A DNA stretch of 64,000 bases from Alistipes timonensis (GTDB lineage Bacteria > Bacteroidota > Bacteroidia > Bacteroidales > Muribaculaceae). How positions within the stretch are numbered: the stretch's first letter is position 1; the number at the start of each line of letters is the position of its first letter. Below the pieces are notes generated by a model that ran no database searches, had not been told where the DNA came from, and saw only the letters and a program-made list of their open reading frames with translations. This document shows positions 1 to 64,000 of the stretch, piece by piece. Location: NCBI GenBank assembly GCA_023663385.1, contig JAMPHO010000001.1, forward strand, positions 933,153 to 997,152, read 5' to 3'. The translations under genes and the position numbers were made by a program.

Positions 1-2
1 AC

Positions 3-959
3 TACTTTGTCGATTTCCTGAGCGACGGCACCTACCGCCCCCGCCAGATCGAGTTCAACCGTCTGAACCTCACCTACACCGTGATGAGCAAGCGCAAGCT
101 CCTCCAGCTCGTCAACGAGGGACTCGTGTCGGGTTGGGACGACCCCCGTATGCCGACCCTCTCGGGTATGCGCCGCAGAGGCTTCACCTCGAAGGGTGTG
201 CGCAACTTCATCGACCGCATCGGCTATACCAAAATCGAGGAAGCGATGATTTCGGTGAGCCTGCTCGAACACGCCGTGCGCGAGGACCTCAACGCCATAG
301 CCACCCGCGCGATGGCCGTGATGAACCCCGTGAAGGTCGTGATTGATAACTATCCCGAAGGCCAGGTTGAGACCGTGGAGATGGAGAACAACCCCGAGGA
401 TTCCTCGGCCGGCACCCACAAGATGCCCTTCTCCCGCGAAATCTTCATCGAGCGCGACGACTTTATGGAGAACCCTCCCAAGAAGTTCTTCCGTCTCGCC
501 CCCGGATCGGAGGTACGCCTCAAAGGCGCGTACATCGTGAAATGCGTGGGCGTTGACAAAGATGCCGAAGGCAACATCACCACGATCCACTGCGAATACG
601 ACCCCGAATCGCGTTCGGGTCTCCCCGGAGCCTCGCGCAAGGTCAAGGGCACGCTCCACTGGGTATCGGCTCCCCACGCCGTCGACGCCACGGCGCGCCT
701 CTACGACCGCCTGTTCTCCTGCGAGAACCCGTCGGCCGAGGATGGCGACTTCCGAGACCTCCTGAACCCCGACTCGCTTAAAATCGTCGAGGGTATAAAG
801 GTTGAGCCGTTCATCGCCGAGAACGCCCGCCAGGGAGAAAAATTCCAGTTCCAGCGCGTCGGCTACTTCACGCCCGACTACGACTCGAAGGAGGGGAAAC
901 TCGTGTTCAACCGCACTATCGCCCTCAAAGACTCCTGGGAAAAAGCCCAGAAGAAATAA
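3..959 (+). CDS. glnS: Glutamine--tRNA ligase, C-terminal part (5' truncated by window edge)
   Basis: Cytoplasmic class I aminoacyl-tRNA synthetase that charges tRNA-Gln. The frame is open from base 3, so the N-terminal part of the Rossmann catalytic domain lies outside the window. Visible are the KMSKS-type loop VMSKRKL, the following block GWDDPRMPTLSGMRRRG, and then the beta-barrel anticodon-binding region with KVKGTLHWVSA and RLYDRLF, all typical of bacterial GlnRS. The protein ends with the usual FNRTIALKDSW-type tail. A strong hairpin follows the stop codon. Direct GlnRS is present in Bacteroidetes, so a housekeeping copy is expected. Confidence 0.97.
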   Translation, partial: YFVDFLSDGTYRPRQIEFNRLNLTYTVMSKRKLLQLVNEGLVSGWDDPRMPTLSGMRRRGFTSKGVRNFIDRIGYTKIEEAMISVSLLEHAVREDLNAIATRAMAVMNPVKVVIDNYPEGQVETVEMENNPEDSSAGTHKMPFSREIFIERDDFMENPPKKFFRLAPGSEVRLKGAYIVKCVGVDKDAEGNITTIHCEYDPESRSGLPGASRKVKGTLHWVSAPHAVDATARLYDRLFSCENPSAEDGDFRDLLNPDSLKIVEGIKVEPFIAENARQGEKFQFQRVGYFTPDYDSKEGKLVFNRTIALKDSWEKAQKK

Positions 960-1014
960 AAGGATGACTGATGGCGGCGGCGCCATAAGTCATTAAGGAA
1001 ATATCACCTCATTC

Positions 1015-1050
1015 TCGCGGGGGCGCGCAAGCGTCCCCCGCGATTGTATT
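1015..1050 (+). terminator. Rho-independent terminator after glnS
   Basis: A GC-rich hairpin (TCGCGGGGG-CGC, loop GCAA, GCG-T-CCCCCGCGA with one bulged base) is followed by TTGTATT. It lies 55 bases past the glnS stop and just before the next gene. Confidence 0.75.
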
Positions 1051-1066
1051 AAGAAACAACTCAGCC

Positions 1067-2593
1067 GTGCTTGATTCAGACAACAGCCTGGAATATATGA
1101 AGGAACTCTACGACCGCTTCCGCCGCGAAGTGCTCGAAGAGAAAACCGTTGACTATTACGAGGAGGACGAACTGCTCGACATTTACGACTACGCCCAGGA
1201 CGAGGGTGACGTGATGGTACAGTTCTACGTTTTCCTCACAGCCCGCAGGCTTCATCCCGACTCCACCCTGTTTGACGAAAGGGCCGGATTCTTCCTGTCG
1301 TACATATCGAACGACGCCGGAGCGGATATGCTCGCCCGTCGCCAGCGCGAGGAGAGCCCGCTGTGGGATGTGCTCGCGCTCAGCATCGCCCACTATCCCG
1401 GCGGTCACCCCGACGACGATATGCGAGCCCTCCTGGCGAAGCACGAGAAGTTCGACTGCGAGTCGGTGTTGAAACTCATGGACCTTCTGCGCGACCTCAC
1501 CCGTCCCGACCTGGTGGCCGAAGCATATATCGCTCTGCGCGACAAGGCCGAGGATACCCGCTCGCTACTTTTCGAGACCGCCACAATCCTAAAGGACTAT
1601 CCCGACCATTCGGCTCTGGCACGGCAGCTTGCCGAGGAGCTCACGCAAACCGAACCATTCAACGTTGACTGCTGGCTGCTGCTCGCCAAAACTGAGTTTG
1701 CCAACTCACATCTCGACGAGGCGGTTTCTGCCGCCGACTACGCGCTGGCCATTGACCCCGAGAACCTCGAAGGGGCACTCGTGAGGGCCGTGGTGCTGTC
1801 GGCATCCGACAACACGCGCGAACAGGCCGAGGAGGAGCTCAAAGCGTTCCTCCGCAGGGTGCCCGACAACCCGATAGCCACCAAGGCGCTGGCCGAGTGC
1901 TACCGCGGGCGTCACAAGGATAGCGCGGCGATAGAGACCTACGCCTCATTCATGGCCAAAGGTGACGAAGGCAACCCCGAGGCAATTCTTGAGATACTCC
2001 GGCTAAAGCCCGAGAACCCCGCCCCGTATATCGACATCTACAATTCGCTCGTAGGCGACGACACCGAACAATGGCATAAATCGGCGCTCACTCTCTACAA
2101 CGAGAACCTGTACGCCCAGGGGGCCGACCTGCTCGACTACCATACCGAGAAATACGGCTTCACCACGCTGTCAGAGCTATACCTGCGCATGCTGTACCTC
2201 TCAGGGCGCTACGCCGACTACATCAGGCGGTTTGAGCAGCTAAACGTGTACCGCGCTGAAAACGACCCTTCATCCATCGAAATATCCGTGATGGGATACC
2301 TGCTTCTGTGCGCGTCGCTCCTGAAGGAACACCGATTCGCCGACCTCGACCAGCTCAGCTCGGTGATCCTCGCCAACCCGCCGCAAATAGCCGACATCGA
2401 GGATGTTATGAAATTCAAGGGGATACAGCTCACCTTGCAGCAAATGAGGATTCTCGCGAGCCACGAGGCATACGCGCTGATCGACGAGCCCGGTTTCGAC
2501 CCGGCCCGGCAACTATTCCCGTTCGGCACCCCGGAGGATAATCCTTTCGCAGGAGAGGCTGACACCGAAAAAGCCGAGGGTGACCAAGAGTAG
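1067..2593 (+). CDS. Tetratricopeptide-repeat protein
   Basis: A soluble, very acidic helical-repeat protein of about 500 residues without signal peptide or membrane segment. TPR-like helix pairs can be seen in the middle, for example around residues 205-300 (WLLLAKTEFANSHLDEAVSA followed by ALAIDPENLEGALVRAV). TPR proteins act as protein-protein scaffolds; no catalytic motif is visible and the specific role is unknown. The start is uncertain: GTG at 1067 gives the longest form and an ATG at 1097 is a good alternative. Another gene follows 24 bases after the stop on the same strand. Confidence 0.8.
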   Translation: MLDSDNSLEYMKELYDRFRREVLEEKTVDYYEEDELLDIYDYAQDEGDVMVQFYVFLTARRLHPDSTLFDERAGFFLSYISNDAGADMLARRQREESPLWDVLALSIAHYPGGHPDDDMRALLAKHEKFDCESVLKLMDLLRDLTRPDLVAEAYIALRDKAEDTRSLLFETATILKDYPDHSALARQLAEELTQTEPFNVDCWLLLAKTEFANSHLDEAVSAADYALAIDPENLEGALVRAVVLSASDNTREQAEEELKAFLRRVPDNPIATKALAECYRGRHKDSAAIETYASFMAKGDEGNPEAILEILRLKPENPAPYIDIYNSLVGDDTEQWHKSALTLYNENLYAQGADLLDYHTEKYGFTTLSELYLRMLYLSGRYADYIRRFEQLNVYRAENDPSSIEISVMGYLLLCASLLKEHRFADLDQLSSVILANPPQIADIEDVMKFKGIQLTLQQMRILASHEAYALIDEPGFDPARQLFPFGTPEDNPFAGEADTEKAEGDQE

Positions 2594-2617
2594 CCCCCCA
2601 TTATCCCAACCACGACT

Positions 2618-3190
2618 ATGGCCGAACACGACGATTTCGATAAAGTATGGCGTATGATGCTTGGCGGCGAAGTTTACGACGCCCTGCATCCGCGCCTTTT
2701 GGAAATGCTCGCTGAAACCCGCGGGAAACTCCGGGATTTCAACGACTCCCGCAATACGCGGCAGGATGAGCAGAACAGCATCATAAAGTCGCTGCTCGGT
2801 TCCTGCGGCGAACGATTCCACTTCAACCAGCCTTTCCACTGCGACTACGGGTGCAACATACACATCGGCGAGGACTTTTTCGCTAACTTCAACCTCACGA
2901 TTCTCGACGAAGCAGAAGTGCGCGTTGGCGACCACGCATTCATCGGGCCGAACGTGAGCATCTTCACAGCCTGCCACCCCCTTGACGCGACGGAGCGGAA
3001 CAAAGGTGTCCAGTGGGCCGAAGCAGTGACCATAGGCGACAACGTTTGGATCGGAGGAGGCGCCACGATACTCCCCGGGGTAACCATCGGCGACAACGTT
3101 GTGGTAGGCGCCGGTTCCGTCGTCACCAAGGATATACCCTCCAACGTCGTCGTCGCCGGAAACCCCGCCCGCGTCATCAAGCGCCTATGA
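2618..3190 (+). CDS. Sugar O-acetyltransferase, maltose/galactoside acetyltransferase type (left-handed beta helix)
   Basis: Predicted acetyl-CoA-dependent O-acetyltransferase of the hexapeptide-repeat family (Maa/LacA/NodL group). The N-terminal Mac-like segment (about residues 5-60) is followed by hexapeptide coils, with the diagnostic HP-x-D block (residue ~110, ACHPLD), IGDNVWIGGGATILPGVTIGDN and the terminal VVAGNPARVIK. At 190 residues the length is standard. Its stop overlaps the stop region of the convergent Crp-type regulator by 6 bases. The acceptor sugar cannot be told from sequence. A homologous domain occurs at 7.4-8.5 kb, fused to a GNAT domain. Confidence 0.88.
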   Translation: MAEHDDFDKVWRMMLGGEVYDALHPRLLEMLAETRGKLRDFNDSRNTRQDEQNSIIKSLLGSCGERFHFNQPFHCDYGCNIHIGEDFFANFNLTILDEAEVRVGDHAFIGPNVSIFTACHPLDATERNKGVQWAEAVTIGDNVWIGGGATILPGVTIGDNVVVGAGSVVTKDIPSNVVVAGNPARVIKRL

Positions 3191-3760
3191 CCGCCCGCGG
3201 GCAATCTGTCCGCGTATGCGGCTCAGGCTCACTGCGGTAATACCGAGATAAGTTGCCAGAATTTCCAACGGTATGCGGTTTAGCAGTCCTGGTTGTTCTC
3301 TCAGCAAAACCTCATAGCGCTCCCTTCCGGTCGTGAACAACTGGGGTATCAACGCTTTCTCCGCCCTCAGTATCTCTTTTTCAGCAAACTTACGACCCCA
3401 GTTCGCTATATGTATATCCTCTTGATATAGCGTTTCAAGCCTCTCAATCGGCAACCGATACAAAACAGAGTCTTCAATGGTCACTATGGTTTCATAGCCT
3501 GGTAGTCCGTCGACATAACTGCGCAATGACAGGGCCACGGAACCTTCCGCACCTATCCAAAAAGTTATTTCCCGCCCATCCGCTATGTAGAAAGCACGCG
3601 CGATACCCTTTGCGACTAAATAAATATCGCGACATACCTTCCCCGCAGTTACGATTTCAGTGTTTTTGTCAACCGCGACCATCTCTGCCGCGGATGCGAG
3701 CAACCGCGACGAAGCTGGTGGCAAAGAATATATCCCGGCGAGAATATTTTGAAAATCCAT
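3185..3760 (-). CDS. Crp/Fnr-family transcriptional regulator
   Basis: A small one-component regulator with an N-terminal cyclic-nucleotide-binding-like beta-roll (about residues 15-120, including VTAGKVCRDIYLVAKGIARAF) and a short C-terminal helix-turn-helix (LEILATYLGITAVSLSRIRGQI, with the classic T-x2-LSRIR recognition helix). I start it at the ATG at 3760, because the extension to 3826 would run into the promoter space of the divergent SMR gene. The effector is unknown. Divergent orientation 70 bases from the exporter/Nim pair suggests that it controls them, which is an inference. There is no cysteine cluster as in Fnr. Confidence 0.87.
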   Translation of the reverse strand: MDFQNILAGIYSLPPASSRLLASAAEMVAVDKNTEIVTAGKVCRDIYLVAKGIARAFYIADGREITFWIGAEGSVALSLRSYVDGLPGYETIVTIEDSVLYRLPIERLETLYQEDIHIANWGRKFAEKEILRAEKALIPQLFTTGRERYEVLLREQPGLLNRIPLEILATYLGITAVSLSRIRGQIARGRS

Positions 3761-3830
3761 ACCGCGAAAATACGAAATTATCCAATGTAAAGCGCCGCAT
3801 AGAAATAGTACCGTAAATTCGCGCAAAAAA

Positions 3831-4151
3831 ATGAGCTGGATTTACCTTATTATAGCCGGATTAATGGAAGTTGGTTTCACCTTCTGCCTTGGGAAAACCA
3901 AAACGGCGGCCGGTGCCGCGCAATATTGGTGGTGGGGAGGATTCGCTGTCGCCTTAGTGCTGAGTATGTACCTTATGGCCAAGGCATCGAGAAATCTACC
4001 TCTCAGCACCGTTTATCCTGTTTGGACCGGTATAGGAGCCGTCGGGGCGGTAATCGTTGGCATACTCTTCTTCAACGAACCGGCATCGTTCTGGCGCGTG
4101 TTCTTTATTATCACGCTCATTATATCCATTATCGGGCTGAAAATACTTTGA
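3831..4151 (+). CDS. Small multidrug resistance (SMR) family transporter, SugE/Gdx-like
   Basis: A four-helix inner-membrane protein of 106 residues, the normal SMR length. The proton/substrate-coupling glutamate is Glu13 in IAGLMEVGF, and the block PVWTGIGAVGAVIVGILFF matches the SugE/Gdx subgroup (guanidinium exporters) better than EmrE. SMR proteins work as antiparallel dimers driven by proton exchange. The gene is followed after 3 bases by a Nim-like flavoprotein, so the two are probably cotranscribed, and it diverges from a Crp-type regulator. Substrate (guanidinium or quaternary ammonium) is not decidable here. Confidence 0.88.
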   Translation: MSWIYLIIAGLMEVGFTFCLGKTKTAAGAAQYWWWGGFAVALVLSMYLMAKASRNLPLSTVYPVWTGIGAVGAVIVGILFFNEPASFWRVFFIITLIISIIGLKIL

Positions 4152-4154
4152 GCT

Positions 4155-4643
4155 ATGAAACATAAAATGCGCCGAATCAGGCAATTGCTCGCGGAGAAGG
4201 ATGCTTTGGAGATTCTTGCCAATGGAACGAACGGCATACTTTCGCTGGTTAACGCTGATGGTGAGCCTTACGGAGTGCCCATCAGCTACGCCTACGATTT
4301 CGACGGCAACATCTATTTCCACAGCGCGCCCCAGGGGCACAAGATTGACTGCGTCAACAACGATTCCCGTTGCTCTTTCTGCGTAGTGGCCCAAGACCTC
4401 ATAGTGCCTGAAGAATTTACCACTTACTTCCGCAGCGTGATAGCGCGGGGACGAATCGAGATATTGCATGACCCTGCGGAGATAACCAAGGGGTTGCTGC
4501 TGCTCTGCGAGAAATATTCGCCCGGCATAGATTCCGCCGACGAGATTGCCCGATGTATGCGGAGTGTTCGCGTGCTCCGCCTCCATATCGAAGAGCTATC
4601 AGGCAAAGAATCAATAGAGCTTGTGAGGGCACGCCTTCTTTAA
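4155..4643 (+). CDS. Pyridoxamine 5'-phosphate oxidase-like flavoprotein, NimA-type
   Basis: An FMN split-barrel protein of 162 residues. The layout resembles the Bacteroides Nim proteins: MRRIRQLL at the N terminus, GEPYGVPISYAYDFDGNIYFHSA with the following GHK, then EEFTTYFRSVIARGR. Nim homologues have been linked to 5-nitroimidazole tolerance, but many family members have other or unknown roles, so no resistance phenotype is claimed. It sits 3 bases after the SMR transporter in an apparent two-gene operon and ends 4 bases before the convergent beta-lactamase. Confidence 0.85.
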   Translation: MKHKMRRIRQLLAEKDALEILANGTNGILSLVNADGEPYGVPISYAYDFDGNIYFHSAPQGHKIDCVNNDSRCSFCVVAQDLIVPEEFTTYFRSVIARGRIEILHDPAEITKGLLLLCEKYSPGIDSADEIARCMRSVRVLRLHIEELSGKESIELVRARLL

Positions 4644-4647
4644 GTGC

Positions 4648-5535
4648 TTATTTCACGGCGTTGTAGACAATCGCGGAAATATCGGCGATAAGAGCCTCGG
4701 TAGCAGCCATTGAGTAGCCCGAATTAGCAACGAACACCGCGATGGTGTAGCGGCGCCCGTCGGGAAGGAGCACATATCCGGCATCGTTTACAGCCATCAG
4801 CCGCCCGTCGGGGAGCGTGAACCCGGTGCCGGTTTTGTGGCCCAGCACCGCGCCCGTGCCCGCGAGGGGTTTGGCGAGGCGATCGGTACCAGTGGCACAG
4901 GTTTCCATCAGTCGCTTAATCTCCCTCGTAATTCCCGATTCCGGGATTTCGGCGGCGAAGCGGTCCATCAGACGCGCCATAGCGAGAGGCGACGCGGAGT
5001 TTCGGTAGCAGAGCGCGTTGTCGGCGTGCATTTCGGCCTCGGTCGACTCCACACTGACCCCGGCGGCGTCAAGTCGGCATAGTGCGGCTCGCACGCGGTC
5101 CATACCACCGGCCAAGCGCACAATCACGTCCGACGCGTTATTGTCGCTCAGCTGCAATGAATACGCCAACACCTCATTCAGTGGCAACCTTACGGTGTCG
5201 CACGAGGCATAACGGTCGCGCATCGGGCTATTGGTGTCGGGCAACAGATCGTCGCGGGTAAGCGTGATTGTGTCAAGAAGCATTTCAGCCCCGGCTTGCG
5301 CTCCGTCGTCAAATGCGAGAGCGATCGGGAACTTATAGACACTGAGCATCGGGAACTGACCACGCCCATTGACTTCGACCGTATCCGCACCGTCGATTAT
5401 CACAGCCACGCCAATTTCGGCATCCTTATCACTTATGAAATCTTCCAACTGTTTTCGCATCGCCCCGTATCTGTCGGCATCGGAGCAGGCCACCATCATT
5501 ATGGCGGCGAGGAGCATAACCACGATATTCTTCAT
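4648..5535 (-). CDS. Class A beta-lactamase, subclass A2 (PER/CfxA/CblA-like), lipoprotein
   Basis: Predicted periplasmic serine beta-lactamase. The start at 5535 gives a signal peptide with lipobox ending ...MMVAC, so it is probably a lipoprotein. Catalytic elements are present in order: S65-V-Y-K68 (SxxK), S130-D-N132 (SDN), the omega-loop block TEAEMHADNALCYRN, which strongly resembles the PER/A2 pattern (Glu166 equivalent), and HKTGTGF (KTG). Its length of about 295 residues is normal. A -7-like TATCTTTG lies about 40 bases upstream. Hydrolytic spectrum cannot be read from sequence. It is convergent with the Nim-like gene. Confidence 0.93.
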   Translation of the reverse strand: MKNIVVMLLAAIMMVACSDADRYGAMRKQLEDFISDKDAEIGVAVIIDGADTVEVNGRGQFPMLSVYKFPIALAFDDGAQAGAEMLLDTITLTRDDLLPDTNSPMRDRYASCDTVRLPLNEVLAYSLQLSDNNASDVIVRLAGGMDRVRAALCRLDAAGVSVESTEAEMHADNALCYRNSASPLAMARLMDRFAAEIPESGITREIKRLMETCATGTDRLAKPLAGTGAVLGHKTGTGFTLPDGRLMAVNDAGYVLLPDGRRYTIAVFVANSGYSMAATEALIADISAIVYNAVK

Positions 5536-5575
5536 TTGGCAACAATCTTCATTTAGCAAGTGACCATTCTTCCTA

Positions 5576-5583
5576 CAAAGATA
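5576..5583 (-). promoter_or_regulatory. Putative -7 element for the beta-lactamase gene
   Basis: Read on the minus strand this is TATCTTTG, the Bacteroidetes TAnnTTTG consensus, 40 bases upstream of the chosen ATG. No good -33 TTG is seen at the usual distance, so the call is tentative. Confidence 0.45.
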
Positions 5584-5654
5584 ACGAAAATATCTTTCCT
5601 GTCATCTTTTGCAATGAACCTTATCGCCAAGCGAGGAATGAAAAGTGCCATACT

Positions 5655-6080
5655 TTAACGCCGCCGCGGGAGGTAGAAGCGGCGGTACTTCCTAACGTGG
5701 AGAGCCACCAGTATAAGGAAAATAAAGCCGATTTTACCGTGGATACCCCCGATTGTCGAATGAGTATATGTACCCAGCCAGGCAACAGTGGCCGCGATGC
5801 CGCTGACAATCATAAGCATACAGAACAATCCGAGTCCGCGGCCACCATGGTGGTGATGTCCGATGTTAGCCCCGCGTTTGCCCCCGGACTTCGAAGCCTT
5901 ATGCAGGGCCAGGTGCCAGATGATGAAACCTACCATCACCGCGCCAAGGAGTATATGGAACCACACCCATATTCCGGGACCAAACGGGTTAATTTCCAGC
6001 CACAAAGCCGATACAAGCATGACAGCGGCAGCGCAGAGCAGAACCCAGTCGCACAATCTTAATTTACCTAATTTCGTCAT
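5655..6080 (-). CDS. DUF4405-like four-helix membrane protein (cytochrome b561-like fold)
   Basis: About 141 residues with four hydrophobic segments (near residues 10-28, 38-57, 80-100 and 110-130). Histidines fall in or near the helices (WFHILLG, IWHLALHK, a GHHHHGG loop, GGIHGK, ALHVRK), the pattern of DUF4405/cytochrome b-like proteins that may bind haem. The start at 6080 is the first ATG directly after the upstream AraC gene; a longer reading into that gene is not believable. It is the last gene of a minus-strand run, 77 bases after araC. Function unknown; a role in membrane electron transfer is only inferred. Confidence 0.8.
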   Translation of the reverse strand: MTKLGKLRLCDWVLLCAAAVMLVSALWLEINPFGPGIWVWFHILLGAVMVGFIIWHLALHKASKSGGKRGANIGHHHHGGRGLGLFCMLMIVSGIAATVAWLGTYTHSTIGGIHGKIGFIFLILVALHVRKYRRFYLPRRR

Positions 6081-6157
6081 AGTATAATGTTTGACCGCGA
6101 AATTAGTTGGTTTGGAAACGGCGCGCAATGGACTAACCGAGCCGTTGATTGGACTAT

Positions 6158-6994
6158 TCAAGGAATCTGCCTGAATCTCGCGGGAGACACTCCGGCTGTT
6201 TTGCTGAACAAACGGGAAAAATACGCGCTGTCCTCGAACCCGAGCGATGCCGCGACCTCCTTGACCGACAAATCGGTATGGCACAGCAAGCGTTTGGCCC
6301 GCAGCACAATCTCGTTGCGGATATACGCGCCTGCGCTCCAGCCAGTGACTCCGCGTACCGCGGCTCCGAGGTACGCCGGTGTGATGTTGAGCTTTTCGGC
6401 ATAGAATGCCGGGCTATGGTTCTCGGCGATATATCGGTCGAGCAGCGAGTTGAGTTCGAGCACTATGCCGAGCCGCCGCCCACCATCGACAGGCCGGGAG
6501 GCGAGCGCCGCGCGGAACCGCTCGGCAATGATGCCAATAAACGCCCCGGCGAGATCGCGAACAATATCCATATCGCGCCCAGCGTTTATCATTCTGTCGA
6601 TCATATCGAACAGCGCGGCGAGTTCCGAAATGACCTCGGGATCGCCTCCCGCGGTAACCCCCTTCAGCGCGGCTTCGGCAAACACAGGCTCATACTTGTC
6701 GCCGACGAGGTTCGATTCAACCATCAGCATACGCCCCTCGAAATCGCCGCCCGACACATAGCGGTGCACCTGTCCGGGACGGATAAACTGAAGGTCGCCC
6801 TCGCGGAAGTCGCGGCGCACGAAATCAATGTCGCATCTCAGGCTTCCGCGCAGAATGATGCCGAAAATATAAAAATCGTCGCGATGGGCGTATTCCACCA
6901 TATTGCGTTTAACATCTCCGGCATTTACTGCCTTCAAATGCACGCAGTCGTGCGACAAGTCGCCGTGGCGGTGGAGCGGTATAGTTGCGGTCAT
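6158..6994 (-). CDS. AraC-family transcriptional regulator
   Basis: 278 residues: an N-terminal cupin-like sensing domain (residues ~5-95, IPLHRHGDLSHDC and REGDLQFIRPGQVHRY) and a C-terminal double helix-turn-helix (residues ~185-278) ending with the standard VKEVAASLGFEDSAYFSRLF and KTAGVSPARFRQ motifs. It likely responds to a small ligand and activates nearby genes. It lies between the YjbR-like gene (21 bases upstream) and the DUF4405 gene, all on the minus strand, so autoregulation of this run is possible. The ligand is unknown. Confidence 0.92.
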   Translation of the reverse strand: MTATIPLHRHGDLSHDCVHLKAVNAGDVKRNMVEYAHRDDFYIFGIILRGSLRCDIDFVRRDFREGDLQFIRPGQVHRYVSGGDFEGRMLMVESNLVGDKYEPVFAEAALKGVTAGGDPEVISELAALFDMIDRMINAGRDMDIVRDLAGAFIGIIAERFRAALASRPVDGGRRLGIVLELNSLLDRYIAENHSPAFYAEKLNITPAYLGAAVRGVTGWSAGAYIRNEIVLRAKRLLCHTDLSVKEVAASLGFEDSAYFSRLFSKTAGVSPARFRQIP

Positions 6995-7015
6995 AACGCT
7001 TTGTGGGTTTGAGAG

Positions 7016-7387
7016 TCAAGTTTTCACGCGTTTCCTTTTACCCGCCCTGCTGTAACTCGCCTTCACAATCTCATATGAGCGCCTTACGAAGTCGAGAATC
7101 TCAGCGTCGGAGATGTCACCCCCGACCCCGAGCTCTATCCAGTATTTCCGGCTCATATTTCTGTGGGCGGCGCAGGAGGAGCGCGTCTCGTAAAGTTCGG
7201 CTATCACGTCTGGATCCCCTTTCACGGTCACCCCCTCGAAATTATCCATATCGAACATACAGAACATATGGCCCATGACGTAGAACACCAGCACAGAATC
7301 AAACCGGGCGGCGAACTTGCCGAACGGCGTTTTCTCCGTAACCCCATCGAATGAGAGGCAATACTCCCTAAGTCGTTCAATATCCAT
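7016..7387 (-). CDS. MmcQ/YjbR family protein
   Basis: 123 residues with the MmcQ/YjbR fold signature: MDIERLREYCLSFDGVTEKTPFG at the N terminus, a central FCMFDMDNFEGVTVK, and NMSRKYWIELG before the final helix. The family has a double-wing DNA-binding-like fold, but its cellular role is not established. It sits between the hexapeptide-GNAT fusion gene (24 bases upstream) and araC (21 bases downstream), so it is probably cotranscribed with them. Confidence 0.88.
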   Translation of the reverse strand: MDIERLREYCLSFDGVTEKTPFGKFAARFDSVLVFYVMGHMFCMFDMDNFEGVTVKGDPDVIAELYETRSSCAAHRNMSRKYWIELGVGGDISDAEILDFVRRSYEIVKASYSRAGKRKRVKT

Positions 7388-7411
7388 ATTCTTCTCAAGC
7401 GTCAGTGGTCG

Positions 7412-8455
7412 TCATACATTTAATTGAAAGGCCCAGCGAGGTGTGCCATCCTCGACATGGATTATGCCGCGACGCGAAAAGCCGCGTTTGGCGATCCAGC
7501 CAAGCATCGGAGCATTATCGGCATGGGTGTCAACACGGATGCTGACCCCTTGCCTCAAACAGAAATCCAGGGCTATATCGGCAATCCTCTTCGCACCCGG
7601 AGCGGCGGCAAGGCGGTGGATTGTTCCGTACGGTCCATCATCGAGCCATTGGCCATCAATATCCGCGTAGTTAGGCTCTTCGCCTATGATAAAACTGAAC
7701 ACCCCGATTATGCCGCCATCTGACTCGACCACATAGCAGTTGCCATTTGATATATCAGTCAAAACAGTCTCTTTAGCCGGGTAGCCGTTTACCCACTGGC
7801 TCGGATTGCCCGAATCAATCATCCGCGTTCTGGCATAATCATAAATAGCGGTAATCGCGTCCAAGTCGGAGGGGCCTGCCCGCCTTACCGCATGCAGCCT
7901 CCTTATCACCTTTGCCGGATTGCCGACCGCGACAGTGTCGGATTCTATATCTTTGGTCACAACGCTCCCCGCCCCGATCACGCAACGGTCGCCTATAGTG
8001 ACTCCGGGACAAATCACAACGCCGCCCCCTATCCAGCAATCCTCACCAATCGTCACGGGATAGGCATACTCCCGGCTACCCCTTCTGGCCACGAAGTCAA
8101 CCGGGTGGTGCGGAGTGTAGATTTTCACATCCGGCCCGACCAACGTATGAGCGCCAATGGTGATATAGGCGCCATCAAGAAATGTACAATTAGCGTTTAT
8201 GAACACATGGTCGCCGAGCCGTATTCCATTGCCGTGGTCGCAATGAAACGGCGGACATATAATAGAGGTGTCCGGCAAACCGGGAACCAGCTGCTCCAGC
8301 AGCTCCCTGTACCCGTCGTCATAGGAACTCATCCCGCGCAGTCTCGCGAGCAACCTCTTGGCATGGATGAAACTCGTCTGCAATTCAGGCGCTGACATAT
8401 CGGCCAATTCGCCCGCTCGCATTTTTTCAAACTCATTCATATTATTTGTGGCCAT
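7412..8455 (-). CDS. Fused hexapeptide O-acetyltransferase plus GNAT acetyltransferase
   Basis: One continuous frame encodes two acetyltransferase domains. Residues ~1-190 are a Maa/LacA-like hexapeptide enzyme (Mac segment, YTPHHPVD catalytic block, EDCWIGGGVVICPGVTIGD, VAVGNPAKVIRRL). Residues ~193-347 are a GNAT domain (VRRAGPSDLDAITAIYDYARTRM, a central HRLAAAPGAKRIADIALDFC acetyl-CoA loop, and a terminal GFSRRGIIH strand). The junction at VIRRLHAVRRAG falls where the hexapeptide protein would normally stop. I start at ATG 8455 (ATG 8440 is possible); the reading frame continues to 8860 but overlaps the divergent GNAT gene and looks non-coding. It heads the minus-strand run that includes yjbR and araC. 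Confidence 0.87.
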   Translation of the reverse strand: MATNNMNEFEKMRAGELADMSAPELQTSFIHAKRLLARLRGMSSYDDGYRELLEQLVPGLPDTSIICPPFHCDHGNGIRLGDHVFINANCTFLDGAYITIGAHTLVGPDVKIYTPHHPVDFVARRGSREYAYPVTIGEDCWIGGGVVICPGVTIGDRCVIGAGSVVTKDIESDTVAVGNPAKVIRRLHAVRRAGPSDLDAITAIYDYARTRMIDSGNPSQWVNGYPAKETVLTDISNGNCYVVESDGGIIGVFSFIIGEEPNYADIDGQWLDDGPYGTIHRLAAAPGAKRIADIALDFCLRQGVSIRVDTHADNAPMLGWIAKRGFSRRGIIHVEDGTPRWAFQLNV

Positions 8456-8536
8456 CGGCTTATGGTTCGGGATTGCAAATTTACGGGTTTGCGGTGTATA
8501 ATTAAAGCGATTTTTGTAATTTCGCACATAGAGCCT

Positions 8537-9055
8537 ATGCCATATACCGCGGCACGGCCTCCATCGTCCGATACGTATTTGACAACAAATAATCAGACCA
8601 GCGTGAACGAAAATCTCACTATCAAGGAAGTGTCGTCGGACAAGCGGCGATTCATCGACCTGCTTCTCATAGGCGACGAGCAGGAGGATATGGTCAATCG
8701 TTATCTCGACGAGTGCCGGCTCTTTATCGGCTTTATCGGCGGAGAGCCAGCGGCGTGTTGCGCCGTGCTGGAGGAGCCGGGAAATATCGTCGAGATAAAG
8801 AATCTCGCCGTTGAGGCCCGATACCGCCGCCGCGGTATCGGGAGGCTGATGCTGCGCCACGTTGAATCGCTCTACCGCGGCACGACCATAATCCTCGGAA
8901 CCGGGGAGACCCCGTCAACCCTGCGCTTCTACGGGAATTGCGGCTACAGATACTCCCACACCGTGCGCGACTTCTTCACCGACCACTATGACCACCCTAT
9001 CGTAGAGGAGGGCGTGACGCTGCGAGATATGGTTTACCTTAAGAAGATGGTATGA
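8537..9055 (+). CDS. GNAT-family N-acetyltransferase
   Basis: Single GNAT domain with the acetyl-CoA-binding motif A around VEIKNLAVEARYRRRGIGRLML (Q/RxxGxG/A form RRRGIG) and the C-terminal FYGNCGYRYSHTVRDFF strand. Substrate unknown. The start is uncertain: ATG 8537 is used here, GTG 8603 sits immediately before the recognisable domain, and 8462 is a longer option. It diverges from the hexapeptide-GNAT fusion gene and is convergent with catalase across a shared terminator. Confidence 0.83.
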   Translation: MPYTAARPPSSDTYLTTNNQTSVNENLTIKEVSSDKRRFIDLLLIGDEQEDMVNRYLDECRLFIGFIGGEPAACCAVLEEPGNIVEIKNLAVEARYRRRGIGRLMLRHVESLYRGTTIILGTGETPSTLRFYGNCGYRYSHTVRDFFTDHYDHPIVEEGVTLRDMVYLKKMV

Positions 9056-9069
9056 AGTAACAGCAAAGC

Positions 9070-9104
9070 CGCGTCAGACCGCATATGTTTAGCGGTCTGA
9101 CGCG
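9070..9104. terminator. Bidirectional terminator between GNAT and catalase genes
   Basis: A perfect 13-bp stem (CGCGTCAGACCGC / GCGGTCTGACGCG) with a 9-base loop lies between two convergent genes. T-rich bases follow on the plus strand (ACTATTATT). Confidence 0.85.
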
Positions 9105-9138
9105 ACTATTATTGAAAACCATTGTTGTTTGACCGATA

Positions 9139-10644
9139 TTAACCCTTGTCAAAACGGTCGTCCCACGACGGGTGGGCGGGGTCCTCGGCAACGAGCGCCT
9201 CGGCGAGGTCGATGCCGAGCGCTTCGGCCAGCATACGGCCATACTCGGAATCGGCACGGTGGCAGGCACGGGTGTGGCGCTGCTTGATAAAGAGGGGCAC
9301 GCCATCCATCTGCGCGGCGGTGTTGGCGCAAGTGGCCTGTTTGTCGGCCGCGCTCATCAAGCGCCAGAGTTTGCCGGGCTGGGTGTAATAATCGTTGTCG
9401 TAGAGTCGCTCGTCGTAATTATAAAGATCGCCGTGGAGCTCCATCGGAGGTTCCTTCAGCGCCGGGTTATCTGCCCATTCGCCGAAACTGTTCGGCTCGT
9501 AGGCGATCGTCGCCCCCAAATTGCCGTCAGTGCGCATCTTGCCGTCGCGGTGGTAAGAGTGGAACGGGCATCGGGGCTGGTTGACCGGAATGAGGTTGTT
9601 GTTGACCCCCAGGCGGTAGCGTTGCGCGTCGCCGTAGGAGAACAGGCGACCCTGAAGCATCTTGTCGGGCGAGAACCCGATGCCGTCGACAATGTTGGCC
9701 GGGTTGAAAGCGGCCTGCTCGATTTCGGCGAAGAAGTTTTCGGGATTTCGGTTGAGTTCGAGAATACCGACGTCGCGGAGGGGGAAGTCAGCGTGGTACC
9801 ACACCTTGGTGAGGTCAAACGGGTTTATGTGGTAACGGCGGGCCTCCTCCTCGGTCATAAGCTGCACCTGGAGCTTCCAGCGGGGGAAGTCGCCGCGCTC
9901 GATGGCCTCGAAGAGGTCGCGCTGGTGCGATTCCCGGTCCTTGGCGATTATGGCCTCGGCCTCCTTGTCGGTGAGGTTCTTGATGCCCTGGAGCGAGCGA
10001 AAGTGGAACTTGACCCAGGTGCGCTTGCCATCCTTGTTTATGAAGCTGTAGGTGTGGCTTCCGAAACCGTGCATATGGCGGAATGAGGCGGGGATGCCCC
10101 GGGGCGACATGGTGATGGTCACCTGGTGGAGCGCCTCGGGAAGGAGGGTCCAGAAGTCCCAGTTGGCGGTCGGGCTGCGCATGCCGGTGTGTGGGTCGCG
10201 CTTGATAGCGTGGTTGAGGTCGGGGAATTTCAAGGGGTCGCGGAGAAAGAACACCGGGGTGTTATTACCCACGAGGTCCCAGTTGCCCGCGTCGGTATAG
10301 AATTTCATCGCGAACCCGCGGATGTCGCGCTCGGCGTCGGCGGCGCCGCGCTCCCCGGCAACGGTTGAGAACCGCACCAGACAGGGGGTCTGCTTCCCTA
10401 CCTCGGAAAAAAAAGAGGCGCGGGTAAATTCCGTGATGTCGTGCGTCACGGTAAAGGTGCCGAAAGCGCCGGAGCCCTTGGCGTGCATGCGCCTCTCGGG
10501 TATGACCTCGCGGTCGAAATGGGAGATTTTCTCAAGATACCACGGGTCCTGCGCCGCGAAGGGCCCGGGACGGCCGGCGGTTTGAACATTCTGGTTGTCG
10601 GCGATCGGGCGCCCGTTTTCAGCGGTCAGTCTTTTCTTTTCCAT
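9139..10644 (-). CDS. katA: Catalase, monofunctional haem type
   Basis: Cytoplasmic haem catalase that breaks hydrogen peroxide into water and oxygen. 501 residues fits the small-subunit clade 3 enzymes. Key features: distal His54 in [12 protein letters not shown], the haem-facing block [17 protein letters not shown], distal Asn in [13 protein letters not shown], and the proximal haem-ligand tyrosine motif [14 protein letters not shown]. The gene follows the ABC-F gene on the same strand after a 139-base gap. I see no obvious OxyR site or convincing -7 element in that gap. A catalase fits a gut anaerobe that meets oxygen near the mucosa. Confidence 0.97.
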
Positions 10645-10783
10645 ACAATCATAATGAGTTAGAAGTGTCGTCGTCCCGCCCGGCGGTGTCGTCGCCGCAA
10701 GGGGGGTCTGACAATTCCAACGCCATTATGCCCGGAATGGTTCGCGGGGTATGGAGCTGGGCGAGCTGAAGTCAGCGGCGCGT

Positions 10784-12589
10784 TCAGGCTTTCTCTGAGA
10801 GTTCGAGCCAGCGCATCTCCTTCTCATCGAGCAGCTCGCTGACCTCGGAGAAACGGGCGGCTTTGGCCGCGATGTCGTCCTGGCTCCCGCCTGAGGCGAA
10901 CAACGCCTCAAGAGCCTCTTTTTCAGAGGTGAGAGCAGCGATTTCCTTTTCAAGTTCCTCGAATTCCTTCTTCTCTTTGAAAGTGAGTTTCGGCGCCCGC
11001 TCCACCCTGGGCTTACGGGGAGCCTCGGCAGTCTGTCGGCCCGACTCGGCGGCTCGTTCGCGGGCATCGCGTTCCTTGCGCCAGAGGGTGTAGTCGGTAT
11101 AGCTGCCGGGGAAATCTTTCACGACTCCCCCACCCTCGAACACAAACAGGTGATCGGCTACGGAGTCAAGGAAATAGCGGTCGTGGGAAATGACTATCAG
11201 ACACCCTTTGAACTCGCTGAGATAATCCTCAAGCACGCCGAGGGTCGCGATGTCGAGGTCGTTGGTGGGCTCGTCGAGAATCAGGAAATTGGGCGACCCC
11301 ATGAGTACCGATGCCAGATGGAGACGGCTGCGCTCGCCGCCGCTGAGTTTGGCGATGAGCTTCTGCTGGTCGGCCGGGGTGAAAAGGAACCTTGTGAGGA
11401 ATTGCGACGGACTGAGCCTTTCGCCACCATTTATCACCACTTCCTCGGCGCGTTCGGTTATGGCGTCAATGACCCGTTTGCCAGGGTCAAACGACATACC
11501 CTCTTGACGGTAATATCCGAATCGTACCGTCTCGCCGACATCGAAATGCCCGGCGTCGGGGCTCACCGCGCCGAGAAGCATCTTGACGAAAGTGGACTTG
11601 CCGACACCGTTACCCCCCATGATGCCAACCTTCTCACCCGGGGCGAATGTGTAGGTGAACCCGTCGAGAATTACCTTGTCGCCGAAGCGCTTGCCCACAT
11701 TCTCGGCTTCGAAAATCTTAGAACCGATGCGGGATGCCTTCACCGAGAGATTGACATCCTTGTCGGCCTGGCGGGCACGGGCGCGCTCCTTGAGGTCGTA
11801 AAAGGCGTCGATTCTGGACTGGGCCTTCCCTGCGCGGGCCTGCGGCTGGCGGCGCATCCACTCCTGCTCCTTGCGCAGGAGGTTTTTGGCCCTGGCAACG
11901 TTTGCCTCGGCGGCTTCGAGCCGCTCGCGGCGCCGCCGGAGATAGTTGGCGTAGTTGCCGATGTATGAAAATACCTCGCCGCGGTCGATTTCGACAATGC
12001 GCGAGCACACGCGGTCAAGGAAAAAGCGGTCATGGGTAACCAGCAGCAGCGTCACGCGCGAACGGCTGAGCGTCTGCTCCAACCACTCGATAGCGGGGAT
12101 GTCAAGGTGGTTGGTAGGCTCGTCGAGCAGAAGCACCTGCGGCTCGGCCGCGAGCACGCACGCCAAGGCTACGCGCTTTCGCTGGCCGCCCGACTGGGTG
12201 GCCACCTTGGCGTCGAAATCCGTGATTCCGAGCTGCGACATCAGTCGGCGTGCCTTCGAGAGAATCTCCTCCCGCTCCTCCGGCTCAGCGGCCTCCAACG
12301 CTTCGACAATCGGGCGGTACGAGGTAGCCGCCTCCCACACCGAAAGCTCCTCGGGAAGGTCGGGCGTCTGGTCGAGAAACGCGACGCGGACACCGTCCGA
12401 CTTGACAACAGAGCCTGAATCAACGTCTTCCAGCCCGGCAATGCACCGCATAAGCGTGCTTTTACCCGAACCATTACGTGCCACGAGGCCCACCTTGTCA
12501 CCCTCGGCCAGCCCGAGAGTGAGGTCGCCGAACAGCAATCTGTCGCCATAACTCTTTGTAAGTTTCTCTGTCTGAAGCAGTACACCCAT
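10784..12589 (-). CDS. ABC-F family ATPase, Uup-like
   Basis: About 601 residues, soluble, with two ABC ATPase domains and no membrane segments. Domain 1 has Walker A ARNGSGKST, signature SGGQRKR and Walker [13 protein letters not shown] basic linker follows (residues ~235-290, the P-site tRNA interaction region in this family). Domain 2 has GGNGVGKST, LSGGERSR and [11 protein letters not shown]. The C-terminal charged coiled coil (residues ~535-600) is the Uup-type extension. ABC-F proteins bind the ribosomal E site; Uup is connected with ribosome function and recombination phenotypes. ATG 12589 is preferred over an upstream TTG. Confidence 0.93.
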   Translation of the reverse strand: MGVLLQTEKLTKSYGDRLLFGDLTLGLAEGDKVGLVARNGSGKSTLMRCIAGLEDVDSGSVVKSDGVRVAFLDQTPDLPEELSVWEAATSYRPIVEALEAAEPEEREEILSKARRLMSQLGITDFDAKVATQSGGQRKRVALACVLAAEPQVLLLDEPTNHLDIPAIEWLEQTLSRSRVTLLLVTHDRFFLDRVCSRIVEIDRGEVFSYIGNYANYLRRRRERLEAAEANVARAKNLLRKEQEWMRRQPQARAGKAQSRIDAFYDLKERARARQADKDVNLSVKASRIGSKIFEAENVGKRFGDKVILDGFTYTFAPGEKVGIMGGNGVGKSTFVKMLLGAVSPDAGHFDVGETVRFGYYRQEGMSFDPGKRVIDAITERAEEVVINGGERLSPSQFLTRFLFTPADQQKLIAKLSGGERSRLHLASVLMGSPNFLILDEPTNDLDIATLGVLEDYLSEFKGCLIVISHDRYFLDSVADHLFVFEGGGVVKDFPGSYTDYTLWRKERDARERAAESGRQTAEAPRKPRVERAPKLTFKEKKEFEELEKEIAALTSEKEALEALFASGGSQDDIAAKAARFSEVSELLDEKEMRWLELSEKA

Positions 12590-12650
12590 ATACAATAATC
12601 AATTCCGTTAAGAAATCTTACGCGAAGATACGAAAAACCGCCCAAAAATT

Positions 12651-12680
12651 TTGTCATTCCGAAAAAACTCCTTACCTTTG
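12651..12680 (+). promoter_or_regulatory. Promoter of tRNA-Ser
   Basis: -33 TTG (12651-12653), 19-base spacer, -7 TACCTTTG (12673-12680). The same pair with the same spacer precedes the tRNA-Glu gene at 57.9 kb. Confidence 0.75.
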
Positions 12681-12745
12681 CATCCGTAAAACTCAAATCA
12701 AGGGCACAACGCCGCTAAGAGTGAAGGCGCCCCTTGACCTCGAAA

Positions 12746-12835
12746 GGAGAGGTGGGTGAGTGGCTGAAACCACCAGTTTGCTAAACTGACGTAGGAGCAA
12801 TCCTACCACGAGTTCGAATCTCGTCCTCTCCGCCA
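12746..12835 (+). tRNA. tRNA-Ser (anticodon GCT), CCA encoded
   Basis: A class II tRNA with 7-bp acceptor stem GGAGAGG/CCTCTCC, anticodon arm CAGTTTGCTAAACTG with GCT anticodon, a long variable arm (GTAGGAGCAATCCTAC) and T-arm CGAGTTCGAATCTCG. The discriminator G is followed by CCA (12833-12835). The last 20 bases are repeated 121 bases downstream, which marks this gene as a likely integration target. Confidence 0.96.
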
Positions 12836-12842
12836 AAAAGAT

Positions 12843-12877
12843 GAAAGTCAGGCTTTACGCTTGACTTTCTTCTTTTT
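12843..12877 (+). terminator. Terminator of tRNA-Ser
   Basis: Stem GAAAGTCA/TGACTTTC extended by GGC/GCT pairs, small loop, then TTCTTTTT. Confidence 0.85.
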
Positions 12878-12904
12878 AAGGAGATAGCGAGATGAGAACG
12901 ATAA

Positions 12905-12956
12905 GAGTTCGTCACCGCGAAGCGCTTGCGCAGCAAGAATCTCGTCCTCTCCGCCA
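12905..12956 (+). repeat. Partial duplication of the tRNA-Ser 3' end with a 26-base insertion in the T-loop (att-like scar)
   Basis: GAGTTCG at 12905-12911 copies the T-arm at 12810-12816. After a 26-base insertion (12912-12937) the sequence resumes as AATCTCGTCCTCTCCGCCA (12938-12956), identical to the tRNA 3' end at 12817-12835. Counting the shared G, a 20-base exact direct repeat results. This is the usual footprint of a tyrosine integrase using a tRNA 3' end, but no integrase gene is nearby; the insertion itself contains the palindrome AAGCGCTT. Confidence 0.75.
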
Positions 12957-12962
12957 CCTGTT

Positions 12963-13008
12963 GAAAACCAGTTTACCCTGCATGCTAAGGGTCGACTGGT
13001 TTTCTTGT
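12963..13008 (+). terminator. Second hairpin terminator after the tRNA-Ser 3' duplication
   Basis: Stem GAAAACCAG (12963-12971) / CTGGTTTTC (12996-13004) with inner pairing ACCCT/AGGGT, followed by TTGTTAT. It stands in the same place relative to the duplicated 3' end as the first terminator does to the true tRNA. Confidence 0.65.
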
Positions 13009-13140
13009 TATAAGGTTGAAATACTTGGGCTTGGAGACTCCGGGACCATGCCAAAACAGGCACAAGTCGTTCTTCCGGTGCATATGTTAAAACATCGTCT
13101 TAGCACTTTGGTGATAACTAACTCTTTATAAACAGCTATA

Positions 13141-13395
13141 ATGAATTCACTCAAACCTACCCGCGTACCTCCCCATGTCACGGATCCAAACTTTGTTTTG
13201 GACTTGATTGCCTTGAAATTCGCCCGAAAAACGATTATGCTCAGCAAAACCACTGCCGCTAAGATTGTTGGCGGCGAGTATCGGCTTGAGCAACTCGTAG
13301 AACAAGGCGAAATCGAGGTGGATAAGCCCACAGCCAAGCAAAACGGCAAATGGTTTTGCAATGGCAGCGACGTTATCCGCCACATAAAATTCTGA
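13141..13395 (+). CDS. Small conserved-looking protein with helix-turn-helix-like segment
   Basis: 84 residues, soluble and basic. The second half (ISKTTAAKIVGG-like segment here read MLSKTTAAKIVGG, then EYRLEQLVEQGEIEVDKP and NGKWFCNGSDVIRHIKF) resembles the short winged or excisionase-like DNA-binding modules of Bacteroidetes, with TAAKIVG as a possible recognition region. This is a by-eye impression; no family is assigned. It stands alone just downstream of the tRNA-Ser duplication, which would fit a leftover gene of an integrated element. Codon use and base composition are milder in GC than the flanking operon. Confidence 0.55.
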   Translation: MNSLKPTRVPPHVTDPNFVLDLIALKFARKTIMLSKTTAAKIVGGEYRLEQLVEQGEIEVDKPTAKQNGKWFCNGSDVIRHIKF

Positions 13396-13470
13396 CATAT
13401 TGATTTATAAAAAGGGGGCAATGACGGCTGTTGACACGGAAAGGAGTCAGCCACAAGTCCGCAACGAAGT

Positions 13471-13905
13471 TCAGTTGGCTTTGCTGGCGGCGAACTGCGA
13501 TTCGATGTAGGCGGCTTTCTCGCGACTGAGGGGATAAATGCCCGCCGAGGTGTGGATGTCGTTGGCGCGCAGTCCGGCGGGCTGTAGTGGCCGGTGGGCT
13601 GGTTCTGAATTGTCAAGGAAGCGCAGCCGAGCCCAATGGCCTTTAGAGGGAGCGACCCCGCGCCCGGCATATTTGGCCCATCGGCCCTGGTTGACGTCAT
13701 CGAAACTGCCGAATACCTCGGTTACCTCCATCTTGTATAGAATCTGACCGAAAGGCTCGGTGACGTAGACGAACACTATGTCGCCCACGTTGGCCGTGCG
13801 CTTGACCAGGTGGCTGAAAAATGGTTGGTCGATCTCGTCGCGTTCGTTGAGGCAACGGACCATATCGAACACGTTTTTATTCGACGGAAAATACCAGTAG
13901 GCCAT
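13471..13905 (-). CDS. EVE/PUA-like domain protein
   Basis: 144 residues. The pattern MAYWYFPSNKNVFD at the start, VGDIVFVYVTEPFGQILYKMEVTEV in the middle and HWARLRFLD later matches the EVE/PUA-like beta-barrel fold, whose members bind modified bases in nucleic acids. Assignment is by pattern only. It is a single-gene unit between the tRNA-Ser region and the end of the polysaccharide operon. Related EVE proteins often accompany restriction or other defence genes, but none is seen next to it here. Confidence 0.68.
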   Translation of the reverse strand: MAYWYFPSNKNVFDMVRCLNERDEIDQPFFSHLVKRTANVGDIVFVYVTEPFGQILYKMEVTEVFGSFDDVNQGRWAKYAGRGVAPSKGHWARLRFLDNSEPAHRPLQPAGLRANDIHTSAGIYPLSREKAAYIESQFAASKAN

Positions 13906-14096
13906 AATGTAAGTGTTTTATTAAACGTGATTTGGCGTCATAACCAAGGACGTGGAGCGGATGACCGACTGCTCCGTGAAACAGTCACACATATCCTGTA
14001 ATTCCAAACAACTCCACAGGGTGATTTGTTCGGAACGCCATAGAACTGCAAACGATCATCCGGCATAACGGCGAGACGGGATGATTTTCGCCGAAA

Positions 14097-14139
14097 CGGC
14101 TGTGGGCCGGTCCGCATTCAGCAGACCGGCCCACAGCCG
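14097..14139 (-). terminator. Terminator at the end of the polysaccharide operon
   Basis: A near-perfect 16-bp inverted repeat (CGGCTGTGGGCCGGTC / GACCGGCCCACAGCCG) lies 18 bases downstream of the last glycosyltransferase. On the minus strand it is followed by TTTCGGCG, so the U tract is short. It marks the end of about 17 kb of minus-strand genes. Confidence 0.75.
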
Positions 14140-14156
14140 AATGAAACACGTCTCCC

Positions 14157-15011
14157 CTATCGCGAGGTCAGCGTTGCCTCAGCCGAAGTTTGCTGGGGAC
14201 GAAGAAGTTTGTCGCGCAGAAGCCCTATGAGTTTCGGCAGGTAACGCGACACATCCAAAGTCATATTCACCACCCCGTTGAGGCATCGCAAAGGCCTGGC
14301 CGCGAAAGGTCTGTCGGGAATATTTTTGGCATATGCGAGCTGGTGGTCACGGAGAATCTGCTTGTGCGATGACAGTCCCGAGGTCGAAGCGCCGCCAATG
14401 CGCATAGTCACGAAGTCGGCGTCGATGTAACGTATGGCGATGTCGTGGATATAAATAAGGCGGAACAGCTGTTCGAAATCGGCGGCGACTTTGAAGTCGA
14501 GGTCGAAGCAACCGTAATTCTGATAGATGCTCCGGCGGCAATAGAACGACGGATGTGCCGGCATGAATCCCAGCCTCATCTTCTGCCGCGAGAAATCGCG
14601 CGAGGAATAATATCGCACACACCTCGACAAGTCCGAAGGGTCGACGTAATGAATATCGGCATATACGGCGTCGACATCCCTGACCTCGTCGGCAACACGT
14701 CGCAGAACGTTGGCCGACGTATAGAAATCATCCGAATTCAAAAGCCCGATAACCTCGCCGGTAGCCATCGCGATGCCCTTGTTCATCGCGTCGTATACGC
14801 CGCGGTCAGGCTCGGAAATCCATCGGAGCACCTTGCCTACTGCCTGGTACCTCGGTCCGTACTCCGCGAGAAGGTCGCGAGTATGGTCGGCAGAATTTCC
14901 GTCAACAACAATATGCTCGACATCGCGGTGGGTCTGCCCTATCACACTATCAAGCGTACCGCGCAATGTCTCCGCCGAATTCCATGTCGCTGTAACGACC
15001 GAAATCTTCAT
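14157..15011 (-). CDS. Glycosyltransferase family 2 (WcaA-like)
   Basis: 284 residues with a single GT-A domain: MKISVVTATWNSAETLRGTLDSV at the N terminus, nucleotide-sugar-binding block IVVDGNSADHT, EPDRGVYDAMNKGIA, and the metal-binding variant LLNSDDFY. This layout (PDRGxYDAMNKG) is typical of GT2 enzymes in exopolysaccharide and O-antigen loci. It probably adds one sugar to the lipid-linked repeat unit at the cytoplasmic membrane face. Last gene of the operon, 10 bases after the preceding glycosyltransferase. Donor and linkage unknown. Confidence 0.9.
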   Translation of the reverse strand: MKISVVTATWNSAETLRGTLDSVIGQTHRDVEHIVVDGNSADHTRDLLAEYGPRYQAVGKVLRWISEPDRGVYDAMNKGIAMATGEVIGLLNSDDFYTSANVLRRVADEVRDVDAVYADIHYVDPSDLSRCVRYYSSRDFSRQKMRLGFMPAHPSFYCRRSIYQNYGCFDLDFKVAADFEQLFRLIYIHDIAIRYIDADFVTMRIGGASTSGLSSHKQILRDHQLAYAKNIPDRPFAARPLRCLNGVVNMTLDVSRYLPKLIGLLRDKLLRPQQTSAEATLTSR

Positions 15012-15021
15012 AAATAATCCA

Positions 15022-15921
15022 TTATAATATTACACCATATACGTCGGCCAGATGCCGGCGGATTTTAGCCGGATCGTTGCCGCATATTTTTTTTATCTCA
15101 TGAATTTTGGCATCAACCAATGTCCTGTACCACCACCCTTGGATAAAGCTGAAGAGAAATCCCTCCTTCCCATCCAAGAACGCTCCCTTTGCGAAATACC
15201 TGTAAACAAAGTACGCGAATGACCTCCAAAACAGTGGCTGGCGGGCATAAGTGGCTTTTTTACCGCGCTTGGAAGCCGCCTGTTCAGAAAGTTTGCCATC
15301 GGGCTGTTTTTCTTTAAGACCCAGCTCATTATCGAGAAGTTCAGCGGCCTCGCGCACGGCATAATCAACATGTTTTTTGCAGAACCACGACAGATTATTC
15401 AAATTATGGTCACAAAAATCATATTGGAATTCCATTTCCTTTCCACCATCGGTGATAATGATATGCTCGTCCATTAGGCGCTGCTCGTAGCGAGCCGCTC
15501 CATATCTGAAAAGCCTCAGAATTTTCACTGGGTATATCCCTCGGCGCATCCACTTCCCTAGAAAAATATGGCGGCGCTTGAGCACGATGCCGGATACGTC
15601 AGACGGCACATTCTTCAACTCGCGACTTATCTCCTCGGTCAACTCACTTGTCAGATATTCATCGGCATCCAGCCTCAGCACCCATTCGGTAGTAATTGGC
15701 AAGTTGTCAAGGGCCCAATTGAACTGAGCGGCCTGATTCCCGGGCCAATCATGCTCGATGACCCCGGCGCCTTTGGAGGCAGCGATTTCTCGCGTGCCGT
15801 CGGTAGAACCACTGTCGACAACGAAAACTTTCTTCGCGATAGGCCCGACATTATCAAGACACCGCCCGATGTGCAGCTTCTCGTCCTTCGTAAGGATGAT
15901 TACGGTTATATCAGGCTTCAT
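15022..15921 (-). CDS. Glycosyltransferase family 2 (WaaE/KdtX-like)
   Basis: 299 residues. The N-terminal block DITVIILTKDEKLHIGRCLDNV, then VFVVDSGSTDGTREIA, DWPGNQAAQFNWALDN and the DxD-type LRLDADEYLT match the WaaE/KdtX-like beta-glycosyltransferases. The C-terminal half is basic and aromatic-rich (FWRSFAYFVYRYFAKGAFLDGKEG), probably a membrane-surface segment. It overlaps the upstream GT4 gene by 11 bases, so translation is probably coupled. It likely extends the repeat unit; acceptor unknown. Confidence 0.9.
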   Translation of the reverse strand: MKPDITVIILTKDEKLHIGRCLDNVGPIAKKVFVVDSGSTDGTREIAASKGAGVIEHDWPGNQAAQFNWALDNLPITTEWVLRLDADEYLTSELTEEISRELKNVPSDVSGIVLKRRHIFLGKWMRRGIYPVKILRLFRYGAARYEQRLMDEHIIITDGGKEMEFQYDFCDHNLNNLSWFCKKHVDYAVREAAELLDNELGLKEKQPDGKLSEQAASKRGKKATYARQPLFWRSFAYFVYRYFAKGAFLDGKEGFLFSFIQGWWYRTLVDAKIHEIKKICGNDPAKIRRHLADVYGVIL

Positions 15922-16930
15922 AAGTCCTTACGAAATCTATCAAATTATCAACCATGTCATTAATCGTCAAATGGGAGCGGTCACACTCGCCCATTTCATA
16001 GCTGGCAACGGCTGAGACTATTGCCTCGACATTTCGAGGCTCAAATACCGCCGAAGGCTGACATACGGCATGCAGATATGGTAAATCGCAACCAATAATA
16101 TCGCATCCTGATTCGCCCGCCTCTATGATACCGAGTCCCAGACTCTCATTCAATGACGGGTAAACAGTAGCTTTCGATTTATTGTATATCTTTACAACCT
16201 CTTCAAAACTCACATATCCGTGGTTCTCGATTCTGGCCCCCTTATCAATAGCCGACTTAATTCTGCCTTCTAACAATGGTGAATTGGAAGTAAGATGAAG
16301 CACTGGACGTATATCTTTCTTTGCCAACTCTCCCCAAGCGTCAATCAAGTATTCGTGCCCCTTTGCACCAGTATGTTCTCCAATAAAAACATAATCATGC
16401 CTTTTTTCAAACGGCACCATATTGATATTATCAGGAACAAAATAAAACGGGTACACTTCGATAGGCCTGCTACCTCTGTTAATGTATCCATCCAACAATC
16501 GAGCCGTATGCGTGGTCTGTACAATCCATGTGTCTGTATTAGATGCGTAATGCCTTATATAGCAGCGCTTCAAATAGTTCGCTATTTTTTGCTTTGGCGA
16601 ATTATCTGTTGGGATCGCAAGCAAACTAACATTGTGCATCAAAGTATGCGTCGCAACAGGCAACTTGATTTCAGGCGGCACATTTCCCAAACAAAGAACC
16701 GCACTATAATCATTTTCATGCTCTCGATAAAAACGACGGCGGTTTGCAATACTTGAAGGTGACACATATATGTTGCCAATAGACGATTCTGAATCAAGTT
16801 TCGGACACCTGTCATCCTTCAACAATACAAAATCGATGTTTCGGGCGACTAACCGATTTACCAAATGGTTTAGAATCATCAGCGCACCGCCCATATTAAT
16901 ATGGAGCGCATCCAATAATATCGGTTTCAT
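15911..16930 (-). CDS. Glycosyltransferase family 4 (GT-B)
   Basis: 340 residues from ATG 16930; a longer frame to 17026 overlaps the preceding gene and lacks a good start. The C-terminal GT1/GT4 domain shows the glycine-rich YVFIGEHTGAKGHEYLIDAW and the EX7E-type motif in SLNESLGLGIIEAGESGCDIIG. The N-terminal MKPILLDALHINMGGALMIL is the acceptor-side Rossmann domain start. The gene is visibly more AT-rich than the flanking chromosome, as are several genes in this operon, which suggests transfer. Sugar specificity unknown. Confidence 0.88.
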   Translation of the reverse strand: MKPILLDALHINMGGALMILNHLVNRLVARNIDFVLLKDDRCPKLDSESSIGNIYVSPSSIANRRRFYREHENDYSAVLCLGNVPPEIKLPVATHTLMHNVSLLAIPTDNSPKQKIANYLKRCYIRHYASNTDTWIVQTTHTARLLDGYINRGSRPIEVYPFYFVPDNINMVPFEKRHDYVFIGEHTGAKGHEYLIDAWGELAKKDIRPVLHLTSNSPLLEGRIKSAIDKGARIENHGYVSFEEVVKIYNKSKATVYPSLNESLGLGIIEAGESGCDIIGCDLPYLHAVCQPSAVFEPRNVEAIVSAVASYEMGECDRSHLTINDMVDNLIDFVRTYEA

Positions 16931-16958
16931 CGAATTATGAAAATAGTTTGGATTAAAC

Positions 16959-18012
16959 TTATCGTCCACCTGTATATATTTTATACGCGTTGGGGAACCA
17001 ACGGGAGAAACGCTCACCGACAACACAAGCTACAACGTAGAACAAAATAGGAATTGTCAGATATGAAATAATGAAAGTCATCTCCGAACGTGAAATCAAT
17101 AATGGAATCTTTTTGAAGATATTAAGGAACGGCTCATGGGCGAGATATACGAAGAAAGTGTACTTGGCAAACCAGTCGATACGCACGCTCGATAAATGAT
17201 CCGACAGCGCATCGTACACAAGCCACAAAGCTGGAACCCCCAACAACGGAAGGCACTTACCCATAAGTTCGGCACTCCACCCGACAACGCACACCGCCAA
17301 ACAGAACAAGTAACCAATGCAAACGGTATAAAGTAATACTTTATTTCTGACTGTGCATCCCACAGTGATTCCCGACATAGCTATGTAACCGCCGGACATA
17401 AACCAAAAAGCCGTGGCAACGTAGCCAATCCATATCCCCGCGGCAAATAAGCCCGCGAGAAACAGAATCGGCAAAAACTTACCCACAGAATGATTAAGGC
17501 CAACCAACCATTTTAGGATCAGCCATATTAATGGTGAGAACAGAACCATCACCATCAAATCCCTGACAAACCAAAGCTGGAACGCGATTGGCGGATTTAT
17601 AAAGACAAGCTCCAGGGTGCCCCAAACACCGAGGACATCCATATCGTTAAATATCTTAAAGTTTAGAACATCCGCTACCCCCCCCGAATTTCAAAGCGAC
17701 AGCATTAACCCCGCAATAAAAGAAGAATGTAAAAATATTAGCGATTAAGTATGGCACAAGCAATGTACGTCCGCGTTTTCGTATCTTGCCAATGATCGAC
17801 TTAACGCCATCCGGAACTTTCAGAAAGAACAGGTAGCCTGAGATTATATAAAATAATGGAACTGCCGTTCTGCAAAAGCTACTAACAGTCTTTTCAACGA
17901 GGTTGAGAATCGGCATTGCGGATCCTTCAGTGTAATACATATGTATGTATATCACCATAACTATGGAAAACGCCGACATCACCCGAAACTTTCTGCTAAG
18001 GTATTCAGTCAT
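16959..18012 (-). pseudogene. Acyltransferase-3 (OafA-like) O-acyltransferase, out of frame at a G8 tract; candidate phase-variable gene, OFF
   Basis: Integral membrane acyltransferase of the family that O-acetylates surface polysaccharides. The 5' part (18012-17656, 118 codons) begins MTEYLSRKFRVMSAFSIVMVIYIHMYY and reaches VPLFYIISGYLFF. The 3' part (17642-16959) holds the later helices, FQLWFVRDLMVMVLFSPL and the late YTFFVYLAHEPF. They are in different frames. On the minus strand the junction is a run of eight G after TTC. With seven G the frames join (FGG-VADVLNFKIFND-MDVL...) into about 350 residues, the normal family length; with eight G it stops nine codons past the phenylalanine. Starts inside the upstream polymerase gene by 8 bases. 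Confidence 0.85.
17678..17685 (-). repeat. Homopolymeric tract, eight G on the coding strand, at the acyltransferase frameshift
   Basis: Eight C on the plus strand. It sits exactly at the point where the two halves of the acyltransferase gene change frame. Loss of one base restores the full frame; gain of one gives an immediate TAG. Together with 25646-25654 it is one of the only two G/C runs of eight or more that I found in the window. Confidence 0.85.
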
Positions 18013-19204
18013 TGAGTATCGAGGTCAAAATCCAGAAGAAAGGGAACATAAGGGCACCGGAAAACAGGAGCCAGCCCTCGCAGATACCATTTATCACAAG
18101 AAATGACAGCACCGCTAAAAGGAATGGGCGAGGATGTTTAGCGGAGTGTTTCAACACAGCTCCCCAAAACGCGATGAAGGCAATCGTCCCGATCAGCCCC
18201 GTGTGTGCTAAAAGCGACAGCCACGAGGAGCCAGGTTCGGTCGACGATCCGGCCAGCACACTTTCAGGGTCGTCGAACTCGGAGTTGAACACCGTTTGGG
18301 CAGAAAAACCGATGCCCGTCAGCGGCGCGCTCTCGAACTCGGCCAAGCGACCCGTCCAACGGTCGATGCGTGATGAGAAGGGTGATCCCGCTTCCACTGA
18401 CAAAGCGTTCTTCATCGAGACGGACTCTCGGACTGCCGGGACACAGACTGAAACCAAGCCGACCGCGGCCATCATCGACAACGCGAGGACAACCTTTTGC
18501 CGGGAACCCTTTCGCCAAGCCACGACCATCAAGATGGCCGCGGCGCACACCAATCCGGCAACGGCGATGCGTGAACCAGCGGCAACGGCTGTAATAACCG
18601 AGATGACGCACACGATGGCCCAGGCTACCGCTCTGGCACCACAAGAGCAGCCAGACGTAAGCATTTTATGCAGTGACAATATGGCGGACAGCGCGGCGAC
18701 AGGCGATAATGCCATCCCAAGCTTCATAATACCGCGGAATCCGAAATGATGATACTCGGCGGTCGACGAAGTCGCCACGGCATAGCACAACATCGCGAAC
18801 GATGTCAATGTAATCAACACGCACGCCGCAAAAAGGCCATTCCACGCACCGCGGCGGAACTCGTTTAGTAATGGAGTGACCGCCAATGGAGACAGCGCCG
18901 CCAGGCCAACAACGAAACCCGCAAACCTCATCCAGCAAGTGCCTAATGGCACAGGCCGCATAACAATCAGCGATAAAGCGCAAGCGCCGAGGAATGCCAG
19001 CAGCCAGTAATTAATTCTGAAACGCTCTCCCCGCAAAAATGACGCGGTAACCGCTACCATTGTAGCCAATGCCATCATCAAGGATTGTGCGAATCCACCC
19101 AGGTCAACCGCGTCAAGGACGCGCACCATCGTCAAAAAACCGACGATAGCGCCCATGGCTAACGGCCAATTTCGGCTGAATATGTTTGCAGCGTCGCTAT
19201 TCAC
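18005..19204 (-). CDS. O-antigen ligase/polymerase-like membrane protein (Wzy_C type)
   Basis: 399 residues with about ten or more hydrophobic segments and one large periplasmic loop (residues ~255-330, including SSRIDRWTGRLAEFESAPLTGIGF, SSTEPGSSWLSLLAHTGLIG). The AGSRIAVAGL helix followed by this loop is the pattern of the Wzy_C (O-antigen ligase) family. It could polymerise repeat units or transfer them to an acceptor. The operon also contains another polymerase-like protein at 22.7-24.0 kb, so a ligase role for one of them is possible. It overlaps the downstream acyltransferase by 8 bases. Confidence 0.82.
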   Translation of the reverse strand: MNSDAANIFSRNWPLAMGAIVGFLTMVRVLDAVDLGGFAQSLMMALATMVAVTASFLRGERFRINYWLLAFLGACALSLIVMRPVPLGTCWMRFAGFVVGLAALSPLAVTPLLNEFRRGAWNGLFAACVLITLTSFAMLCYAVATSSTAEYHHFGFRGIMKLGMALSPVAALSAILSLHKMLTSGCSCGARAVAWAIVCVISVITAVAAGSRIAVAGLVCAAAILMVVAWRKGSRQKVVLALSMMAAVGLVSVCVPAVRESVSMKNALSVEAGSPFSSRIDRWTGRLAEFESAPLTGIGFSAQTVFNSEFDDPESVLAGSSTEPGSSWLSLLAHTGLIGTIAFIAFWGAVLKHSAKHPRPFLLAVLSFLVINGICEGWLLFSGALMFPFFWILTSILND

Positions 19205-19209
19205 TATTA

Positions 19210-21312
19210 TCAGTCACTCAAAGCAGTATGGTACGCGTCGAGTTGCGCTCGGTCGCGGGCTTCGAAATCGATGCCCTTCGCTGCGGCGGCGTACCGCGCA
19301 TAGTCCGATGACAGCTCGCCGATAGCCCGCTGGAGGTCGTCAGGCGAATCGTGGCGGAAAGACACTCCAGCGCCCGTATCCAACACCATATCGGGGCCGG
19401 CCCCGACCATTTCACTGACTATGCAAGGAAGGCCGCGATATAATGCTTCTTCTACTACCAGCCCCCACGTTTCGGATAGTGACGGGAGAATAAACACGTC
19501 GTGGCTCTCATAAATACCTGAGAGTTTTCCATTGTCAATGAAGCCTGTAAAGCGGATGTTGTCGGTGGCCATCGCCTTTAATCGTTCTTCAAGCTCCCCT
19601 CCGCCTACAATAGTCAGCGGCAAGCCGTTACGGCTGAAGCATTCAACAAGTACTTCAAGGTTCTTAACCGCCGTCAAACGGCCAACGTAAAGGAATCTAA
19701 GCGGCGACGCGGGCTCGTGATAGCGCACGCCCTCCTTGCGGAAAATGCCCACGGACCCTGTTGTGAACATATCACCTTTAAGGCCGAGCTTGCGCAGCAA
19801 TCGGCCGTGGGGCGCTCCGCTCGGGAAACCGCCGGACATCCGTCCGACGATACGGCGCTTCAGCCATCCGCGCAAACCGCCTGTGCGCACTTCAAAATCC
19901 GATGACTCGCACACCACTAAGTTCCTCTTGCGGGGCGACATAAAGGCGTACAGGTTGTATTCCGGGAAACACCACCCGGAGAACAATACCTTTTTGTAAC
20001 GGATGGAGCGCATAAGCCGCCGCAATGCGAGGAATGTTTTCGGCTTGTCGCGGTACTGGTAGCGTCCTTCAGAAATAAACACCCAGTCGAATCCCCACCG
20101 GGCACGGTCCTCATCCTTAAGCACATTGTTGACCGCCTCAGCGCCGTAACCGATCAGCACCAGGAGAATCTTTCTCCCTTCCGCTGCCAGACGGCGACAC
20201 AGCTCCAGCTTGTAGAAGCTCGGGGTGTTGGTTAGGTAGACAAAGTCGTAAGGTCGTTCTATATCTTCCATAGTTTTCTTCCAAACATCAGTTGAGAAAC
20301 GACGGCTCACCTCTTCTGATTGGTTTGTGTATCGGGCGAGCACCCCATCTGGAAGCGCCGCAATGCGCCTTATCTCCTCCGCCATCCCGTCAATGGTCGA
20401 AGGTATCACGCAATAATTAATCCCCTCTATTTGAGGATAAGCTATAGTGGAGACCACCGCCCTGTTGTGAAGAAGCGCCTCGATTATTTTGGAGGGGAAA
20501 TTGCAGCGGTTCTCAAGGAACTCTGGATCGCGGGTAGAGAGGAGGAAAGTCGATTCGTGCAACAGCCTAAGATATTCCTCTGACGACACCTTCCCATGAA
20601 AATTAACGTTGGGGTATCGCGCTGCCATCTCCGCAAGACGCTCCGGCTCAGTGGTAATCCCGGTTATGTGGAGCGTTGCCGAGGGAACTTTTCCAAAAGC
20701 TTCGATTACTTTGGATACCTGCGAGATATTTTCGCCAAGCACCCCCGATAGTAAGAACAGCGGGGCGGCACTTGACACTACGGGTCGCGCCTCGTCAGCC
20801 GGAGGTACAACACCCGGCAGACAATGAAAATTATGCTTCGCCACGCGCTCATAAGTAGTGAGTCCTATACGTCCTGCGGCGGAGTTATAAGAACGCATTA
20901 CGCGTTTTTCGTCAGGCTGTCCCGGGGTGAAATCAAGCACTATCGGGTATATGGCGACTGATGGTTTGAACCACCTCAGCAGCTTCACAAGGAAATAGTT
21001 GAGATTAGTTACGTTATAGAGCCAAAGCTCACTCCCGCGGGGCACGCGTCTCATCAGAGTTACCTGCTCCACGAGCGGCCCGAGAGCCCTCAGACGCCCC
21101 GGCAGCAGCCGTAAACGCGAAGCCATCGAGGTGAAAAGACCGCACGAGGCCGCTTTAGCCTCACCATAGCCCACCATCGGCGGCAGTATAGAGTATGCGG
21201 CGTCAAACATACCGCCGCGCAGCAGATTGCATGAAAAATGGCTCGCCGCAATGCTGATCCCCTCTGGAATCTCGCGGCTGTCAGGCGCCATATGTCCTAA
21301 AAATATCCGCAT
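19210..21312 (-). CDS. Tandem glycosyltransferase: two GT-B (GT4-like) domains in one protein
   Basis: 700 residues, about twice a normal GT4 enzyme. Domain 1 (residues ~1-350) has FLLSGVLGENISQVSKVIEAF and the donor-site region FLENRCNFPSKIIEALLHNRAVVST. Domain 2 (residues ~355-700) begins PYDFVYLTNTPSFYKLELCRRL and has LRFLYVGRLTAVKNLEVLVECF and the EX7E motif in SLSETWGLVVEEALYRGLPCIVS. No frameshift or internal start is needed to read through. The protein probably adds two sugars in sequence; domain 1 lacks the clean EX7E form and might be a divergent transferase. Starts 2 bases after the flippase stop. Confidence 0.87.
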   Translation of the reverse strand: MRIFLGHMAPDSREIPEGISIAASHFSCNLLRGGMFDAAYSILPPMVGYGEAKAASCGLFTSMASRLRLLPGRLRALGPLVEQVTLMRRVPRGSELWLYNVTNLNYFLVKLLRWFKPSVAIYPIVLDFTPGQPDEKRVMRSYNSAAGRIGLTTYERVAKHNFHCLPGVVPPADEARPVVSSAAPLFLLSGVLGENISQVSKVIEAFGKVPSATLHITGITTEPERLAEMAARYPNVNFHGKVSSEEYLRLLHESTFLLSTRDPEFLENRCNFPSKIIEALLHNRAVVSTIAYPQIEGINYCVIPSTIDGMAEEIRRIAALPDGVLARYTNQSEEVSRRFSTDVWKKTMEDIERPYDFVYLTNTPSFYKLELCRRLAAEGRKILLVLIGYGAEAVNNVLKDEDRARWGFDWVFISEGRYQYRDKPKTFLALRRLMRSIRYKKVLFSGWCFPEYNLYAFMSPRKRNLVVCESSDFEVRTGGLRGWLKRRIVGRMSGGFPSGAPHGRLLRKLGLKGDMFTTGSVGIFRKEGVRYHEPASPLRFLYVGRLTAVKNLEVLVECFSRNGLPLTIVGGGELEERLKAMATDNIRFTGFIDNGKLSGIYESHDVFILPSLSETWGLVVEEALYRGLPCIVSEMVGAGPDMVLDTGAGVSFRHDSPDDLQRAIGELSSDYARYAAAAKGIDFEARDRAQLDAYHTALSD

Positions 21313-21314
21313 AA

Positions 21315-22745
21315 TTATTTGAGAACGAGAGACACGAGGTCGCGCAGGTCGCGAGAGCGAAACGCGAGGGCGAGCCCGAAGTAAACAAGTATTCCCGCTA
21401 TCACCCCGAGAAGCACCCGCACGGCGTTGTCGTCAGTCGGGAGTATCCACAGCAAACCAACGATGGCGCCATACATCGCGGCTGAAAACAACAGACTGGG
21501 CAGAACGGCCTTGAACTGCGTCCTCAGCCCGAGCCCGATACGACGCCCCCCACCAATGATGGCGATAACGAGTCCGACAACAGCCGTCACCACCAATCCG
21601 CAACAAACCGCCGACAACCCGAACGGTATCAAGGCAGCCAGCGACAATAGCCCCACCCCCTTGGCGGCCAATTGCAAGCGGAGATACCGCCGCGAGTCGC
21701 CCATAACCTCCAACACCATCATATTCACCGAAATTAATGGGAAAAGCATCATAGCCAAAGCGAGTATTCGCAGAAGCCGCGCCGCATAAAGCCACTGGGA
21801 GCCAAAGAGGAGCTCTACAAACGGCACAGCGATTGCCGAAAGCCCAACCATAAGCGGGAACACGATGAACGCATAATAACGTATATGGCGGCAGAACGCA
21901 CCAGCAAGTCTCTCAGGCTCATCGCGTAGCGAGCAAAGCGCCGGGAATGTGGCGCGCTTGATAATGCGCGTCACGTTGACCGAGGCAAAGTCGCCCAGCT
22001 GATCGGCCCTTGTATAGCAGCCGAGACTGTAGGCTGAGAAGACTTTGCCAATCGTCATCATATAAATATTACTGTAGAAGGTGTCGAGGATATCGCTCGC
22101 CATAATCCTCGAACCGAAGCCGAACAGACGGCGGAAAGAGTCAACAGCAAAGCGCATTCGCGGCCTCCAGGGGGATAAAATCCACAACGCGGCCCCTGTC
22201 ACCGCATGGTTAGTGAGTTGCAACCCGGCAATAGCCCAAACACCGAAACCCGAGTAAGCCATCCAGACACCGACGACGCCTGAACATAGCGCTCCGGCGA
22301 GAGTTGTTTTGGCCTGTGTCTTGAAATCAATTCGAGAGGTAAGTATAGCCCGATGCACCACAAGCGTAGAATTAATCAGCACACTGAGGCTCAGCACACG
22401 GGCCAAATCCGTCAGGCGTGGTTCCCCGTAGAAGTCAGCGATAAGCGGAGCGGAGAAAAACAGCAAGATATAAAGCAACGCCCCCACTCCGATATTGAAG
22501 AAAAACGCCGTAGAAACATCCTCCTCGGTATGTCGTCCAAGCCGGATAATTGCCTGCGAGAAACCTCCATCGGCGAGCAGCTGCCCGATAGTGATGAAAA
22601 TAGCCAGCATCCCTACCAACCCGTAGTCGGTCGGCGTGAGCAGCCGCGCCATCAGCACCAGGATGGCAAACTGCACACCCTGCACCGATAACCTTTCGAC
22701 GGCGCTCCACACCGCGCCCTTCACCGTCCGCCTCGCGTCAAACAT
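21315..22745 (-). CDS. Polysaccharide flippase, WzxC-like (MOP superfamily)
   Basis: 476 residues with 12-14 hydrophobic helices. The start KGAVWSAVERLSVQGVQFAILVLMARLLTPTDYGLVGM is a near-textbook WzxC/RfbX family N terminus; the later TRADQLGDFASVNVTRIIKRATFPALCSLRDEPERL also matches. It moves undecaprenyl-linked repeat units across the inner membrane. This is the second flippase in the operon (the other is at 28.3-29.9 kb), and it starts inside the end of the polymerase-like gene (25-base overlap). Confidence 0.92.
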   Translation of the reverse strand: MFDARRTVKGAVWSAVERLSVQGVQFAILVLMARLLTPTDYGLVGMLAIFITIGQLLADGGFSQAIIRLGRHTEEDVSTAFFFNIGVGALLYILLFFSAPLIADFYGEPRLTDLARVLSLSVLINSTLVVHRAILTSRIDFKTQAKTTLAGALCSGVVGVWMAYSGFGVWAIAGLQLTNHAVTGAALWILSPWRPRMRFAVDSFRRLFGFGSRIMASDILDTFYSNIYMMTIGKVFSAYSLGCYTRADQLGDFASVNVTRIIKRATFPALCSLRDEPERLAGAFCRHIRYYAFIVFPLMVGLSAIAVPFVELLFGSQWLYAARLLRILALAMMLFPLISVNMMVLEVMGDSRRYLRLQLAAKGVGLLSLAALIPFGLSAVCCGLVVTAVVGLVIAIIGGGRRIGLGLRTQFKAVLPSLLFSAAMYGAIVGLLWILPTDDNAVRVLLGVIAGILVYFGLALAFRSRDLRDLVSLVLK

Positions 22746-24019
22746 CTTCTAATCGGAGTAGCTTCAATATCAAAATAATCACGACACATAAACATGCCAA
22801 GAACAACAAACAAAACTGTTTGAGTGGTTGGATGTTGGCCATTAGGTGACACAAAGCAAGTTGTCAGGTATGATATGAGGAACAGTATAACGAGAGTTTG
22901 GAACAAATCCCATCTACCAAGCCTGCGTACAATATAATAAACCGGGTAACACAGCAGTATAAGACCTATAAGACCGCACTCGCTTAATCTGCCAAAAAAA
23001 GTATTCTCATAATGCGAACCAACTATCTCTGTAGGCATAGCCTTTTGACCTTGCGAAAGAGCGACCGCCTTTCCGATAAGTGCCACAGTGATATCGTCTG
23101 CTATAGTTTCATCAAAACCACGCTTCCATGCTCCGCTCCTGGTGTCTTCTTTCAACGAAGATTCAGAATATCGATTTGAATAAGACTTTTCCTCCATCAA
23201 AACTGATGACACTAAAGCGGGAGCATAGCACGCGACGAGAATGCCCCCAACAATAATGTGCGCCTTAATGCCCTTACCTTTGATAAGGTAAAACAGATTG
23301 CCCCCAATAAACATCATCCCAAGTACCAATACGATCTGGCGGCTCCCTGTAAACCACGATCCCACTATGAAAGACACGCAGATCGCGAGGAAATAAAATT
23401 TTGACAGGAACGTTTTGGCCATTGTCATACGCATAAAGCCACAAAACATACAGAAAGCATAGTAGACACCAAAAGTAGTTGGCGCTTCCGAGAGAAAGCA
23501 GTAACGGCCATCATCCAACAGCCCATCCAGCCCCTCTGTATTGTTGATCAGGAATCTTTCCGTGAAATATCCACCCGAAGCATAATCGGCAATTAGTCCA
23601 ATACTTAGGAATAAACCTAAATATGTGAATATTCCGTAGAAAGCTTTAGGAGAAATATATCGGGTCTTTGCAACCAGGAAAGGAAGACATATAAACGGAA
23701 GCCCGGCGAAATACATCCAATAAGCGTAAACTATTCGCAAATAATTGAAATCATATTGCCATACCGTCACCAAAGAAAGCAATAATACTCCGAAAGCGAG
23801 CCCCCCCTCGACCTTGAAAATATGTCGCAATTGCCTGACATTAATCCGGGGTACTAATCGGTAACATACGGCCAATCCGCATATCCATATGAGCTGACGC
23901 CACATATTAAGCGGAGCTCCGCGAAGAAGCCAGCCAAAAAAACTGCCATTAGTCAACATAAAAATGGCGACCAGGTAGAATCCTAAATAGGCCTTTATAT
24001 GGCGCGTAACACCAGCCAT
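22721..24019 (-). CDS. Polysaccharide polymerase-like membrane protein (putative Wzy)
   Basis: 432 residues with about 11 hydrophobic segments. No strong sequence family, but the topology, the GSWFTGSRQIVLVLGMM helix and the periplasmic GSHYENTFFGRLSECGLIGL segment resemble Wzy polymerases and O-antigen ligases. It is AT-rich and contains a run of seven G on the coding strand (plus-strand C run 23811-23817) near residues 70-72, where the frame is intact. It overlaps both neighbours by 25 bases, so it is translated as part of the operon. Function inferred from location and topology. Confidence 0.78.
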   Translation of the reverse strand: MAGVTRHIKAYLGFYLVAIFMLTNGSFFGWLLRGAPLNMWRQLIWICGLAVCYRLVPRINVRQLRHIFKVEGGLAFGVLLLSLVTVWQYDFNYLRIVYAYWMYFAGLPFICLPFLVAKTRYISPKAFYGIFTYLGLFLSIGLIADYASGGYFTERFLINNTEGLDGLLDDGRYCFLSEAPTTFGVYYAFCMFCGFMRMTMAKTFLSKFYFLAICVSFIVGSWFTGSRQIVLVLGMMFIGGNLFYLIKGKGIKAHIIVGGILVACYAPALVSSVLMEEKSYSNRYSESSLKEDTRSGAWKRGFDETIADDITVALIGKAVALSQGQKAMPTEIVGSHYENTFFGRLSECGLIGLILLCYPVYYIVRRLGRWDLFQTLVILFLISYLTTCFVSPNGQHPTTQTVLFVVLGMFMCRDYFDIEATPIRRCLTRGGR

Positions 24020-24966
24020 AACAATTTTGGGTCGATCATTAACAGTAATAGACGTATCTGAGACTTTAGGCGCCAGCGGGTCGAGAAGAACATTTTCAGT
24101 AAACGGGCTTTAATCTCTTTGCGGCGAAAGAATGAAATAGTGGCATCGAAATGTTCCTTATTCGCGAAGTCGCCCACCATCTGAAACGCATAGACATTTG
24201 ACAACAAATGTACAATATCCCTGTTCGTTAAGCCATAACGAGCAATAATGTATTCATTTCCCTGAATAGAACCCTCAAAATTACGTATACTGCGAGTCGC
24301 CGTTATTGATCCTTGCCGGTTCTGACGGTAGCAGTATATGCCTTCGTTGATATACTTGACCCGGCCAGCATTCATAAGCACGTCAACATAAAACGGATTA
24401 TCCTCATGGTATATCCCTTCTACAAACCGCAGTTTGTTATCACGCAGTACTCCTGCCGGATACAGTTTTTTGGGGGCCGGTATCTCTTGAAATTTGGAAC
24501 GCCCAAGCGTCAAGGACATAAACTGTCGGGCAGAGTATTCTCCGGGTGGGACACCGCAACTGTTCAACACCTGCTCTGTTTCCGAGTACCAATATATCAG
24601 AGGGAATTGCACCACAACATCGGGTTCGGCGAGGGGTTTCAACGTTGCCAGAGCGTCAGGCATAAGCCAGTCATCACCATCGAGAAACAGTATATACTCA
24701 CCCTTGGCTGCCGCCATTCCATTATTGCGCGCATTTGAAAGGCCGCCATTCCTCTGGTTTATGATAACAACGTTATCTACATCCTCATAGCGAGTAATGA
24801 AAGATAGAGTATCATCGGTAGACCCATCATTGACAACAATAATCTCGACTTCAGTTTGGTCAACTTGAGCCTGATTCAAACAGGATTCTATAGCATTGAC
24901 CACCATACTGCCGATGTTGTAGGCAGGAATAATTATTGAAAAAAATGGTTGCTTCTTATGGCTCAT
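23995..24966 (-). CDS. Glycosyltransferase family 2
   Basis: 323 residues. Standard GT-A domain: FFSIIIPAYNIGSMVVNAIESCLNQ, IIVVNDGSTDDT, the acceptor block RNGGLSNARNNGMAAAKGEYILFLDGDDW with its DGDD metal site. The C-terminal part (after residue ~210) is basic, with HEDNPFYVDVLMNAGRV typical of GT2 enzymes of surface glycan loci. Member of the minus-strand polysaccharide operon; donor unknown. It overlaps the polymerase-like gene by 25 bases and follows the broken acyltransferase after 13 bases. Confidence 0.92.
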   Translation of the reverse strand: MSHKKQPFFSIIIPAYNIGSMVVNAIESCLNQAQVDQTEVEIIVVNDGSTDDTLSFITRYEDVDNVVIINQRNGGLSNARNNGMAAAKGEYILFLDGDDWLMPDALATLKPLAEPDVVVQFPLIYWYSETEQVLNSCGVPPGEYSARQFMSLTLGRSKFQEIPAPKKLYPAGVLRDNKLRFVEGIYHEDNPFYVDVLMNAGRVKYINEGIYCYRQNRQGSITATRSIRNFEGSIQGNEYIIARYGLTNRDIVHLLSNVYAFQMVGDFANKEHFDATISFFRRKEIKARLLKMFFSTRWRLKSQIRLLLLMIDPKLLWLVLRAI

Positions 24967-24979
24967 CTATTTTTAGAAT

Positions 24980-26045
24980 TTAAAGCGGGTTCTTTCTCAT
25001 TAAGGCATCATCTATCCAACCAATAAATCCTGTGTGTAAGATTTTATTCCAAAGCACACGCCTCAAACAATCAACCGCAAAACAAACTAAGTATGTGGAG
25101 AAAGCAAGAGTAATAATTCCTAATAATATTGCCACTGGATTACCAACACTAAATATTAGATTTGCCACACCTTGATAAAATGGCCGCACTAACGGGTTTT
25201 CATGAATCAGGTATACAGCGAATGCTGATGATGCAAGTCTGTTTACAATGGAACTCTTGAATGAGTATCGGGCAAACACTATGAGAAAGGCGGCTGCGAA
25301 AGCGATATTAACAGGCGACACATAAGAAATATCCCAACGTCGTATCCAACCGCAAATTCCCTCGTGCGGAATCACATAGCAGAGTGTCCATACAGCAATT
25401 CCACATACACTTATGGCCGACAAAAGTGCGAGTAATGATACGTGTGCCTTAAGCTTTCCTCTATCGAACTCTGCTCGAAGCAATCTCCCAATCATATAGA
25501 GAATCAAAAAAGAAATCACAGAATAACCATGATTGAATTCCGGCCATACAGGTACAATCCACCCAAATAAAATTTGGAATGCCATTAACAAACAAATTAA
25601 AATATTATTACCATAACTCCTCTCAAACTTTAAATACAAATTAATGGGGGGGGGTAAAAAGTAACAACAATATATAGCATCTTGAGAACCAATCCTTGTT
25701 GCCCGGAATCATATACCATAATGCCTCGCTCCATGAGGAGTAATTACTCGTTGCGAACGCCACTCCTATCAATACTCGATAAAATACTATCTGAAATAGA
25801 ATATTAAGAACACTTTTAAAACTAAGTGTAACCCCAAACCATCCTGATATTAAAATAAAAATATTCACACCAAGCACAGCAAATGCGCCCAACTCACAAC
25901 GGAGCAGTGACAGCACTGGATGTGACTGGCATACCTCATGGGTTGGAAGTCCTCCAAACGGTGCTATTACAGCATGAGTAATCAACACCATAGTCATAGC
26001 GACAATGCGCAACAATTCGAAATTTGACTGTCGGCTTAAATTCAT
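24980..26045 (-). pseudogene. Acyltransferase-3 O-acyltransferase, out of frame at a C9 tract; second candidate phase-variable gene, OFF
   Basis: The 5' part (26045-25641, 134 codons) has the classic start QSNFELLRIVAMTMVLITHAV and NIFILISGWFGV. The 3' part (25639-24980) has later helices including SAFAVYLIHENPLVRPF. They are in different frames and meet at nine C on the coding strand. With nine C the reading is ...LLLLFTPPH-stop. With eight C it becomes ...FTPPINLYLKFERS and continues to about 354 residues, the normal length. The family typically has a similar Ser/Thr-Pro-Phe-Ile-Asn turn here, which supports the joined reading. Overlaps the pyruvyltransferase-like gene start by 4 bases. Confidence 0.87.
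25646..25654 (-). repeat. Homopolymeric tract, nine C on the coding strand, at the second acyltransferase frameshift
   Basis: Nine G on the plus strand, placed exactly where the two acyltransferase halves change frame. Removing one base restores the reading frame. It is the longest G/C run I found in the window. Confidence 0.87.
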
Positions 26046-27142
26046 ACGTTCTCGCGCAAATACTCGTATGACTTAGTTCTTAACACCGACAAACGCTCAT
26101 CCATTGACTTGAAATTGATTGGCACATCCATAACATTTGAAAGAAAAGCTGGCGCTATGAGCTGGCGCTGTTCCTGACCAATTGTCTCAAGTAGTGACGT
26201 TAGCTTATTTTTATTTGATTCTCGGATTAGTGTTACAAACGGGCGATGGGTTATTGCAGAAAAAATTGTTCCGTGGAACGTGTCTGTGACAACGCCTGAC
26301 GCATACTTAAACCATCTTAACACTTCGAATGGGGATTTTGGCGCCACTAACACATCGCACCAAGGATATAGCCCCATTATAGCCACAAGCTTTTTCTTAT
26401 GAGTCTTGGCATATCGACGGATAGCGGCTGCTTCCTCCTTATCCGTAATACGATTTCCATAGGAATAAACCACGATGTAATCTTTATCCAAAGGAGCTGA
26501 TGTATAAGCATCAATTTCGGCGCTATAGCCATAAGCGAGAACAGGGTCTATATGCATCTGAGGCTTGCGATCTGTCAGTTTTTCTACTATCAAGGCACTA
26601 TTTTCGTCCCTGACGGAGATTGAGGCAATACCGCGCAGATTGCGAGCCACTATTTGGCTTACCCCGTATGTGTTCAAATCGTCAAGAGTAGTATGCCCGA
26701 ATGACGCCGCATAAGTGATTACCTTATGGGCATTTTTCACTTTACCGAACAATTGCTCCGTAAAACCCCACCAAGAAGGCTGACAACAATTGAAAACTTC
26801 ATCACTTCCAATAACAGCAACATCAAATTCATCAGAAGCCTTAGCTGGTGGCAAAAACGCTATATTATCAGTAAATGAATTGTAATAATCAGCCGCGAGC
26901 TCTCTACTCTTAAGAATGAATGGTAATCCTTCTCTATATAGTCGGCTTAGTTTTCTCGCGATACGTTGCGGCTTAGTCAGAGTCACAACAGGCGGTTTAA
27001 CCAACGCGTCCCCCCGTTCGATTCCGATGAATGAGCATTTGCTGACACCAACAGCCTCGACCATTCGCCTAAGCGCATATGCTTGCAGAAAAGAACCATA
27101 GTTAGGCACTTCCTGCATTGAAAGGATTCCAACAGACTTCAT
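26042..27142 (-). CDS. Polysaccharide pyruvyltransferase family protein
   Basis: 366 residues of the CsaB/WcaK-like family that adds ketal pyruvate to sugars or acts as a relative with another transfer role. Visible are MKSVGILSMQEVPNYGSFLQAYALRR, DEFDVAVIGSDEVFN, ITYAASFGHT, ISVRDENSALIVEKL, and the late YASGVVTDTFHGTIFSAITHRPFV block, which is the strongest family mark. In Bacteroidetes glycan loci it is often paired with the FrhB-like gene, as here (4-base overlap). Predicted cytoplasmic. Confidence 0.92.
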   Translation of the reverse strand: MKSVGILSMQEVPNYGSFLQAYALRRMVEAVGVSKCSFIGIERGDALVKPPVVTLTKPQRIARKLSRLYREGLPFILKSRELAADYYNSFTDNIAFLPPAKASDEFDVAVIGSDEVFNCCQPSWWGFTEQLFGKVKNAHKVITYAASFGHTTLDDLNTYGVSQIVARNLRGIASISVRDENSALIVEKLTDRKPQMHIDPVLAYGYSAEIDAYTSAPLDKDYIVVYSYGNRITDKEEAAAIRRYAKTHKKKLVAIMGLYPWCDVLVAPKSPFEVLRWFKYASGVVTDTFHGTIFSAITHRPFVTLIRESNKNKLTSLLETIGQEQRQLIAPAFLSNVMDVPINFKSMDERLSVLRTKSYEYLRENV

Positions 27143-28344
27143 TTGCTAATCGCTCTCTTTATTTTTGAATATAACCTCTGCGGCAACTTAGTATTATAGT
27201 AGAATCTTAATATCAAGTTCTTATAGATCCAACCCAGAGAATGTTTGGACCCAAATGCACGAAACACCATATTGTATATCCACGGCTTGGATACTGTATG
27301 CTTTAACTGGGCTTCCAATAGGTATTCGACACGCTCTGATTGTATTTCGCAACTATGGCTCAATTCTCTGACAATTCTATCACCTGCGCCAGTAAGGGAA
27401 ATTAAAGCGCTCACTCCTTTCTCATCATTCATGAATTTCTTTCCCCAATAATCGCCAAGCCTGATGTCCGCAGATGAGTTACAGCCTTTAAACTTACAAT
27501 CGCTATAGCAACAAGTATTGAGGCAATAATTCCCAAGAAAGAACTCATAAAATAAGTCGCCAGAAGTCCATTTGGAATATACTTTGTGGCGCGGTTCCGG
27601 CAACGACACGTCATACTTATCCGAATCGTCGTCGTGACTCGGCTTCACATCAGCAGATATCGCCCAAGAGTCGTGCCAACCATTCGCCTTAGTCCTCCAT
27701 GATAGAAACGAAAGGTCTCCTGTCTCAGATTTAAGTTCGGAAATATACTTATCCCAAAGCCTTAACGAAGGGACACCATGGCAAAAGAAATCAACTAGTA
27801 TAAAATTGTCCTCTTTCCGAACTCGCTTCAAATATCTGCGCAAAGACCCTATTTGGCAAGGGGTGCCGACAACGACCCACTTTTCATCAGTTTTTAACTT
27901 GCCAAAAGCATTTTCCGTATAACTCGGCAGGTACTTGCTGCCTACCGAATATCTAATATCATCCACGGTTTGGGCGATATAGTGTCGTGCTCGGTCATCG
28001 GTTACGTCATACTTGACAGCGCAGACCTTGTAACCTTTTTCGAGCAGCCGCATAGAAATCTCATATCCAATGCCTCCTGACGAGCACCATTGCCTCACAT
28101 TCTGATTCTTTGACCATCCATAATATCCCAACGGAGCTCGTTCTCCAGCCTGCAGGGTATTAATATAGGCGCAGTCCTTAACACAAAGTCCACAATTGAT
28201 ACACAGGCTTTCATCCACAATAGGTGAGTAAAAGCCTCTGCTGTTTTCTTTTAACGAGATGCAGTGCTTAGGACAAACCCGAGTACAGACACCACAGCCA
28301 TAACATTTATTGGAAACCTTGGAAATATTGAAGCGGTCAGGCAT
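27139..28344 (-). CDS. FrhB-like protein (coenzyme F420 hydrogenase/dehydrogenase beta subunit family) with ferredoxin domain
   Basis: 401 residues. N-terminal 2x[4Fe-4S] ferredoxin domain (CYGCGVCTRVCP and CINCGLCVKDC, residues ~14-58), then the FrhB N and C domains (GGIGYEISMRLLEKGYKVCAV, VVVGTPCQIGSLRRYLKRV, FFCHGVPSLRLWDKYISEL, and a C-terminal cysteine set around NTCCYSDCKFKGC). Such proteins are common in Bacteroidetes and archaeal polysaccharide clusters beside pyruvyltransferase-like genes, where they are thought to handle a redox step on a sugar or acyl group; the true substrate is unknown. Overlaps both neighbours. Confidence 0.92.
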   Translation of the reverse strand: MPDRFNISKVSNKCYGCGVCTRVCPKHCISLKENSRGFYSPIVDESLCINCGLCVKDCAYINTLQAGERAPLGYYGWSKNQNVRQWCSSGGIGYEISMRLLEKGYKVCAVKYDVTDDRARHYIAQTVDDIRYSVGSKYLPSYTENAFGKLKTDEKWVVVGTPCQIGSLRRYLKRVRKEDNFILVDFFCHGVPSLRLWDKYISELKSETGDLSFLSWRTKANGWHDSWAISADVKPSHDDDSDKYDVSLPEPRHKVYSKWTSGDLFYEFFLGNYCLNTCCYSDCKFKGCNSSADIRLGDYWGKKFMNDEKGVSALISLTGAGDRIVRELSHSCEIQSERVEYLLEAQLKHTVSKPWIYNMVFRAFGSKHSLGWIYKNLILRFYYNTKLPQRLYSKIKRAISK

Positions 28345-29872
28345 TGGAAAACTTCCTTCTTAATTTTTTAAGAGATGATAAAGCAAAAGCTCTCTCGTTC
28401 TTTTCCAAAACTATATAGAATGATGTCACAGCGCTCAACAGAAGCGCTACCGAGACTGATGTAATCATTCCAGGTATCCCAGTGACAACGTCTGCGACCG
28501 CCCAGACTATCGGCGAGCATATAGCGCAAGCCGCTAAAGCCGGCAGCATCACTTTTTTCATATATGCCTCTGCCGGAAATCCTATCAGTTTTCGTAAATA
28601 TGCTATACGCACGAAATGGGTGATTAAGTTGATCAATACCCGGCCAACAAAAACATAAACAGGCGAAACGTCGATATACAGAAGTATGATGGCAAGAGGA
28701 ATATTCAGCATTATCAACCCCGACATCAATAACATATAATTGCGAATGTTACCGACTGCCTGGGCCGAAACCCACAATGGGCCGGAAAGAGCGTCAATCA
28801 TGCAGAACACAAGCATCAATTGCGTAAATCTCACTGAAAAATCAGGAACATCCGTAAGCCATAAATGCAATATATCGGAGCATCCCGCTATCACCGGAAG
28901 CCCGAGCACGAACATAAGGCAGAATGACAACCGGGATGTAGAAAAAACAAAGTTGAAAAATTCTGTCTTCTCACCAGCGGCATATGACTTTGTTATCTGC
29001 GGGTTAAATGCTGTTTGAAAATTGGTTACAAAAGAATTTACAGCGGAATACACCTGGGTTGAAACCCCCATCGCCGCATTGACAACCACACCGCAAAACA
29101 CATTGAACACCATATTCAATCCTTGGTTCGCGGCAATGTTGCTTATTCCGCCAACCATATTCCATCCGTTGAATGCCATAAGGCTTTTAAACATCGACTT
29201 ATCCCAATACCGCTTGAAATAAATAGTTGTCACGGTTTTCTTCAAAAAACAAATCGATGATACCCAGCAAATAATTACAATAAAAAATACTAATAAACCA
29301 TATGACACAAGTCGAAACTGCGGTGCGAGATACCCCAAACAATATACTCCGGCTAACTTAAGCACCGCTTCCGCAATACTTAGATACGAAAAGAAACTGA
29401 ATTTCTCATAGGAAACTATCGCGGAGTTATACGGCGCTCGAATCAAATTCACGACAAACGTGGCCACAGACACTTGGTATAACCAAAATACCTGGGTCAT
29501 ACTTGTCGGAGGGAATTTCAATACATTATATACAATCCATAGGCCAAGTGTTTCCGCTATGACGAGAAAAGCCACTCCAAAAAACGCATGGACGTTTACG
29601 CTCATTGAGAACAGATTGGTTATATCCTTATGTAAACCCTTACCTATATAATAAGATAAATAACGCTGTGTGGATTGGCTAAGTGCGGCATTTATGAAAG
29701 CGAACAGCACCACCACACCGCCGATAACGTTATAAATGCCGTAATTATCAACGCCAAGTTCTTTGAGTAAAATACGGAAAGCAAAGAGATTGACCGCCAT
29801 GAGCACAAACATGCGCACATACAGGAACATCGTATTCTTAGCAATCAGCTTTTTGTCGATATGACTGCTCAT
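28337..29872 (-). CDS. Polysaccharide flippase (Wzx-like, MOP superfamily)
   Basis: 511 residues from ATG 29872 (a TTG at 29884 is rejected), with 12-14 hydrophobic helices. The N-terminal AKNTMFLYVRMFVLMAVNLFAFRILLKELGVDNYGIYNVIGGVV matches Bacteroidetes Wzx-type exporters that follow the antiterminator in capsule operons. Compared with the second flippase (21.3-22.7 kb) it is clearly a different subfamily and is more AT-rich. First biosynthetic gene after the antiterminator; it overlaps the FrhB-like gene by 8 bases. Confidence 0.9.
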   Translation of the reverse strand: MSSHIDKKLIAKNTMFLYVRMFVLMAVNLFAFRILLKELGVDNYGIYNVIGGVVVLFAFINAALSQSTQRYLSYYIGKGLHKDITNLFSMSVNVHAFFGVAFLVIAETLGLWIVYNVLKFPPTSMTQVFWLYQVSVATFVVNLIRAPYNSAIVSYEKFSFFSYLSIAEAVLKLAGVYCLGYLAPQFRLVSYGLLVFFIVIICWVSSICFLKKTVTTIYFKRYWDKSMFKSLMAFNGWNMVGGISNIAANQGLNMVFNVFCGVVVNAAMGVSTQVYSAVNSFVTNFQTAFNPQITKSYAAGEKTEFFNFVFSTSRLSFCLMFVLGLPVIAGCSDILHLWLTDVPDFSVRFTQLMLVFCMIDALSGPLWVSAQAVGNIRNYMLLMSGLIMLNIPLAIILLYIDVSPVYVFVGRVLINLITHFVRIAYLRKLIGFPAEAYMKKVMLPALAACAICSPIVWAVADVVTGIPGMITSVSVALLLSAVTSFYIVLEKNERAFALSSLKKLRRKFSNA

Positions 29873-29923
29873 TCTACTTGGCAAATATTATTTGGCAGCA
29901 CCTCTGGACCTCAATATTCGGCG

Positions 29924-31333
29924 CTATTGCTGTGTGATTGGGCGGAGGAAGAGGTCGGGGATGGTGGCGGTGACGCGGAGGCCGAAGTCGGAGGTGAGGG
30001 AGACGGTGAGGTGGCGGCGGGTGCCGGAGGAGCTCACGCGGCCGCGGTAGCCGGCAAAGGGACCGTCGGTCACTTCCACGTCGGTGCCGGCAGGGAGTTC
30101 GGCGCACTCGGTGCCGTCTATGAGTTCAAGGTCGTCATCGGCAGCTCCGTCGAGCAGGATGCGGAAATTGCGCATCTCATCGGCCGGAATGCGGGCGAAA
30201 GGGGCGTCGGCTTGCCGCGACTGCCTGTATACCGTGGCGGCCGACGATATGGCTACCGCCGCTACGGGGATGAGGGCCGGCGTCGCCTCAAGGAACATCA
30301 CGTTTCTGATGCGCGCTACCACGGTGCTCTTCAACCGCTTGCCGCGACGCACCATCAGTTGCTCTACCGGGGCGTATGGTTTTACCCCGGAGAGCCTGGC
30401 GTCGGAGGCAAGTAGTCCGCGCACCGCGGCGGAATCGCTCCCCGGGCGCAGCCGCAGGGCGTACCAGGCAGGCTCGTCGCCAAGCACTGCGGAACTAACC
30501 CGCCGCAAAACCGCGTCGCAGTCGATCTCGGAAGTGTCATTTCCGGCAAGTTGGCCCTCGCCAAACCCTTCGGGCACTTCGCCGCACACGGCGGCTATTT
30601 CCCGGGCCGGTACGCCGCATTCACGCGCGGCTCGGATCCACAGCTCCACTGCCAGTTCCGCGGAGAACGCCCTGTCGGCACTGAGTCCGCAACTGCGCAG
30701 CAAGATGGGCGCGGCTGCCTCCAGTCCTTCGGAGTCAACGCGCCCCGCGGAGAGCACTGCGGCGATCAGATTGTCGCGCGATGCCGCAAGACCCGCGTCG
30801 TTGATCGTCATTCGGGCGAGCCGCCCCAGCGACGCGGCGACTTCGCCTCCGTCGGCAGCGCATTTTCTGGCCTCACGGTTTCCCGCCGGATGGTCCGAGC
30901 CAACTATGTCAAAGCTCCCGGCGGGAGCTTCCTCCACCCTCCCCTCTCTGGCGAGTCGCCGATAGAGCGAGCGGAAGTTCTGCATGCGCTTGGCTATGTA
31001 TGATGCAGTATGACCTCTATCAGCCAAATAGATGCGGAACTCGGTTACGAGTTCCGCATCTATGCGGCATATGCCGCGCGCCGCGAAAGCCTTGAACGCC
31101 GCGACAAATTTTTCAGCGTCGCGCCTTGTGTTTTCGTTGGCGAATCCCCGCGATAGCTCCTCAAAAAGCCCCGCGAGAGCCATCCCGAAAGTATTCGGGC
31201 CGAAATATACCTTTTGGCGCGTTCCGCATATACATTCATTCCCCGCTCCGGCAGTAATCTCTTCCGGGGCGGGGTTAGCTGGCGAAATGTCTTCAGCGGC
31301 GGTTACCGACTGAAGCTCAACACTTTCATCCAT
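29924..31333 (-). CDS. UpxY/NusG-like antiterminator fused to a degenerate tyrosine-recombinase module
   Basis: 469 residues, high GC. Residues ~287-396 form a NusG N-terminal (NGN) domain (AWYALRLRPGSDSAAVRGLL; RRGKRLKSTVVARIRNVMFL; PADEMRNFRILL), and ~411-440 a KOW motif (LPAGTDVEVTDGPFAGYRGRV), as in UpxY proteins, which let RNA polymerase read through long capsule operons. UpxY proteins are normally about 170 residues. The extra N terminus has a SAM-like core-binding domain (~55-132; ELVTEFRIYLADRGHTASYIAKRMQNFRS style) and a shortened catalytic-like domain (~172-265) that aligns by eye without gaps to the end of Bacteroides integrases, yet HxxR, the following His and the Tyr are replaced (E226, V229, E252, Q261). 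First gene of the operon. Confidence 0.85.
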   Translation of the reverse strand: MDESVELQSVTAAEDISPANPAPEEITAGAGNECICGTRQKVYFGPNTFGMALAGLFEELSRGFANENTRRDAEKFVAAFKAFAARGICRIDAELVTEFRIYLADRGHTASYIAKRMQNFRSLYRRLAREGRVEEAPAGSFDIVGSDHPAGNREARKCAADGGEVAASLGRLARMTINDAGLAASRDNLIAAVLSAGRVDSEGLEAAAPILLRSCGLSADRAFSAELAVELWIRAARECGVPAREIAAVCGEVPEGFGEGQLAGNDTSEIDCDAVLRRVSSAVLGDEPAWYALRLRPGSDSAAVRGLLASDARLSGVKPYAPVEQLMVRRGKRLKSTVVARIRNVMFLEATPALIPVAAVAISSAATVYRQSRQADAPFARIPADEMRNFRILLDGAADDDLELIDGTECAELPAGTDVEVTDGPFAGYRGRVSSSGTRRHLTVSLTSDFGLRVTATIPDLFLRPITQQ

Positions 31334-31350
31334 CGCTTGATTGGTTGCGC

Positions 31351-31379
31351 CGGCAATACTCTCGAATCAAGAGTGGCCG
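31351..31379 (-). promoter_or_regulatory. Leader hairpin between promoter and antiterminator gene
   Basis: Paired segments CGGC/GCCG and ACTCT/AGAGT with a 7-base loop lie in the 5' leader, within the first bases transcribed. The place fits a pause or recruitment hairpin for a NusG-type specialised factor, or simply a stabilising leader; this is inference. Confidence 0.5.
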
Positions 31380-31388
31380 ATTCATCCG

Positions 31389-31420
31389 CAAAGTTACTAA
31401 AAAACCTTAAAACCCGCAAC
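31389..31420 (-). promoter_or_regulatory. Promoter of the polysaccharide operon
   Basis: On the minus strand: -33 TTG (31417-31419), 20-base spacer, -7 TAACTTTG (31389-31396), a perfect Bacteroidetes match. Transcription should begin near 31382, leaving a leader of about 50 bases. I looked for flanking inverted repeats of an invertible promoter and found only a 7-bp pair, so orientation seems fixed. Confidence 0.75.
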
Positions 31421-31500
31421 CCCGACACCCATATATACGCGGGTATACGCGGTCCACCCCCCATTCAATCACAAAACCATTTCAAACTATCAGTAACAAA

Positions 31501-31534
31501 TCCGGGGCGACCCCCTGATGGAGATTGCCCCGGA
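31501..31534 (-). terminator. Terminator downstream of the DXS-like gene
   Basis: Perfect 8-bp stem TCCGGGGC/GCCCCGGA with an 18-base loop; on the minus strand it is followed by TTTGTTA. It separates the DXS-like gene from the polysaccharide operon promoter. Confidence 0.7.
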
Positions 31535-31589
31535 TAAGATGCTGATAACAAACTCACGAAGAGAAGCGCTGGTTTACATACAGCCCTCG

Positions 31590-33344
31590 TCAGATGAGGT
31601 CGGATATAGCCGCCACTATCTGGTCAGCGGCCAGGCCGCACTCCCGTTCGAGCGCTTCCGGGTCGTAGCGGTCGGCGAACCGCTTCGGCAATCCGAAGTT
31701 CAGAACCTTCAACTGCGTGGCCCCGAGCGCCGAGGCTACCCGTTGGCCGAAACCACCCTCAATCGAGCCATCCTCGATGGTCGCAACTACCTCGTGGTCG
31801 CGCTCAAGCGAGCGGAGCAGCTCAACATCGACACCCGACAGATAACGGGGATTGATGAGCGTTGCCCTCACGCCATCCTTGGCGAGCAGGTCGGCCACCT
31901 CCCTGCCTCTCGCGAAGAAATCGCCGGCGGCGACAATCGCCACCCTCGTGCCCTCGCGAACAACCTTGTATTTGTCAATGGCCGAATAGTCAGTATCAAC
32001 CTCCCCCTCGGCATGCTCCAGTGAATACGTCGGCTGGCGTATGGCTACCCGGAGCTTGTCTTGCGACAGGCTCCATCGCAGCATCGCCTCATATTCCTCG
32101 ATGTTAGTCGGTGCGAGGTACACGATGTCGGGAATCGAAGTAATCATCGGTATGTCCCAGAAGCCGAGGTGGGTCTTGTCGGGAATCCCCTTGATGCCCG
32201 AGGCAAGCACAACAAGCGTGGCGGGGGAGGCGTTCATCGCCCAATCCTCAACCAACTGGTCGTAGGCCCTCTGCAAGAACGACGCCACCACGGGATATAT
32301 GACCTTCACACCTCCTCGGGCGGCTCCCGCCATCACCGAAACGCCGGTTTGCTCAGCGATGGCGACGTCTATGTACCGCTCCCCGAGCTTCTCCCGCTCC
32401 GAGGGCCCGAGTCCGAACGAGCCGGGAGTCGCCGAGGAAATCACAAGCATCGAGGGGTCTTTTTCGGCCGACTCCATTATGAAATTCTTAAGCGCGCCCT
32501 CGTAGCTCTCACCCTCGGCGATATGCAGCGGATGGCCGGTAGCGATGTCGAATGGTACGCTCCAATGGAACTCCTCGCGAAACTCCTCCGCGGGGGCATA
32601 CCCCTCCCCTTTCTGCGTGTTAATGTGGAGCACAACGGGCCGCGGCGAGCCCTTAACCTCCTCCATAGCCTTAATCAACGCCTCAATGTCATTCCCCTCG
32701 GCCACATAGCGATAGTCCCAGCCGAACGCCTTGAATATATTGTCGGGGGCCTCGCCGCCGGTCTCTCTGAGATGCCGCAGGTGGGCGTACATGCCTCCGT
32801 GGTTCTCGGCGATGGCCATCTGGTTGTCGTTCAGCACGCATATAAGGTTTGTGCCCAGGGCGCCTCCGGCGTCGAGACCTTCGAAAGCCTCGCCGCCGCT
32901 CAGCGAGCCGTCGCCCACGAAAGCCACCACGTTGTGTTTCTCTCCCTTCAGGTCGCGAGCCTTTGCCAGGCCGCAGCACAAACTGAGCGCCGGCGAAGTG
33001 TGCCCGGCATAGAACAGGTCATACTCGGGCGACTCCGACGGGTCGGTATACTCGCCAACCTTCGCAAACGAAGCTTCGTCGAGATAACCGTCGGCTCGGC
33101 CGGTAAGCATTTTGTGGGGGAAATCCTGGTGCGACACGTCAAACACCAGTTTGTCATCGGGAGCGTCAAACACATAGTGGAGAGCGATTATCGCCTCGAC
33201 ATCGCCGAGATTCGACCCGACATGGCCCCCGATTTTCGATGTGCGGTTAAGCACCGCCTGCCGCATCTGCTCGGCGATTTCCCTCAGTTCGCTCACCGCG
33301 AGACCCTTTATGTCGCGCGGCGACTTTATGTCTTTCAATTCCAT
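31590..33344 (-). CDS. dxs: 1-deoxy-D-xylulose-5-phosphate synthase-like thiamine enzyme (short DXS paralogue)
   Basis: 584 residues of the transketolase/DXS family: thiamine diphosphate site FVGDGSLSGGEAFEGL ... VLNDNQMAI (GDG-to-N motif), N-terminal IGGHVGSNLGDVEAIIALHYVF, central pyrimidine-binding block, C-terminal transketolase domain. True DXS enzymes are usually about 620-640 residues and carry GHQAYPHKIL and IAEQHAVTFAAG; here these read SHQDFPHKML and IAEQTGVSVMAG. The His after AEQ is replaced by Thr. It may therefore be the second DXS-like protein found in Bacteroides rather than the enzyme of the MEP pathway. Single transcription unit with its own terminator, divergent from the sigma factor. 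Confidence 0.82.
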   Translation of the reverse strand: MELKDIKSPRDIKGLAVSELREIAEQMRQAVLNRTSKIGGHVGSNLGDVEAIIALHYVFDAPDDKLVFDVSHQDFPHKMLTGRADGYLDEASFAKVGEYTDPSESPEYDLFYAGHTSPALSLCCGLAKARDLKGEKHNVVAFVGDGSLSGGEAFEGLDAGGALGTNLICVLNDNQMAIAENHGGMYAHLRHLRETGGEAPDNIFKAFGWDYRYVAEGNDIEALIKAMEEVKGSPRPVVLHINTQKGEGYAPAEEFREEFHWSVPFDIATGHPLHIAEGESYEGALKNFIMESAEKDPSMLVISSATPGSFGLGPSEREKLGERYIDVAIAEQTGVSVMAGAARGGVKVIYPVVASFLQRAYDQLVEDWAMNASPATLVVLASGIKGIPDKTHLGFWDIPMITSIPDIVYLAPTNIEEYEAMLRWSLSQDKLRVAIRQPTYSLEHAEGEVDTDYSAIDKYKVVREGTRVAIVAAGDFFARGREVADLLAKDGVRATLINPRYLSGVDVELLRSLERDHEVVATIEDGSIEGGFGQRVASALGATQLKVLNFGLPKRFADRYDPEALERECGLAADQIVAAISDLI

Positions 33345-33486
33345 ATTCAGTTTTTAGTTTGACATTACAACACCTTGGTAAGGCGGAAAGATGCGTTCGC
33401 CGCGACAAAAAGTACTACAAAAAGCACTAAAAACGCGTCGGCGATTTTACTTTCGGCAATTTCCGAGGTATAATGTAAGTAGACCG

Positions 33487-34026
33487 ATGATTATCCAAGG
33501 CAACGAAATATTAAAGGCTTTCGCCGCCGACCCCGAAAACGGGTTCCGGCTGCTTACGCGGCAGGCTATGCGCCCCCTCTACTGGCATATCCGGCGAATG
33601 GTGGTGTCGCACCACGACGCGGAGGATGTGCTCCAGGAGACACTGCTCCGCGCCTACAGGTCGATCGGCGGGGTGCGCGACGGCTCGACACTCGCCTCCT
33701 GGCTCTACAGGATCGCCACCAACGAGGCACTGCGCCATCTCGAACAGCGGAGCCGGGTGGCACGAGCGCTCGACACCGCGCCGGAAGAGGAGGCCGGACG
33801 CGCCATGGCCGAGGAATACGTCGACTACTCCGACCTTGAGGCCGTGAAGCTTCGCGACGCGGTGCTCGCCCTCCCCCCTCGGCAGCAGGCGGTGTTCAAC
33901 CTTCGGTATTTCGACGAACTCGAATACCGAGAGATCGCCGAGATTCTCCAGTGCTCCGAGCCAACCGCCAAGGCCAACTATCATTTCGCAAAGGAAAAAG
34001 TAAAGAAATATATAACCTCTCTCTGA
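33487..34026 (+). CDS. ECF-type RNA polymerase sigma factor
   Basis: 179 residues from ATG 33487. Region 2 (~residues 25-90) contains HHDAEDVLQETLLRAYRSI, and region 4 (~120-175) contains LPPRQQAVFNLRYFDELEYREIAEIL followed by the recognition helix CSEPTAKANYHFAKEKVKK. The structure is a typical sigma-E-like ECF factor. It is followed by a single-pass membrane protein and a Spy/CpxP-like periplasmic protein, a common envelope-stress arrangement, so the membrane protein is a candidate anti-sigma factor. Confidence 0.93.
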   Translation: MIIQGNEILKAFAADPENGFRLLTRQAMRPLYWHIRRMVVSHHDAEDVLQETLLRAYRSIGGVRDGSTLASWLYRIATNEALRHLEQRSRVARALDTAPEEEAGRAMAEEYVDYSDLEAVKLRDAVLALPPRQQAVFNLRYFDELEYREIAEILQCSEPTAKANYHFAKEKVKKYITSL

Positions 34027-34064
34027 AAGCCAAATCCGACAACTCTCTCTAACTCATTGAATAT

Positions 34065-34385
34065 ATGGAAAACTTCGACTTTGAAAAACGGGCGGTCCCC
34101 TCGCCCTACACCGTGCCCGACGGCTTCTTCGACCAGATGGAGGAGCGCCTCGCCTCGCGTGTCGCGGAAAAGCGCCAGAAACCGACCCGCTTCCTCCCCT
34201 TCCGACTGCGCTACGCGGCTGCCGCGGTGGTCGCCTTAGCCATCGGTTCGGTAGCGCTGATGCGTTCGCCTGCCACAGAAAGCGACAATTTCGACGATAT
34301 AGCCCGTGTGTTCCAGCAGCTTTCGCCCGACGACCAGTACTCCATGCTGGAATCCTACCAGGACGACATATTCATTAACGACTGA
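34065..34385 (+). CDS. Single-pass membrane protein, candidate anti-sigma factor
   Basis: 106 residues: a cytoplasmic N terminus of about 45 residues, one hydrophobic helix (~residues 50-66, YAAAAVVALAIGSVALM), and a short acidic outer part. There is no HxxxCxxC zinc motif, so it is not a classical ZAS-type anti-sigma factor. The location directly behind an ECF sigma factor and the topology support the role, but no family is assigned. Its stop overlaps the next start (TGATG). Confidence 0.65.
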   Translation: MENFDFEKRAVPSPYTVPDGFFDQMEERLASRVAEKRQKPTRFLPFRLRYAAAAVVALAIGSVALMRSPATESDNFDDIARVFQQLSPDDQYSMLESYQDDIFIND

Positions 34386-34873
34386 TGTTTGACACCGCCA
34401 TGACAAGTTACCTCCGCCATTCGCTCATACTCGCGGCGCTCATTTGCGCCTTTTCTCTGCCGGCCCAGCAAAAGCGGGGCCACAGACCTAAGAGCTCAAA
34501 AACTGAAATGGCCCAGAAACAGGCCACCCGTATCGCCGACGAGCTCGAATTCGCCGACGAAACCCGCGACCGCTTCATCGCGACCTTCGTCAACTGCCAG
34601 CAGGAGATGTGGAGCCTCCGCCCGGGCCGCACTGACCGCAAGCGTGAGCAGGCTATGACCGACGCGCAGACCGACAGTCTGATACGCGCCCGGTTCGACC
34701 ACTCGCAGCGCACACTCGACACCCGCCGCAAGTATTACGACGAATACCGCAAATTCCTGACGCCTAAGCAAATCAGCCGCGTCTACGAGATCGAGCGCAA
34801 AATAATGAAGCAGCTCAACAACAACCGGGGCGCGGCGAAGAAAAAATCATCGCCAGCTCCGAAAGCGCCCTGA
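34385..34873 (+). CDS. Secreted Spy/CpxP-like protein
   Basis: About 162 residues with a signal peptide (hydrophobic stretch SLILAALICAFSLPAQQ). The mature part is highly charged and helical, with FADETRDRFIATFVNCQQEMW and YDEYRKFLTPKQISRVYEIERKIMKQL, recalling the LTxQQ repeats of the Spy/CpxP family of periplasmic chaperones and stress sensors. The start overlaps the previous stop (ATG 34385; ATG 34400 is an alternative), so translational coupling with the membrane protein is likely. It is the third gene of the sigma cluster. Confidence 0.8.
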   Translation: MFDTAMTSYLRHSLILAALICAFSLPAQQKRGHRPKSSKTEMAQKQATRIADELEFADETRDRFIATFVNCQQEMWSLRPGRTDRKREQAMTDAQTDSLIRARFDHSQRTLDTRRKYYDEYRKFLTPKQISRVYEIERKIMKQLNNNRGAAKKKSSPAPKAP

Positions 34874-34902
34874 AATTCCGTTTTCGAGGGTTCCCAAATG
34901 AG

Positions 34903-35766
34903 TCAAAGCATGCGACGCATACCGTATTGCGACAAACCCTCACCGAACCCAACGGCCTCCAGGAACCGATGCGGCGAATCGCACTCCCTGTCGACGTTCA
35001 GAACCTTTACCGAGGCTGACTCCGCCCTGGCGGTGGCCGAGGCGAGCAGCGCCGTAGCGATACCCTGACGGCGATAGTCGCGCCTTACGGCGATGCGTGC
35101 CAGGTCGCCAGTGATAGGGTCGAGAACGCAGCAGCCCACCGGCTCATGCCGCAAATACGCACCAAAGAACAGCAGCCCCGCTGCACCACGCCTCAACGAC
35201 TCGGCGCTGTTCTGCCACGAAGGGGCGAAATCGCCGAAATCGGGGAGACTGGCGAAAGCGTCATAGGTAAGCTCCCGTATCTCGACATCCGCGGCCAGCC
35301 CGCTGCCAAGCCGCAACAGCCCGACCTCCTGCCGAAAACAATCATATTCCGCCACAGTCTCAAATCCGTTTCGGCGGTAAACCGCGATCGCCGGGGCATT
35401 GGAGGTAAGCACTTCAAGCAGATACTGACTCACGCCGGCATCGCGGAGCAGCGGTAGCGAGTACTCAAACAGCTTTCCGGCAAGCCCCTCACCCCGATAC
35501 CCGGGGAGGGTTCCAGTGCCGCAGTCGTAGCCCGACAAAACGCCCTCATACGGGCCTATTCCATTTAACACAAACGACACCATCCTGTCGCCGTCAAAAG
35601 CCGCTGCCGACAGCTCGGCGTTAAAGCCGCGGCGCTCCAGCATCGACTCCACCTCGCGGCGGTCAAATCCGACGGCGTAATCGCCGAAAGCGCCCTGGAA
35701 GGCATCCAACACCCGCTCCAATGGGGTGTCGGCAAGCGTTTTGAGCTCAATATCCATAATTTTCAT
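34903..35766 (-). CDS. Tandem GNAT-domain N-acetyltransferase
   Basis: About 287 residues with two GNAT domains. Domain 1 (~5-150) has CGTGTLPGYRGEGLAGKLFEYSL and VYRRNGFETVAEYDCFR. Domain 2 (~155-287) has LARIAVRRDYRRQGIATALL and HRFLEAVGFGEGLSQYGM. Both carry a motif A of the R/QxxGxG/A type. Substrate unknown. Starts ATG 35766 or 35757; either overlaps the end of the upstream GNAT gene, so the two are cotranscribed. It converges with the Spy-like gene 29 bases away. Confidence 0.88.
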   Translation of the reverse strand: MKIMDIELKTLADTPLERVLDAFQGAFGDYAVGFDRREVESMLERRGFNAELSAAAFDGDRMVSFVLNGIGPYEGVLSGYDCGTGTLPGYRGEGLAGKLFEYSLPLLRDAGVSQYLLEVLTSNAPAIAVYRRNGFETVAEYDCFRQEVGLLRLGSGLAADVEIRELTYDAFASLPDFGDFAPSWQNSAESLRRGAAGLLFFGAYLRHEPVGCCVLDPITGDLARIAVRRDYRRQGIATALLASATARAESASVKVLNVDRECDSPHRFLEAVGFGEGLSQYGMRRML

Positions 35767-36286
35767 TCTCTTTCACGAAAAACAATTCTTCAATATCTCC
35801 CTGACGTTCGGAATGGTCAAACGCGAAACCGCACTTTTCGGCCACCCTACGCGACTTGGCGTTGAAGGCGAAACACGAAATCCAGGCTCGGCGCGCCCGC
35901 AGGTCGCCGAAGCAGTGCTCCACCAACGCGTCCACCGCCTCGGGTATCAGCCCCCTACCCCAATGGGCTCGGCCTATCCAGTAACCTATTTCAACTTCCC
36001 CGAGGCAGGTTTTGACATTAGGTCGCGCTTCCGGGGGCACGATACCGCAGCATCCCACCGCCTCTCCTGACTCCTTCAGCACCACGGCGTAAGTGCCCGG
36101 GGCGGAAAACACCGTCTGTATCACCGCGAGGCTCATCAGCTCCGACTCGTGCACAGGCCATCCCGCAGGATTGGCAACCGCCGCATCCGAAGCATACTTA
36201 TATAGAGCCGCCGCGTCGCTTTCAAGCCATGCCCTGAGCAGCAGACGCTCCGTCTCCAGATATTCCTTGAACACGAAATTCTCCAT
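35747..36286 (-). CDS. GNAT-family acetyltransferase, RimJ/RimL-like
   Basis: 179 residues with the RimJ/L-type beginning LETERLLLRAWLESDAAALYKYASD, central GEVEIGYWIGRAHWGRGLIPEAVDALVEH with the GRG acetyl-CoA loop, and FNAKSRRVAEKCGFAFDHSERQ at the end. Such proteins acetylate N-terminal or side-chain amino groups, or antibiotics; the substrate here is unknown. Its 3' end overlaps the next GNAT gene by 20 bases on the same strand. Confidence 0.9.
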   Translation of the reverse strand: MENFVFKEYLETERLLLRAWLESDAAALYKYASDAAVANPAGWPVHESELMSLAVIQTVFSAPGTYAVVLKESGEAVGCCGIVPPEARPNVKTCLGEVEIGYWIGRAHWGRGLIPEAVDALVEHCFGDLRARRAWISCFAFNAKSRRVAEKCGFAFDHSERQGDIEELFFVKENENYGY

Positions 36287-36332
36287 ATCGTCAAAAACGT
36301 AATTTTGCCGCGAATATAGCGATAATTTTTCC

Positions 36333-36340
36333 TATCTTTG
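36333..36340 (+). promoter_or_regulatory. -7 element upstream of flavin reductase gene
   Basis: TATCTTTG, perfect TAnnTTTG. A TTG occurs 25 bases upstream, too far for a good -33. The implied leader is about 98 bases. Confidence 0.55.
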
Positions 36341-36384
36341 CGGCCATAAGCGTATCCGTAAATAAAGAATAATTAATATTACAG

Positions 36385-36410
36385 CCTAAACCATATTTCC
36401 CCCGTTTAGG
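36385..36410 (+). other. Small hairpin in the flavin reductase leader
   Basis: CCTAAAC (36385-36391) pairs with GTTTAGG (36404-36410) over a 12-base loop, followed by TTATTGATG. No known riboswitch is recognised. Confidence 0.4.
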
Positions 36411-36445
36411 TTATTGATGTAAACATATACTACTCAATATATATC

Positions 36446-37009
36446 ATGAAGAATTTCAATCCGAGGGCGTGGATGCTCCCCCAGCCCGTGATTATGATTG
36501 GCACTTACAACGCCGACGGCACCCCTAACGCGATGAACGCCGCCTGGAGCGGCCAGTGGGACGCCACCGAGATTATGATTTCAATGGGCTCACACGCCAC
36601 AACCGAGAATCTCAACCGCTGCGGCGACTTCACAGTAGCTTTCGCGACAAAGGACACAATGGTTGCTGCCGACTATGTGGGGCTCGTAAGCGCCAAAAAC
36701 CACCCCCACAAGTTGGAAAACACTGGTTGGAAGAGCGTGAAAAGCGAGAATGTCAACGCCCCGGTATTCGACTGCTTCCCAATGACGCTTGAGTGCCGCA
36801 TCAAGGAAAAGCTCTATGAATCAGAAACCGGCTACTACATAATAGCCGAGATTCTTAACATCCTTTGCGACGAAAAATATCTCGCCGACGACGGCAAACC
36901 CGACGTGGAGCGGATGAACCTCATCACCTTCGACCCCATACACGACGGCTACATCGCACTCGGCGAACGCGTCGGCAACGCTTTCTCCGACGGCAACAAA
37001 CTGAAATAA
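36446..37009 (+). CDS. Flavin reductase family protein (FMN-binding split barrel)
   Basis: 187 residues of the flavin reductase-like/DIM6-NTAB family. MLPQPVIMIGTYNADGTPNAMNAAWSG is the typical FMN-site start, followed by ISMGSHATTENLNRCGDFTVAF and VSAKNHPHKLENTGW. Predicted cytoplasmic flavoprotein that uses NAD(P)H; the electron acceptor is unknown. Single gene with its own promoter and a strong downstream terminator. Confidence 0.92.
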   Translation: MKNFNPRAWMLPQPVIMIGTYNADGTPNAMNAAWSGQWDATEIMISMGSHATTENLNRCGDFTVAFATKDTMVAADYVGLVSAKNHPHKLENTGWKSVKSENVNAPVFDCFPMTLECRIKEKLYESETGYYIIAEILNILCDEKYLADDGKPDVERMNLITFDPIHDGYIALGERVGNAFSDGNKLK

Positions 37010-37069
37010 TCCCGCGGGCGGCATCACTGCCGTGGCCAATAACGCTTCCGAGACATTAACTTATACGAG

Positions 37070-37115
37070 TTCCCGACAGTTCGGCTACCTGATTGCTGAA
37101 TTGTCGGGAATTTTT
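37070..37115 (+). terminator. Terminator after flavin reductase gene
   Basis: Stem TTCCCGACA/TGTCGGGAA, extended by G-U-containing pairs (GTTCGGC/GCTGAAT), then TTTTT. Confidence 0.9.
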
Positions 37116-37147
37116 GCTAACTTCGCGGCCATAAACAGGATATATAA

Positions 37148-38770
<1,623 letters not shown>

Positions 38771-38784
38771 CAACAGCTCCGATA

Positions 38785-39078
38785 ATGGTAAAACACATTG
38801 TAATGTTCAAGCTGTCGGGCACTCCACAGGAGCGCCTCGAAGTGGCAAACCGGTTTAAGGAGGCGCTCCTGGCGCTTCCCGGCCAGATTGACGTGCTCGA
38901 ATCCATGGAGGTCGGCATCAACGAGAATCCCGCCGAAGAGTGGGACGTGGTCCTGACCGCCGTGGTGCCCTCGATGGCCGACGTGGCAACCTACGCCAAC
39001 CATCCGGCCCATGTGGCGGCCGCCGGGCTTCTCGCGGGCCACAAGGAAGCCCGCGGTTGCGTCGACTACGAGTTCTAA
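38785..39078 (+). CDS. Dabb family protein (stress-responsive alpha/beta barrel)
   Basis: 97 residues, one ferredoxin-like alpha+beta barrel: MVKHIVMFKLSG at the start, a central LPGQIDVLESMEVGINENPAEEWDVVL, and the final YANHPAHVAAAGLLAGHKEARGCVDYEF, the hallmark of Dabb proteins. They dimerise; plant members cyclise polyketides, while bacterial roles are mostly unknown. It is 14 bases after the ABC-F gene and 40 bases before purL, so it might share their transcript. Confidence 0.92.
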   Translation: MVKHIVMFKLSGTPQERLEVANRFKEALLALPGQIDVLESMEVGINENPAEEWDVVLTAVVPSMADVATYANHPAHVAAAGLLAGHKEARGCVDYEF

Positions 39079-39118
39079 ACAGACTATTTTACTCTCACAC
39101 CATACCTATTTCCACACG

Positions 39119-42100
39119 ATGCTTCAATTCTTCAAGCAAGGCACGGCCAAAATCTACGCCGTGGTAACCGACCATCGGTTGCAACCCGACGAACTCGACA
39201 AGCTGTCGTGGGCTTTCTCCGGAGCCCGACCGATGGCCGCGACCTCTGTAAAGGGCACCTTTGTGGGGCCCCGCCGCGAAATGATTACGCCTTGGAGCAC
39301 GAATGCCGTAGAGATAGCCCAGAATATGGGCCTCAGCGGCATTTCTCGTATCGAGGAGTTCATCCGCGTTCCCCAGGGCGAGGAGCCCCGTTTCGACAAG
39401 ATGCTCTCACGCGTGTACGACGGGCTCAACAGCCGCTCGCTGACGGTCGACAACAAGCCGGCCCCGGTGGAGCACATCGCCGACATCCACGAGTACAACC
39501 TCCGCGAAGGCCTGGCCCTCAGCCCCGAGGAAGAAGAATACCTGCGCTCGCTCGCCAAGAAGCTCGGCCGACCGCTGACCGACTCCGAGGTGTTCGGCTT
39601 CTCACAGGTCAACTCCGAGCACTGCCGCCACAAAATTTTCAACGGCACTTTCGTGATCGACGGCGAGGAGAAACCCACCTCGCTATTCAAACTCATCAAG
39701 AAAACCTCGCAGGAGAACCCCAACACCCTCGTATCCGCCTATAAGGATAATGTGGCTTTCTGCGAAGGCCCGAAGGTATGGCAGTTCGCCCCCGTGAATC
39801 CCGACCGTCCCGACTTCTTCGAGACCAAGGAGATCGACACCGTGATCTCGCTCAAGGCTGAGACTCACAACTTCCCGACTACCGTGGAACCGTTCAACGG
39901 AGCCGCCACCGGCACCGGCGGCGAAATCCGCGACCGCCTCGGCGGTGGCCGCGCGTCGCTCCCCCTCGCCGGTACCGCGGTTTACATGACCTCATACCCC
40001 CGACTGAGCGAGGAGCACCGCTGGGAGCTTATGATGAATCCGCGCGTATGGCTCTACCAGACCCCCGCCGAGATTCTCATCAAGGCGTCAAACGGCGCCT
40101 CCGACTTCGGCAACAAGTTCGGCCAGCCCCTTATCTGCGGCTCTCTGCTCACTTTCGAGCATGACGAGAATGGCCGTATGTACGCCTACGACAAGGTGAT
40201 CATGCTCGCCGGCGGTGTCGGCTTCGCTGCCAAAAAGGACGCTATCAAGGGTCACCCGCAGCCCGGCGAGAAAGTCGTGGTGATGGGTGGCGACAACTAC
40301 CGCATCGGCATGGGCGGCGGCGCTGTCAGCTCCGTCGAAACCGGCCAGTACGACAACTCTATCGAGCTTAACGCCGTGCAGCGCGCCAACCCCGAGATGC
40401 AGAAGCGCGTGTCCAACGTAATCCGCGCGCTGGCCGAAAGCGATACCAACCCCGTTGTCTCGATCCACGACCATGGCGCCGGCGGCCACCTCAACGCTCT
40501 CTCGGAGCTGGTGGAGGAAACCGGCGGCAAAATCAATATCGACGCCCTCCCCGTAGGCGACCCCACCCTCTCGGCCAAGGAAATAGTAGGCAATGAGAGC
40601 CAGGAGCGTATGGGTATGGTTATCAAGGCCGAGGACATCCCCTATGTCGAGCGCGTTGCCCAGCGCGAACGCGCCCCGATGTACGTTGTCGGCGAAACCA
40701 CGGGCGACGACCGCTTCGTGTTCGAGGAGAAGGACGGCTCGCGCCCCATCGACCTCGAAATGGCCGATATGTTCGGCAATTCCCCCAAGACCATAATGCG
40801 CGACAACACCGTTGAGCTCTCCTACAAGGATGCCGAGTACGACGAGTCGAAGGTGGCCGAATATGTTTCGGCGGTGCTTTCGCTCGAAGCTGTCGCCTGC
40901 AAGGACTGGCTGACCAACAAGGTTGACCGCTCGGTGACCGGCAAGGTCGCCCGCCAGCAGTGCCAGGGCGAAATCCAGCTCCCCGTGAGCGACTGCGGCG
41001 TGATGGCGCTCGACTATACCGGCAATCACGGCATAGCCACCTCGATAGGCCACGCACCCCAGGTCGCGCTGGCCGACTCCGCCAAGGGTTCGGTGATGGC
41101 CGTTGCCGAGGCGCTCACCAACATCGTCGGCGCGCCGCTGAAGGACGGGCTCAAGAGCGTATCCCTCTCAGCCAACTGGATGTGGCCCTGTAAGAATCCC
41201 GGCGAGGACGCAGCTCTCTACAAGGCCGTCGAGGCTTGCAGCGATTTTGCCTGCGCTCTCGGCATCAACATCCCCACCGGCAAGGACTCCCTGTCGATGA
41301 CTCAGAAATACGGCGCCGACAAGGTGTTCGCCCCCGGCACCGTGATTATATCAGCCGCCGGCGAGACCACCGACGTGCGCCGCACCCTCACACCCGTGGC
41401 ACAGAAGCGTAAGAACTCGGAGTTCTACTACGTCGATTTCTCGTCGGACTCGCTGCGCCTCGGCGGCTCGGCACTGGCGCAGACCCTTAACCGCGTAGGT
41501 TCCGACGCTCCCACCGTAAAGGATGCCGCCCAGTTCAAGCGTACGTTCGACGCCGTGCAGAAACTCGTAAGCGGCAAGAAACTCCTCGCCGCCCACGACG
41601 TTTCGGCCGGAGGTCTTATCACCACGCTGCTGGAAATGGTGTTCCCCAACAACGACGGAGGCCTCGACATTTCGACCGAAGGATTCGTGGCTGCCGGGGA
41701 GACCGACCTCGTGAAGATTCTTTTCGCTGAGAATCCCGCACTGGTAATACAGGTGGAGGACTCCAAGCGCGCCTTCGTGGAAAAAGCCCTCGCAGCCGCC
41801 GGTGCCCGCTTCTGGATTCTCGGCCGTCCCGCCGAGGAACGCGTGCTCATGCTTGAGCACAACGGCGCGGAACGCCTCTTAGGCATCGACAACCTCCGCG
41901 ACACCTGGTTCAAGCCCTCGTATCTGCTCGACACCATGCAGAGCGGCGCCGAGTGCGCTCTCGCCCGATTCGAGAACTACAGCCGCCAGCCGCTGCGCAT
42001 CGCCATACCCGCCTCGTTTGACGGCCAGCTCGCTTCCCGCGGCCTGAGCTTCACCCGCGGCGAAAAAACCGGCATTCGCGCCGCCATTATCCGCGAAAAG

Positions 42101-42856
42101 GGTGTGAACGGCGACCGCGAAATGGCCTACACCCTCTTCCTCGCCGGGTTCGACGTGAAGGACGTGCATATGACCGACCTTATGAGCGGCCGCGAGACAC
42201 TCGACGATGTGAACATGATCGTGTTCTGCGGCGGCTTCTCCAACTCCGACGTTCTCGGCTCGGCCAAGGGCTGGGCTTCGGGCTTCCGCTGGAACGATAC
42301 CGCCAAGGGTGCTCTCCGCCGTTTCTACAGCCGCCCCGACACCCTCTCGCTGGGTATCTGCAACGGCTGCCAGCTTATGATCGAGCTCGGCCTGATAGCT
42401 CCCGAGACCTCGTTCCTCGGCGACAACGCCGCCGACGACACCAAGAAGCCCCGCATGGAGCACAATGTCAGCCACAAGTTCGAATCTCAGTTCATCGGCC
42501 TGACAATCCCGGCCAACAACACCGTTATGCTCGGCTCCCTCTCGGGCATGAAGCTCGGCGTATGGGTGGCCCACGGCGAGGGCAAGTTCAACCTCCCCGG
42601 CTCGCTAAAGGACTACAAAATCGCAGCCAAGTACAACTACGCCGCCTATCCCGCCAACCCCAACGGATCGCGCGGAGCTGTAGCCGCGGTGGCTTCGGCC
42701 GATGGTCGCCATCTGGCCATGATGCCCCACCCCGAGCGCGCCATATTCCCCTGGCAGTGCGCCCACTATCCCGCCGCCCGCCGCGGCGACGACGCCACCC
42801 CCTGGCTTGACGCTTTCGTCAACGCCCGCCGCTGGGTGGAAGCCAACCGCAAGTGA
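39119..42856 (+). CDS. purL: Phosphoribosylformylglycinamidine synthase (single-chain PurL)
   Basis: Fourth step of purine synthesis: FGAR plus glutamine and ATP give FGAM. 1245 residues from ATG 39119, the large single-chain form. N-terminal PurS-like domain, then the two AIR-synthase-like halves (FSQVNSEHCRHKIFNG; ETHNFPTTVEPFNGAATGTGGEIRD; SIHDHGAGGHLNALSELVEETGG) and a C-terminal class I glutamine amidotransferase with nucleophile Cys in SLGICNGCQLM and the His-Glu end PHPERAIFPW. Reading further upstream of 39119 would overlap the Dabb gene in another frame and is rejected. Confidence 0.98.
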   Translation: MLQFFKQGTAKIYAVVTDHRLQPDELDKLSWAFSGARPMAATSVKGTFVGPRREMITPWSTNAVEIAQNMGLSGISRIEEFIRVPQGEEPRFDKMLSRVYDGLNSRSLTVDNKPAPVEHIADIHEYNLREGLALSPEEEEYLRSLAKKLGRPLTDSEVFGFSQVNSEHCRHKIFNGTFVIDGEEKPTSLFKLIKKTSQENPNTLVSAYKDNVAFCEGPKVWQFAPVNPDRPDFFETKEIDTVISLKAETHNFPTTVEPFNGAATGTGGEIRDRLGGGRASLPLAGTAVYMTSYPRLSEEHRWELMMNPRVWLYQTPAEILIKASNGASDFGNKFGQPLICGSLLTFEHDENGRMYAYDKVIMLAGGVGFAAKKDAIKGHPQPGEKVVVMGGDNYRIGMGGGAVSSVETGQYDNSIELNAVQRANPEMQKRVSNVIRALAESDTNPVVSIHDHGAGGHLNALSELVEETGGKINIDALPVGDPTLSAKEIVGNESQERMGMVIKAEDIPYVERVAQRERAPMYVVGETTGDDRFVFEEKDGSRPIDLEMADMFGNSPKTIMRDNTVELSYKDAEYDESKVAEYVSAVLSLEAVACKDWLTNKVDRSVTGKVARQQCQGEIQLPVSDCGVMALDYTGNHGIATSIGHAPQVALADSAKGSVMAVAEALTNIVGAPLKDGLKSVSLSANWMWPCKNPGEDAALYKAVEACSDFACALGINIPTGKDSLSMTQKYGADKVFAPGTVIISAAGETTDVRRTLTPVAQKRKNSEFYYVDFSSDSLRLGGSALAQTLNRVGSDAPTVKDAAQFKRTFDAVQKLVSGKKLLAAHDVSAGGLITTLLEMVFPNNDGGLDISTEGFVAAGETDLVKILFAENPALVIQVEDSKRAFVEKALAAAGARFWILGRPAEERVLMLEHNGAERLLGIDNLRDTWFKPSYLLDTMQSGAECALARFENYSRQPLRIAIPASFDGQLASRGLSFTRGEKTGIRAAIIREKGVNGDREMAYTLFLAGFDVKDVHMTDLMSGRETLDDVNMIVFCGGFSNSDVLGSAKGWASGFRWNDTAKGALRRFYSRPDTLSLGICNGCQLMIELGLIAPETSFLGDNAADDTKKPRMEHNVSHKFESQFIGLTIPANNTVMLGSLSGMKLGVWVAHGEGKFNLPGSLKDYKIAAKYNYAAYPANPNGSRGAVAAVASADGRHLAMMPHPERAIFPWQCAHYPAARRGDDATPWLDAFVNARRWVEANRK

Positions 42857-42878
42857 TAACAATAACTACCACGCATCC

Positions 42879-42912
42879 CGGGGGCGCGCCGAAAATTTCG
42901 GCGCGCCCCCGC
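42879..42912 (+). terminator. Terminator after purL
   Basis: A perfect palindrome of about 33 bases, GGGGGCGCGCCGAAA / TTTCGGCGCGCCCCC. The following bases are not T-rich, so it may work in both directions or as an RNA end stabiliser. Confidence 0.7.
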
Positions 42913-42983
42913 CGTTTGCCCGGCTGCCTCACCGACTGCCCGAGGTGCCTCGACTCGCTTTTTATGGTGATTTTTAGCTCTTT

Positions 42984-43016
42984 TTGCCAAAAATTGCCAA
43001 ATTATTGCTATCTTTG
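42984..43016 (+). promoter_or_regulatory. Promoter P1 of the etf operon
   Basis: -33 TTG (42984-42986), 22-base spacer, -7 TATCTTTG (43009-43016). Confidence 0.6.
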
Positions 43017-43023
43017 TACCGAA

Positions 43024-43055
43024 TTTGTTCCATAGAATATGGTTGATTATCTTTG
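43024..43055 (+). promoter_or_regulatory. Promoter P2 of the etf operon
   Basis: -33 TTTG (43024-43027), 20-base spacer, -7 TATCTTTG (43048-43055). This -7 lies between the arms of the inverted repeat 43035-43067. Confidence 0.65.
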
Positions 43056-43067
43056 TTAACCATATTC
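43035..43067 (+). promoter_or_regulatory. Inverted repeat around the P2 -7 element (operator or leader hairpin)
   Basis: GAATATGGTT (43035-43044) and AACCATATTC (43058-43067), 10 bp perfect, 13-base spacer. It could be an operator for a repressor that blocks P2, or fold in RNA started from P1. Confidence 0.55.
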
Positions 43068-43111
43068 TTTTGTCGTGAAAATATAATAAATCATTCTTAA
43101 TAGCTTAACTT

Positions 43112-43987
43112 ATGAGTTTAAACATCATTGTTCTTGCAAAGCAGGTGCCCGACACCCGCAACGTAGGAAAAGATGCTATGAAAGAGGATGGAACCATCAA
43201 CCGCGCCGCCCTTCCGGCAATCTTCAACCCTGAAGACCTCAACGCGCTTGAGCAGGCTCTCCGACTGAAAGAGAAACATCCCGGCTCGAAGGTGACCATG
43301 CTCACCATGGGCCTCCCCCGTGCCGCCGAAGTGGTCCGCGAAGGTATGTTCCGCGGCGCCGACGGCGGCATCGTGCTGACCGACCGCGCCCTCGGCGGCG
43401 CCGACACCCTGGCCACCTCTTACTCGCTGGCACAGGCCGTGAAGAAAATCGGCGACTACGACGTGGTGTTCTGCGGACGCCAGGCTATCGACGGCGACAC
43501 CGCCCAGGTTGGTCCCCAGATCGCCGAGAAGCTCGGCATACCCCAGGTGACCTACGCTGAGGAGGTAATCGACCTCGCCGACGGCAAAATCACCGTTAAG
43601 CGCCGCCTCGAATCGGGCGTGGAGACCGTCAAGGCCCCCCTCCCCTGCGTGGTTACCGTCAACGGCTCAGCTCCCGACTGCCGTCCCCGCAACGCCAAGC
43701 GCGTCATGAAGTTCAAGCGCGCCGTGTCCCCCTCGGAGCGCGCAGCCCTCACCCCCGAGCAGGCAGCCCTCGTCGAGGGTCGCGACGACCTCGAAATCAA
43801 GGAATGGGGCGCCGCTTTCGTAGAGGCTGACCCCGAACAGATCGGTATGCCCGGCTCCCCCACCAAGGTGAAGTCCATCGAGAACGTGGTGTTCACCGCC
43901 AAGGAGAGCCTCTGCCTCGACGGCGCCGACGACGCCCAGATCGAGGAACTGGTTAAGGAACTCATCAAGAATCACACCATCGGTTAA
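43112..43987 (+). CDS. etfB: Electron transfer flavoprotein, beta subunit
   Basis: 291 residues, normal ETF-beta length. MSLNIIVLAKQVPDTRNV, DLNALEQALRLKE, VTMLTMGLPRAAEVVREGMFRGADGGIVLTDRALGGADTLATSY, and VVFCGRQAIDGDTAQVGPQIAEKLG are the family blocks, including the adenine-nucleotide-binding region. With EtfA it carries electrons between acyl-CoA dehydrogenase and the next carrier. First gene of etfB-etfA-acyl-CoA dehydrogenase. Two promoters are seen upstream. Confidence 0.97.
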   Translation: MSLNIIVLAKQVPDTRNVGKDAMKEDGTINRAALPAIFNPEDLNALEQALRLKEKHPGSKVTMLTMGLPRAAEVVREGMFRGADGGIVLTDRALGGADTLATSYSLAQAVKKIGDYDVVFCGRQAIDGDTAQVGPQIAEKLGIPQVTYAEEVIDLADGKITVKRRLESGVETVKAPLPCVVTVNGSAPDCRPRNAKRVMKFKRAVSPSERAALTPEQAALVEGRDDLEIKEWGAAFVEADPEQIGMPGSPTKVKSIENVVFTAKESLCLDGADDAQIEELVKELIKNHTIG

Positions 43988-43999
43988 CTTTTGCTTAAT

Positions 44000-45025
44000 A
44001 TGGACCAGAACAATCTTATCGTATATTGCGAGTTCGAGGATGGCAAAGTTGCCGATGTGAGCCTCGAACTGCTCACCAAAGGGCGCCAGCTCGCCTCCGA
44101 GCTCGGCGTGAAGCTCGAAGCCCTCGTCATCGGCGACAACCTCGACGGTGTTGAGGAGCAGATTTTCCCCTACGGGGCCGACGTGGTTTACAAGGTGGCC
44201 GACAAGCGCCTCTTCCCCTACACCTCGAATCCCCACGCCTCCGTACTTATCAACCTCTTCAAGGAAATAAAGCCCCAGATCTGCCTTATGGGTGCTACCT
44301 GCATAGGCCGCGACCTGGGTCCCCGCGTTTCCTCGGCGCTCCACAGCGGCCTCACCGCCGACTGCACCTCGCTGGTGATCGGCGACCACAAGGACCCCAA
44401 GACCGGCAAGGAATACCAGAACCTTCTCTACCAAATCCGTCCGGCATTCGGCGGCAACATCGTGGCCACCATCGTCAACCCCGACTGCCGTCCGCAGATG
44501 GCTACCGTGCGCGAGGGCGTGATGAAGAAAGAGGTGTTCGACGCCGCCCACAAGGGCGAGGTTGTGAACCTCGACGCCGCCAAGTATGTCAGCGACGCTG
44601 ACTTCGCCGTGGAAATCATCGACCGCCACATTGAGAAGTCGAAAATCAACATCAAGAACGCCCCCATCATCGTAGCCGGCGGCTACGGCATCGGCTCGAA
44701 AGAGGGCTTCGACCTGGTTCACGAGCTCGCCAACGTGCTTGGTGCGGAAGTCGGCGCCACCCGCGCCGCAGTTGACGCCGGGTTCACCGACCACGCACGC
44801 CAGATCGGCCAGACCGGCGTGACCGTGCGCCCCAAGCTCTACATCGCCTGCGGCATCTCGGGCCAGATTCAGCACATCGCCGGCATGCAGGACAGCTCGA
44901 TCATCATCTCGATCAACCCCGACGAGAACGCCCCGATCAACGCGATCGCCGACTATGTGATCACCGGCAACTACGAGGATGTGCTCCCCAAGCTCATCAA
45001 GTACTACAAGAAGAACTCTAAATAA
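44000..45025 (+). CDS. etfA: Electron transfer flavoprotein, alpha subunit
   Basis: 341 residues from ATG 44000 (a TTG at 43991 is less likely). The C-terminal FAD domain is clear: GGYGIGSKEGFDLVHELANVLGAEVGATRAAVDAGFTDHARQIGQTGVTVRPKLYIACGISGQIQHIAGMQ and SIIISINPDENAPI, the typical ETF-alpha signature. No ferredoxin domain is fused, so there is no direct sign of flavin-based bifurcation. The gene follows etfB after 12 bases and precedes the acyl-CoA dehydrogenase by 14. Confidence 0.97.
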   Translation: MDQNNLIVYCEFEDGKVADVSLELLTKGRQLASELGVKLEALVIGDNLDGVEEQIFPYGADVVYKVADKRLFPYTSNPHASVLINLFKEIKPQICLMGATCIGRDLGPRVSSALHSGLTADCTSLVIGDHKDPKTGKEYQNLLYQIRPAFGGNIVATIVNPDCRPQMATVREGVMKKEVFDAAHKGEVVNLDAAKYVSDADFAVEIIDRHIEKSKINIKNAPIIVAGGYGIGSKEGFDLVHELANVLGAEVGATRAAVDAGFTDHARQIGQTGVTVRPKLYIACGISGQIQHIAGMQDSSIIISINPDENAPINAIADYVITGNYEDVLPKLIKYYKKNSK

Positions 45026-45039
45026 GAAGACATCAAGCC

Positions 45040-46776
45040 ATGGCTAACTTCTATACCGATAATCCCGACCTGAAACTGCACCTGCAGCACCCCCTGATGC
45101 GCAAAATCGTGGCGCTCAAGGAACGGGACTTCGCCGACGCCGCCAAATTCGACTATGCTCCTGTCGATTTCGACGACGCGATGGACAACTACTACCGAGT
45201 ACTCGACATCGTCGGGGAACTCTGCGGAACCACTATCGCCGACAACGCCGAAGGGGTCGACCACGAGGGTCCCTCCGTGGCTAACGGCCGCGTGACCTAT
45301 GCTTCCGGCACCCAGGAAAACCTTGAGGCTTGCCGCAAGGCCGGCCTGATGGGTATGGCTATGCCCCGCCGCTTCGGTGGTCTCAACTTCCCCATCACCC
45401 CCTACATCATGGCCGCCGACATCGTGTCGCGCGCCGACACCGGTTTTGAAAACCTCTGGGGTCTCCAGGACTGCGCCGAAACCCTTTACGAGTTCGGCTC
45501 CGAGGACCAGCGCGAACGCTACATTCCCCGCGTTTGCGCCGGCGAGACCATGTCGATGGACCTGACCGAGCCTGACGCCGGTTCCGACCTCCAGGCCGTG
45601 ATGCTCAAAGCCACCGAGCAGCCCGACGGCACCTACCTACTTAACGGCGTGAAGCGCTTTATCACCAACGGCGACGCCGACATCCACCTGGTGCTCGCCC
45701 GTTCCGAGGATGGCACCAAGGACGGCCGCGGCCTCTCGATGTTCATCTACGACAAGCGCCAGGGTGGCGTCAACGTGCGCCGCATCGAGAACAAGCTCGG
45801 CATCAAGGGCTCTCCCACCTGCGAACTCGTCTACAAGAACGCCAAGGCCGAACTCTGCGGCTCGCGCCGCCTCGGCCTCATCAAGTATGTGATGGCCCTT
45901 ATGAACGGCGCCCGCCTCGGCATCGCCGCCCAGAGTGTCGGCGTAAGCGAACTCGCCTTCCGCGAGGCCGAAGCCTACGCCAAGGACCGCAAGCAGTTCG
46001 GCAAGGCCATCATCGAGTTCCCCGCCGTGCGCGAAATCCTCGCCGTGATGAAGGCCAAGCTCGACGCTTCCCGCTGCCTCCTTTACGAGACCGCGCGCTA
46101 CGTCGATCTTTACAAGGCATACGAGGACGTTGCCCGCGACCGCTCCCTCACTCCCGAGGAACGCAAGGAAATGAAGCTCTACAACAAGCTCGCCGACGCC
46201 TGCACCCCTCTCGCCAAGGGTCTTTCCAGCGAATACTGCAACCAGAACGCCTACGACTGCATCCAGATACACGGCGGCTCGGGCTTTATGAAGGACTACG
46301 CTTGCGAACGTCTCTACCGCGACGCCCGCATCACCTCCATCTACGAAGGCACCACCCAGCTGCAGGTTGTGGCAGCCATCCGCCACGTCTTCACCGGCAC
46401 CTACCTCCAGCTCATCGAGCAGTGCGCCGCTATGCCCGTGTGCGACTGCCTCGCTCCGCAGAAGGCCATGCTCGACAAGATGACCGAGACCTACAAGGAA
46501 GTCGTTGCCAAGGTTCACGAAATCAACGAACCCGCCTACACCGACTTCATGGCCCGTCACCTCGTTGAAATCGCTGGCAACGTGTTCATGGGTTATCTCC
46601 TCGTGACCGACGCCTCGCGCAACGCCGCCTCCGACGATGCCGAAGTCAAGGCCGCTGCCGAGAGCCTCGCCAAGAGCGCCCGCGTCTACTGCAACCTCGC
46701 CCAGGCCGAAGTAGCCCGCCACTCTACCTTCATCAACACCGTTACCCCCGCCGACATGGCCTCCTACCAGGCATAA
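45040..46776 (+). CDS. Acyl-CoA dehydrogenase
   Basis: 578 residues, longer than the usual 380-400 because of a C-terminal extension as in some Bacteroidetes members. Core motifs: MAMPRRFGGLNFPITPY, the FAD/substrate block MSMDLTEPDAGSDLQAV, NGVKRFITNGDADIHLV, IQIHGGSGFMKDYACERLYRDARITSIYEGTTQLQ, whose Glu in IYEGT is the catalytic base position of short/medium-chain enzymes. The extra ~150 residues are helical (ETYKEVVAKVHEINEPAYTDF). It is predicted to pass electrons to EtfAB. Substrate chain length is not certain; reductive running of the reaction is also possible in an anaerobe. Confidence 0.95.
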   Translation: MANFYTDNPDLKLHLQHPLMRKIVALKERDFADAAKFDYAPVDFDDAMDNYYRVLDIVGELCGTTIADNAEGVDHEGPSVANGRVTYASGTQENLEACRKAGLMGMAMPRRFGGLNFPITPYIMAADIVSRADTGFENLWGLQDCAETLYEFGSEDQRERYIPRVCAGETMSMDLTEPDAGSDLQAVMLKATEQPDGTYLLNGVKRFITNGDADIHLVLARSEDGTKDGRGLSMFIYDKRQGGVNVRRIENKLGIKGSPTCELVYKNAKAELCGSRRLGLIKYVMALMNGARLGIAAQSVGVSELAFREAEAYAKDRKQFGKAIIEFPAVREILAVMKAKLDASRCLLYETARYVDLYKAYEDVARDRSLTPEERKEMKLYNKLADACTPLAKGLSSEYCNQNAYDCIQIHGGSGFMKDYACERLYRDARITSIYEGTTQLQVVAAIRHVFTGTYLQLIEQCAAMPVCDCLAPQKAMLDKMTETYKEVVAKVHEINEPAYTDFMARHLVEIAGNVFMGYLLVTDASRNAASDDAEVKAAAESLAKSARVYCNLAQAEVARHSTFINTVTPADMASYQA

Positions 46777-46797
46777 CCCGGCAAACCATACTCAACA

Positions 46798-46838
46798 AGG
46801 AGCCGCCCCGGACTTTCCGGCGCGGCTCCTCGCAGTTT
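46798..46838 (+). terminator. Terminator after the etf operon
   Basis: Stem AGGAGCCGC/GCGGCTCCT with inner CCGG/CCGG pairing; followed by CGCAGTTTCT. Confidence 0.8.
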
Positions 46839-46927
46839 CTACAGGACGTTTAAAGACGTTGGTATAGCTACAAGACGATTTCGGACGATTTATAAGCCAT
46901 AGAGACAAACGTCTCGGAAATTTGTTT

Positions 46928-46935
46928 TATCTTTG
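46928..46935 (+). promoter_or_regulatory. -7 element upstream of the HNH/Sel1 gene
   Basis: TATCTTTG, perfect consensus, with no good -33. Just upstream are a small hairpin GAGAC/GTCTC (46902-46915) and four GACG-containing repeats (46844-46892). Confidence 0.5.
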
Positions 46936-47014
46936 TAAATGAATAACAACTGCCTAAATTAAAAGTTATAGTTCTCCATAGTATCTTGAGTTCATCATTC
47001 ATTTATAGCTACTT

Positions 47015-47980
47015 ATGATCGAGCATTTATCATACGCTGAAAAATTAGAGGATGAAAACTGGTCTAAAAAAAGATACGAGATTCTTCGACGAGATAATTG
47101 TCAATGCCGAATGTGTGGTGCATCAAAACAATTAGAAGTGCATCACAGATTTTACATTTATAAAGCGGATCCTTGGGAATACCCAAACGATGCATTAGTT
47201 ACATTGTGCCGTTCTTGTCATGAGTTAGTTCATAAAACGCTTCCTCCTCTTATTTACGCAAACAAATTTGGCGGTTTAATTCGAATGATGTTCACTCCTT
47301 GTAAGAGATGTAGTGGATATGGATATCTCTCAGAGTATAGGCACATAAATAATGGCATCTGCTTTAGATGTCATGGACATAGATTCGAAGAATTAATTAC
47401 TCCAAAAAGTGTTTCGCTAACATTGGCGGATGAATCCGCTGAGATATTTGATACTTTAACGACAATCACCAATGCAGAAACACTGTTTCGCATAGGTAAA
47501 AAATTTCACTTTGAAGATAAGGATAAAGCGAAAAGTTACTACTATAAATCGGCTATATATGGTTCAGCAAAAGCTCAAAATAACTTAGGGCTAATTTTCC
47601 AGGAAGATGGTAGAATAGAAGAGGCAAAGAGGTTGTTTTTATATTCAGCAATGCAAGGTGTAAACCAAGGAATCCAAAACTTAGGAATGCTTCTTAAAAA
47701 AGAAGGCGATTTGGATTTGTTATCTAAATGGTTGCCAATATTAAAAAATAACAAGCATTTCGTATGCCGTATAGCATTCGAATACTTCTTTAAGTTCCTT
47801 CAGGACAATGGAGAAAAGCCATCTTTAAACGAATTCATATCATCTGTTGACACACTTATCAATCTTGCTTCAAGCGGTTTCAAACCTGCTGCTAAGATAG
47901 TGGATGAATTCAAAATTCGAGACATTCAGAAATCCATTGTGGAAGAATTTGAAAAGAGTGCGAGCGCTGACAATTTGTAA
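47015..47980 (+). CDS. HNH-nuclease-like protein with second zinc ribbon and Sel1-like repeats
   Basis: 321 residues, strongly AT-rich against GC-rich neighbours, a sign of transfer. Residues ~18-75 form an HNH fold: C31-x2-C34, EVH43H44, N58 in YPNDALVTL, and C65-x2-C68-H69. Residues ~96-119 carry CKRCSGYGY and CFRCHGH, half of a DnaJ-type zinc finger. Residues ~155-235 contain Sel1-like repeats (YYYKSAIYGSAKAQNNLGLIF; FLYSAMQGVNQGIQNLGMLLKKEG). The rest is helical. Predicted cytoplasmic nuclease or nucleic-acid binder with a protein-interaction arm. It stands alone, with no partner defence genes nearby. Confidence 0.75.
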   Translation: MIEHLSYAEKLEDENWSKKRYEILRRDNCQCRMCGASKQLEVHHRFYIYKADPWEYPNDALVTLCRSCHELVHKTLPPLIYANKFGGLIRMMFTPCKRCSGYGYLSEYRHINNGICFRCHGHRFEELITPKSVSLTLADESAEIFDTLTTITNAETLFRIGKKFHFEDKDKAKSYYYKSAIYGSAKAQNNLGLIFQEDGRIEEAKRLFLYSAMQGVNQGIQNLGMLLKKEGDLDLLSKWLPILKNNKHFVCRIAFEYFFKFLQDNGEKPSLNEFISSVDTLINLASSGFKPAAKIVDEFKIRDIQKSIVEEFEKSASADNL

Positions 47981-48105
47981 ACATACGTCGTTACTGACTC
48001 TTTGTTTTTATTTTCATGCAAAACAAAGTTCTGATTGCGAAATTGCATTTCCCGCATTATAATAATACGCATTATAATAGTAGTTGTACCGGTCGTCAGA
48101 CTGCG

Positions 48106-48150
48106 CAAATGAGAGACTGCAATTCACACTATGACACAGCCTCTCATTTG
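48106..48150. terminator. Long-armed inverted repeat between the HNH gene and the hmu operon end
   Basis: CAAATGAGAG (48106-48115) pairs with CTCTCATTTG (48141-48150), with extra CTG/CAG pairs further in. It lies between convergent genes and may end both; no clear T tract on either side. Confidence 0.6.
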
Positions 48151-48176
48151 AGTTGTTGGTTCGCCGTGGGGCGGGG

Positions 48177-48524
48177 TTATTCGGGGATGTAGATGATGTC
48201 GCCGGAGGGGAGGCGGTAGGCGGTGCCGACGCGCTCGCCGCGGGTTGCGGAAGGGTCGGTATCGTCGGAGGCCGACGGGGTATAGCGGTTGATTTTCTCG
48301 CCTTCCTTGGTGATGATTTCCATCTGCTCGGTACCGGGGTTTTTCACCATCGTGAAATCCTCCTGGGAGAACATTTCGGTCATATTGTAGCGGCTCACGA
48401 GCGCAACCATAAGGGCCACAGCAAACACCATGGCGACGTCAAACAGGTTGCTGACCACGCTCATCGGGTCGCTATCCTCGCCGACGGAACGACCTCTGAG
48501 TATTGAATTGCGACGGCTTCTCAT
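48177..48524 (-). CDS. hmuV: DUF2149 membrane protein (HmuV-like)
   Basis: 115 residues with one hydrophobic helix (NLFDVAMVFAVALMVALVSRY, residues ~26-46) and a charged outer part. The start SVGEDSDPMSVVSNLFDVAM is the DUF2149 signature. DUF2149 proteins sit beside MotA/TolQ/ExbB-like proteins and CobN-type chelatases, and in topology resemble ExbD/TolR. Last gene of the haem operon; its start overlaps the HmuU-like stop by 4 bases. In Porphyromonas gingivalis the equivalent gene is hmuV. Confidence 0.85.
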   Translation of the reverse strand: MRSRRNSILRGRSVGEDSDPMSVVSNLFDVAMVFAVALMVALVSRYNMTEMFSQEDFTMVKNPGTEQMEIITKEGEKINRYTPSASDDTDPSATRGERVGTAYRLPSGDIIYIPE

Positions 48525-49144
48525 AAGGCGGAGTTTTTAGTGGTTTCTGCCGGGGCAACGCTGCTAAGGGTGTCGGCGATGTATTCCAGACGGGCCAGAT
48601 CGGCGCGGGCGCGGCGTTCGAGGCTCTGCTGGGTGAGGAATCCGATGGCGCTCACCGTAAGGCCGACAACGGTGGTGGCGAACGCCACCTGCATATTGTA
48701 GGCCATCGAGGCTATATCGCCCTGAGCGAGTCCAACCAGAGCTGGACCCATCGGGATGAGTGTGCCCATCAGGCCGAGTATTGGCCCCATTTTGGTGAGT
48801 GTTTTGGAGGTAGCAACTTCGCGCTCCGCCTCCAGTTCAAAGTCGTTGAGCAGCAGGGTGAGTTTAGGTTCGCTACCTGCGGCTTCGAATATGCGGCGTG
48901 CGTAGGCTTCGGCGGGGATAAGCGGTTTGGCGGGCAGGGCGGCGAACGCGGCACCCTTGTCCCCCTTGTCGAGTTCCTTGACAACAACGGCGAGGCGGGC
49001 CGAACCCTTGCGGGCGCGGCTCCACTGGCCAAAGTACGCGCCCACCATCAGAAGCGCCCTCGCGAAGAAGAAAATAAGCAGCACGATCACAGGCACGAGC
49101 AGCCCGGTTGAAATCCAGTAGAGAATGTTTGAGATAACGTTCAT
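48521..49144 (-). CDS. hmuU: MotA/TolQ/ExbB proton channel family protein (HmuU-like)
   Basis: 207 residues from ATG 49144. Three hydrophobic helices: ~5-30 (ISTGLLVPVIVLLIFFFARALLM), ~125-145 (MGPILGLMGTLIPMGPALVG), ~155-180 (FATTVVGLTVSAIGFL). The TKMGPILGLMGTLIPMGPAL block and ATTVVGLTVSAIGF are the conserved channel helices of the family. Probably forms a proton-driven motor with the DUF2149 protein to power HmuS/T or the TonB receptor. Overlaps both neighbours by 4 bases. Confidence 0.9.
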   Translation of the reverse strand: MNVISNILYWISTGLLVPVIVLLIFFFARALLMVGAYFGQWSRARKGSARLAVVVKELDKGDKGAAFAALPAKPLIPAEAYARRIFEAAGSEPKLTLLLNDFELEAEREVATSKTLTKMGPILGLMGTLIPMGPALVGLAQGDIASMAYNMQVAFATTVVGLTVSAIGFLTQQSLERRARADLARLEYIADTLSSVAPAETTKNSAL

Positions 49145-49845
49145 ATTTTTCCGATTCGTTTGTTTATCATATATTTGTTGAATATTATCCCAGCAGTCGC
49201 ACCGCATATCAGCAGAAGAACCACCGCTCCGAGGGCGTTCCATTCAATGAAGCTCACTCCGGCTGCCGCCGTACGGCCGTTGACTGTAGCGGTGACACCG
49301 AGGGCAGCTGTGAGGAGCGACGCGAGGAAGAGCAGCTCCAGACGGATGTCATCCTCGGGGAGTAGCCAGCGGAATGCCGCCGCGGCCAATGGCGCTCCAA
49401 TGAGCACAGCTACGGCCAGCGTATAGCCGACAAGGGAGAAGTCAGCTCCCGTAAAACTGAATATCAGCTCGGTAAGGAAGGCGAGTAGGGCCGGGAATAT
49501 CGCCAGCCCTGGAAACCAGAGCAATACGGCGAGCACGAGGCGCCCTTTGACGGATTTCAGTCCGCCACTGATTTTTCTGCCCATAAGGAAGCAGAACGCA
49601 ATCTGCGAGGCTACATCTATAGTGAGTAACACGGCGGCATCGAGCATAAATTCGGGCGACTCCAACCAGGAATCAATCTGAGTTTTCGACTGCGAAGCGG
49701 CTGAATCGGTTGCAAAGGCGACGAACAGTGCCGCTATGGCGCAGAGCGCCACCCGCCCAACCGTTCCGTGGTAGGTGAGTTTTGCCAGGAAGGCGAATCC
49801 CGCCATCAATAATATAATGAGAACTACTACCTCCATAGCTTTCAA
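49141..49845 (-). CDS. hmuT: Polytopic membrane protein (HmuT-like)
   Basis: 234 residues with six or seven hydrophobic segments and no recognised domain. The name rests on its place: in P. gingivalis hmuYRSTUV the gene between the CobN-like hmuS and the ExbB-like hmuU encodes a membrane protein of this type. It may form a complex with HmuS at the inner membrane. Stop and start codons overlap those of both neighbours (ATGA), so all are translated together. Confidence 0.75.
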   Translation of the reverse strand: MKAMEVVVLIILLMAGFAFLAKLTYHGTVGRVALCAIAALFVAFATDSAASQSKTQIDSWLESPEFMLDAAVLLTIDVASQIAFCFLMGRKISGGLKSVKGRLVLAVLLWFPGLAIFPALLAFLTELIFSFTGADFSLVGYTLAVAVLIGAPLAAAAFRWLLPEDDIRLELLFLASLLTAALGVTATVNGRTAAAGVSFIEWNALGAVVLLLICGATAGIIFNKYMINKRIGKI

Positions 49846-52800
49846 TCGTTGGATGCCTCCTTACGGCGGCGACGTATCACGATGAAGATAACACCGAGCA
49901 CGACGAACACAGCCGCGGCAACCGCAACAGCACTAAGGCGATTGGTTGTGGTCTGCGCAGAGTTGAGTTCCTCGCGCTTCATGACAGTGCCCTCGTTGCC
50001 TGAGGAGATATTCTCAGCGCGCGCCTGAGCCACAGCGGCGTTGTAGGCCGCGGCTGAGGCGGGAGCTTTCGAGGCTATATAATCGCGGAGTTTGGCATTG
50101 TCGCACACGAAGCCGGTGCATGCCGCGCCATATTCAGCCACAACCTCGGTGTGTAGCTCGGCGAGTTTGGCAAGCTGCTCGGGAGAGGCTTTCCACATCC
50201 CCTTGCGCGAGGTTTCGAGCATGACAGCGGTAATTTCCTGGATGGCCGCGGGCGACTTATCCGTGAAAAATTTCTTGGTGCCGAGTCCGTTGACGTCCTC
50301 AACAAGCGAGGCGTAGATGCCGTCCCACAGCTCATTGTCGATGGCTTCGGGCTTCATCACGTTCCAGCCGTAGGTGTTGCGCACAATGTCGGCGATAGCC
50401 GAAGCATCGCCCGCGCCACCTTTCATCTTCTCCTTGAGGTAGGCGGGATTGAGCACGGTGGTACGGCTCTCGACTCCGATGGCTTCCTTGACCTCCTGCA
50501 TACGGGCGCGGTTGCGGTTACGATAGTCACTCAGATACGCCTCGGGCTCCTTGCCGGTGATGTTTCGCACAGCCAGGTTCATACCCCCCATGAATTCATA
50601 CACATGGTCGAGGCTGAGTGCTCCCCAGGTGTTGCTCTGACGGGGCTGTACCACCACGTCGGTACGGGTGAGAGCCGCTTCGAAAGCGTGCTGGCGGGCC
50701 TGCTCCCAATCTTCTTCCGAGCCGTAGCTGGCGCCCATATTATTAATGTATGTTTCGGCGATTTCCGAAGCGTCCTCCCAACGGTCGCCCGCTTCGACCA
50801 TCGACTGGATGCCCGAGCCGTAGTTGCCGTTGACGCCGCCGAACACTCGCTGGGTCGAGAGCGAGCGGGCCTCTTTCGGGGACACCCCTTTGTCGACGAG
50901 CACGCGCTCCGACTCCACAATTCCCTCGCACACATAGTTGGGGTAGGCTTTGTCGTCGGCCTCGGCAGCCATCCTCACCGCGCGGCCTATGAGGAAGAGG
51001 CGCGATGCTGCGAGATCGCGGAGCTGACCGGAAGTCTGTACAACGACGTCGATTCGGGGGCGTCCGAGCTCTTCGTAGGGGATAAGCCGCAGGTCGGTGA
51101 CGCGGCCAAACGGGTCGCGCACCGGCTCGACTCCGAGCATATAGAGCACCTGCGCTATGGTCGCGCCTTCGGTCTCAATGAACTCGCTGCTCCAAAGCGT
51201 ATAGCTCACCTTGCGGGGCACACTGTCGCCGTGAGCTTTGCGATACATCGCTATAGTATTGTCGGCGAGGTCTTTCCCTTTCTCCCAGGCGACCGCCGAC
51301 GGAGTCTCCTCGGCGTTTACGGCATACATATTCCGCCCAGTAGGGAGTATTTCGGGATTGAGCACCGGGTCGCCACCCGATGTGGGGGCTATGTATCCGC
51401 CATTGAGGGCGTTAAGCAGTGAGGCGATTTCCGCGGCGGGGGATTCGCAGAGCGCTCGGCGGTATTTGTCAACGTTAGCGAGGGCCCTCTCCACCTCGCC
51501 CACCGCCTGGGCAAATTCGATTTCCTCCTTGGAGAACTCGCGCTGAAGCGTGCCCATTTTGTCTCCGGCATGACCCGCTCCCGTTTTGGTGCCACCACCC
51601 TTCACGACATTCTTCTTTGCCTCGATAGCGGCACGCATCTTATTGATGGCTTCTTCCGAGGCCCCCATCTTCCTGGCCATAGCAATGGCTTTCTCGGGGT
51701 CCATCCCCGCCGCGGCCATCATGGAGCCGTGGCTCTTAGTGGAGTTCGGGCGGTCGGCTATTTTCGAGGTCGCTGCCTGGGGCTGATTCATCATCGCGCC
51801 CATCACCATCATACGGGAAAACATCCCCTTGCTCCCTTCGATAGCGGTGTTTATGGACCGGGCGCTGTCTATTTCCGCCTGGGTGAGTCCGGCGATGGTT
51901 CGGAGCGACGCGTCATCGATAACAGTGCCTGAATTTACCAGTTTCTTAGCCTTGGCGCGGTGCTGCCGCAGGTCGCCGCCGCGGAGCTTCTGTAAGGAAT
52001 AGGCTATCGGGTCTATTGTCATAGCCTCAACAGTCGAGGAGATATGCTCCGGGGAGTAAGGCTTCCCGAGAACATATAGCGCGCCTGTGATTTTCTCGTT
52101 GGCGAGTTCCTCGGCGAAGGTTTCAACGCGGAGCACGTCGTCGCTCGTGAACGGTTTTACGCTGTCGATTCGGAGTTCGCGGTGAATGCCGAGTTCGAGG
52201 GTGTGCTTCTTCACAAGTTCCGCGCCGCGCACGGAGTCGGCGCGGGTTTTCGCGCCGTTGTATGCGGCGATGGCATCGGAAAGGTTCTTATAGATACCCC
52301 TCACGTCGCTTTCGAGGAAAGGGGGAGTGAGGTAGTTGACGATTCCGGCGTAAGAGCGGCGCTTGGCTATCATAGCCTCACCCACATTCGAGGTGGAGTA
52401 GAGATAAAAGTGGGGAAGAGTACCTACGAGGCGGTCGCTCCAATCCTCGCTGCCGAGGGCCACCTGTTTGCGAGGTGTGAATTCGAGCGATCCGTGGGCG
52501 CCGAAATGGGCGAGCGCGTCGGCTCCGAATCCGTGCTTGGCCCAGAGATAGGCGGCAACATACTGATGGGGCGGCGCGGCATCGGTACCGTGGACTATCT
52601 GGAAATCATCATCGCCGAGTCCGGCGGCAGGCTGCGGCAGAAGCGCCACATTACCGAAAATCAGGCACGGAAGTGCGAGATTCCCCTTGCCATCGGTGAG
52701 GGCATGACCTGGAAAAGCGCCGTCGACGCTGTCGGTGGCGGCTTTCATCGCGTCGGAAAGTGATGCGGAGCGCCAGGTGTCGTATTCTTCCTTGTCGATA

Positions 52801-54113
52801 ATCCTCGGATGGGCCTTGGCAACGAAGTCGGCCTTGGCGCCGACAGCGTAATCGTTGAATATGCGGCCGTTGGCATTAATGAGCTTCTCAAGCGAGGCGG
52901 CATCCGGCGGGAGATTGTCAACTCTGTATCCCGCCTCTTTGAGGCTTCTGAGGAAGTTGAAGAGCGAGGGGGCGACATCCATCCCCTCGGCCACCAACGC
53001 GCTTTGGCCGGGGCCTTTGAAGTAAAACAGAGCCACGCGCTTTTCGGCATTGGGCTTGGTCTGGAGCGCGACGTAATTGGCCACTGTCTCGGTGAATCGT
53101 TCGAGTCGGTCGGGTATCGCCGCGACCTCGGGCAGACTATCCTCCCCCTCGAAATGGGCGAAAAGGGCGTAGGGGAGCACCGCACCATCGATTTCCGGGG
53201 TAACAACGCTTTGGGAGAGGAATCCGCCGTTCATCCCCATTTTGTCGGCCATCCATTCATCGTAGGGGCGGTTCACGTTCAGGGGCGAGAAGAGGGGTAT
53301 GTTCTTCTCCGAGAGCCATTCAACGACGTTGTCGCCCATACGTCCGTGGGCCATATTGATCATCGCGGAGGCTCCGACCGAGTCGGCGCGCCCTTCGGCG
53401 ATAAAGCGCTGAATCACAGTGACGGGGTACACCGCCATACCGCGGCGTTCGAGCGAAGCGACAAGTGAGTCGGCCACACCCATCTGCCCGGTAAGTATTA
53501 CTTTCTTAGTGTTCTCGCCGAGTTTGCCGTTCTTTCGTAGCCAGGCTTCGTAGTCGGCCACGGAGTTGAAGCCGAGGTCGTCGCCATCCTCAGCTCCACC
53601 GGGGTAATAGATAAGCGAGGATGAGGAGGAAACCGGGTCGCCCGGCATCGGCGCAAAGAGCTTTTTCCCATCGATGAAGCGACGTATGTAGGCCATTAGA
53701 TTGCGATAGTTCGAGCGCCCTCCGGCAAGGTATTGCGAGAGGAACGACTGGTCGACCGAGTCGACCGAAACCACCATATTCCGCGGATTAGTGGCCGCCG
53801 TGGTAAGCACGGGCGTCCCCTCTTGGGCGGCTTCTATTAGTGCTTGACGCTGCTCCTCGGTAACGCGGAGCCCCATGCCGTTGACCAGCACCATATCATA
53901 GTCGGCGGCTCGGTCAAGCTCTTCGGGCGAGAGTTCCGCGATTTTCACCCAGCCATTGCCGGAGTTGGCTTTGGCGATCTGTCCGAGCGTGATAGCCTGA
54001 TAATTGACGAACGCCACTTTCGTCGGTGCCGCGACTCTTGACCACGCGCAAATGCCGGCCCCCAACAACAGGGCGCCGGCGCAAACCGATAATATAATCT
54101 TTTTTCTCTTCAT
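49842..54113 (-). CDS. hmuS: CobN-like chelatase, HmuS type (membrane-anchored haem dechelatase candidate)
   Basis: 1423 residues of the CobN/magnesium chelatase large-subunit family. It begins with a signal-anchor (KKIILSVCAGALLLGAGIC) and ends with a hydrophobic helix followed by RRRRKE, so the large middle part is outside the cytoplasm, unlike true CobN. The CobN hallmark appears near residue 540 as AHFGAHGSLEFTPRKQ, followed later by YVVSxxx-type blocks such as INNMGASYGSEEDWEQARQHAFE and SNTWGALSLDHVYEFMGGMN. HmuS homologues of Bacteroidetes are reported to remove iron from haem anaerobically. Lies between receptor (10 bases) and HmuT (4-base overlap). The alternative, a cobalt chelatase, is unlikely without cobST or cobalamin genes. 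Confidence 0.9.
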   Translation of the reverse strand: MKRKKIILSVCAGALLLGAGICAWSRVAAPTKVAFVNYQAITLGQIAKANSGNGWVKIAELSPEELDRAADYDMVLVNGMGLRVTEEQRQALIEAAQEGTPVLTTAATNPRNMVVSVDSVDQSFLSQYLAGGRSNYRNLMAYIRRFIDGKKLFAPMPGDPVSSSSSLIYYPGGAEDGDDLGFNSVADYEAWLRKNGKLGENTKKVILTGQMGVADSLVASLERRGMAVYPVTVIQRFIAEGRADSVGASAMINMAHGRMGDNVVEWLSEKNIPLFSPLNVNRPYDEWMADKMGMNGGFLSQSVVTPEIDGAVLPYALFAHFEGEDSLPEVAAIPDRLERFTETVANYVALQTKPNAEKRVALFYFKGPGQSALVAEGMDVAPSLFNFLRSLKEAGYRVDNLPPDAASLEKLINANGRIFNDYAVGAKADFVAKAHPRIIDKEEYDTWRSASLSDAMKAATDSVDGAFPGHALTDGKGNLALPCLIFGNVALLPQPAAGLGDDDFQIVHGTDAAPPHQYVAAYLWAKHGFGADALAHFGAHGSLEFTPRKQVALGSEDWSDRLVGTLPHFYLYSTSNVGEAMIAKRRSYAGIVNYLTPPFLESDVRGIYKNLSDAIAAYNGAKTRADSVRGAELVKKHTLELGIHRELRIDSVKPFTSDDVLRVETFAEELANEKITGALYVLGKPYSPEHISSTVEAMTIDPIAYSLQKLRGGDLRQHRAKAKKLVNSGTVIDDASLRTIAGLTQAEIDSARSINTAIEGSKGMFSRMMVMGAMMNQPQAATSKIADRPNSTKSHGSMMAAAGMDPEKAIAMARKMGASEEAINKMRAAIEAKKNVVKGGGTKTGAGHAGDKMGTLQREFSKEEIEFAQAVGEVERALANVDKYRRALCESPAAEIASLLNALNGGYIAPTSGGDPVLNPEILPTGRNMYAVNAEETPSAVAWEKGKDLADNTIAMYRKAHGDSVPRKVSYTLWSSEFIETEGATIAQVLYMLGVEPVRDPFGRVTDLRLIPYEELGRPRIDVVVQTSGQLRDLAASRLFLIGRAVRMAAEADDKAYPNYVCEGIVESERVLVDKGVSPKEARSLSTQRVFGGVNGNYGSGIQSMVEAGDRWEDASEIAETYINNMGASYGSEEDWEQARQHAFEAALTRTDVVVQPRQSNTWGALSLDHVYEFMGGMNLAVRNITGKEPEAYLSDYRNRNRARMQEVKEAIGVESRTTVLNPAYLKEKMKGGAGDASAIADIVRNTYGWNVMKPEAIDNELWDGIYASLVEDVNGLGTKKFFTDKSPAAIQEITAVMLETSRKGMWKASPEQLAKLAELHTEVVAEYGAACTGFVCDNAKLRDYIASKAPASAAAYNAAVAQARAENISSGNEGTVMKREELNSAQTTTNRLSAVAVAAAVFVVLGVIFIVIRRRRKEASND

Positions 54114-54123
54114 AATCAGTTTA

Positions 54124-56076
54124 TTATTTAAACATCCTGTCGATGTCGAGTGAGAGTCCTATAGTCCAGGTCCGACCCGTAGTCGGTGCCGAGTTCCAGT
54201 AGTAGACTTTCGGAACGTAGCCCATCAGGTTGTCGATGGCGGCGTTTATGTTGATTCCTTTCCAAACGGTTTGCTGGAGGGTCAGTTTCCAAAGGGTATA
54301 AGCGCCGTCGGTTTCGTAACGGCTTTCGGGCTTGGAGAGATAACGCCCCGAAAGTCCTATATAAAAGCGGTACCAGCGCCCGACATTATGTTGGAAATCA
54401 ACACGCCAGGTGGCGGAATGCGGGCGGGGCGATGAGAACTGGGAATCGAACTTGCGGCCAGCGACATGCAGATAGTTGTAGCTCGCCGAGAGTCCGAAAC
54501 CGCATACTGCCCTGTAGCGGGCCGTCGCATCGAGTCCGGCCACTTTTACACCCTCCTCGTTGGCATAAATCGCACCCTCCTCCCGGTCGGCATCGCCGGG
54601 GTAGTCAGTAGTGGTTATCCGGCGGTCGTAGTAGTTGTAATAACCTGATGCGGTGACGCTGTATTTGCCTCGGAAAATAGTTGCGGGAATTTCGCCGTAA
54701 TGCTCCAGGGAGAGGTTGAAATTGTGGCTGCGTTCAGGTTTGAGGTCGGGGTTGCCGTAAATCATCTGAATGCCAGCCATATCGAAATTCATATACATCT
54801 CCTTAAGGCTCGGGGCGCGGAAACCGCCGGCATATGAAGCGCGGATAGTCAGCCCTTTGAGCTTGAACATAGCGGCCAGGCGCCCGGTGAGGGCATTATT
54901 GCGCGAGGCCGAAAAGTAGTCGTCGCGCAGGGAACCAACGAGGTTGAGCCAGGGGAGGGGATTATAGTCGAACTGCACGAACAGGTCGGCCGAAGTCTGC
55001 CGGTGGTCGGCGTTGTCGGTGAACTGGTATGTTGTGAGATAGTCGTGGAGCACGTCGCCACCAGCGGTAAGGGCGTGCTTCCCCCAGAACTGATTATATA
55101 ATATGTGTACGACATGCTGACGGTTCGAGTAATCGTGGTCGTGGGTACGCTGGCCGAGCACGAAGCGCACCTTGTCGTACTGGTCATATCCGTAAGAGAG
55201 CTCCAGCTGGCGAGTGCCGTCGATTTCCCATATGCCGCGCAGTCCCGCGTTATAGTCGGAGTAGCGGTCGGTATAGTTATGTCGGTCGCTTGTGCGGCGG
55301 TAGTAGCCTCCCCGGGCGGTGAGCCGCAGGTTGTCGACAGGGCGGTATGTGAGCCTCTCCTTTACGTTGAAAGTCTCACCGCCGTAGATGTCGTGGATTT
55401 TCGACCGGGTGTCGAAAGCATCGGTGAGGTGCACCGTCTCGACTTTTGAATGGCGGGCTGTGGTGCTGGAGTTCCATCGCCCGGCGTTGAAATCGACCGA
55501 GGCGCCGGTACGCCACTCGTTGCCCAGCGAGCGGTAACGGGAATTCACGTTGACGTTCCACGGGTCGGTTGACTCGCGGCTTATGAGGTTAACCACACCA
55601 CCCACGGCGTTCGCGCCGTAGAGAGCCGAGGACGCGCCCTTGACTATCTCTACCTGTCCTACGTTTTCAAGGTCGAGGCGGCTGTAGTCCACATTGTCCA
55701 TCGTCTCCCCGGCGAGCCGCTCGCCGTCAACGAGAAAGAGTACCGCGTTGCCGCCGAAGCCGCTCATATTCAAGGAGGTCTCCTGCGTCATCGCATAGCC
55801 GAACTCCAGTCCGGGCAACTCCTCGGTGAGCAGGTCCTGGATATTTGTGGCGTCGGCGCGCCCGATTTCTTCCTCGGAAATGACGCGGGTCACAACGGGT
55901 ACGTCCTTTAACGCCTTGGGGGTACGGGTGGCTGTGACGACCACCTCTTCCAGGAGTCTCTCGTCGATGCTGAACTCCGGTTCCCCGGAAGCCTCGCCGG
56001 AGGTAATCCCCCCGGCGAGAAGGCTTCCCGGAACGAGGCCGAGCAGCGGCAAGAATCGGTGGCCGTTGACTCTCAT
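54124..56076 (-). CDS. hmuR: TonB-dependent haem receptor, HmuR-like
   Basis: 650 residues: signal peptide, TonB box region EEVVVTATRTPKAL, plug domain (~45-155; LPGLEFGYAMTQETSLNMSGFGGNAVLFLVDGERL, VEIVKGASSALYGANAVGGVVNLISR) and a beta barrel. The haem receptor pair FRAP (419-422) and NPDL (442-445) is present, as in P. gingivalis HmuR. Outer membrane location; it imports haem or related tetrapyrroles using TonB energy. Start codon overlaps the lipoprotein stop (ATGA). Confidence 0.93.
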   Translation of the reverse strand: MRVNGHRFLPLLGLVPGSLLAGGITSGEASGEPEFSIDERLLEEVVVTATRTPKALKDVPVVTRVISEEEIGRADATNIQDLLTEELPGLEFGYAMTQETSLNMSGFGGNAVLFLVDGERLAGETMDNVDYSRLDLENVGQVEIVKGASSALYGANAVGGVVNLISRESTDPWNVNVNSRYRSLGNEWRTGASVDFNAGRWNSSTTARHSKVETVHLTDAFDTRSKIHDIYGGETFNVKERLTYRPVDNLRLTARGGYYRRTSDRHNYTDRYSDYNAGLRGIWEIDGTRQLELSYGYDQYDKVRFVLGQRTHDHDYSNRQHVVHILYNQFWGKHALTAGGDVLHDYLTTYQFTDNADHRQTSADLFVQFDYNPLPWLNLVGSLRDDYFSASRNNALTGRLAAMFKLKGLTIRASYAGGFRAPSLKEMYMNFDMAGIQMIYGNPDLKPERSHNFNLSLEHYGEIPATIFRGKYSVTASGYYNYYDRRITTTDYPGDADREEGAIYANEEGVKVAGLDATARYRAVCGFGLSASYNYLHVAGRKFDSQFSSPRPHSATWRVDFQHNVGRWYRFYIGLSGRYLSKPESRYETDGAYTLWKLTLQQTVWKGININAAIDNLMGYVPKVYYWNSAPTTGRTWTIGLSLDIDRMFK

Positions 56077-56549
56077 TCCTTAGGAGCGCTGAAAGTGCAA
56101 ATCATAGGCATAGGCATCGCGCCGTAGTTGAGGCTGAACTTGACGGTCAGCGTTGAGCCGGAGTAGCTCCCCTGTGCTGTGCCGGAGAAATTCTTGCCAT
56201 CGGCGGTGGTGCCGCTGAAATCGGTGGATGCGAGTGTGTATTCACCGTCCTCTCCGCTGACCTTCACCCCCTCGATAGTGAAGCCGGGCACTTTCATCGG
56301 GGGATTGCCGAAGTCGGAGATGGCGATTGAGGCGGTGGCGTCGTCCGTAGCACTGACGGTGAACGTCATATCCTCGAATGTGGACTCGCTCCCCATAACA
56401 GAGCAGGTCATGTCGCCCTTGTAAACGCCTGCGACCTCCTTGGCGGCGGGGGTGTCGGGAGTGTCGTCCTTGTCGTCAGAACAGGAAATGGAGGTCACGG
56501 CTCCAAACAGGAGCGCCATAGAGGCGAAGATGGTTTTTAATGCTTTCAT
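56073..56549 (-). CDS. Calycin-like lipoprotein, first gene of the haem operon
   Basis: 158 residues from ATG 56549. Signal peptide with lipobox (FGAVTSISC), then a linker rich in Asp and Pro, and a beta-rich domain (VAGVYKGDMTCSVMGSE; MTFTVSATDDATASIAISDFGN; FSGTAQGSYSGSTLTVKFSL) of the calycin/lipocalin-like type found in Bacteroidetes lipoproteins. It occupies the position of hmuY in P. gingivalis but is not recognisably HmuY. It may bind haem at the cell surface; this is inferred from place only. Confidence 0.78.
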   Translation of the reverse strand: MKALKTIFASMALLFGAVTSISCSDDKDDTPDTPAAKEVAGVYKGDMTCSVMGSESTFEDMTFTVSATDDATASIAISDFGNPPMKVPGFTIEGVKVSGEDGEYTLASTDFSGTTADGKNFSGTAQGSYSGSTLTVKFSLNYGAMPMPMICTFSAPKE

Positions 56550-56585
56550 CGTTGCGAAATGTGTTTGATTGTTGTTTTGATGACG

Positions 56586-56616
56586 CGAAATTACATCCGT
56601 GCGCCACCCTCGGCAA
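56586..56616 (-). promoter_or_regulatory. Promoter of the haem operon
   Basis: On the minus strand: -33 TTG (56614-56616), 20-base spacer, -7 TAATTTCG (56586-56593). The leader would be about 30 bases. Confidence 0.65.
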
Positions 56617-56633
56617 TACCCGAAATCGGGGTA
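56617..56633. promoter_or_regulatory. Near-palindrome beside the haem operon -33, possible operator
   Basis: TACCCGA-AA-TCGGGGTA, an inverted repeat with one extra G, directly upstream of the haem operon -33. Candidate binding site for the divergent regulator. Confidence 0.4.
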
Positions 56634-56707
56634 ATTAAGCATCGGATTCGCGCGCCGCGGCTCTCACCGCCAAGCGTTGACGGCCAATCGGTAATGATTT
56701 TTGGGTA

Positions 56708-56738
56708 TTGCTTGGAATAATTCTTAGCCGTAACTTTG
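56708..56738 (+). promoter_or_regulatory. Promoter of the diiron LuxR-type regulator
   Basis: -33 TTG (56708-56710), 20-base spacer, -7 TAACTTTG (56731-56738). Leader of about 15 bases before ATG 56759. Confidence 0.75.
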
Positions 56739-56758
56739 CATGGGAAAAACAACCATTG

Positions 56759-57721
56759 ATGAATTACATGAACGGCAAACACAATAGATACCTCCCGACA
56801 AACAGGATGAGGGAGATTATACGAGACAACAATATGCTGCTGATGGCCATAAGCAGGTTCGACATCGCGTTTGGCTTCGGCGATTCCACAATCGAGGACG
56901 CCTGCCGCGATAACGGGGTCGACACCTCCACCTTCCTGGCCGTGTGCAACCTCCTGAGCGGACACGGCGATGATAGCGCCAATGTATCGCTCCCCTCGCT
57001 CATGGGGTATCTCCGCCGGGCGCACACCTCTTTTCTCGATGTGACGCTCCCCAAGATACGCCACCATCTGATCGAGGCAATCAATTATTCCGAGACCGAC
57101 GATGTCGCTTTCCTTCTGATGAAGTTTTTCGATGACTACGTCGTGGAGGTCAAGCGGCATATGGATTATGAGAACGATGTCATTTTCAACTACGTTGACC
57201 GCCTCCTGAGCGGGGATGTCGACGAGGAATTCTCCATTTCGCGGTTCTCAACAAGCCACTCCCCCATGGCAGCCAAGCTGAACGAGCTCAAAGACATTTA
57301 TATATACCACTACAAGCAGAAGGAAAACGCCCGACTGAGCGCCACCCTGTTCGACATTATTATATGTGAGCGCGACCTTACGGCCCACTTCGAGGTCGAG
57401 GAGCGACTTTTCGTGCCCGCGGTCGAACGACTGGAGAACTCGCTCCGCACGTCGCTTGTAGACACGGGGGGCGACAACGCGGAAGAGGAGACCAACCCGC
57501 AGCTCGAAGCCCTCGGTTGCCGCGAAAAGGAGATTATTCGATGCGTGGCCCGCGGATTAAGCAACAAGGAGATCGCCGACGAGCTCTGCCTCTCGGTGCA
57601 TACAGTTGCAACCCATCGCCGCAATATCTCGTCGAAGCTCGGCATACATTCGAGCGCCGGGCTGGCCATATTCGCGATATTGAACAAACTCGTCGATCTC
57701 TCCGAGGTAAGGCCCCAATAG
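56759..57721 (+). CDS. LuxR-type regulator with RIC/YtfE-like diiron domain
   Basis: 320 residues in three parts. Residues ~25-65 resemble the ScdA/RIC N-terminal domain (FGFGDSTIEDACRDNGV), but the RIC di-cysteine is absent. Residues ~80-220 are a hemerythrin-like four-helix bundle: H89, H134, E138, H167, H210 and E214 match the YtfE iron ligands (H84, H129, E133, H160, H204, E208) with almost the same spacing. Residues ~250-310 are a LuxR helix-turn-helix (LGCREKEIIRCVARGLSNKEIADELCLSVHTVATHRRNI). Predicted iron, oxygen or nitric-oxide sensor that binds DNA. Diverges from the haem operon with about 210 bases between, which suggests it controls it. Confidence 0.87.
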   Translation: MNYMNGKHNRYLPTNRMREIIRDNNMLLMAISRFDIAFGFGDSTIEDACRDNGVDTSTFLAVCNLLSGHGDDSANVSLPSLMGYLRRAHTSFLDVTLPKIRHHLIEAINYSETDDVAFLLMKFFDDYVVEVKRHMDYENDVIFNYVDRLLSGDVDEEFSISRFSTSHSPMAAKLNELKDIYIYHYKQKENARLSATLFDIIICERDLTAHFEVEERLFVPAVERLENSLRTSLVDTGGDNAEEETNPQLEALGCREKEIIRCVARGLSNKEIADELCLSVHTVATHRRNISSKLGIHSSAGLAIFAILNKLVDLSEVRPQ

Positions 57722-57913
57722 TGGCGCTCCGGCATAAAACTTCAATTTTCATACGGCAAGTTTGAAGTTTATTCAAAGTTTATTCAAGGCAGCTCCCCGC
57801 GGTTTTTTAATCGAGAAACCCCTCCATAAGGTGTAAAAACGGGTTACAGCCCCCTGTTTTCGGGCCAAAACGAGAAAAAAATCATTTTTTTCGCAATTTT
57901 TTCGGGAAAACGC

Positions 57914-57943
57914 TTGCAGATTCAAAAAAAGTCCGTACCTTTG
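57914..57943 (+). promoter_or_regulatory. Promoter of tRNA-Glu
   Basis: -33 TTG (57914-57916), 19-base spacer, -7 TACCTTTG (57936-57943). Confidence 0.75.
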
Positions 57944-57983
57944 CAGTGTTCAAAGGAACAACGACTACTAAGAACAAAATAAT

Positions 57984-58056
57984 GGCGATTTAGTGTAGTG
58001 GCCTAGCACGCCACCCTCTCACGGTGGAGACCCGGGTTCGATTCCCGGATTCGCTA
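57984..58056 (+). tRNA. tRNA-Glu (anticodon CTC)
   Basis: 73 bases. Anticodon arm CCACCCTCTCACGGTGG with CTC in the loop, T-arm CCGGGTTCGATTCCCGG, discriminator A. The acceptor stem GGCGATT/ATTCGCT contains one T-T mismatch and a G-T pair. CCA is not encoded. Confidence 0.9.
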
Positions 58057-58063
58057 CTCGCCT

Positions 58064-58092
58064 AAGGCTCCGCTCAAGCGGAGCCTTAATTT
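58064..58092 (+). terminator. Terminator after tRNA-Glu
   Basis: Stem AAGGCTCCGC/GCGGAGCCTT, loop TCAA, then AATTTTG. Confidence 0.9.
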
Positions 58093-58182
58093 TGAAAACT
58101 TACAAACCCAACATAAACCGGGACCGCCCCCACCTTTGAGGACGATTCCCGACCCCCGGGGCGAAAGCCTCGTTTTCTTCCC

Positions 58183-58255
58183 GCCGCAATAGCTCAGTTG
58201 GTAGAGCATTTCATTCGTAACGAAAAGGTCGTGGGTTCGAGTCCCACTCGCGGCT
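58183..58255 (+). tRNA. tRNA-Thr (anticodon CGT)
   Basis: 73 bases. Anticodon loop TTCGTAA, T-arm GTGGGTTCGAGTCCCAC, acceptor GCCGCAA/TCGCGGC with one mismatch, discriminator T. CCA not encoded. An AT-rich islet follows, but I find no repeat of the tRNA end downstream. Confidence 0.9.
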
Positions 58256-58270
58256 CAAAACCAAAACACT

Positions 58271-58309
58271 AAGTTTCAGTCAGTTGTACAACTGCTGAAA
58301 CTTATTTTT
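58271..58309 (+). terminator. Terminator after tRNA-Thr
   Basis: Stem AAGTTTCAG/CTGAAACTT enclosing the palindrome CAGTTGTACAACTG, followed by ATTTTTT. Confidence 0.9.
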
Positions 58310-58731
58310 TATGAATTTAGGTTAAATATTATTTAATTATTCAGTATAATCCGTACGAAATCCGTATAAATATTTACAAATATACCCACTTTTGGGGCTA
58401 AAATGTACTCAAAATGTACTCGGCGGAACTGAGATCGTTAATAATCTATAATGATGGCCGCACTCATATTGTTGGCCGCGCTTGGTGCTCTTTGTGAGTT
58501 CTAACGGCAAAAGGCCGGTACCACCGAAAAGCGCATTATCGTTCAATGCGCATTATTAAAATAATCACAAAAACCTGTGTTTAGCCATATATCCCGTCGC
58601 TTTGTCATACGGCAGTGTTAATTATGACAATAGGAATTAGATATATATGTAATTCTATGCTATATAACATACTTTACAATAGAGCGAGATTGGAGGGTTA
58701 TGGGTAACTTTGTTACAAAAGTCAGCATCAT
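58310..58731. other. AT-rich intergenic region, no gene found
   Basis: About 420 bases without a convincing reading frame. It holds a direct repeat of AAAATGTACTC (58399-58421 area), a small hairpin GCGCATT/AATGCGC (58531-58551) and a -7-like TAACTTTG (58705-58712) just before the next gene, without a well-placed -33. Low GC starts here and continues to about 61.0 kb. Confidence 0.6.
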
Positions 58732-59310
58732 ATGAAGTTCGGATTTAGAAAGCCATCGCTCAAGCGAAGCATTGCCGCAATGACAACGGCGCCTATAAAA
58801 CGCTCCATATTACGCGAGATAATCCCCGGCTATGGCAAAAGGGGTATGGGCTGGGCAAACCCTAAAAAGGCGACATATAATCATCTTTATAATATGACTA
58901 ATATTGCCCCTTGTGATTTGATTAAATCTCCAAGAACTACCAAATCGTACCCTCGCGAAAAGCACTTATCTCAAAGAGAATATGAGTTGAGATCCCACTC
59001 TCTTGGAACCTACCAAAATGGCATAGAGCAATGTAAGATTATAATTGCTCTTTTTGGAATGGCAAATGGCGCCATAAGCGATACCACACACGCTTTTAAG
59101 GCCGTTAATCGCCTGTTCTCTTACACAAGTGGTTATTTGAACAAGCCCATGAATTGCGGTTTCGATTATTGCAATATGTGCCAAGAACGTTTAGACAAAG
59201 TTCACCGAATCAATCCTACCACAAAGGACATTTGCCTAAATATCGTGCACCGGCTCAAACGAGGAGAAGGTGCTGACGAAATCTTTCAGATGCTTTTAAG
59301 GCTAATATGA
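58732..59310 (+). CDS. Hypothetical protein with basic N-terminal module
   Basis: 192 residues, not recognised as a named family. The first ~60 residues (PSLKRSIAAMTTAPIKRSIL, then GYGKRGMGWANPKKATYNHLYN) recall a short basic module I have seen at the start of unrelated hypothetical proteins in several phyla. The rest is helical with a possible Cys pair CNMCQERLDKVH. No signal or membrane segment. AT-rich relative to the chromosome. A TAACTTTG -7 lies 20 bases upstream. Confidence 0.65.
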   Translation: MKFGFRKPSLKRSIAAMTTAPIKRSILREIIPGYGKRGMGWANPKKATYNHLYNMTNIAPCDLIKSPRTTKSYPREKHLSQREYELRSHSLGTYQNGIEQCKIIIALFGMANGAISDTTHAFKAVNRLFSYTSGYLNKPMNCGFDYCNMCQERLDKVHRINPTTKDICLNIVHRLKRGEGADEIFQMLLRLI

Positions 59311-59390
59311 ACAAAAACAAGGAGCGTTCCACGCACTTTCGCCGTAATACTATCAAGCAAGATTATGCATTAACCTAAAAACAAAGGGCT

Positions 59391-59483
59391 TTATCTTTTT
59401 ATAACCCAGTTAACATTATGCTGAATGCGCTTTGCGCAAACACTATTATAACGTACTCCATTGAAGTTTTTGAAATCCTTCAT
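59391..59483 (-). CDS. Possible 30-residue small protein
   Basis: ATG at 59483, stop TAA at 59391; basic, aromatic-rich peptide beginning MKDFKNFNGVRY and ending NVNWVIKR. It lies in the gap between two hypothetical genes. No homology is known to me and it could equally be a remnant or chance frame. Confidence 0.25.
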   Translation of the reverse strand: MKDFKNFNGVRYNSVCAKRIQHNVNWVIKR

Positions 59484-59509
59484 GTTAACACCTAAATTCT
59501 TTGGACAGA

Positions 59510-60181
59510 TTACTTATGATTTATTTCAATCATTATACTATTTTTAATATCTGACATCTTTTGTAAAACCGCCATTTTTTGCCCAACTATTTCTTGATTC
59601 TTATCAATTAGTTCGCAAACTGCTCTTAAAACATCAGGCATATCTTGAACCAGAATAGGAGATGAGGAAACAATAACGGAATCAAGTAAAGCGCAGTCAG
59701 TGATATAATAAGGCGTAACCTCGGTATTGCCTGATATTTTTATTTTCGCGACATAACTTCGCATAGTGCTTATCGAAGTATCAGCGACATTCAAGGCTTT
59801 GCGTGTTTCAGCTTCCCTCATCTTTTTTCTATTGGGGTGATATTGTATTTCAAGTAAACTGCTCATTATCACCGATGCAAACTCGACCGCATTTCGCTTC
59901 CGATATGAATATGATGTTTTAGGCAGGTATGTGTTGATAGTATCTAACATCCACCTTTCCATATTGTCAATGGAATCCTCTAATTCTGCTAAACCTTGCA
60001 GAACTCCCAAGATGTTTGTGGAATCAGTTTGGCTTATGCTTGCAATCCCTTTATAATCTTTAGGATCTACAAAGTTTTGGGCTACATAGTCCTCTATACT
60101 CAGTTCGATACGTCCTTTGGGATTGTTTGAGCACCCCACAAATAGAACTATGGAGAGCATCACCACGATTAACTTTTTCAT
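59510..60181 (-). CDS. Hypothetical lipoprotein
   Basis: About 223 residues. Signal peptide with lipobox (KKLIVVMLSIVLFVGC); the mature part is helical and polar (LQGLAELEDSIDNMERWML; VCELIDKNQEIVGQKMAVLQKM). No family recognised. ATG 60181 gives the cleanest signal peptide; ATG 60187 is possible. AT-rich. It is on the same strand as the coiled-coil membrane protein upstream, 112 bases apart. Confidence 0.7.
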   Translation of the reverse strand: MKKLIVVMLSIVLFVGCSNNPKGRIELSIEDYVAQNFVDPKDYKGIASISQTDSTNILGVLQGLAELEDSIDNMERWMLDTINTYLPKTSYSYRKRNAVEFASVIMSSLLEIQYHPNRKKMREAETRKALNVADTSISTMRSYVAKIKISGNTEVTPYYITDCALLDSVIVSSSPILVQDMPDVLRAVCELIDKNQEIVGQKMAVLQKMSDIKNSIMIEINHK

Positions 60182-60298
60182 ATGCATAAATTAATTATTG
60201 AAATGTTTCCTGTACTTAGCTTTTGCATCGCTCATAATCTATATTATAATGCCACTTGAATGTGCGGGAAACCTGCCAGAAAGACAGCGAATACATAT

Positions 60299-61003
60299 TC
60301 ATTTATTAGTGAGTAGTTTATGTCGATTAAGCCGATGCTCGTTTATTTTAACCACGTTTTCCGCTCCCAATAGAAATGAATTTTTCATAATTTCCTTAAA
60401 ATAGGCATCACATTTTTCATGAATATCTTCTGTAAACACAGCTCTTGCGGCTTCGACATTCCCATCCTTAAACAGGAAAGCTGCACTCAGGTCCATACAT
60501 TGAACGCACATACCCACCAAAGAGGCAATCAGCTCATCATCTTTATTTGAACTAACTAAATGAACAATTGATTTAGCTGATACTGCATAGCAATTACGGA
60601 AGTGCCTCGTCCGAGCCTCAATTGGCATCGATTTGTCAAGATTTGTCTGCACAAATTCTATCATCGCCATCGCCAAAAGGTTGGTACCTGTGCTGTAATC
60701 TTCCGAAGATTTCCTTGAAACTTCAATTTTATCCTGGGCTTCATTGAGCCGTAACATCGTATTTGAGAGACGCTTTTCTGCTTTACGGACTCTGCTTTCA
60801 ATACCTACTACCGAATAAATCTGCCACCCTACAAGAACTGTAACAAGCGCAGCAAAAATAGTCACTATTGTCCCCTGATAATCAAGCCTTGTCGGATTTG
60901 TGAAGTCAATAGTTCTCGGCAATGAAATCATCAACGCCGTCATCGCCATCGCCATAGTAAGTATAACGCATATCCAAAACAGGGTCTTTTCGTTAAAGCT
61001 CAT
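60299..61003 (-). CDS. Hypothetical membrane protein with coiled coil
   Basis: 234 residues: two hydrophobic helices near the N terminus (~8-28 and ~45-66), then a coiled coil (~68-100, VGIESRVRKAEKRLSNTMLRLNEAQDKI) and a helical C-terminal domain. No known family. The architecture (two membrane helices, coiled coil, soluble helical tail) suggests a membrane-tethered scaffold. AT-rich. It lies 84 bases downstream of lon on the same strand. Confidence 0.7.
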   Translation of the reverse strand: MSFNEKTLFWICVILTMAMAMTALMISLPRTIDFTNPTRLDYQGTIVTIFAALVTVLVGWQIYSVVGIESRVRKAEKRLSNTMLRLNEAQDKIEVSRKSSEDYSTGTNLLAMAMIEFVQTNLDKSMPIEARTRHFRNCYAVSAKSIVHLVSSNKDDELIASLVGMCVQCMDLSAAFLFKDGNVEAARAVFTEDIHEKCDAYFKEIMKNSFLLGAENVVKINEHRLNRHKLLTNK

Positions 61004-61087
61004 TGTTTATTGTTTTCATTATTGAAAATTATTCGTGCATATGCTTCTCTTAGCTTGTGGGAGGTCAAGAGAATCGGCCGGGGGGCT

Positions 61088-63484
61088 TCAGAGGCTGAGG
61101 GCGAAGGTGAGGACGTCGGAGACGGACTCAACGTAGTGGAAGTCCAGGCCGGCGAGGTAGGGGGCGGGGATTTCGTCGATGTCGCGGCGGTTGTCGGCGG
61201 AGAGTATTATGTCGGTAATGCCGGCTCGCTTGGCAGCGAGCACTTTCTCGCGTATGCCCCCTACGGGGAGCACGTTGCCGCGGAGGGTGATTTCCCCCGT
61301 CATGGCCAACCGCTGCCGCACTGGACGCCCGGTGAATGCCGACACGATGGAGGTCGCCATCGTTATGCCCGCCGAGGGGCCGTCCTTGGGTATCGCGCCC
61401 TCGGGCACATGGATGTGAAGCCGCTCGCTTTCGAAGCGCTCGGGGTCGATTCCGAAATCGTCGGCGTGGCTTCTGACATACTGTAGGGCTATCACGGCCG
61501 ACTCCTTCATCACGTCGCCGAGGTTGCCGGTGAGGGTCAGGCGTTCGCCCCCCTTTGCCTTGGCGAGCGAGCTTTCCACGAAGAGAATCTCCCCCCCGGC
61601 GGCGGTCCAGGCGAGCCCCGTGACAACTCCCGGAGTGTCACCTGTCTCATAGCGGTCGCGGCGGCGGGTTTCGGGTCCAAGGAGTTCGCGCACGTCGGCC
61701 GCGGAGAGCTCGGCGGGTATCTCGCCGCCGCGCATCTTCCGCAGTATCAGTTTGCGGGTTACAGCGCTGATTGATTTCTCCAGCTGGCGCACGCCGCTCT
61801 CGGCGGTGTACTCCCCTATTATCTTCTCCAACGCCTCGCGGGAGAAAGAGAGAGAGTCCTGAGGGATAAGATTCTCGCGGAGTTTGCGGGGTATGAGGTG
61901 GTTGAGGGCAATCTCGACTTTCTCTTCAGCGGAATAGCCCGAAATCTCGATTACCTCCATACGGTCGAGCAGCGGCTGGGAGAGGGTTTGGAGGGTATTA
62001 GCCGTGGCGATGAAGAGGACGTCGCTAAGGTCGAAGTCCACATCAACGTAATTGTCGTGAAAGCGGCAGTTCTGTTCCGGATCGAGCACTTCGAGGAGCG
62101 CCGCTGAAGGGTCACCTTTAAAATCCGAGCCGATTTTGTCGACCTCGTCGAGGAGCAGCACGGGGTTGGAGGACCCGGCGCGGCGCACCGCGTCGATCAC
62201 GCGGCCCGGCATGGCGCCGACGTAGGTGCGACGGTGGCCGCGGATTTCGGCCTCGTCATGGAGTCCGCCGAGCGACACGCGCTGGTAGCGTCGGCCAAGG
62301 GCTTCGGCCACCGACTTGCCGAGCGAGGTCTTCCCCACCCCCGGAGGCCCCACTAAGCAGAGAATCGGCGAATGCCCCTGTGGATTGTTCATCATCGCAG
62401 CGAGCTGTTCGAGCACCCTCTCCTTGACCTTTTCAAGGCCGTAGTGCTCGGAGTCGAGTACTCGCTCAGCCCCGGCGAAGTCATTGTTGAGCTCGGTCTT
62501 CACCCCCCAGGGGAGTCCGAGGAGTGTTTCAAGATAGCCGAACCCAACAGCATAGTCGGGATGCGAGGGGGAGACGCGGCCCAGTTGCGCGGCCTCTTTG
62601 TCGAACCTCGCACGCACTGCCTCCGGCATCGGCACCTCGGCGGCACGGCGACGGAGCCCTTCCAGCGCGTCGGACTCGGCACCGTAGAGTTCGGTGTGGA
62701 TGGCATCCATCTGCTCGCGCAGGAACGCCTCGCGCTGGTTGCGCGACATCTCCTCGTGGGCCTTTTTCTTTATGGAGTTGGCAATATCGGCCTTCTGACC
62801 GAGCTTGCCTATGAGCGACAGCAGCTTGATACCGCGCTGCTTGAGGCGTGGCATGGCAAGCATGGCCACCTTATCGGGGCGCGGTAACGGCAGATGCGTG
62901 GCGAGCGTGTTTATCATCCATTCGGTCGAATGCGCCTCGTCGGCGGCCTGGATGAGCATAGGGTCCTCGATACCTTTCTGGCCGAGCTCCTTGACGCAGG
63001 CGCGAATCGACTCGCCGAGCACGGTCCACTCCTTGTCGTCGGCCGACGGCACGTTCTCGCGGAGCACCCTGGCCGATACCGAGAGGTCGCAGCCGGGGAA
63101 AGCGGGCGCGGCGGCGTCGCCGACCACCTTGGCCCGGGCCACACCGCGCACGAGCGCCGTATGACTGTCGTCAGGCAGGTCGATAATGTCAATCACATGG
63201 GCGAATACGGCATACTGGGCAATGTCGGCGGCAGAACGGGGCGCGTCGGCCGACGGATCGTTCTGGCACGCCAATATCACGAGCTTCTTCTGCCCGGCGG
63301 CGTAGCGGGCTACCTTCAGTGCCGACTCCCTGACGAGGTCGACCGGGATTGTCACGTCCGGGAAAAGCACGAGGTTGCGGGTGGCGAGCACCGCGATCGC
63401 CGACTTATCGGTATCCTTAACCGAGGGAGAGCCCTTTATGTCGACGCTCCCGAGGTTGACTATTTGGCAGTTCTGGTGTTCCAT
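61088..63484 (-). CDS. lon: ATP-dependent protease Lon (LonA type)
   Basis: 798 residues, normal LonA. N-terminal substrate domain ([21 protein letters not shown]), AAA+ domain with Walker [14 protein letters not shown] and Walker [10 protein letters not shown], sensor helices ([21 protein letters not shown]), and C-terminal protease with catalytic Ser in [10 protein letters not shown] and Lys in the [17 protein letters not shown] block. It degrades misfolded and regulatory proteins in the cytoplasm. Own promoter upstream; opposite in direction to the EF-G paralogue. Confidence 0.97.
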
Positions 63485-63498
63485 ATTATATACGGGCG

Positions 63499-63528
63499 CG
63501 AAGTTACGAAATTTCCGCCATATGGCAA
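63499..63528 (-). promoter_or_regulatory. Promoter of lon
   Basis: On the minus strand: -33 TTG (63526-63528), 19-base spacer, -7 TAACTTCG (63499-63506). Confidence 0.6.
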
Positions 63529-63622
63529 TCCCGCACCCCCACCCCCGTGCGGTTCCCTCGCCGCGACCGAAACAATCTTAACCCTCGGCGCTATTTATGT
63601 TATGAAACATATGCCGGAGGTA

Positions 63623-63652
63623 TTGCGGGATAAAAAATAATGCGTAATTTGC
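63623..63652 (+). promoter_or_regulatory. Promoter of the EF-G paralogue
   Basis: -33 TTG (63623-63625), 19-base spacer, -7-like TAATTTGC (63645-63652). The leader of about 65 bases contains a weak GC-rich hairpin (CCGG/CCGG, 63678-63694). Confidence 0.5.
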
Positions 63653-63721
63653 GGCAGAAAAACCAAAATCAGCCTCCGGCCACCAACCGGCAGGTTTCTT
63701 ACCTTAAATACTCTTTGAAAT

Positions 63722-64000
63722 ATGAAGGTTTACCAGACTAACGAAATCAAAAACATCTCCCTGCTCGGTAGCAAGGGAGCCGGGAAAACCACACTCGCCG
63801 AGTCGATGCTCTACGAGTGTGGTGTTATAAAACGCCGCGGCACGGTCGAGGCCGGCAACACCGTGTCGGACTACTTCCCCGTGGAAAAAGAGTACGGATA
63901 CTCGGTATTCTCGACAGTGTTCTACGCCGAGTTCCTGGGCAAGAAGCTCAACGTAATCGACTGCCCGGGCGCCGACGACTTCGTAGGCAACGCCGTGACC
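63722..64000 (+). CDS. Elongation factor G paralogue, N-terminal part (EF-G2-like; 3' truncated by window edge)
   Basis: 93 codons to the window end. The G1 loop is GSKGAGKTT and the G3 motif is DCPG, but switch I lacks the usual RGITI and reads GYSVFSTVFY. The start MKVYQTNEIKNISLLG with VIKRRGTVEAGNTVSDYFPVE is what I recall for Bacteroides EF-G2, a second EF-G reported to support translation without normal GTP hydrolysis and to matter in gut colonisation. The rest of the protein is out of view. Confidence 0.85.
   Translation, partial: MKVYQTNEIKNISLLGSKGAGKTTLAESMLYECGVIKRRGTVEAGNTVSDYFPVEKEYGYSVFSTVFYAEFLGKKLNVIDCPGADDFVGNAVT

Follow-up and report, generated by a model that had tools for sequence, protein, structure and literature searches.

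A gene in the window, the whole 64,000-nucleotide stretch of DNA analysed here, encodes a tyrosine-recombinase module joined to an UpxY-like NGN-KOW antiterminator. Comparison with related genomes indicates that this fusion is real, old and conserved and that its recombinase half is catalytically dead, and the data suggest that the antiterminator has come under the guidance or control of this former enzyme. We file the protein as a variant of the UpxY-type antiterminators and not as a recombinase.

Domain organisation and operon context

The fused gene encodes 469 residues from an ATG at 31333 (Table 1), and the structure predicted for the protein has a mean pLDDT of 80, with disorder predicted for residues 1-43. 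Residues 67-137 match the Pfam profile Phage_int_SAM_5 with an E value of 3.9e-5, which passes the gathering cut-off, and in VIA-align comparisons of the predicted structure residues 41-151 resemble the core-binding domains of 3nrw (Z 10.9), lambda Int (1z19, Z 10.0) and Tn1549 Int (Z about 9.8), with an rmsd of 2.6-3 on lambda Int and Tn1549 Int. Both domains of the tyrosine-recombinase fold, core-binding and catalytic, are found, with the beta-hairpin missing. Residues 290-460 match the NCBIfam profile antiterm_UpxY (NF033644) with an E value of 1.1e-17 and 64.5 bits, so that the protein is homologous yet falls under the 100-bit cut-off of that family, and the C-terminal part superposes on both NusG and RfaH with Z of about 10-11. 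All 32 members of a set of fused proteins (A4) match the UpxY profile at an E value of 0.01 or better. Family profiles were needed since single-sequence searches yielded little: with the window protein as single query, a search of genome contigs gave no match and phmmer against the PDB returned NusG as sole match. The initial annotation, made from the sequence alone, had read the N-terminal half as derived from an integrase and the C-terminal part as NGN plus KOW of the UpxY kind; profile alignment and structure comparison bear out both, and a lack of structural resemblance to recombinases, which it named as refuting, is excluded.

Table 1. Features of the fused gene and its surroundings, in window positions.
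Feature	Position	Strand	Basis or remark
Fused gene: dead tyrosine-recombinase module plus UpxY-like NGN-KOW antiterminator	29924..31333	-	ORF, profile matches, predicted structure
Core-binding (SAM-like) domain, residues 48-137	30923..31192	-	Pfam, VIA-align, helix D charge
Degenerate catalytic domain, residues 150-285	30479..30886	-	Alignments; family-versus-invertase hhalign
NGN (RNA-polymerase-binding) domain, residues 287-397	30143..30475	-	NF033644 match; RfaH/NusG structures, Z 10-11
KOW domain, residues 410-466, predicted beta-barrel	29936..30106	-	Profile, predicted structure, structure comparison
-7 box TAACTTTG, presumed Bacteroidales-type; -33 TTG at 31417-31419, spacer 20	31389..31396	-	Sequence
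7-3-7 near-palindrome ACTCTTG-ATT-CGAGAGT	31358..31374	-	14 bp past -7 box
Polysaccharide operon downstream: MatE-like flippase, FrhB-like, PS pyruvyltransferase, acyltransferases, glycosyltransferases, Polysacc_synt, Wzy	18005..29884	-	
Inverted repeat, 28-nt arms, 4-nt loop (probable terminator)	31488..31547	.	Between upstream transketolase-like gene and promoter

As initially proposed, the fused gene heads a polysaccharide operon, the position of an upxY gene, and the next gene starts 40 bp after it. Among related loci, 59 of 81 fused genes are followed by a gene on the same strand, with families of polysaccharide synthesis and export prominent. One clade of about nine loci carries the fused gene as a monocistronic unit (L084, L087, L090, L096, L097, L101, L104, L108 and L114), adjoining at L097 a rhamnogalacturonan-degradation cluster (rhamnogalacturonan lyase, GH88, GH106), and no palindromic site was seen at the promoters of this clade. 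By analogy with RfaH, its fused proteins may act in trans.

Loss of catalysis and relation to promoter invertases

Based on a MAFFT alignment with intact invertases, the window protein retains none of the catalytic set R-K-H/Y-R-H-H-Y: Arg I is replaced by Ala, the Lys hairpin is deleted and the remaining positions are Glu226, Val229, Glu230, Glu252 and Gln261, whereas Trp232 is retained. The substitutions at 226, 229, 252 and 261 had been assigned by eye and came out identical in this independent alignment. The reading of lost catalysis thus stood and now extends to Arg I and the Lys hairpin, with two refinements: the window protein is about 60 residues shorter in the catalytic region than most relatives, and the 'His' position of HxxR is a Tyr in the nearest intact relatives.

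We scored 80 full-length fused members against ten intact invertases at the seven catalytic positions. Arg I is lost in 75 and kept in 5, Arg II is lost in 65 and kept in 15, and both the Lys hairpin and the nucleophilic Tyr in its aligned column are gone from 79; 53 members retain no catalytic position and none retains more than two. The Trp that follows the HxxRH box is conserved in 79 of the 80. The core-binding domain is present throughout, while the catalytic part is nearly all gone from L115 and L136 and partly reduced in L174, L177, L178 and L180; of the full-length members, that of the window ranks among the most degraded. An N-terminal half that still recombines DNA could appeal to the shared fold and to the few members with Arg I or Arg II, but the Tyr and hairpin counts and the ceiling of two in seven refute it on sequence, and we regard it as scarcely credible. 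Elsewhere in the genome of the window, at L238 (contig C67, 961-2166), a separate invertase-like protein of 401 residues follows a WecG-like gene and looks half-dead, with TRGM kept, RLTG as its Lys motif, RATW in place of RHSW and a frame that stops before the Tyr; it is a possible stage toward catalytic loss.

The source of the module is indicated by hhalign: the family arm and Bacteroidales promoter invertases align with 99.5% probability (E 2.8e-22) across 251 columns, as far as the lost tyrosine, and the two are homologous. In the sample of the order, stand-alone integrases of 372-435 residues contain positions matching the arm. The nearest intact relatives are invertases directly upstream of the same class of loci, and at three loci an intact invertase lies directly upstream. 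The genome of the window also encodes an intact invertase that shares 44% identity with the query; its gene lies just upstream of a stand-alone upxY that has a repeat pair.

Distribution and origin of the fusion

Profile searches covered 397 genomes of the same family, Muribaculaceae. We aligned 82 fused proteins, that of the window included, out of a longer list of matches; they represent at least 65 genomes spread over 10 genera of Muribaculaceae. The carriers include cultured isolates such as Duncaniella muris DSM 103720 as well as one-contig and four-contig genomes (G125, G208), and nearly all 82 proteins are read from a single open frame in different assemblies. The chance that assembly or gene calling had joined an integrase to upxY, which the initial annotation named as a possible flaw, is negligible on these data, and nothing was found in its favour; the alignment of homologues also confirmed that the loss of catalytic residues recurs throughout. 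No fusion outside Muribaculaceae turned up in samples of 393 genomes from the order and 295 from the class, a limit that rests on the genome samples because the names at L164 (Alistipes) and L170 (Clostridiales) are MAG labels. A phage or plasmid origin is unsupported, with no fused relative in the viral contigs, phages and plasmids searched.

A tree of the NGN-KOW part was built from 40 stand-alone and 44 fused rows. Forty of the fused rows, the window's among them, form one group (SH-aLRT 95) and the other four a second (98), which puts the number of fusion events at one or two. The NGN domains of fused proteins form their own clade apart from stand-alone UpxY, and the window member sits on a long branch near the base. 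As read from these sequences, the tree shows one main origin of the fusion within Muribaculaceae. Longer fused variants occur at L182 (4843-6714) and L184 (280-2430), 624 and 717 residues long; their additional residues lie inside the recombinase or NGN part or between the two. At L226 and L232-L236 we also observed UpxY-like genes with open frames of about 340-390 residues in which the additional part is something other than the recombinase arm; some of these genes lie behind the same palindromic sites. We found no description of an antiterminator-recombinase fusion in the open-access literature (subscription papers and preprints apart), and the NusG-paralogue papers PMC7593976 and PMC7819879 do not mention one.

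Promoters and palindromic sites

An inverted-repeat pair lies upstream of 30 of 81 fused genes, each repeat being a palindrome ATCTCTT-NNN-AAGAGAT. Promoters between the repeats point toward the gene at some loci and away from it at others, which indicates an invertible promoter. The same repeat pairs were found in 20 of 40 control rows of stand-alone upxY (two rows being the same region), so they are a feature of the locus type and not of the fusion, and the idea that invertible promoters are special to fused genes was rejected. The link to a recombination-controlled locus that had been suggested therefore holds for many fused genes but is not specific to them, and the region upstream of the window gene contains no inverted-repeat pair and does not qualify as an inverton. 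The exact TCTCTTNNNAAGAGA site occurs once in the genome of the window, at another upxY. Other Bacteroidales are known to have related invertons next to an integrase, one example being the 17-bp GCTACTYRGNRAGTAGC of P. distasonis (PMC12118408).

A scan with sigma-70 models of the window region was uninformative for Bacteroidales promoters. We take TAACTTTG to be a Bacteroidales-type -7 box, going by the consensus of Bacteroides promoters. The near-palindrome beyond it folds as a 7-bp RNA hairpin. Of 14 fused cases in which a -7 box can be recognised and faces the site, 13 have 12-14 bp between the end of the box and the palindrome, and the distance is mostly 12-15 bp at stand-alone upxY loci. 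In shuffled sequence such a palindrome arises anywhere in the 45 bp with a chance of 0.05, and the exact spacing of 14 bp in the window makes coincidence less likely. To judge from its sequence and position, the window palindrome apparently represents the inner site, now diverged, of a promoter that has ceased to invert.

Other promoters have a single ATCTCTTNNNAAGAGAT site, and it is the inner one that they retain, 8 to 0, with no partner within the 0.6-3 kb examined (from the gene start: L064 -151, L085 -78, L133 -181, L102 -198, L204 -63, L212 -141, L222 -131, L234 -161). The retained site is often a perfect palindrome, at fused and stand-alone upxY loci alike. Either these promoters were recently locked or the inner site has a second use; it may, for instance, serve as a pause or loading element. 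Since it also occurs at stand-alone upxY loci, a second use would not need the fused arm.

Selection and charge of the arm

Pairwise dN/dS of the arm was 0.07-0.14 in pairs with unsaturated synonymous change, which indicates purifying selection on the recombinase half. Mean identities were 0.216 for the core-binding part, 0.222 for the catalytic part and 0.352 for NGN; the arm thus diverges faster than NGN, and its core-binding part fastest, as expected of a part that sets specificity. A central fused member is predicted with pLDDT above 90 through most of residues 20-290.

The charge of the arm has changed. Median net charges are 0 and 0 in the fused family versus +4.5 and +8.5 in intact invertases, and at 14 conserved invertase Lys/Arg positions 20% are retained in the fused family versus 72% of hydrophobic positions; by alignment, most of the conserved DNA-contact basic residues are lost. 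The catalytic part of the window protein is acidic (-8), whereas helix D of the core-binding domain (110-129 in the window) is basic at changed positions, +2 in the family and +6 in the window. This pattern argues against DNA recognition in the ancestral manner by the entire clamp and is compatible with an arm formed by the core-binding domain. The initial annotation had allowed for DNA or RNA targeting by the arm: for DNA, helix D speaks in favour but the neutral net charge and the lost Lys/Arg positions do not, and for RNA we found no support.

Proposed mechanism and alternatives

NGN-KOW factors such as UpxY, RfaH and NusG bind RNA polymerase, which then reads past terminators in a long operon. 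In the leader of its own operon, UpxY keeps transcription from terminating early (PMC7819879), and some dead tyrosine recombinases, such as MrpR/YopR, regulate genes by binding DNA (PMC10516654); a further dead recombinase, SroF (PDB 9rd5), was matched in our structure comparison. We propose, with a probability of about 0.4, an operon-specific antiterminator of the UpxY kind in which a domesticated dead invertase module is a DNA-reading arm that loads the factor near its own promoter. The core-binding domain would still read DNA, with altered specificity, near the promoter of its operon; the candidate target is the 7-3-7 palindrome just past the transcription start, which would descend from the site that the ancestor cut. 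Bound there, the arm would hand the NGN domain to polymerase leaving that promoter. Such loading from a DNA site would follow the logic of lambda Q and AlpA, with a factor of the NusG type in their place. The homology with invertases of the same locus class, the uniform loss of catalysis under purifying selection, a core-binding domain that evolves fastest and is kept while the catalytic part shrinks, its basic helix D, the regular distance from -7 box to palindrome, the preference for the inner site and the precedents all speak for a DNA-reading arm. Against it are the overall loss of positive charge, the acidic catalytic part in the window, the shuffle chance of the window palindrome taken alone, palindromes and repeat pairs at least as common at stand-alone upxY loci, which need no fused arm, and the lack of a site at the promoters of the monocistronic clade.

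The strongest rival, which the charge data favour more than the initial annotation allows, is that the dead half contacts protein, either pairing with an active invertase and so preventing or skewing inversion as long as the operon is on, or covering NGN until a partner releases it and so doing the job of RfaH autoinhibition or of UpxZ. We hold this to be a real possibility: the hydrophobic core is kept while DNA-contact basics are lost and the charge is neutral, the window's genome encodes an intact paralogous invertase, such an invertase lies directly upstream at three loci, and many promoters are invertible; the still basic helix D and a window promoter with no repeat pair tell the other way. 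It is improbable that the module is a structural relic, fused by chance and tolerated while NGN-KOW does all the work; the differing extents to which the catalytic part was lost, far advanced in the window member, would fit, but purifying selection, the confident fold of the central member, the near-invariant Trp, the spread over at least 10 genera and the well-supported main clade would not. As an extension of the DNA-reading arm we consider, as a rather long shot, that one palindrome has two readers, the active invertase, which cuts it, and the dead arm, which reads it as DNA; phase switching and loading would then share a site and an ancestry, and after inversion was lost, as in the window, the site would be kept for loading alone.

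Comparison with known systems

As far as the open-access literature shows, this would be the first transcription elongation factor to incorporate a dead recombinase. A single protein here connects antitermination with the phase-variable control of capsules in abundant gut bacteria. Since the part added by the fusion for specificity or control can be deleted, exchanged and assayed, the question of how a given UpxY-type factor picks out its own operon among several similar ones becomes directly testable.

UpxY of the B. fragilis capsule operons has the same NGN-KOW part and likewise heads a polysaccharide operon, in many cases one with an invertible promoter, and its antitermination of its own operon is established (reviewed in PMC7819879); the fused protein differs in about 285 extra N-terminal residues from a tyrosine recombinase and in scoring under the NCBIfam cut-off. 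The tyrosine-type promoter invertases of Bacteroidales (MATIKVKF... type, upstream of CPS loci) contain the same core-binding and catalytic domains, whereas the fused protein is without their N-terminal region of about 95 residues, their catalysis and their Lys hairpin, and is joined to NGN-KOW. MrpR/YopR of SPbeta and SroF of phi3T put the same recombinase fold to use in gene regulation with catalytic residues lost (PMC10516654 for MrpR), but they are stand-alone phage repressors with demonstrated DNA binding, whereas the module described here forms part of an elongation factor encoded in a chromosomal operon. RfaH is likewise a NusG paralogue that keeps polymerase going in polysaccharide operons; it recognises ops with its NGN domain and its KOW switches fold, whereas the fused protein has an extra arm and a KOW predicted as a beta-barrel. 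With lambda Q/AlpA the likeness is in the proposed logic only, loading onto polymerase from a DNA site at the promoter, and the folds are unrelated.
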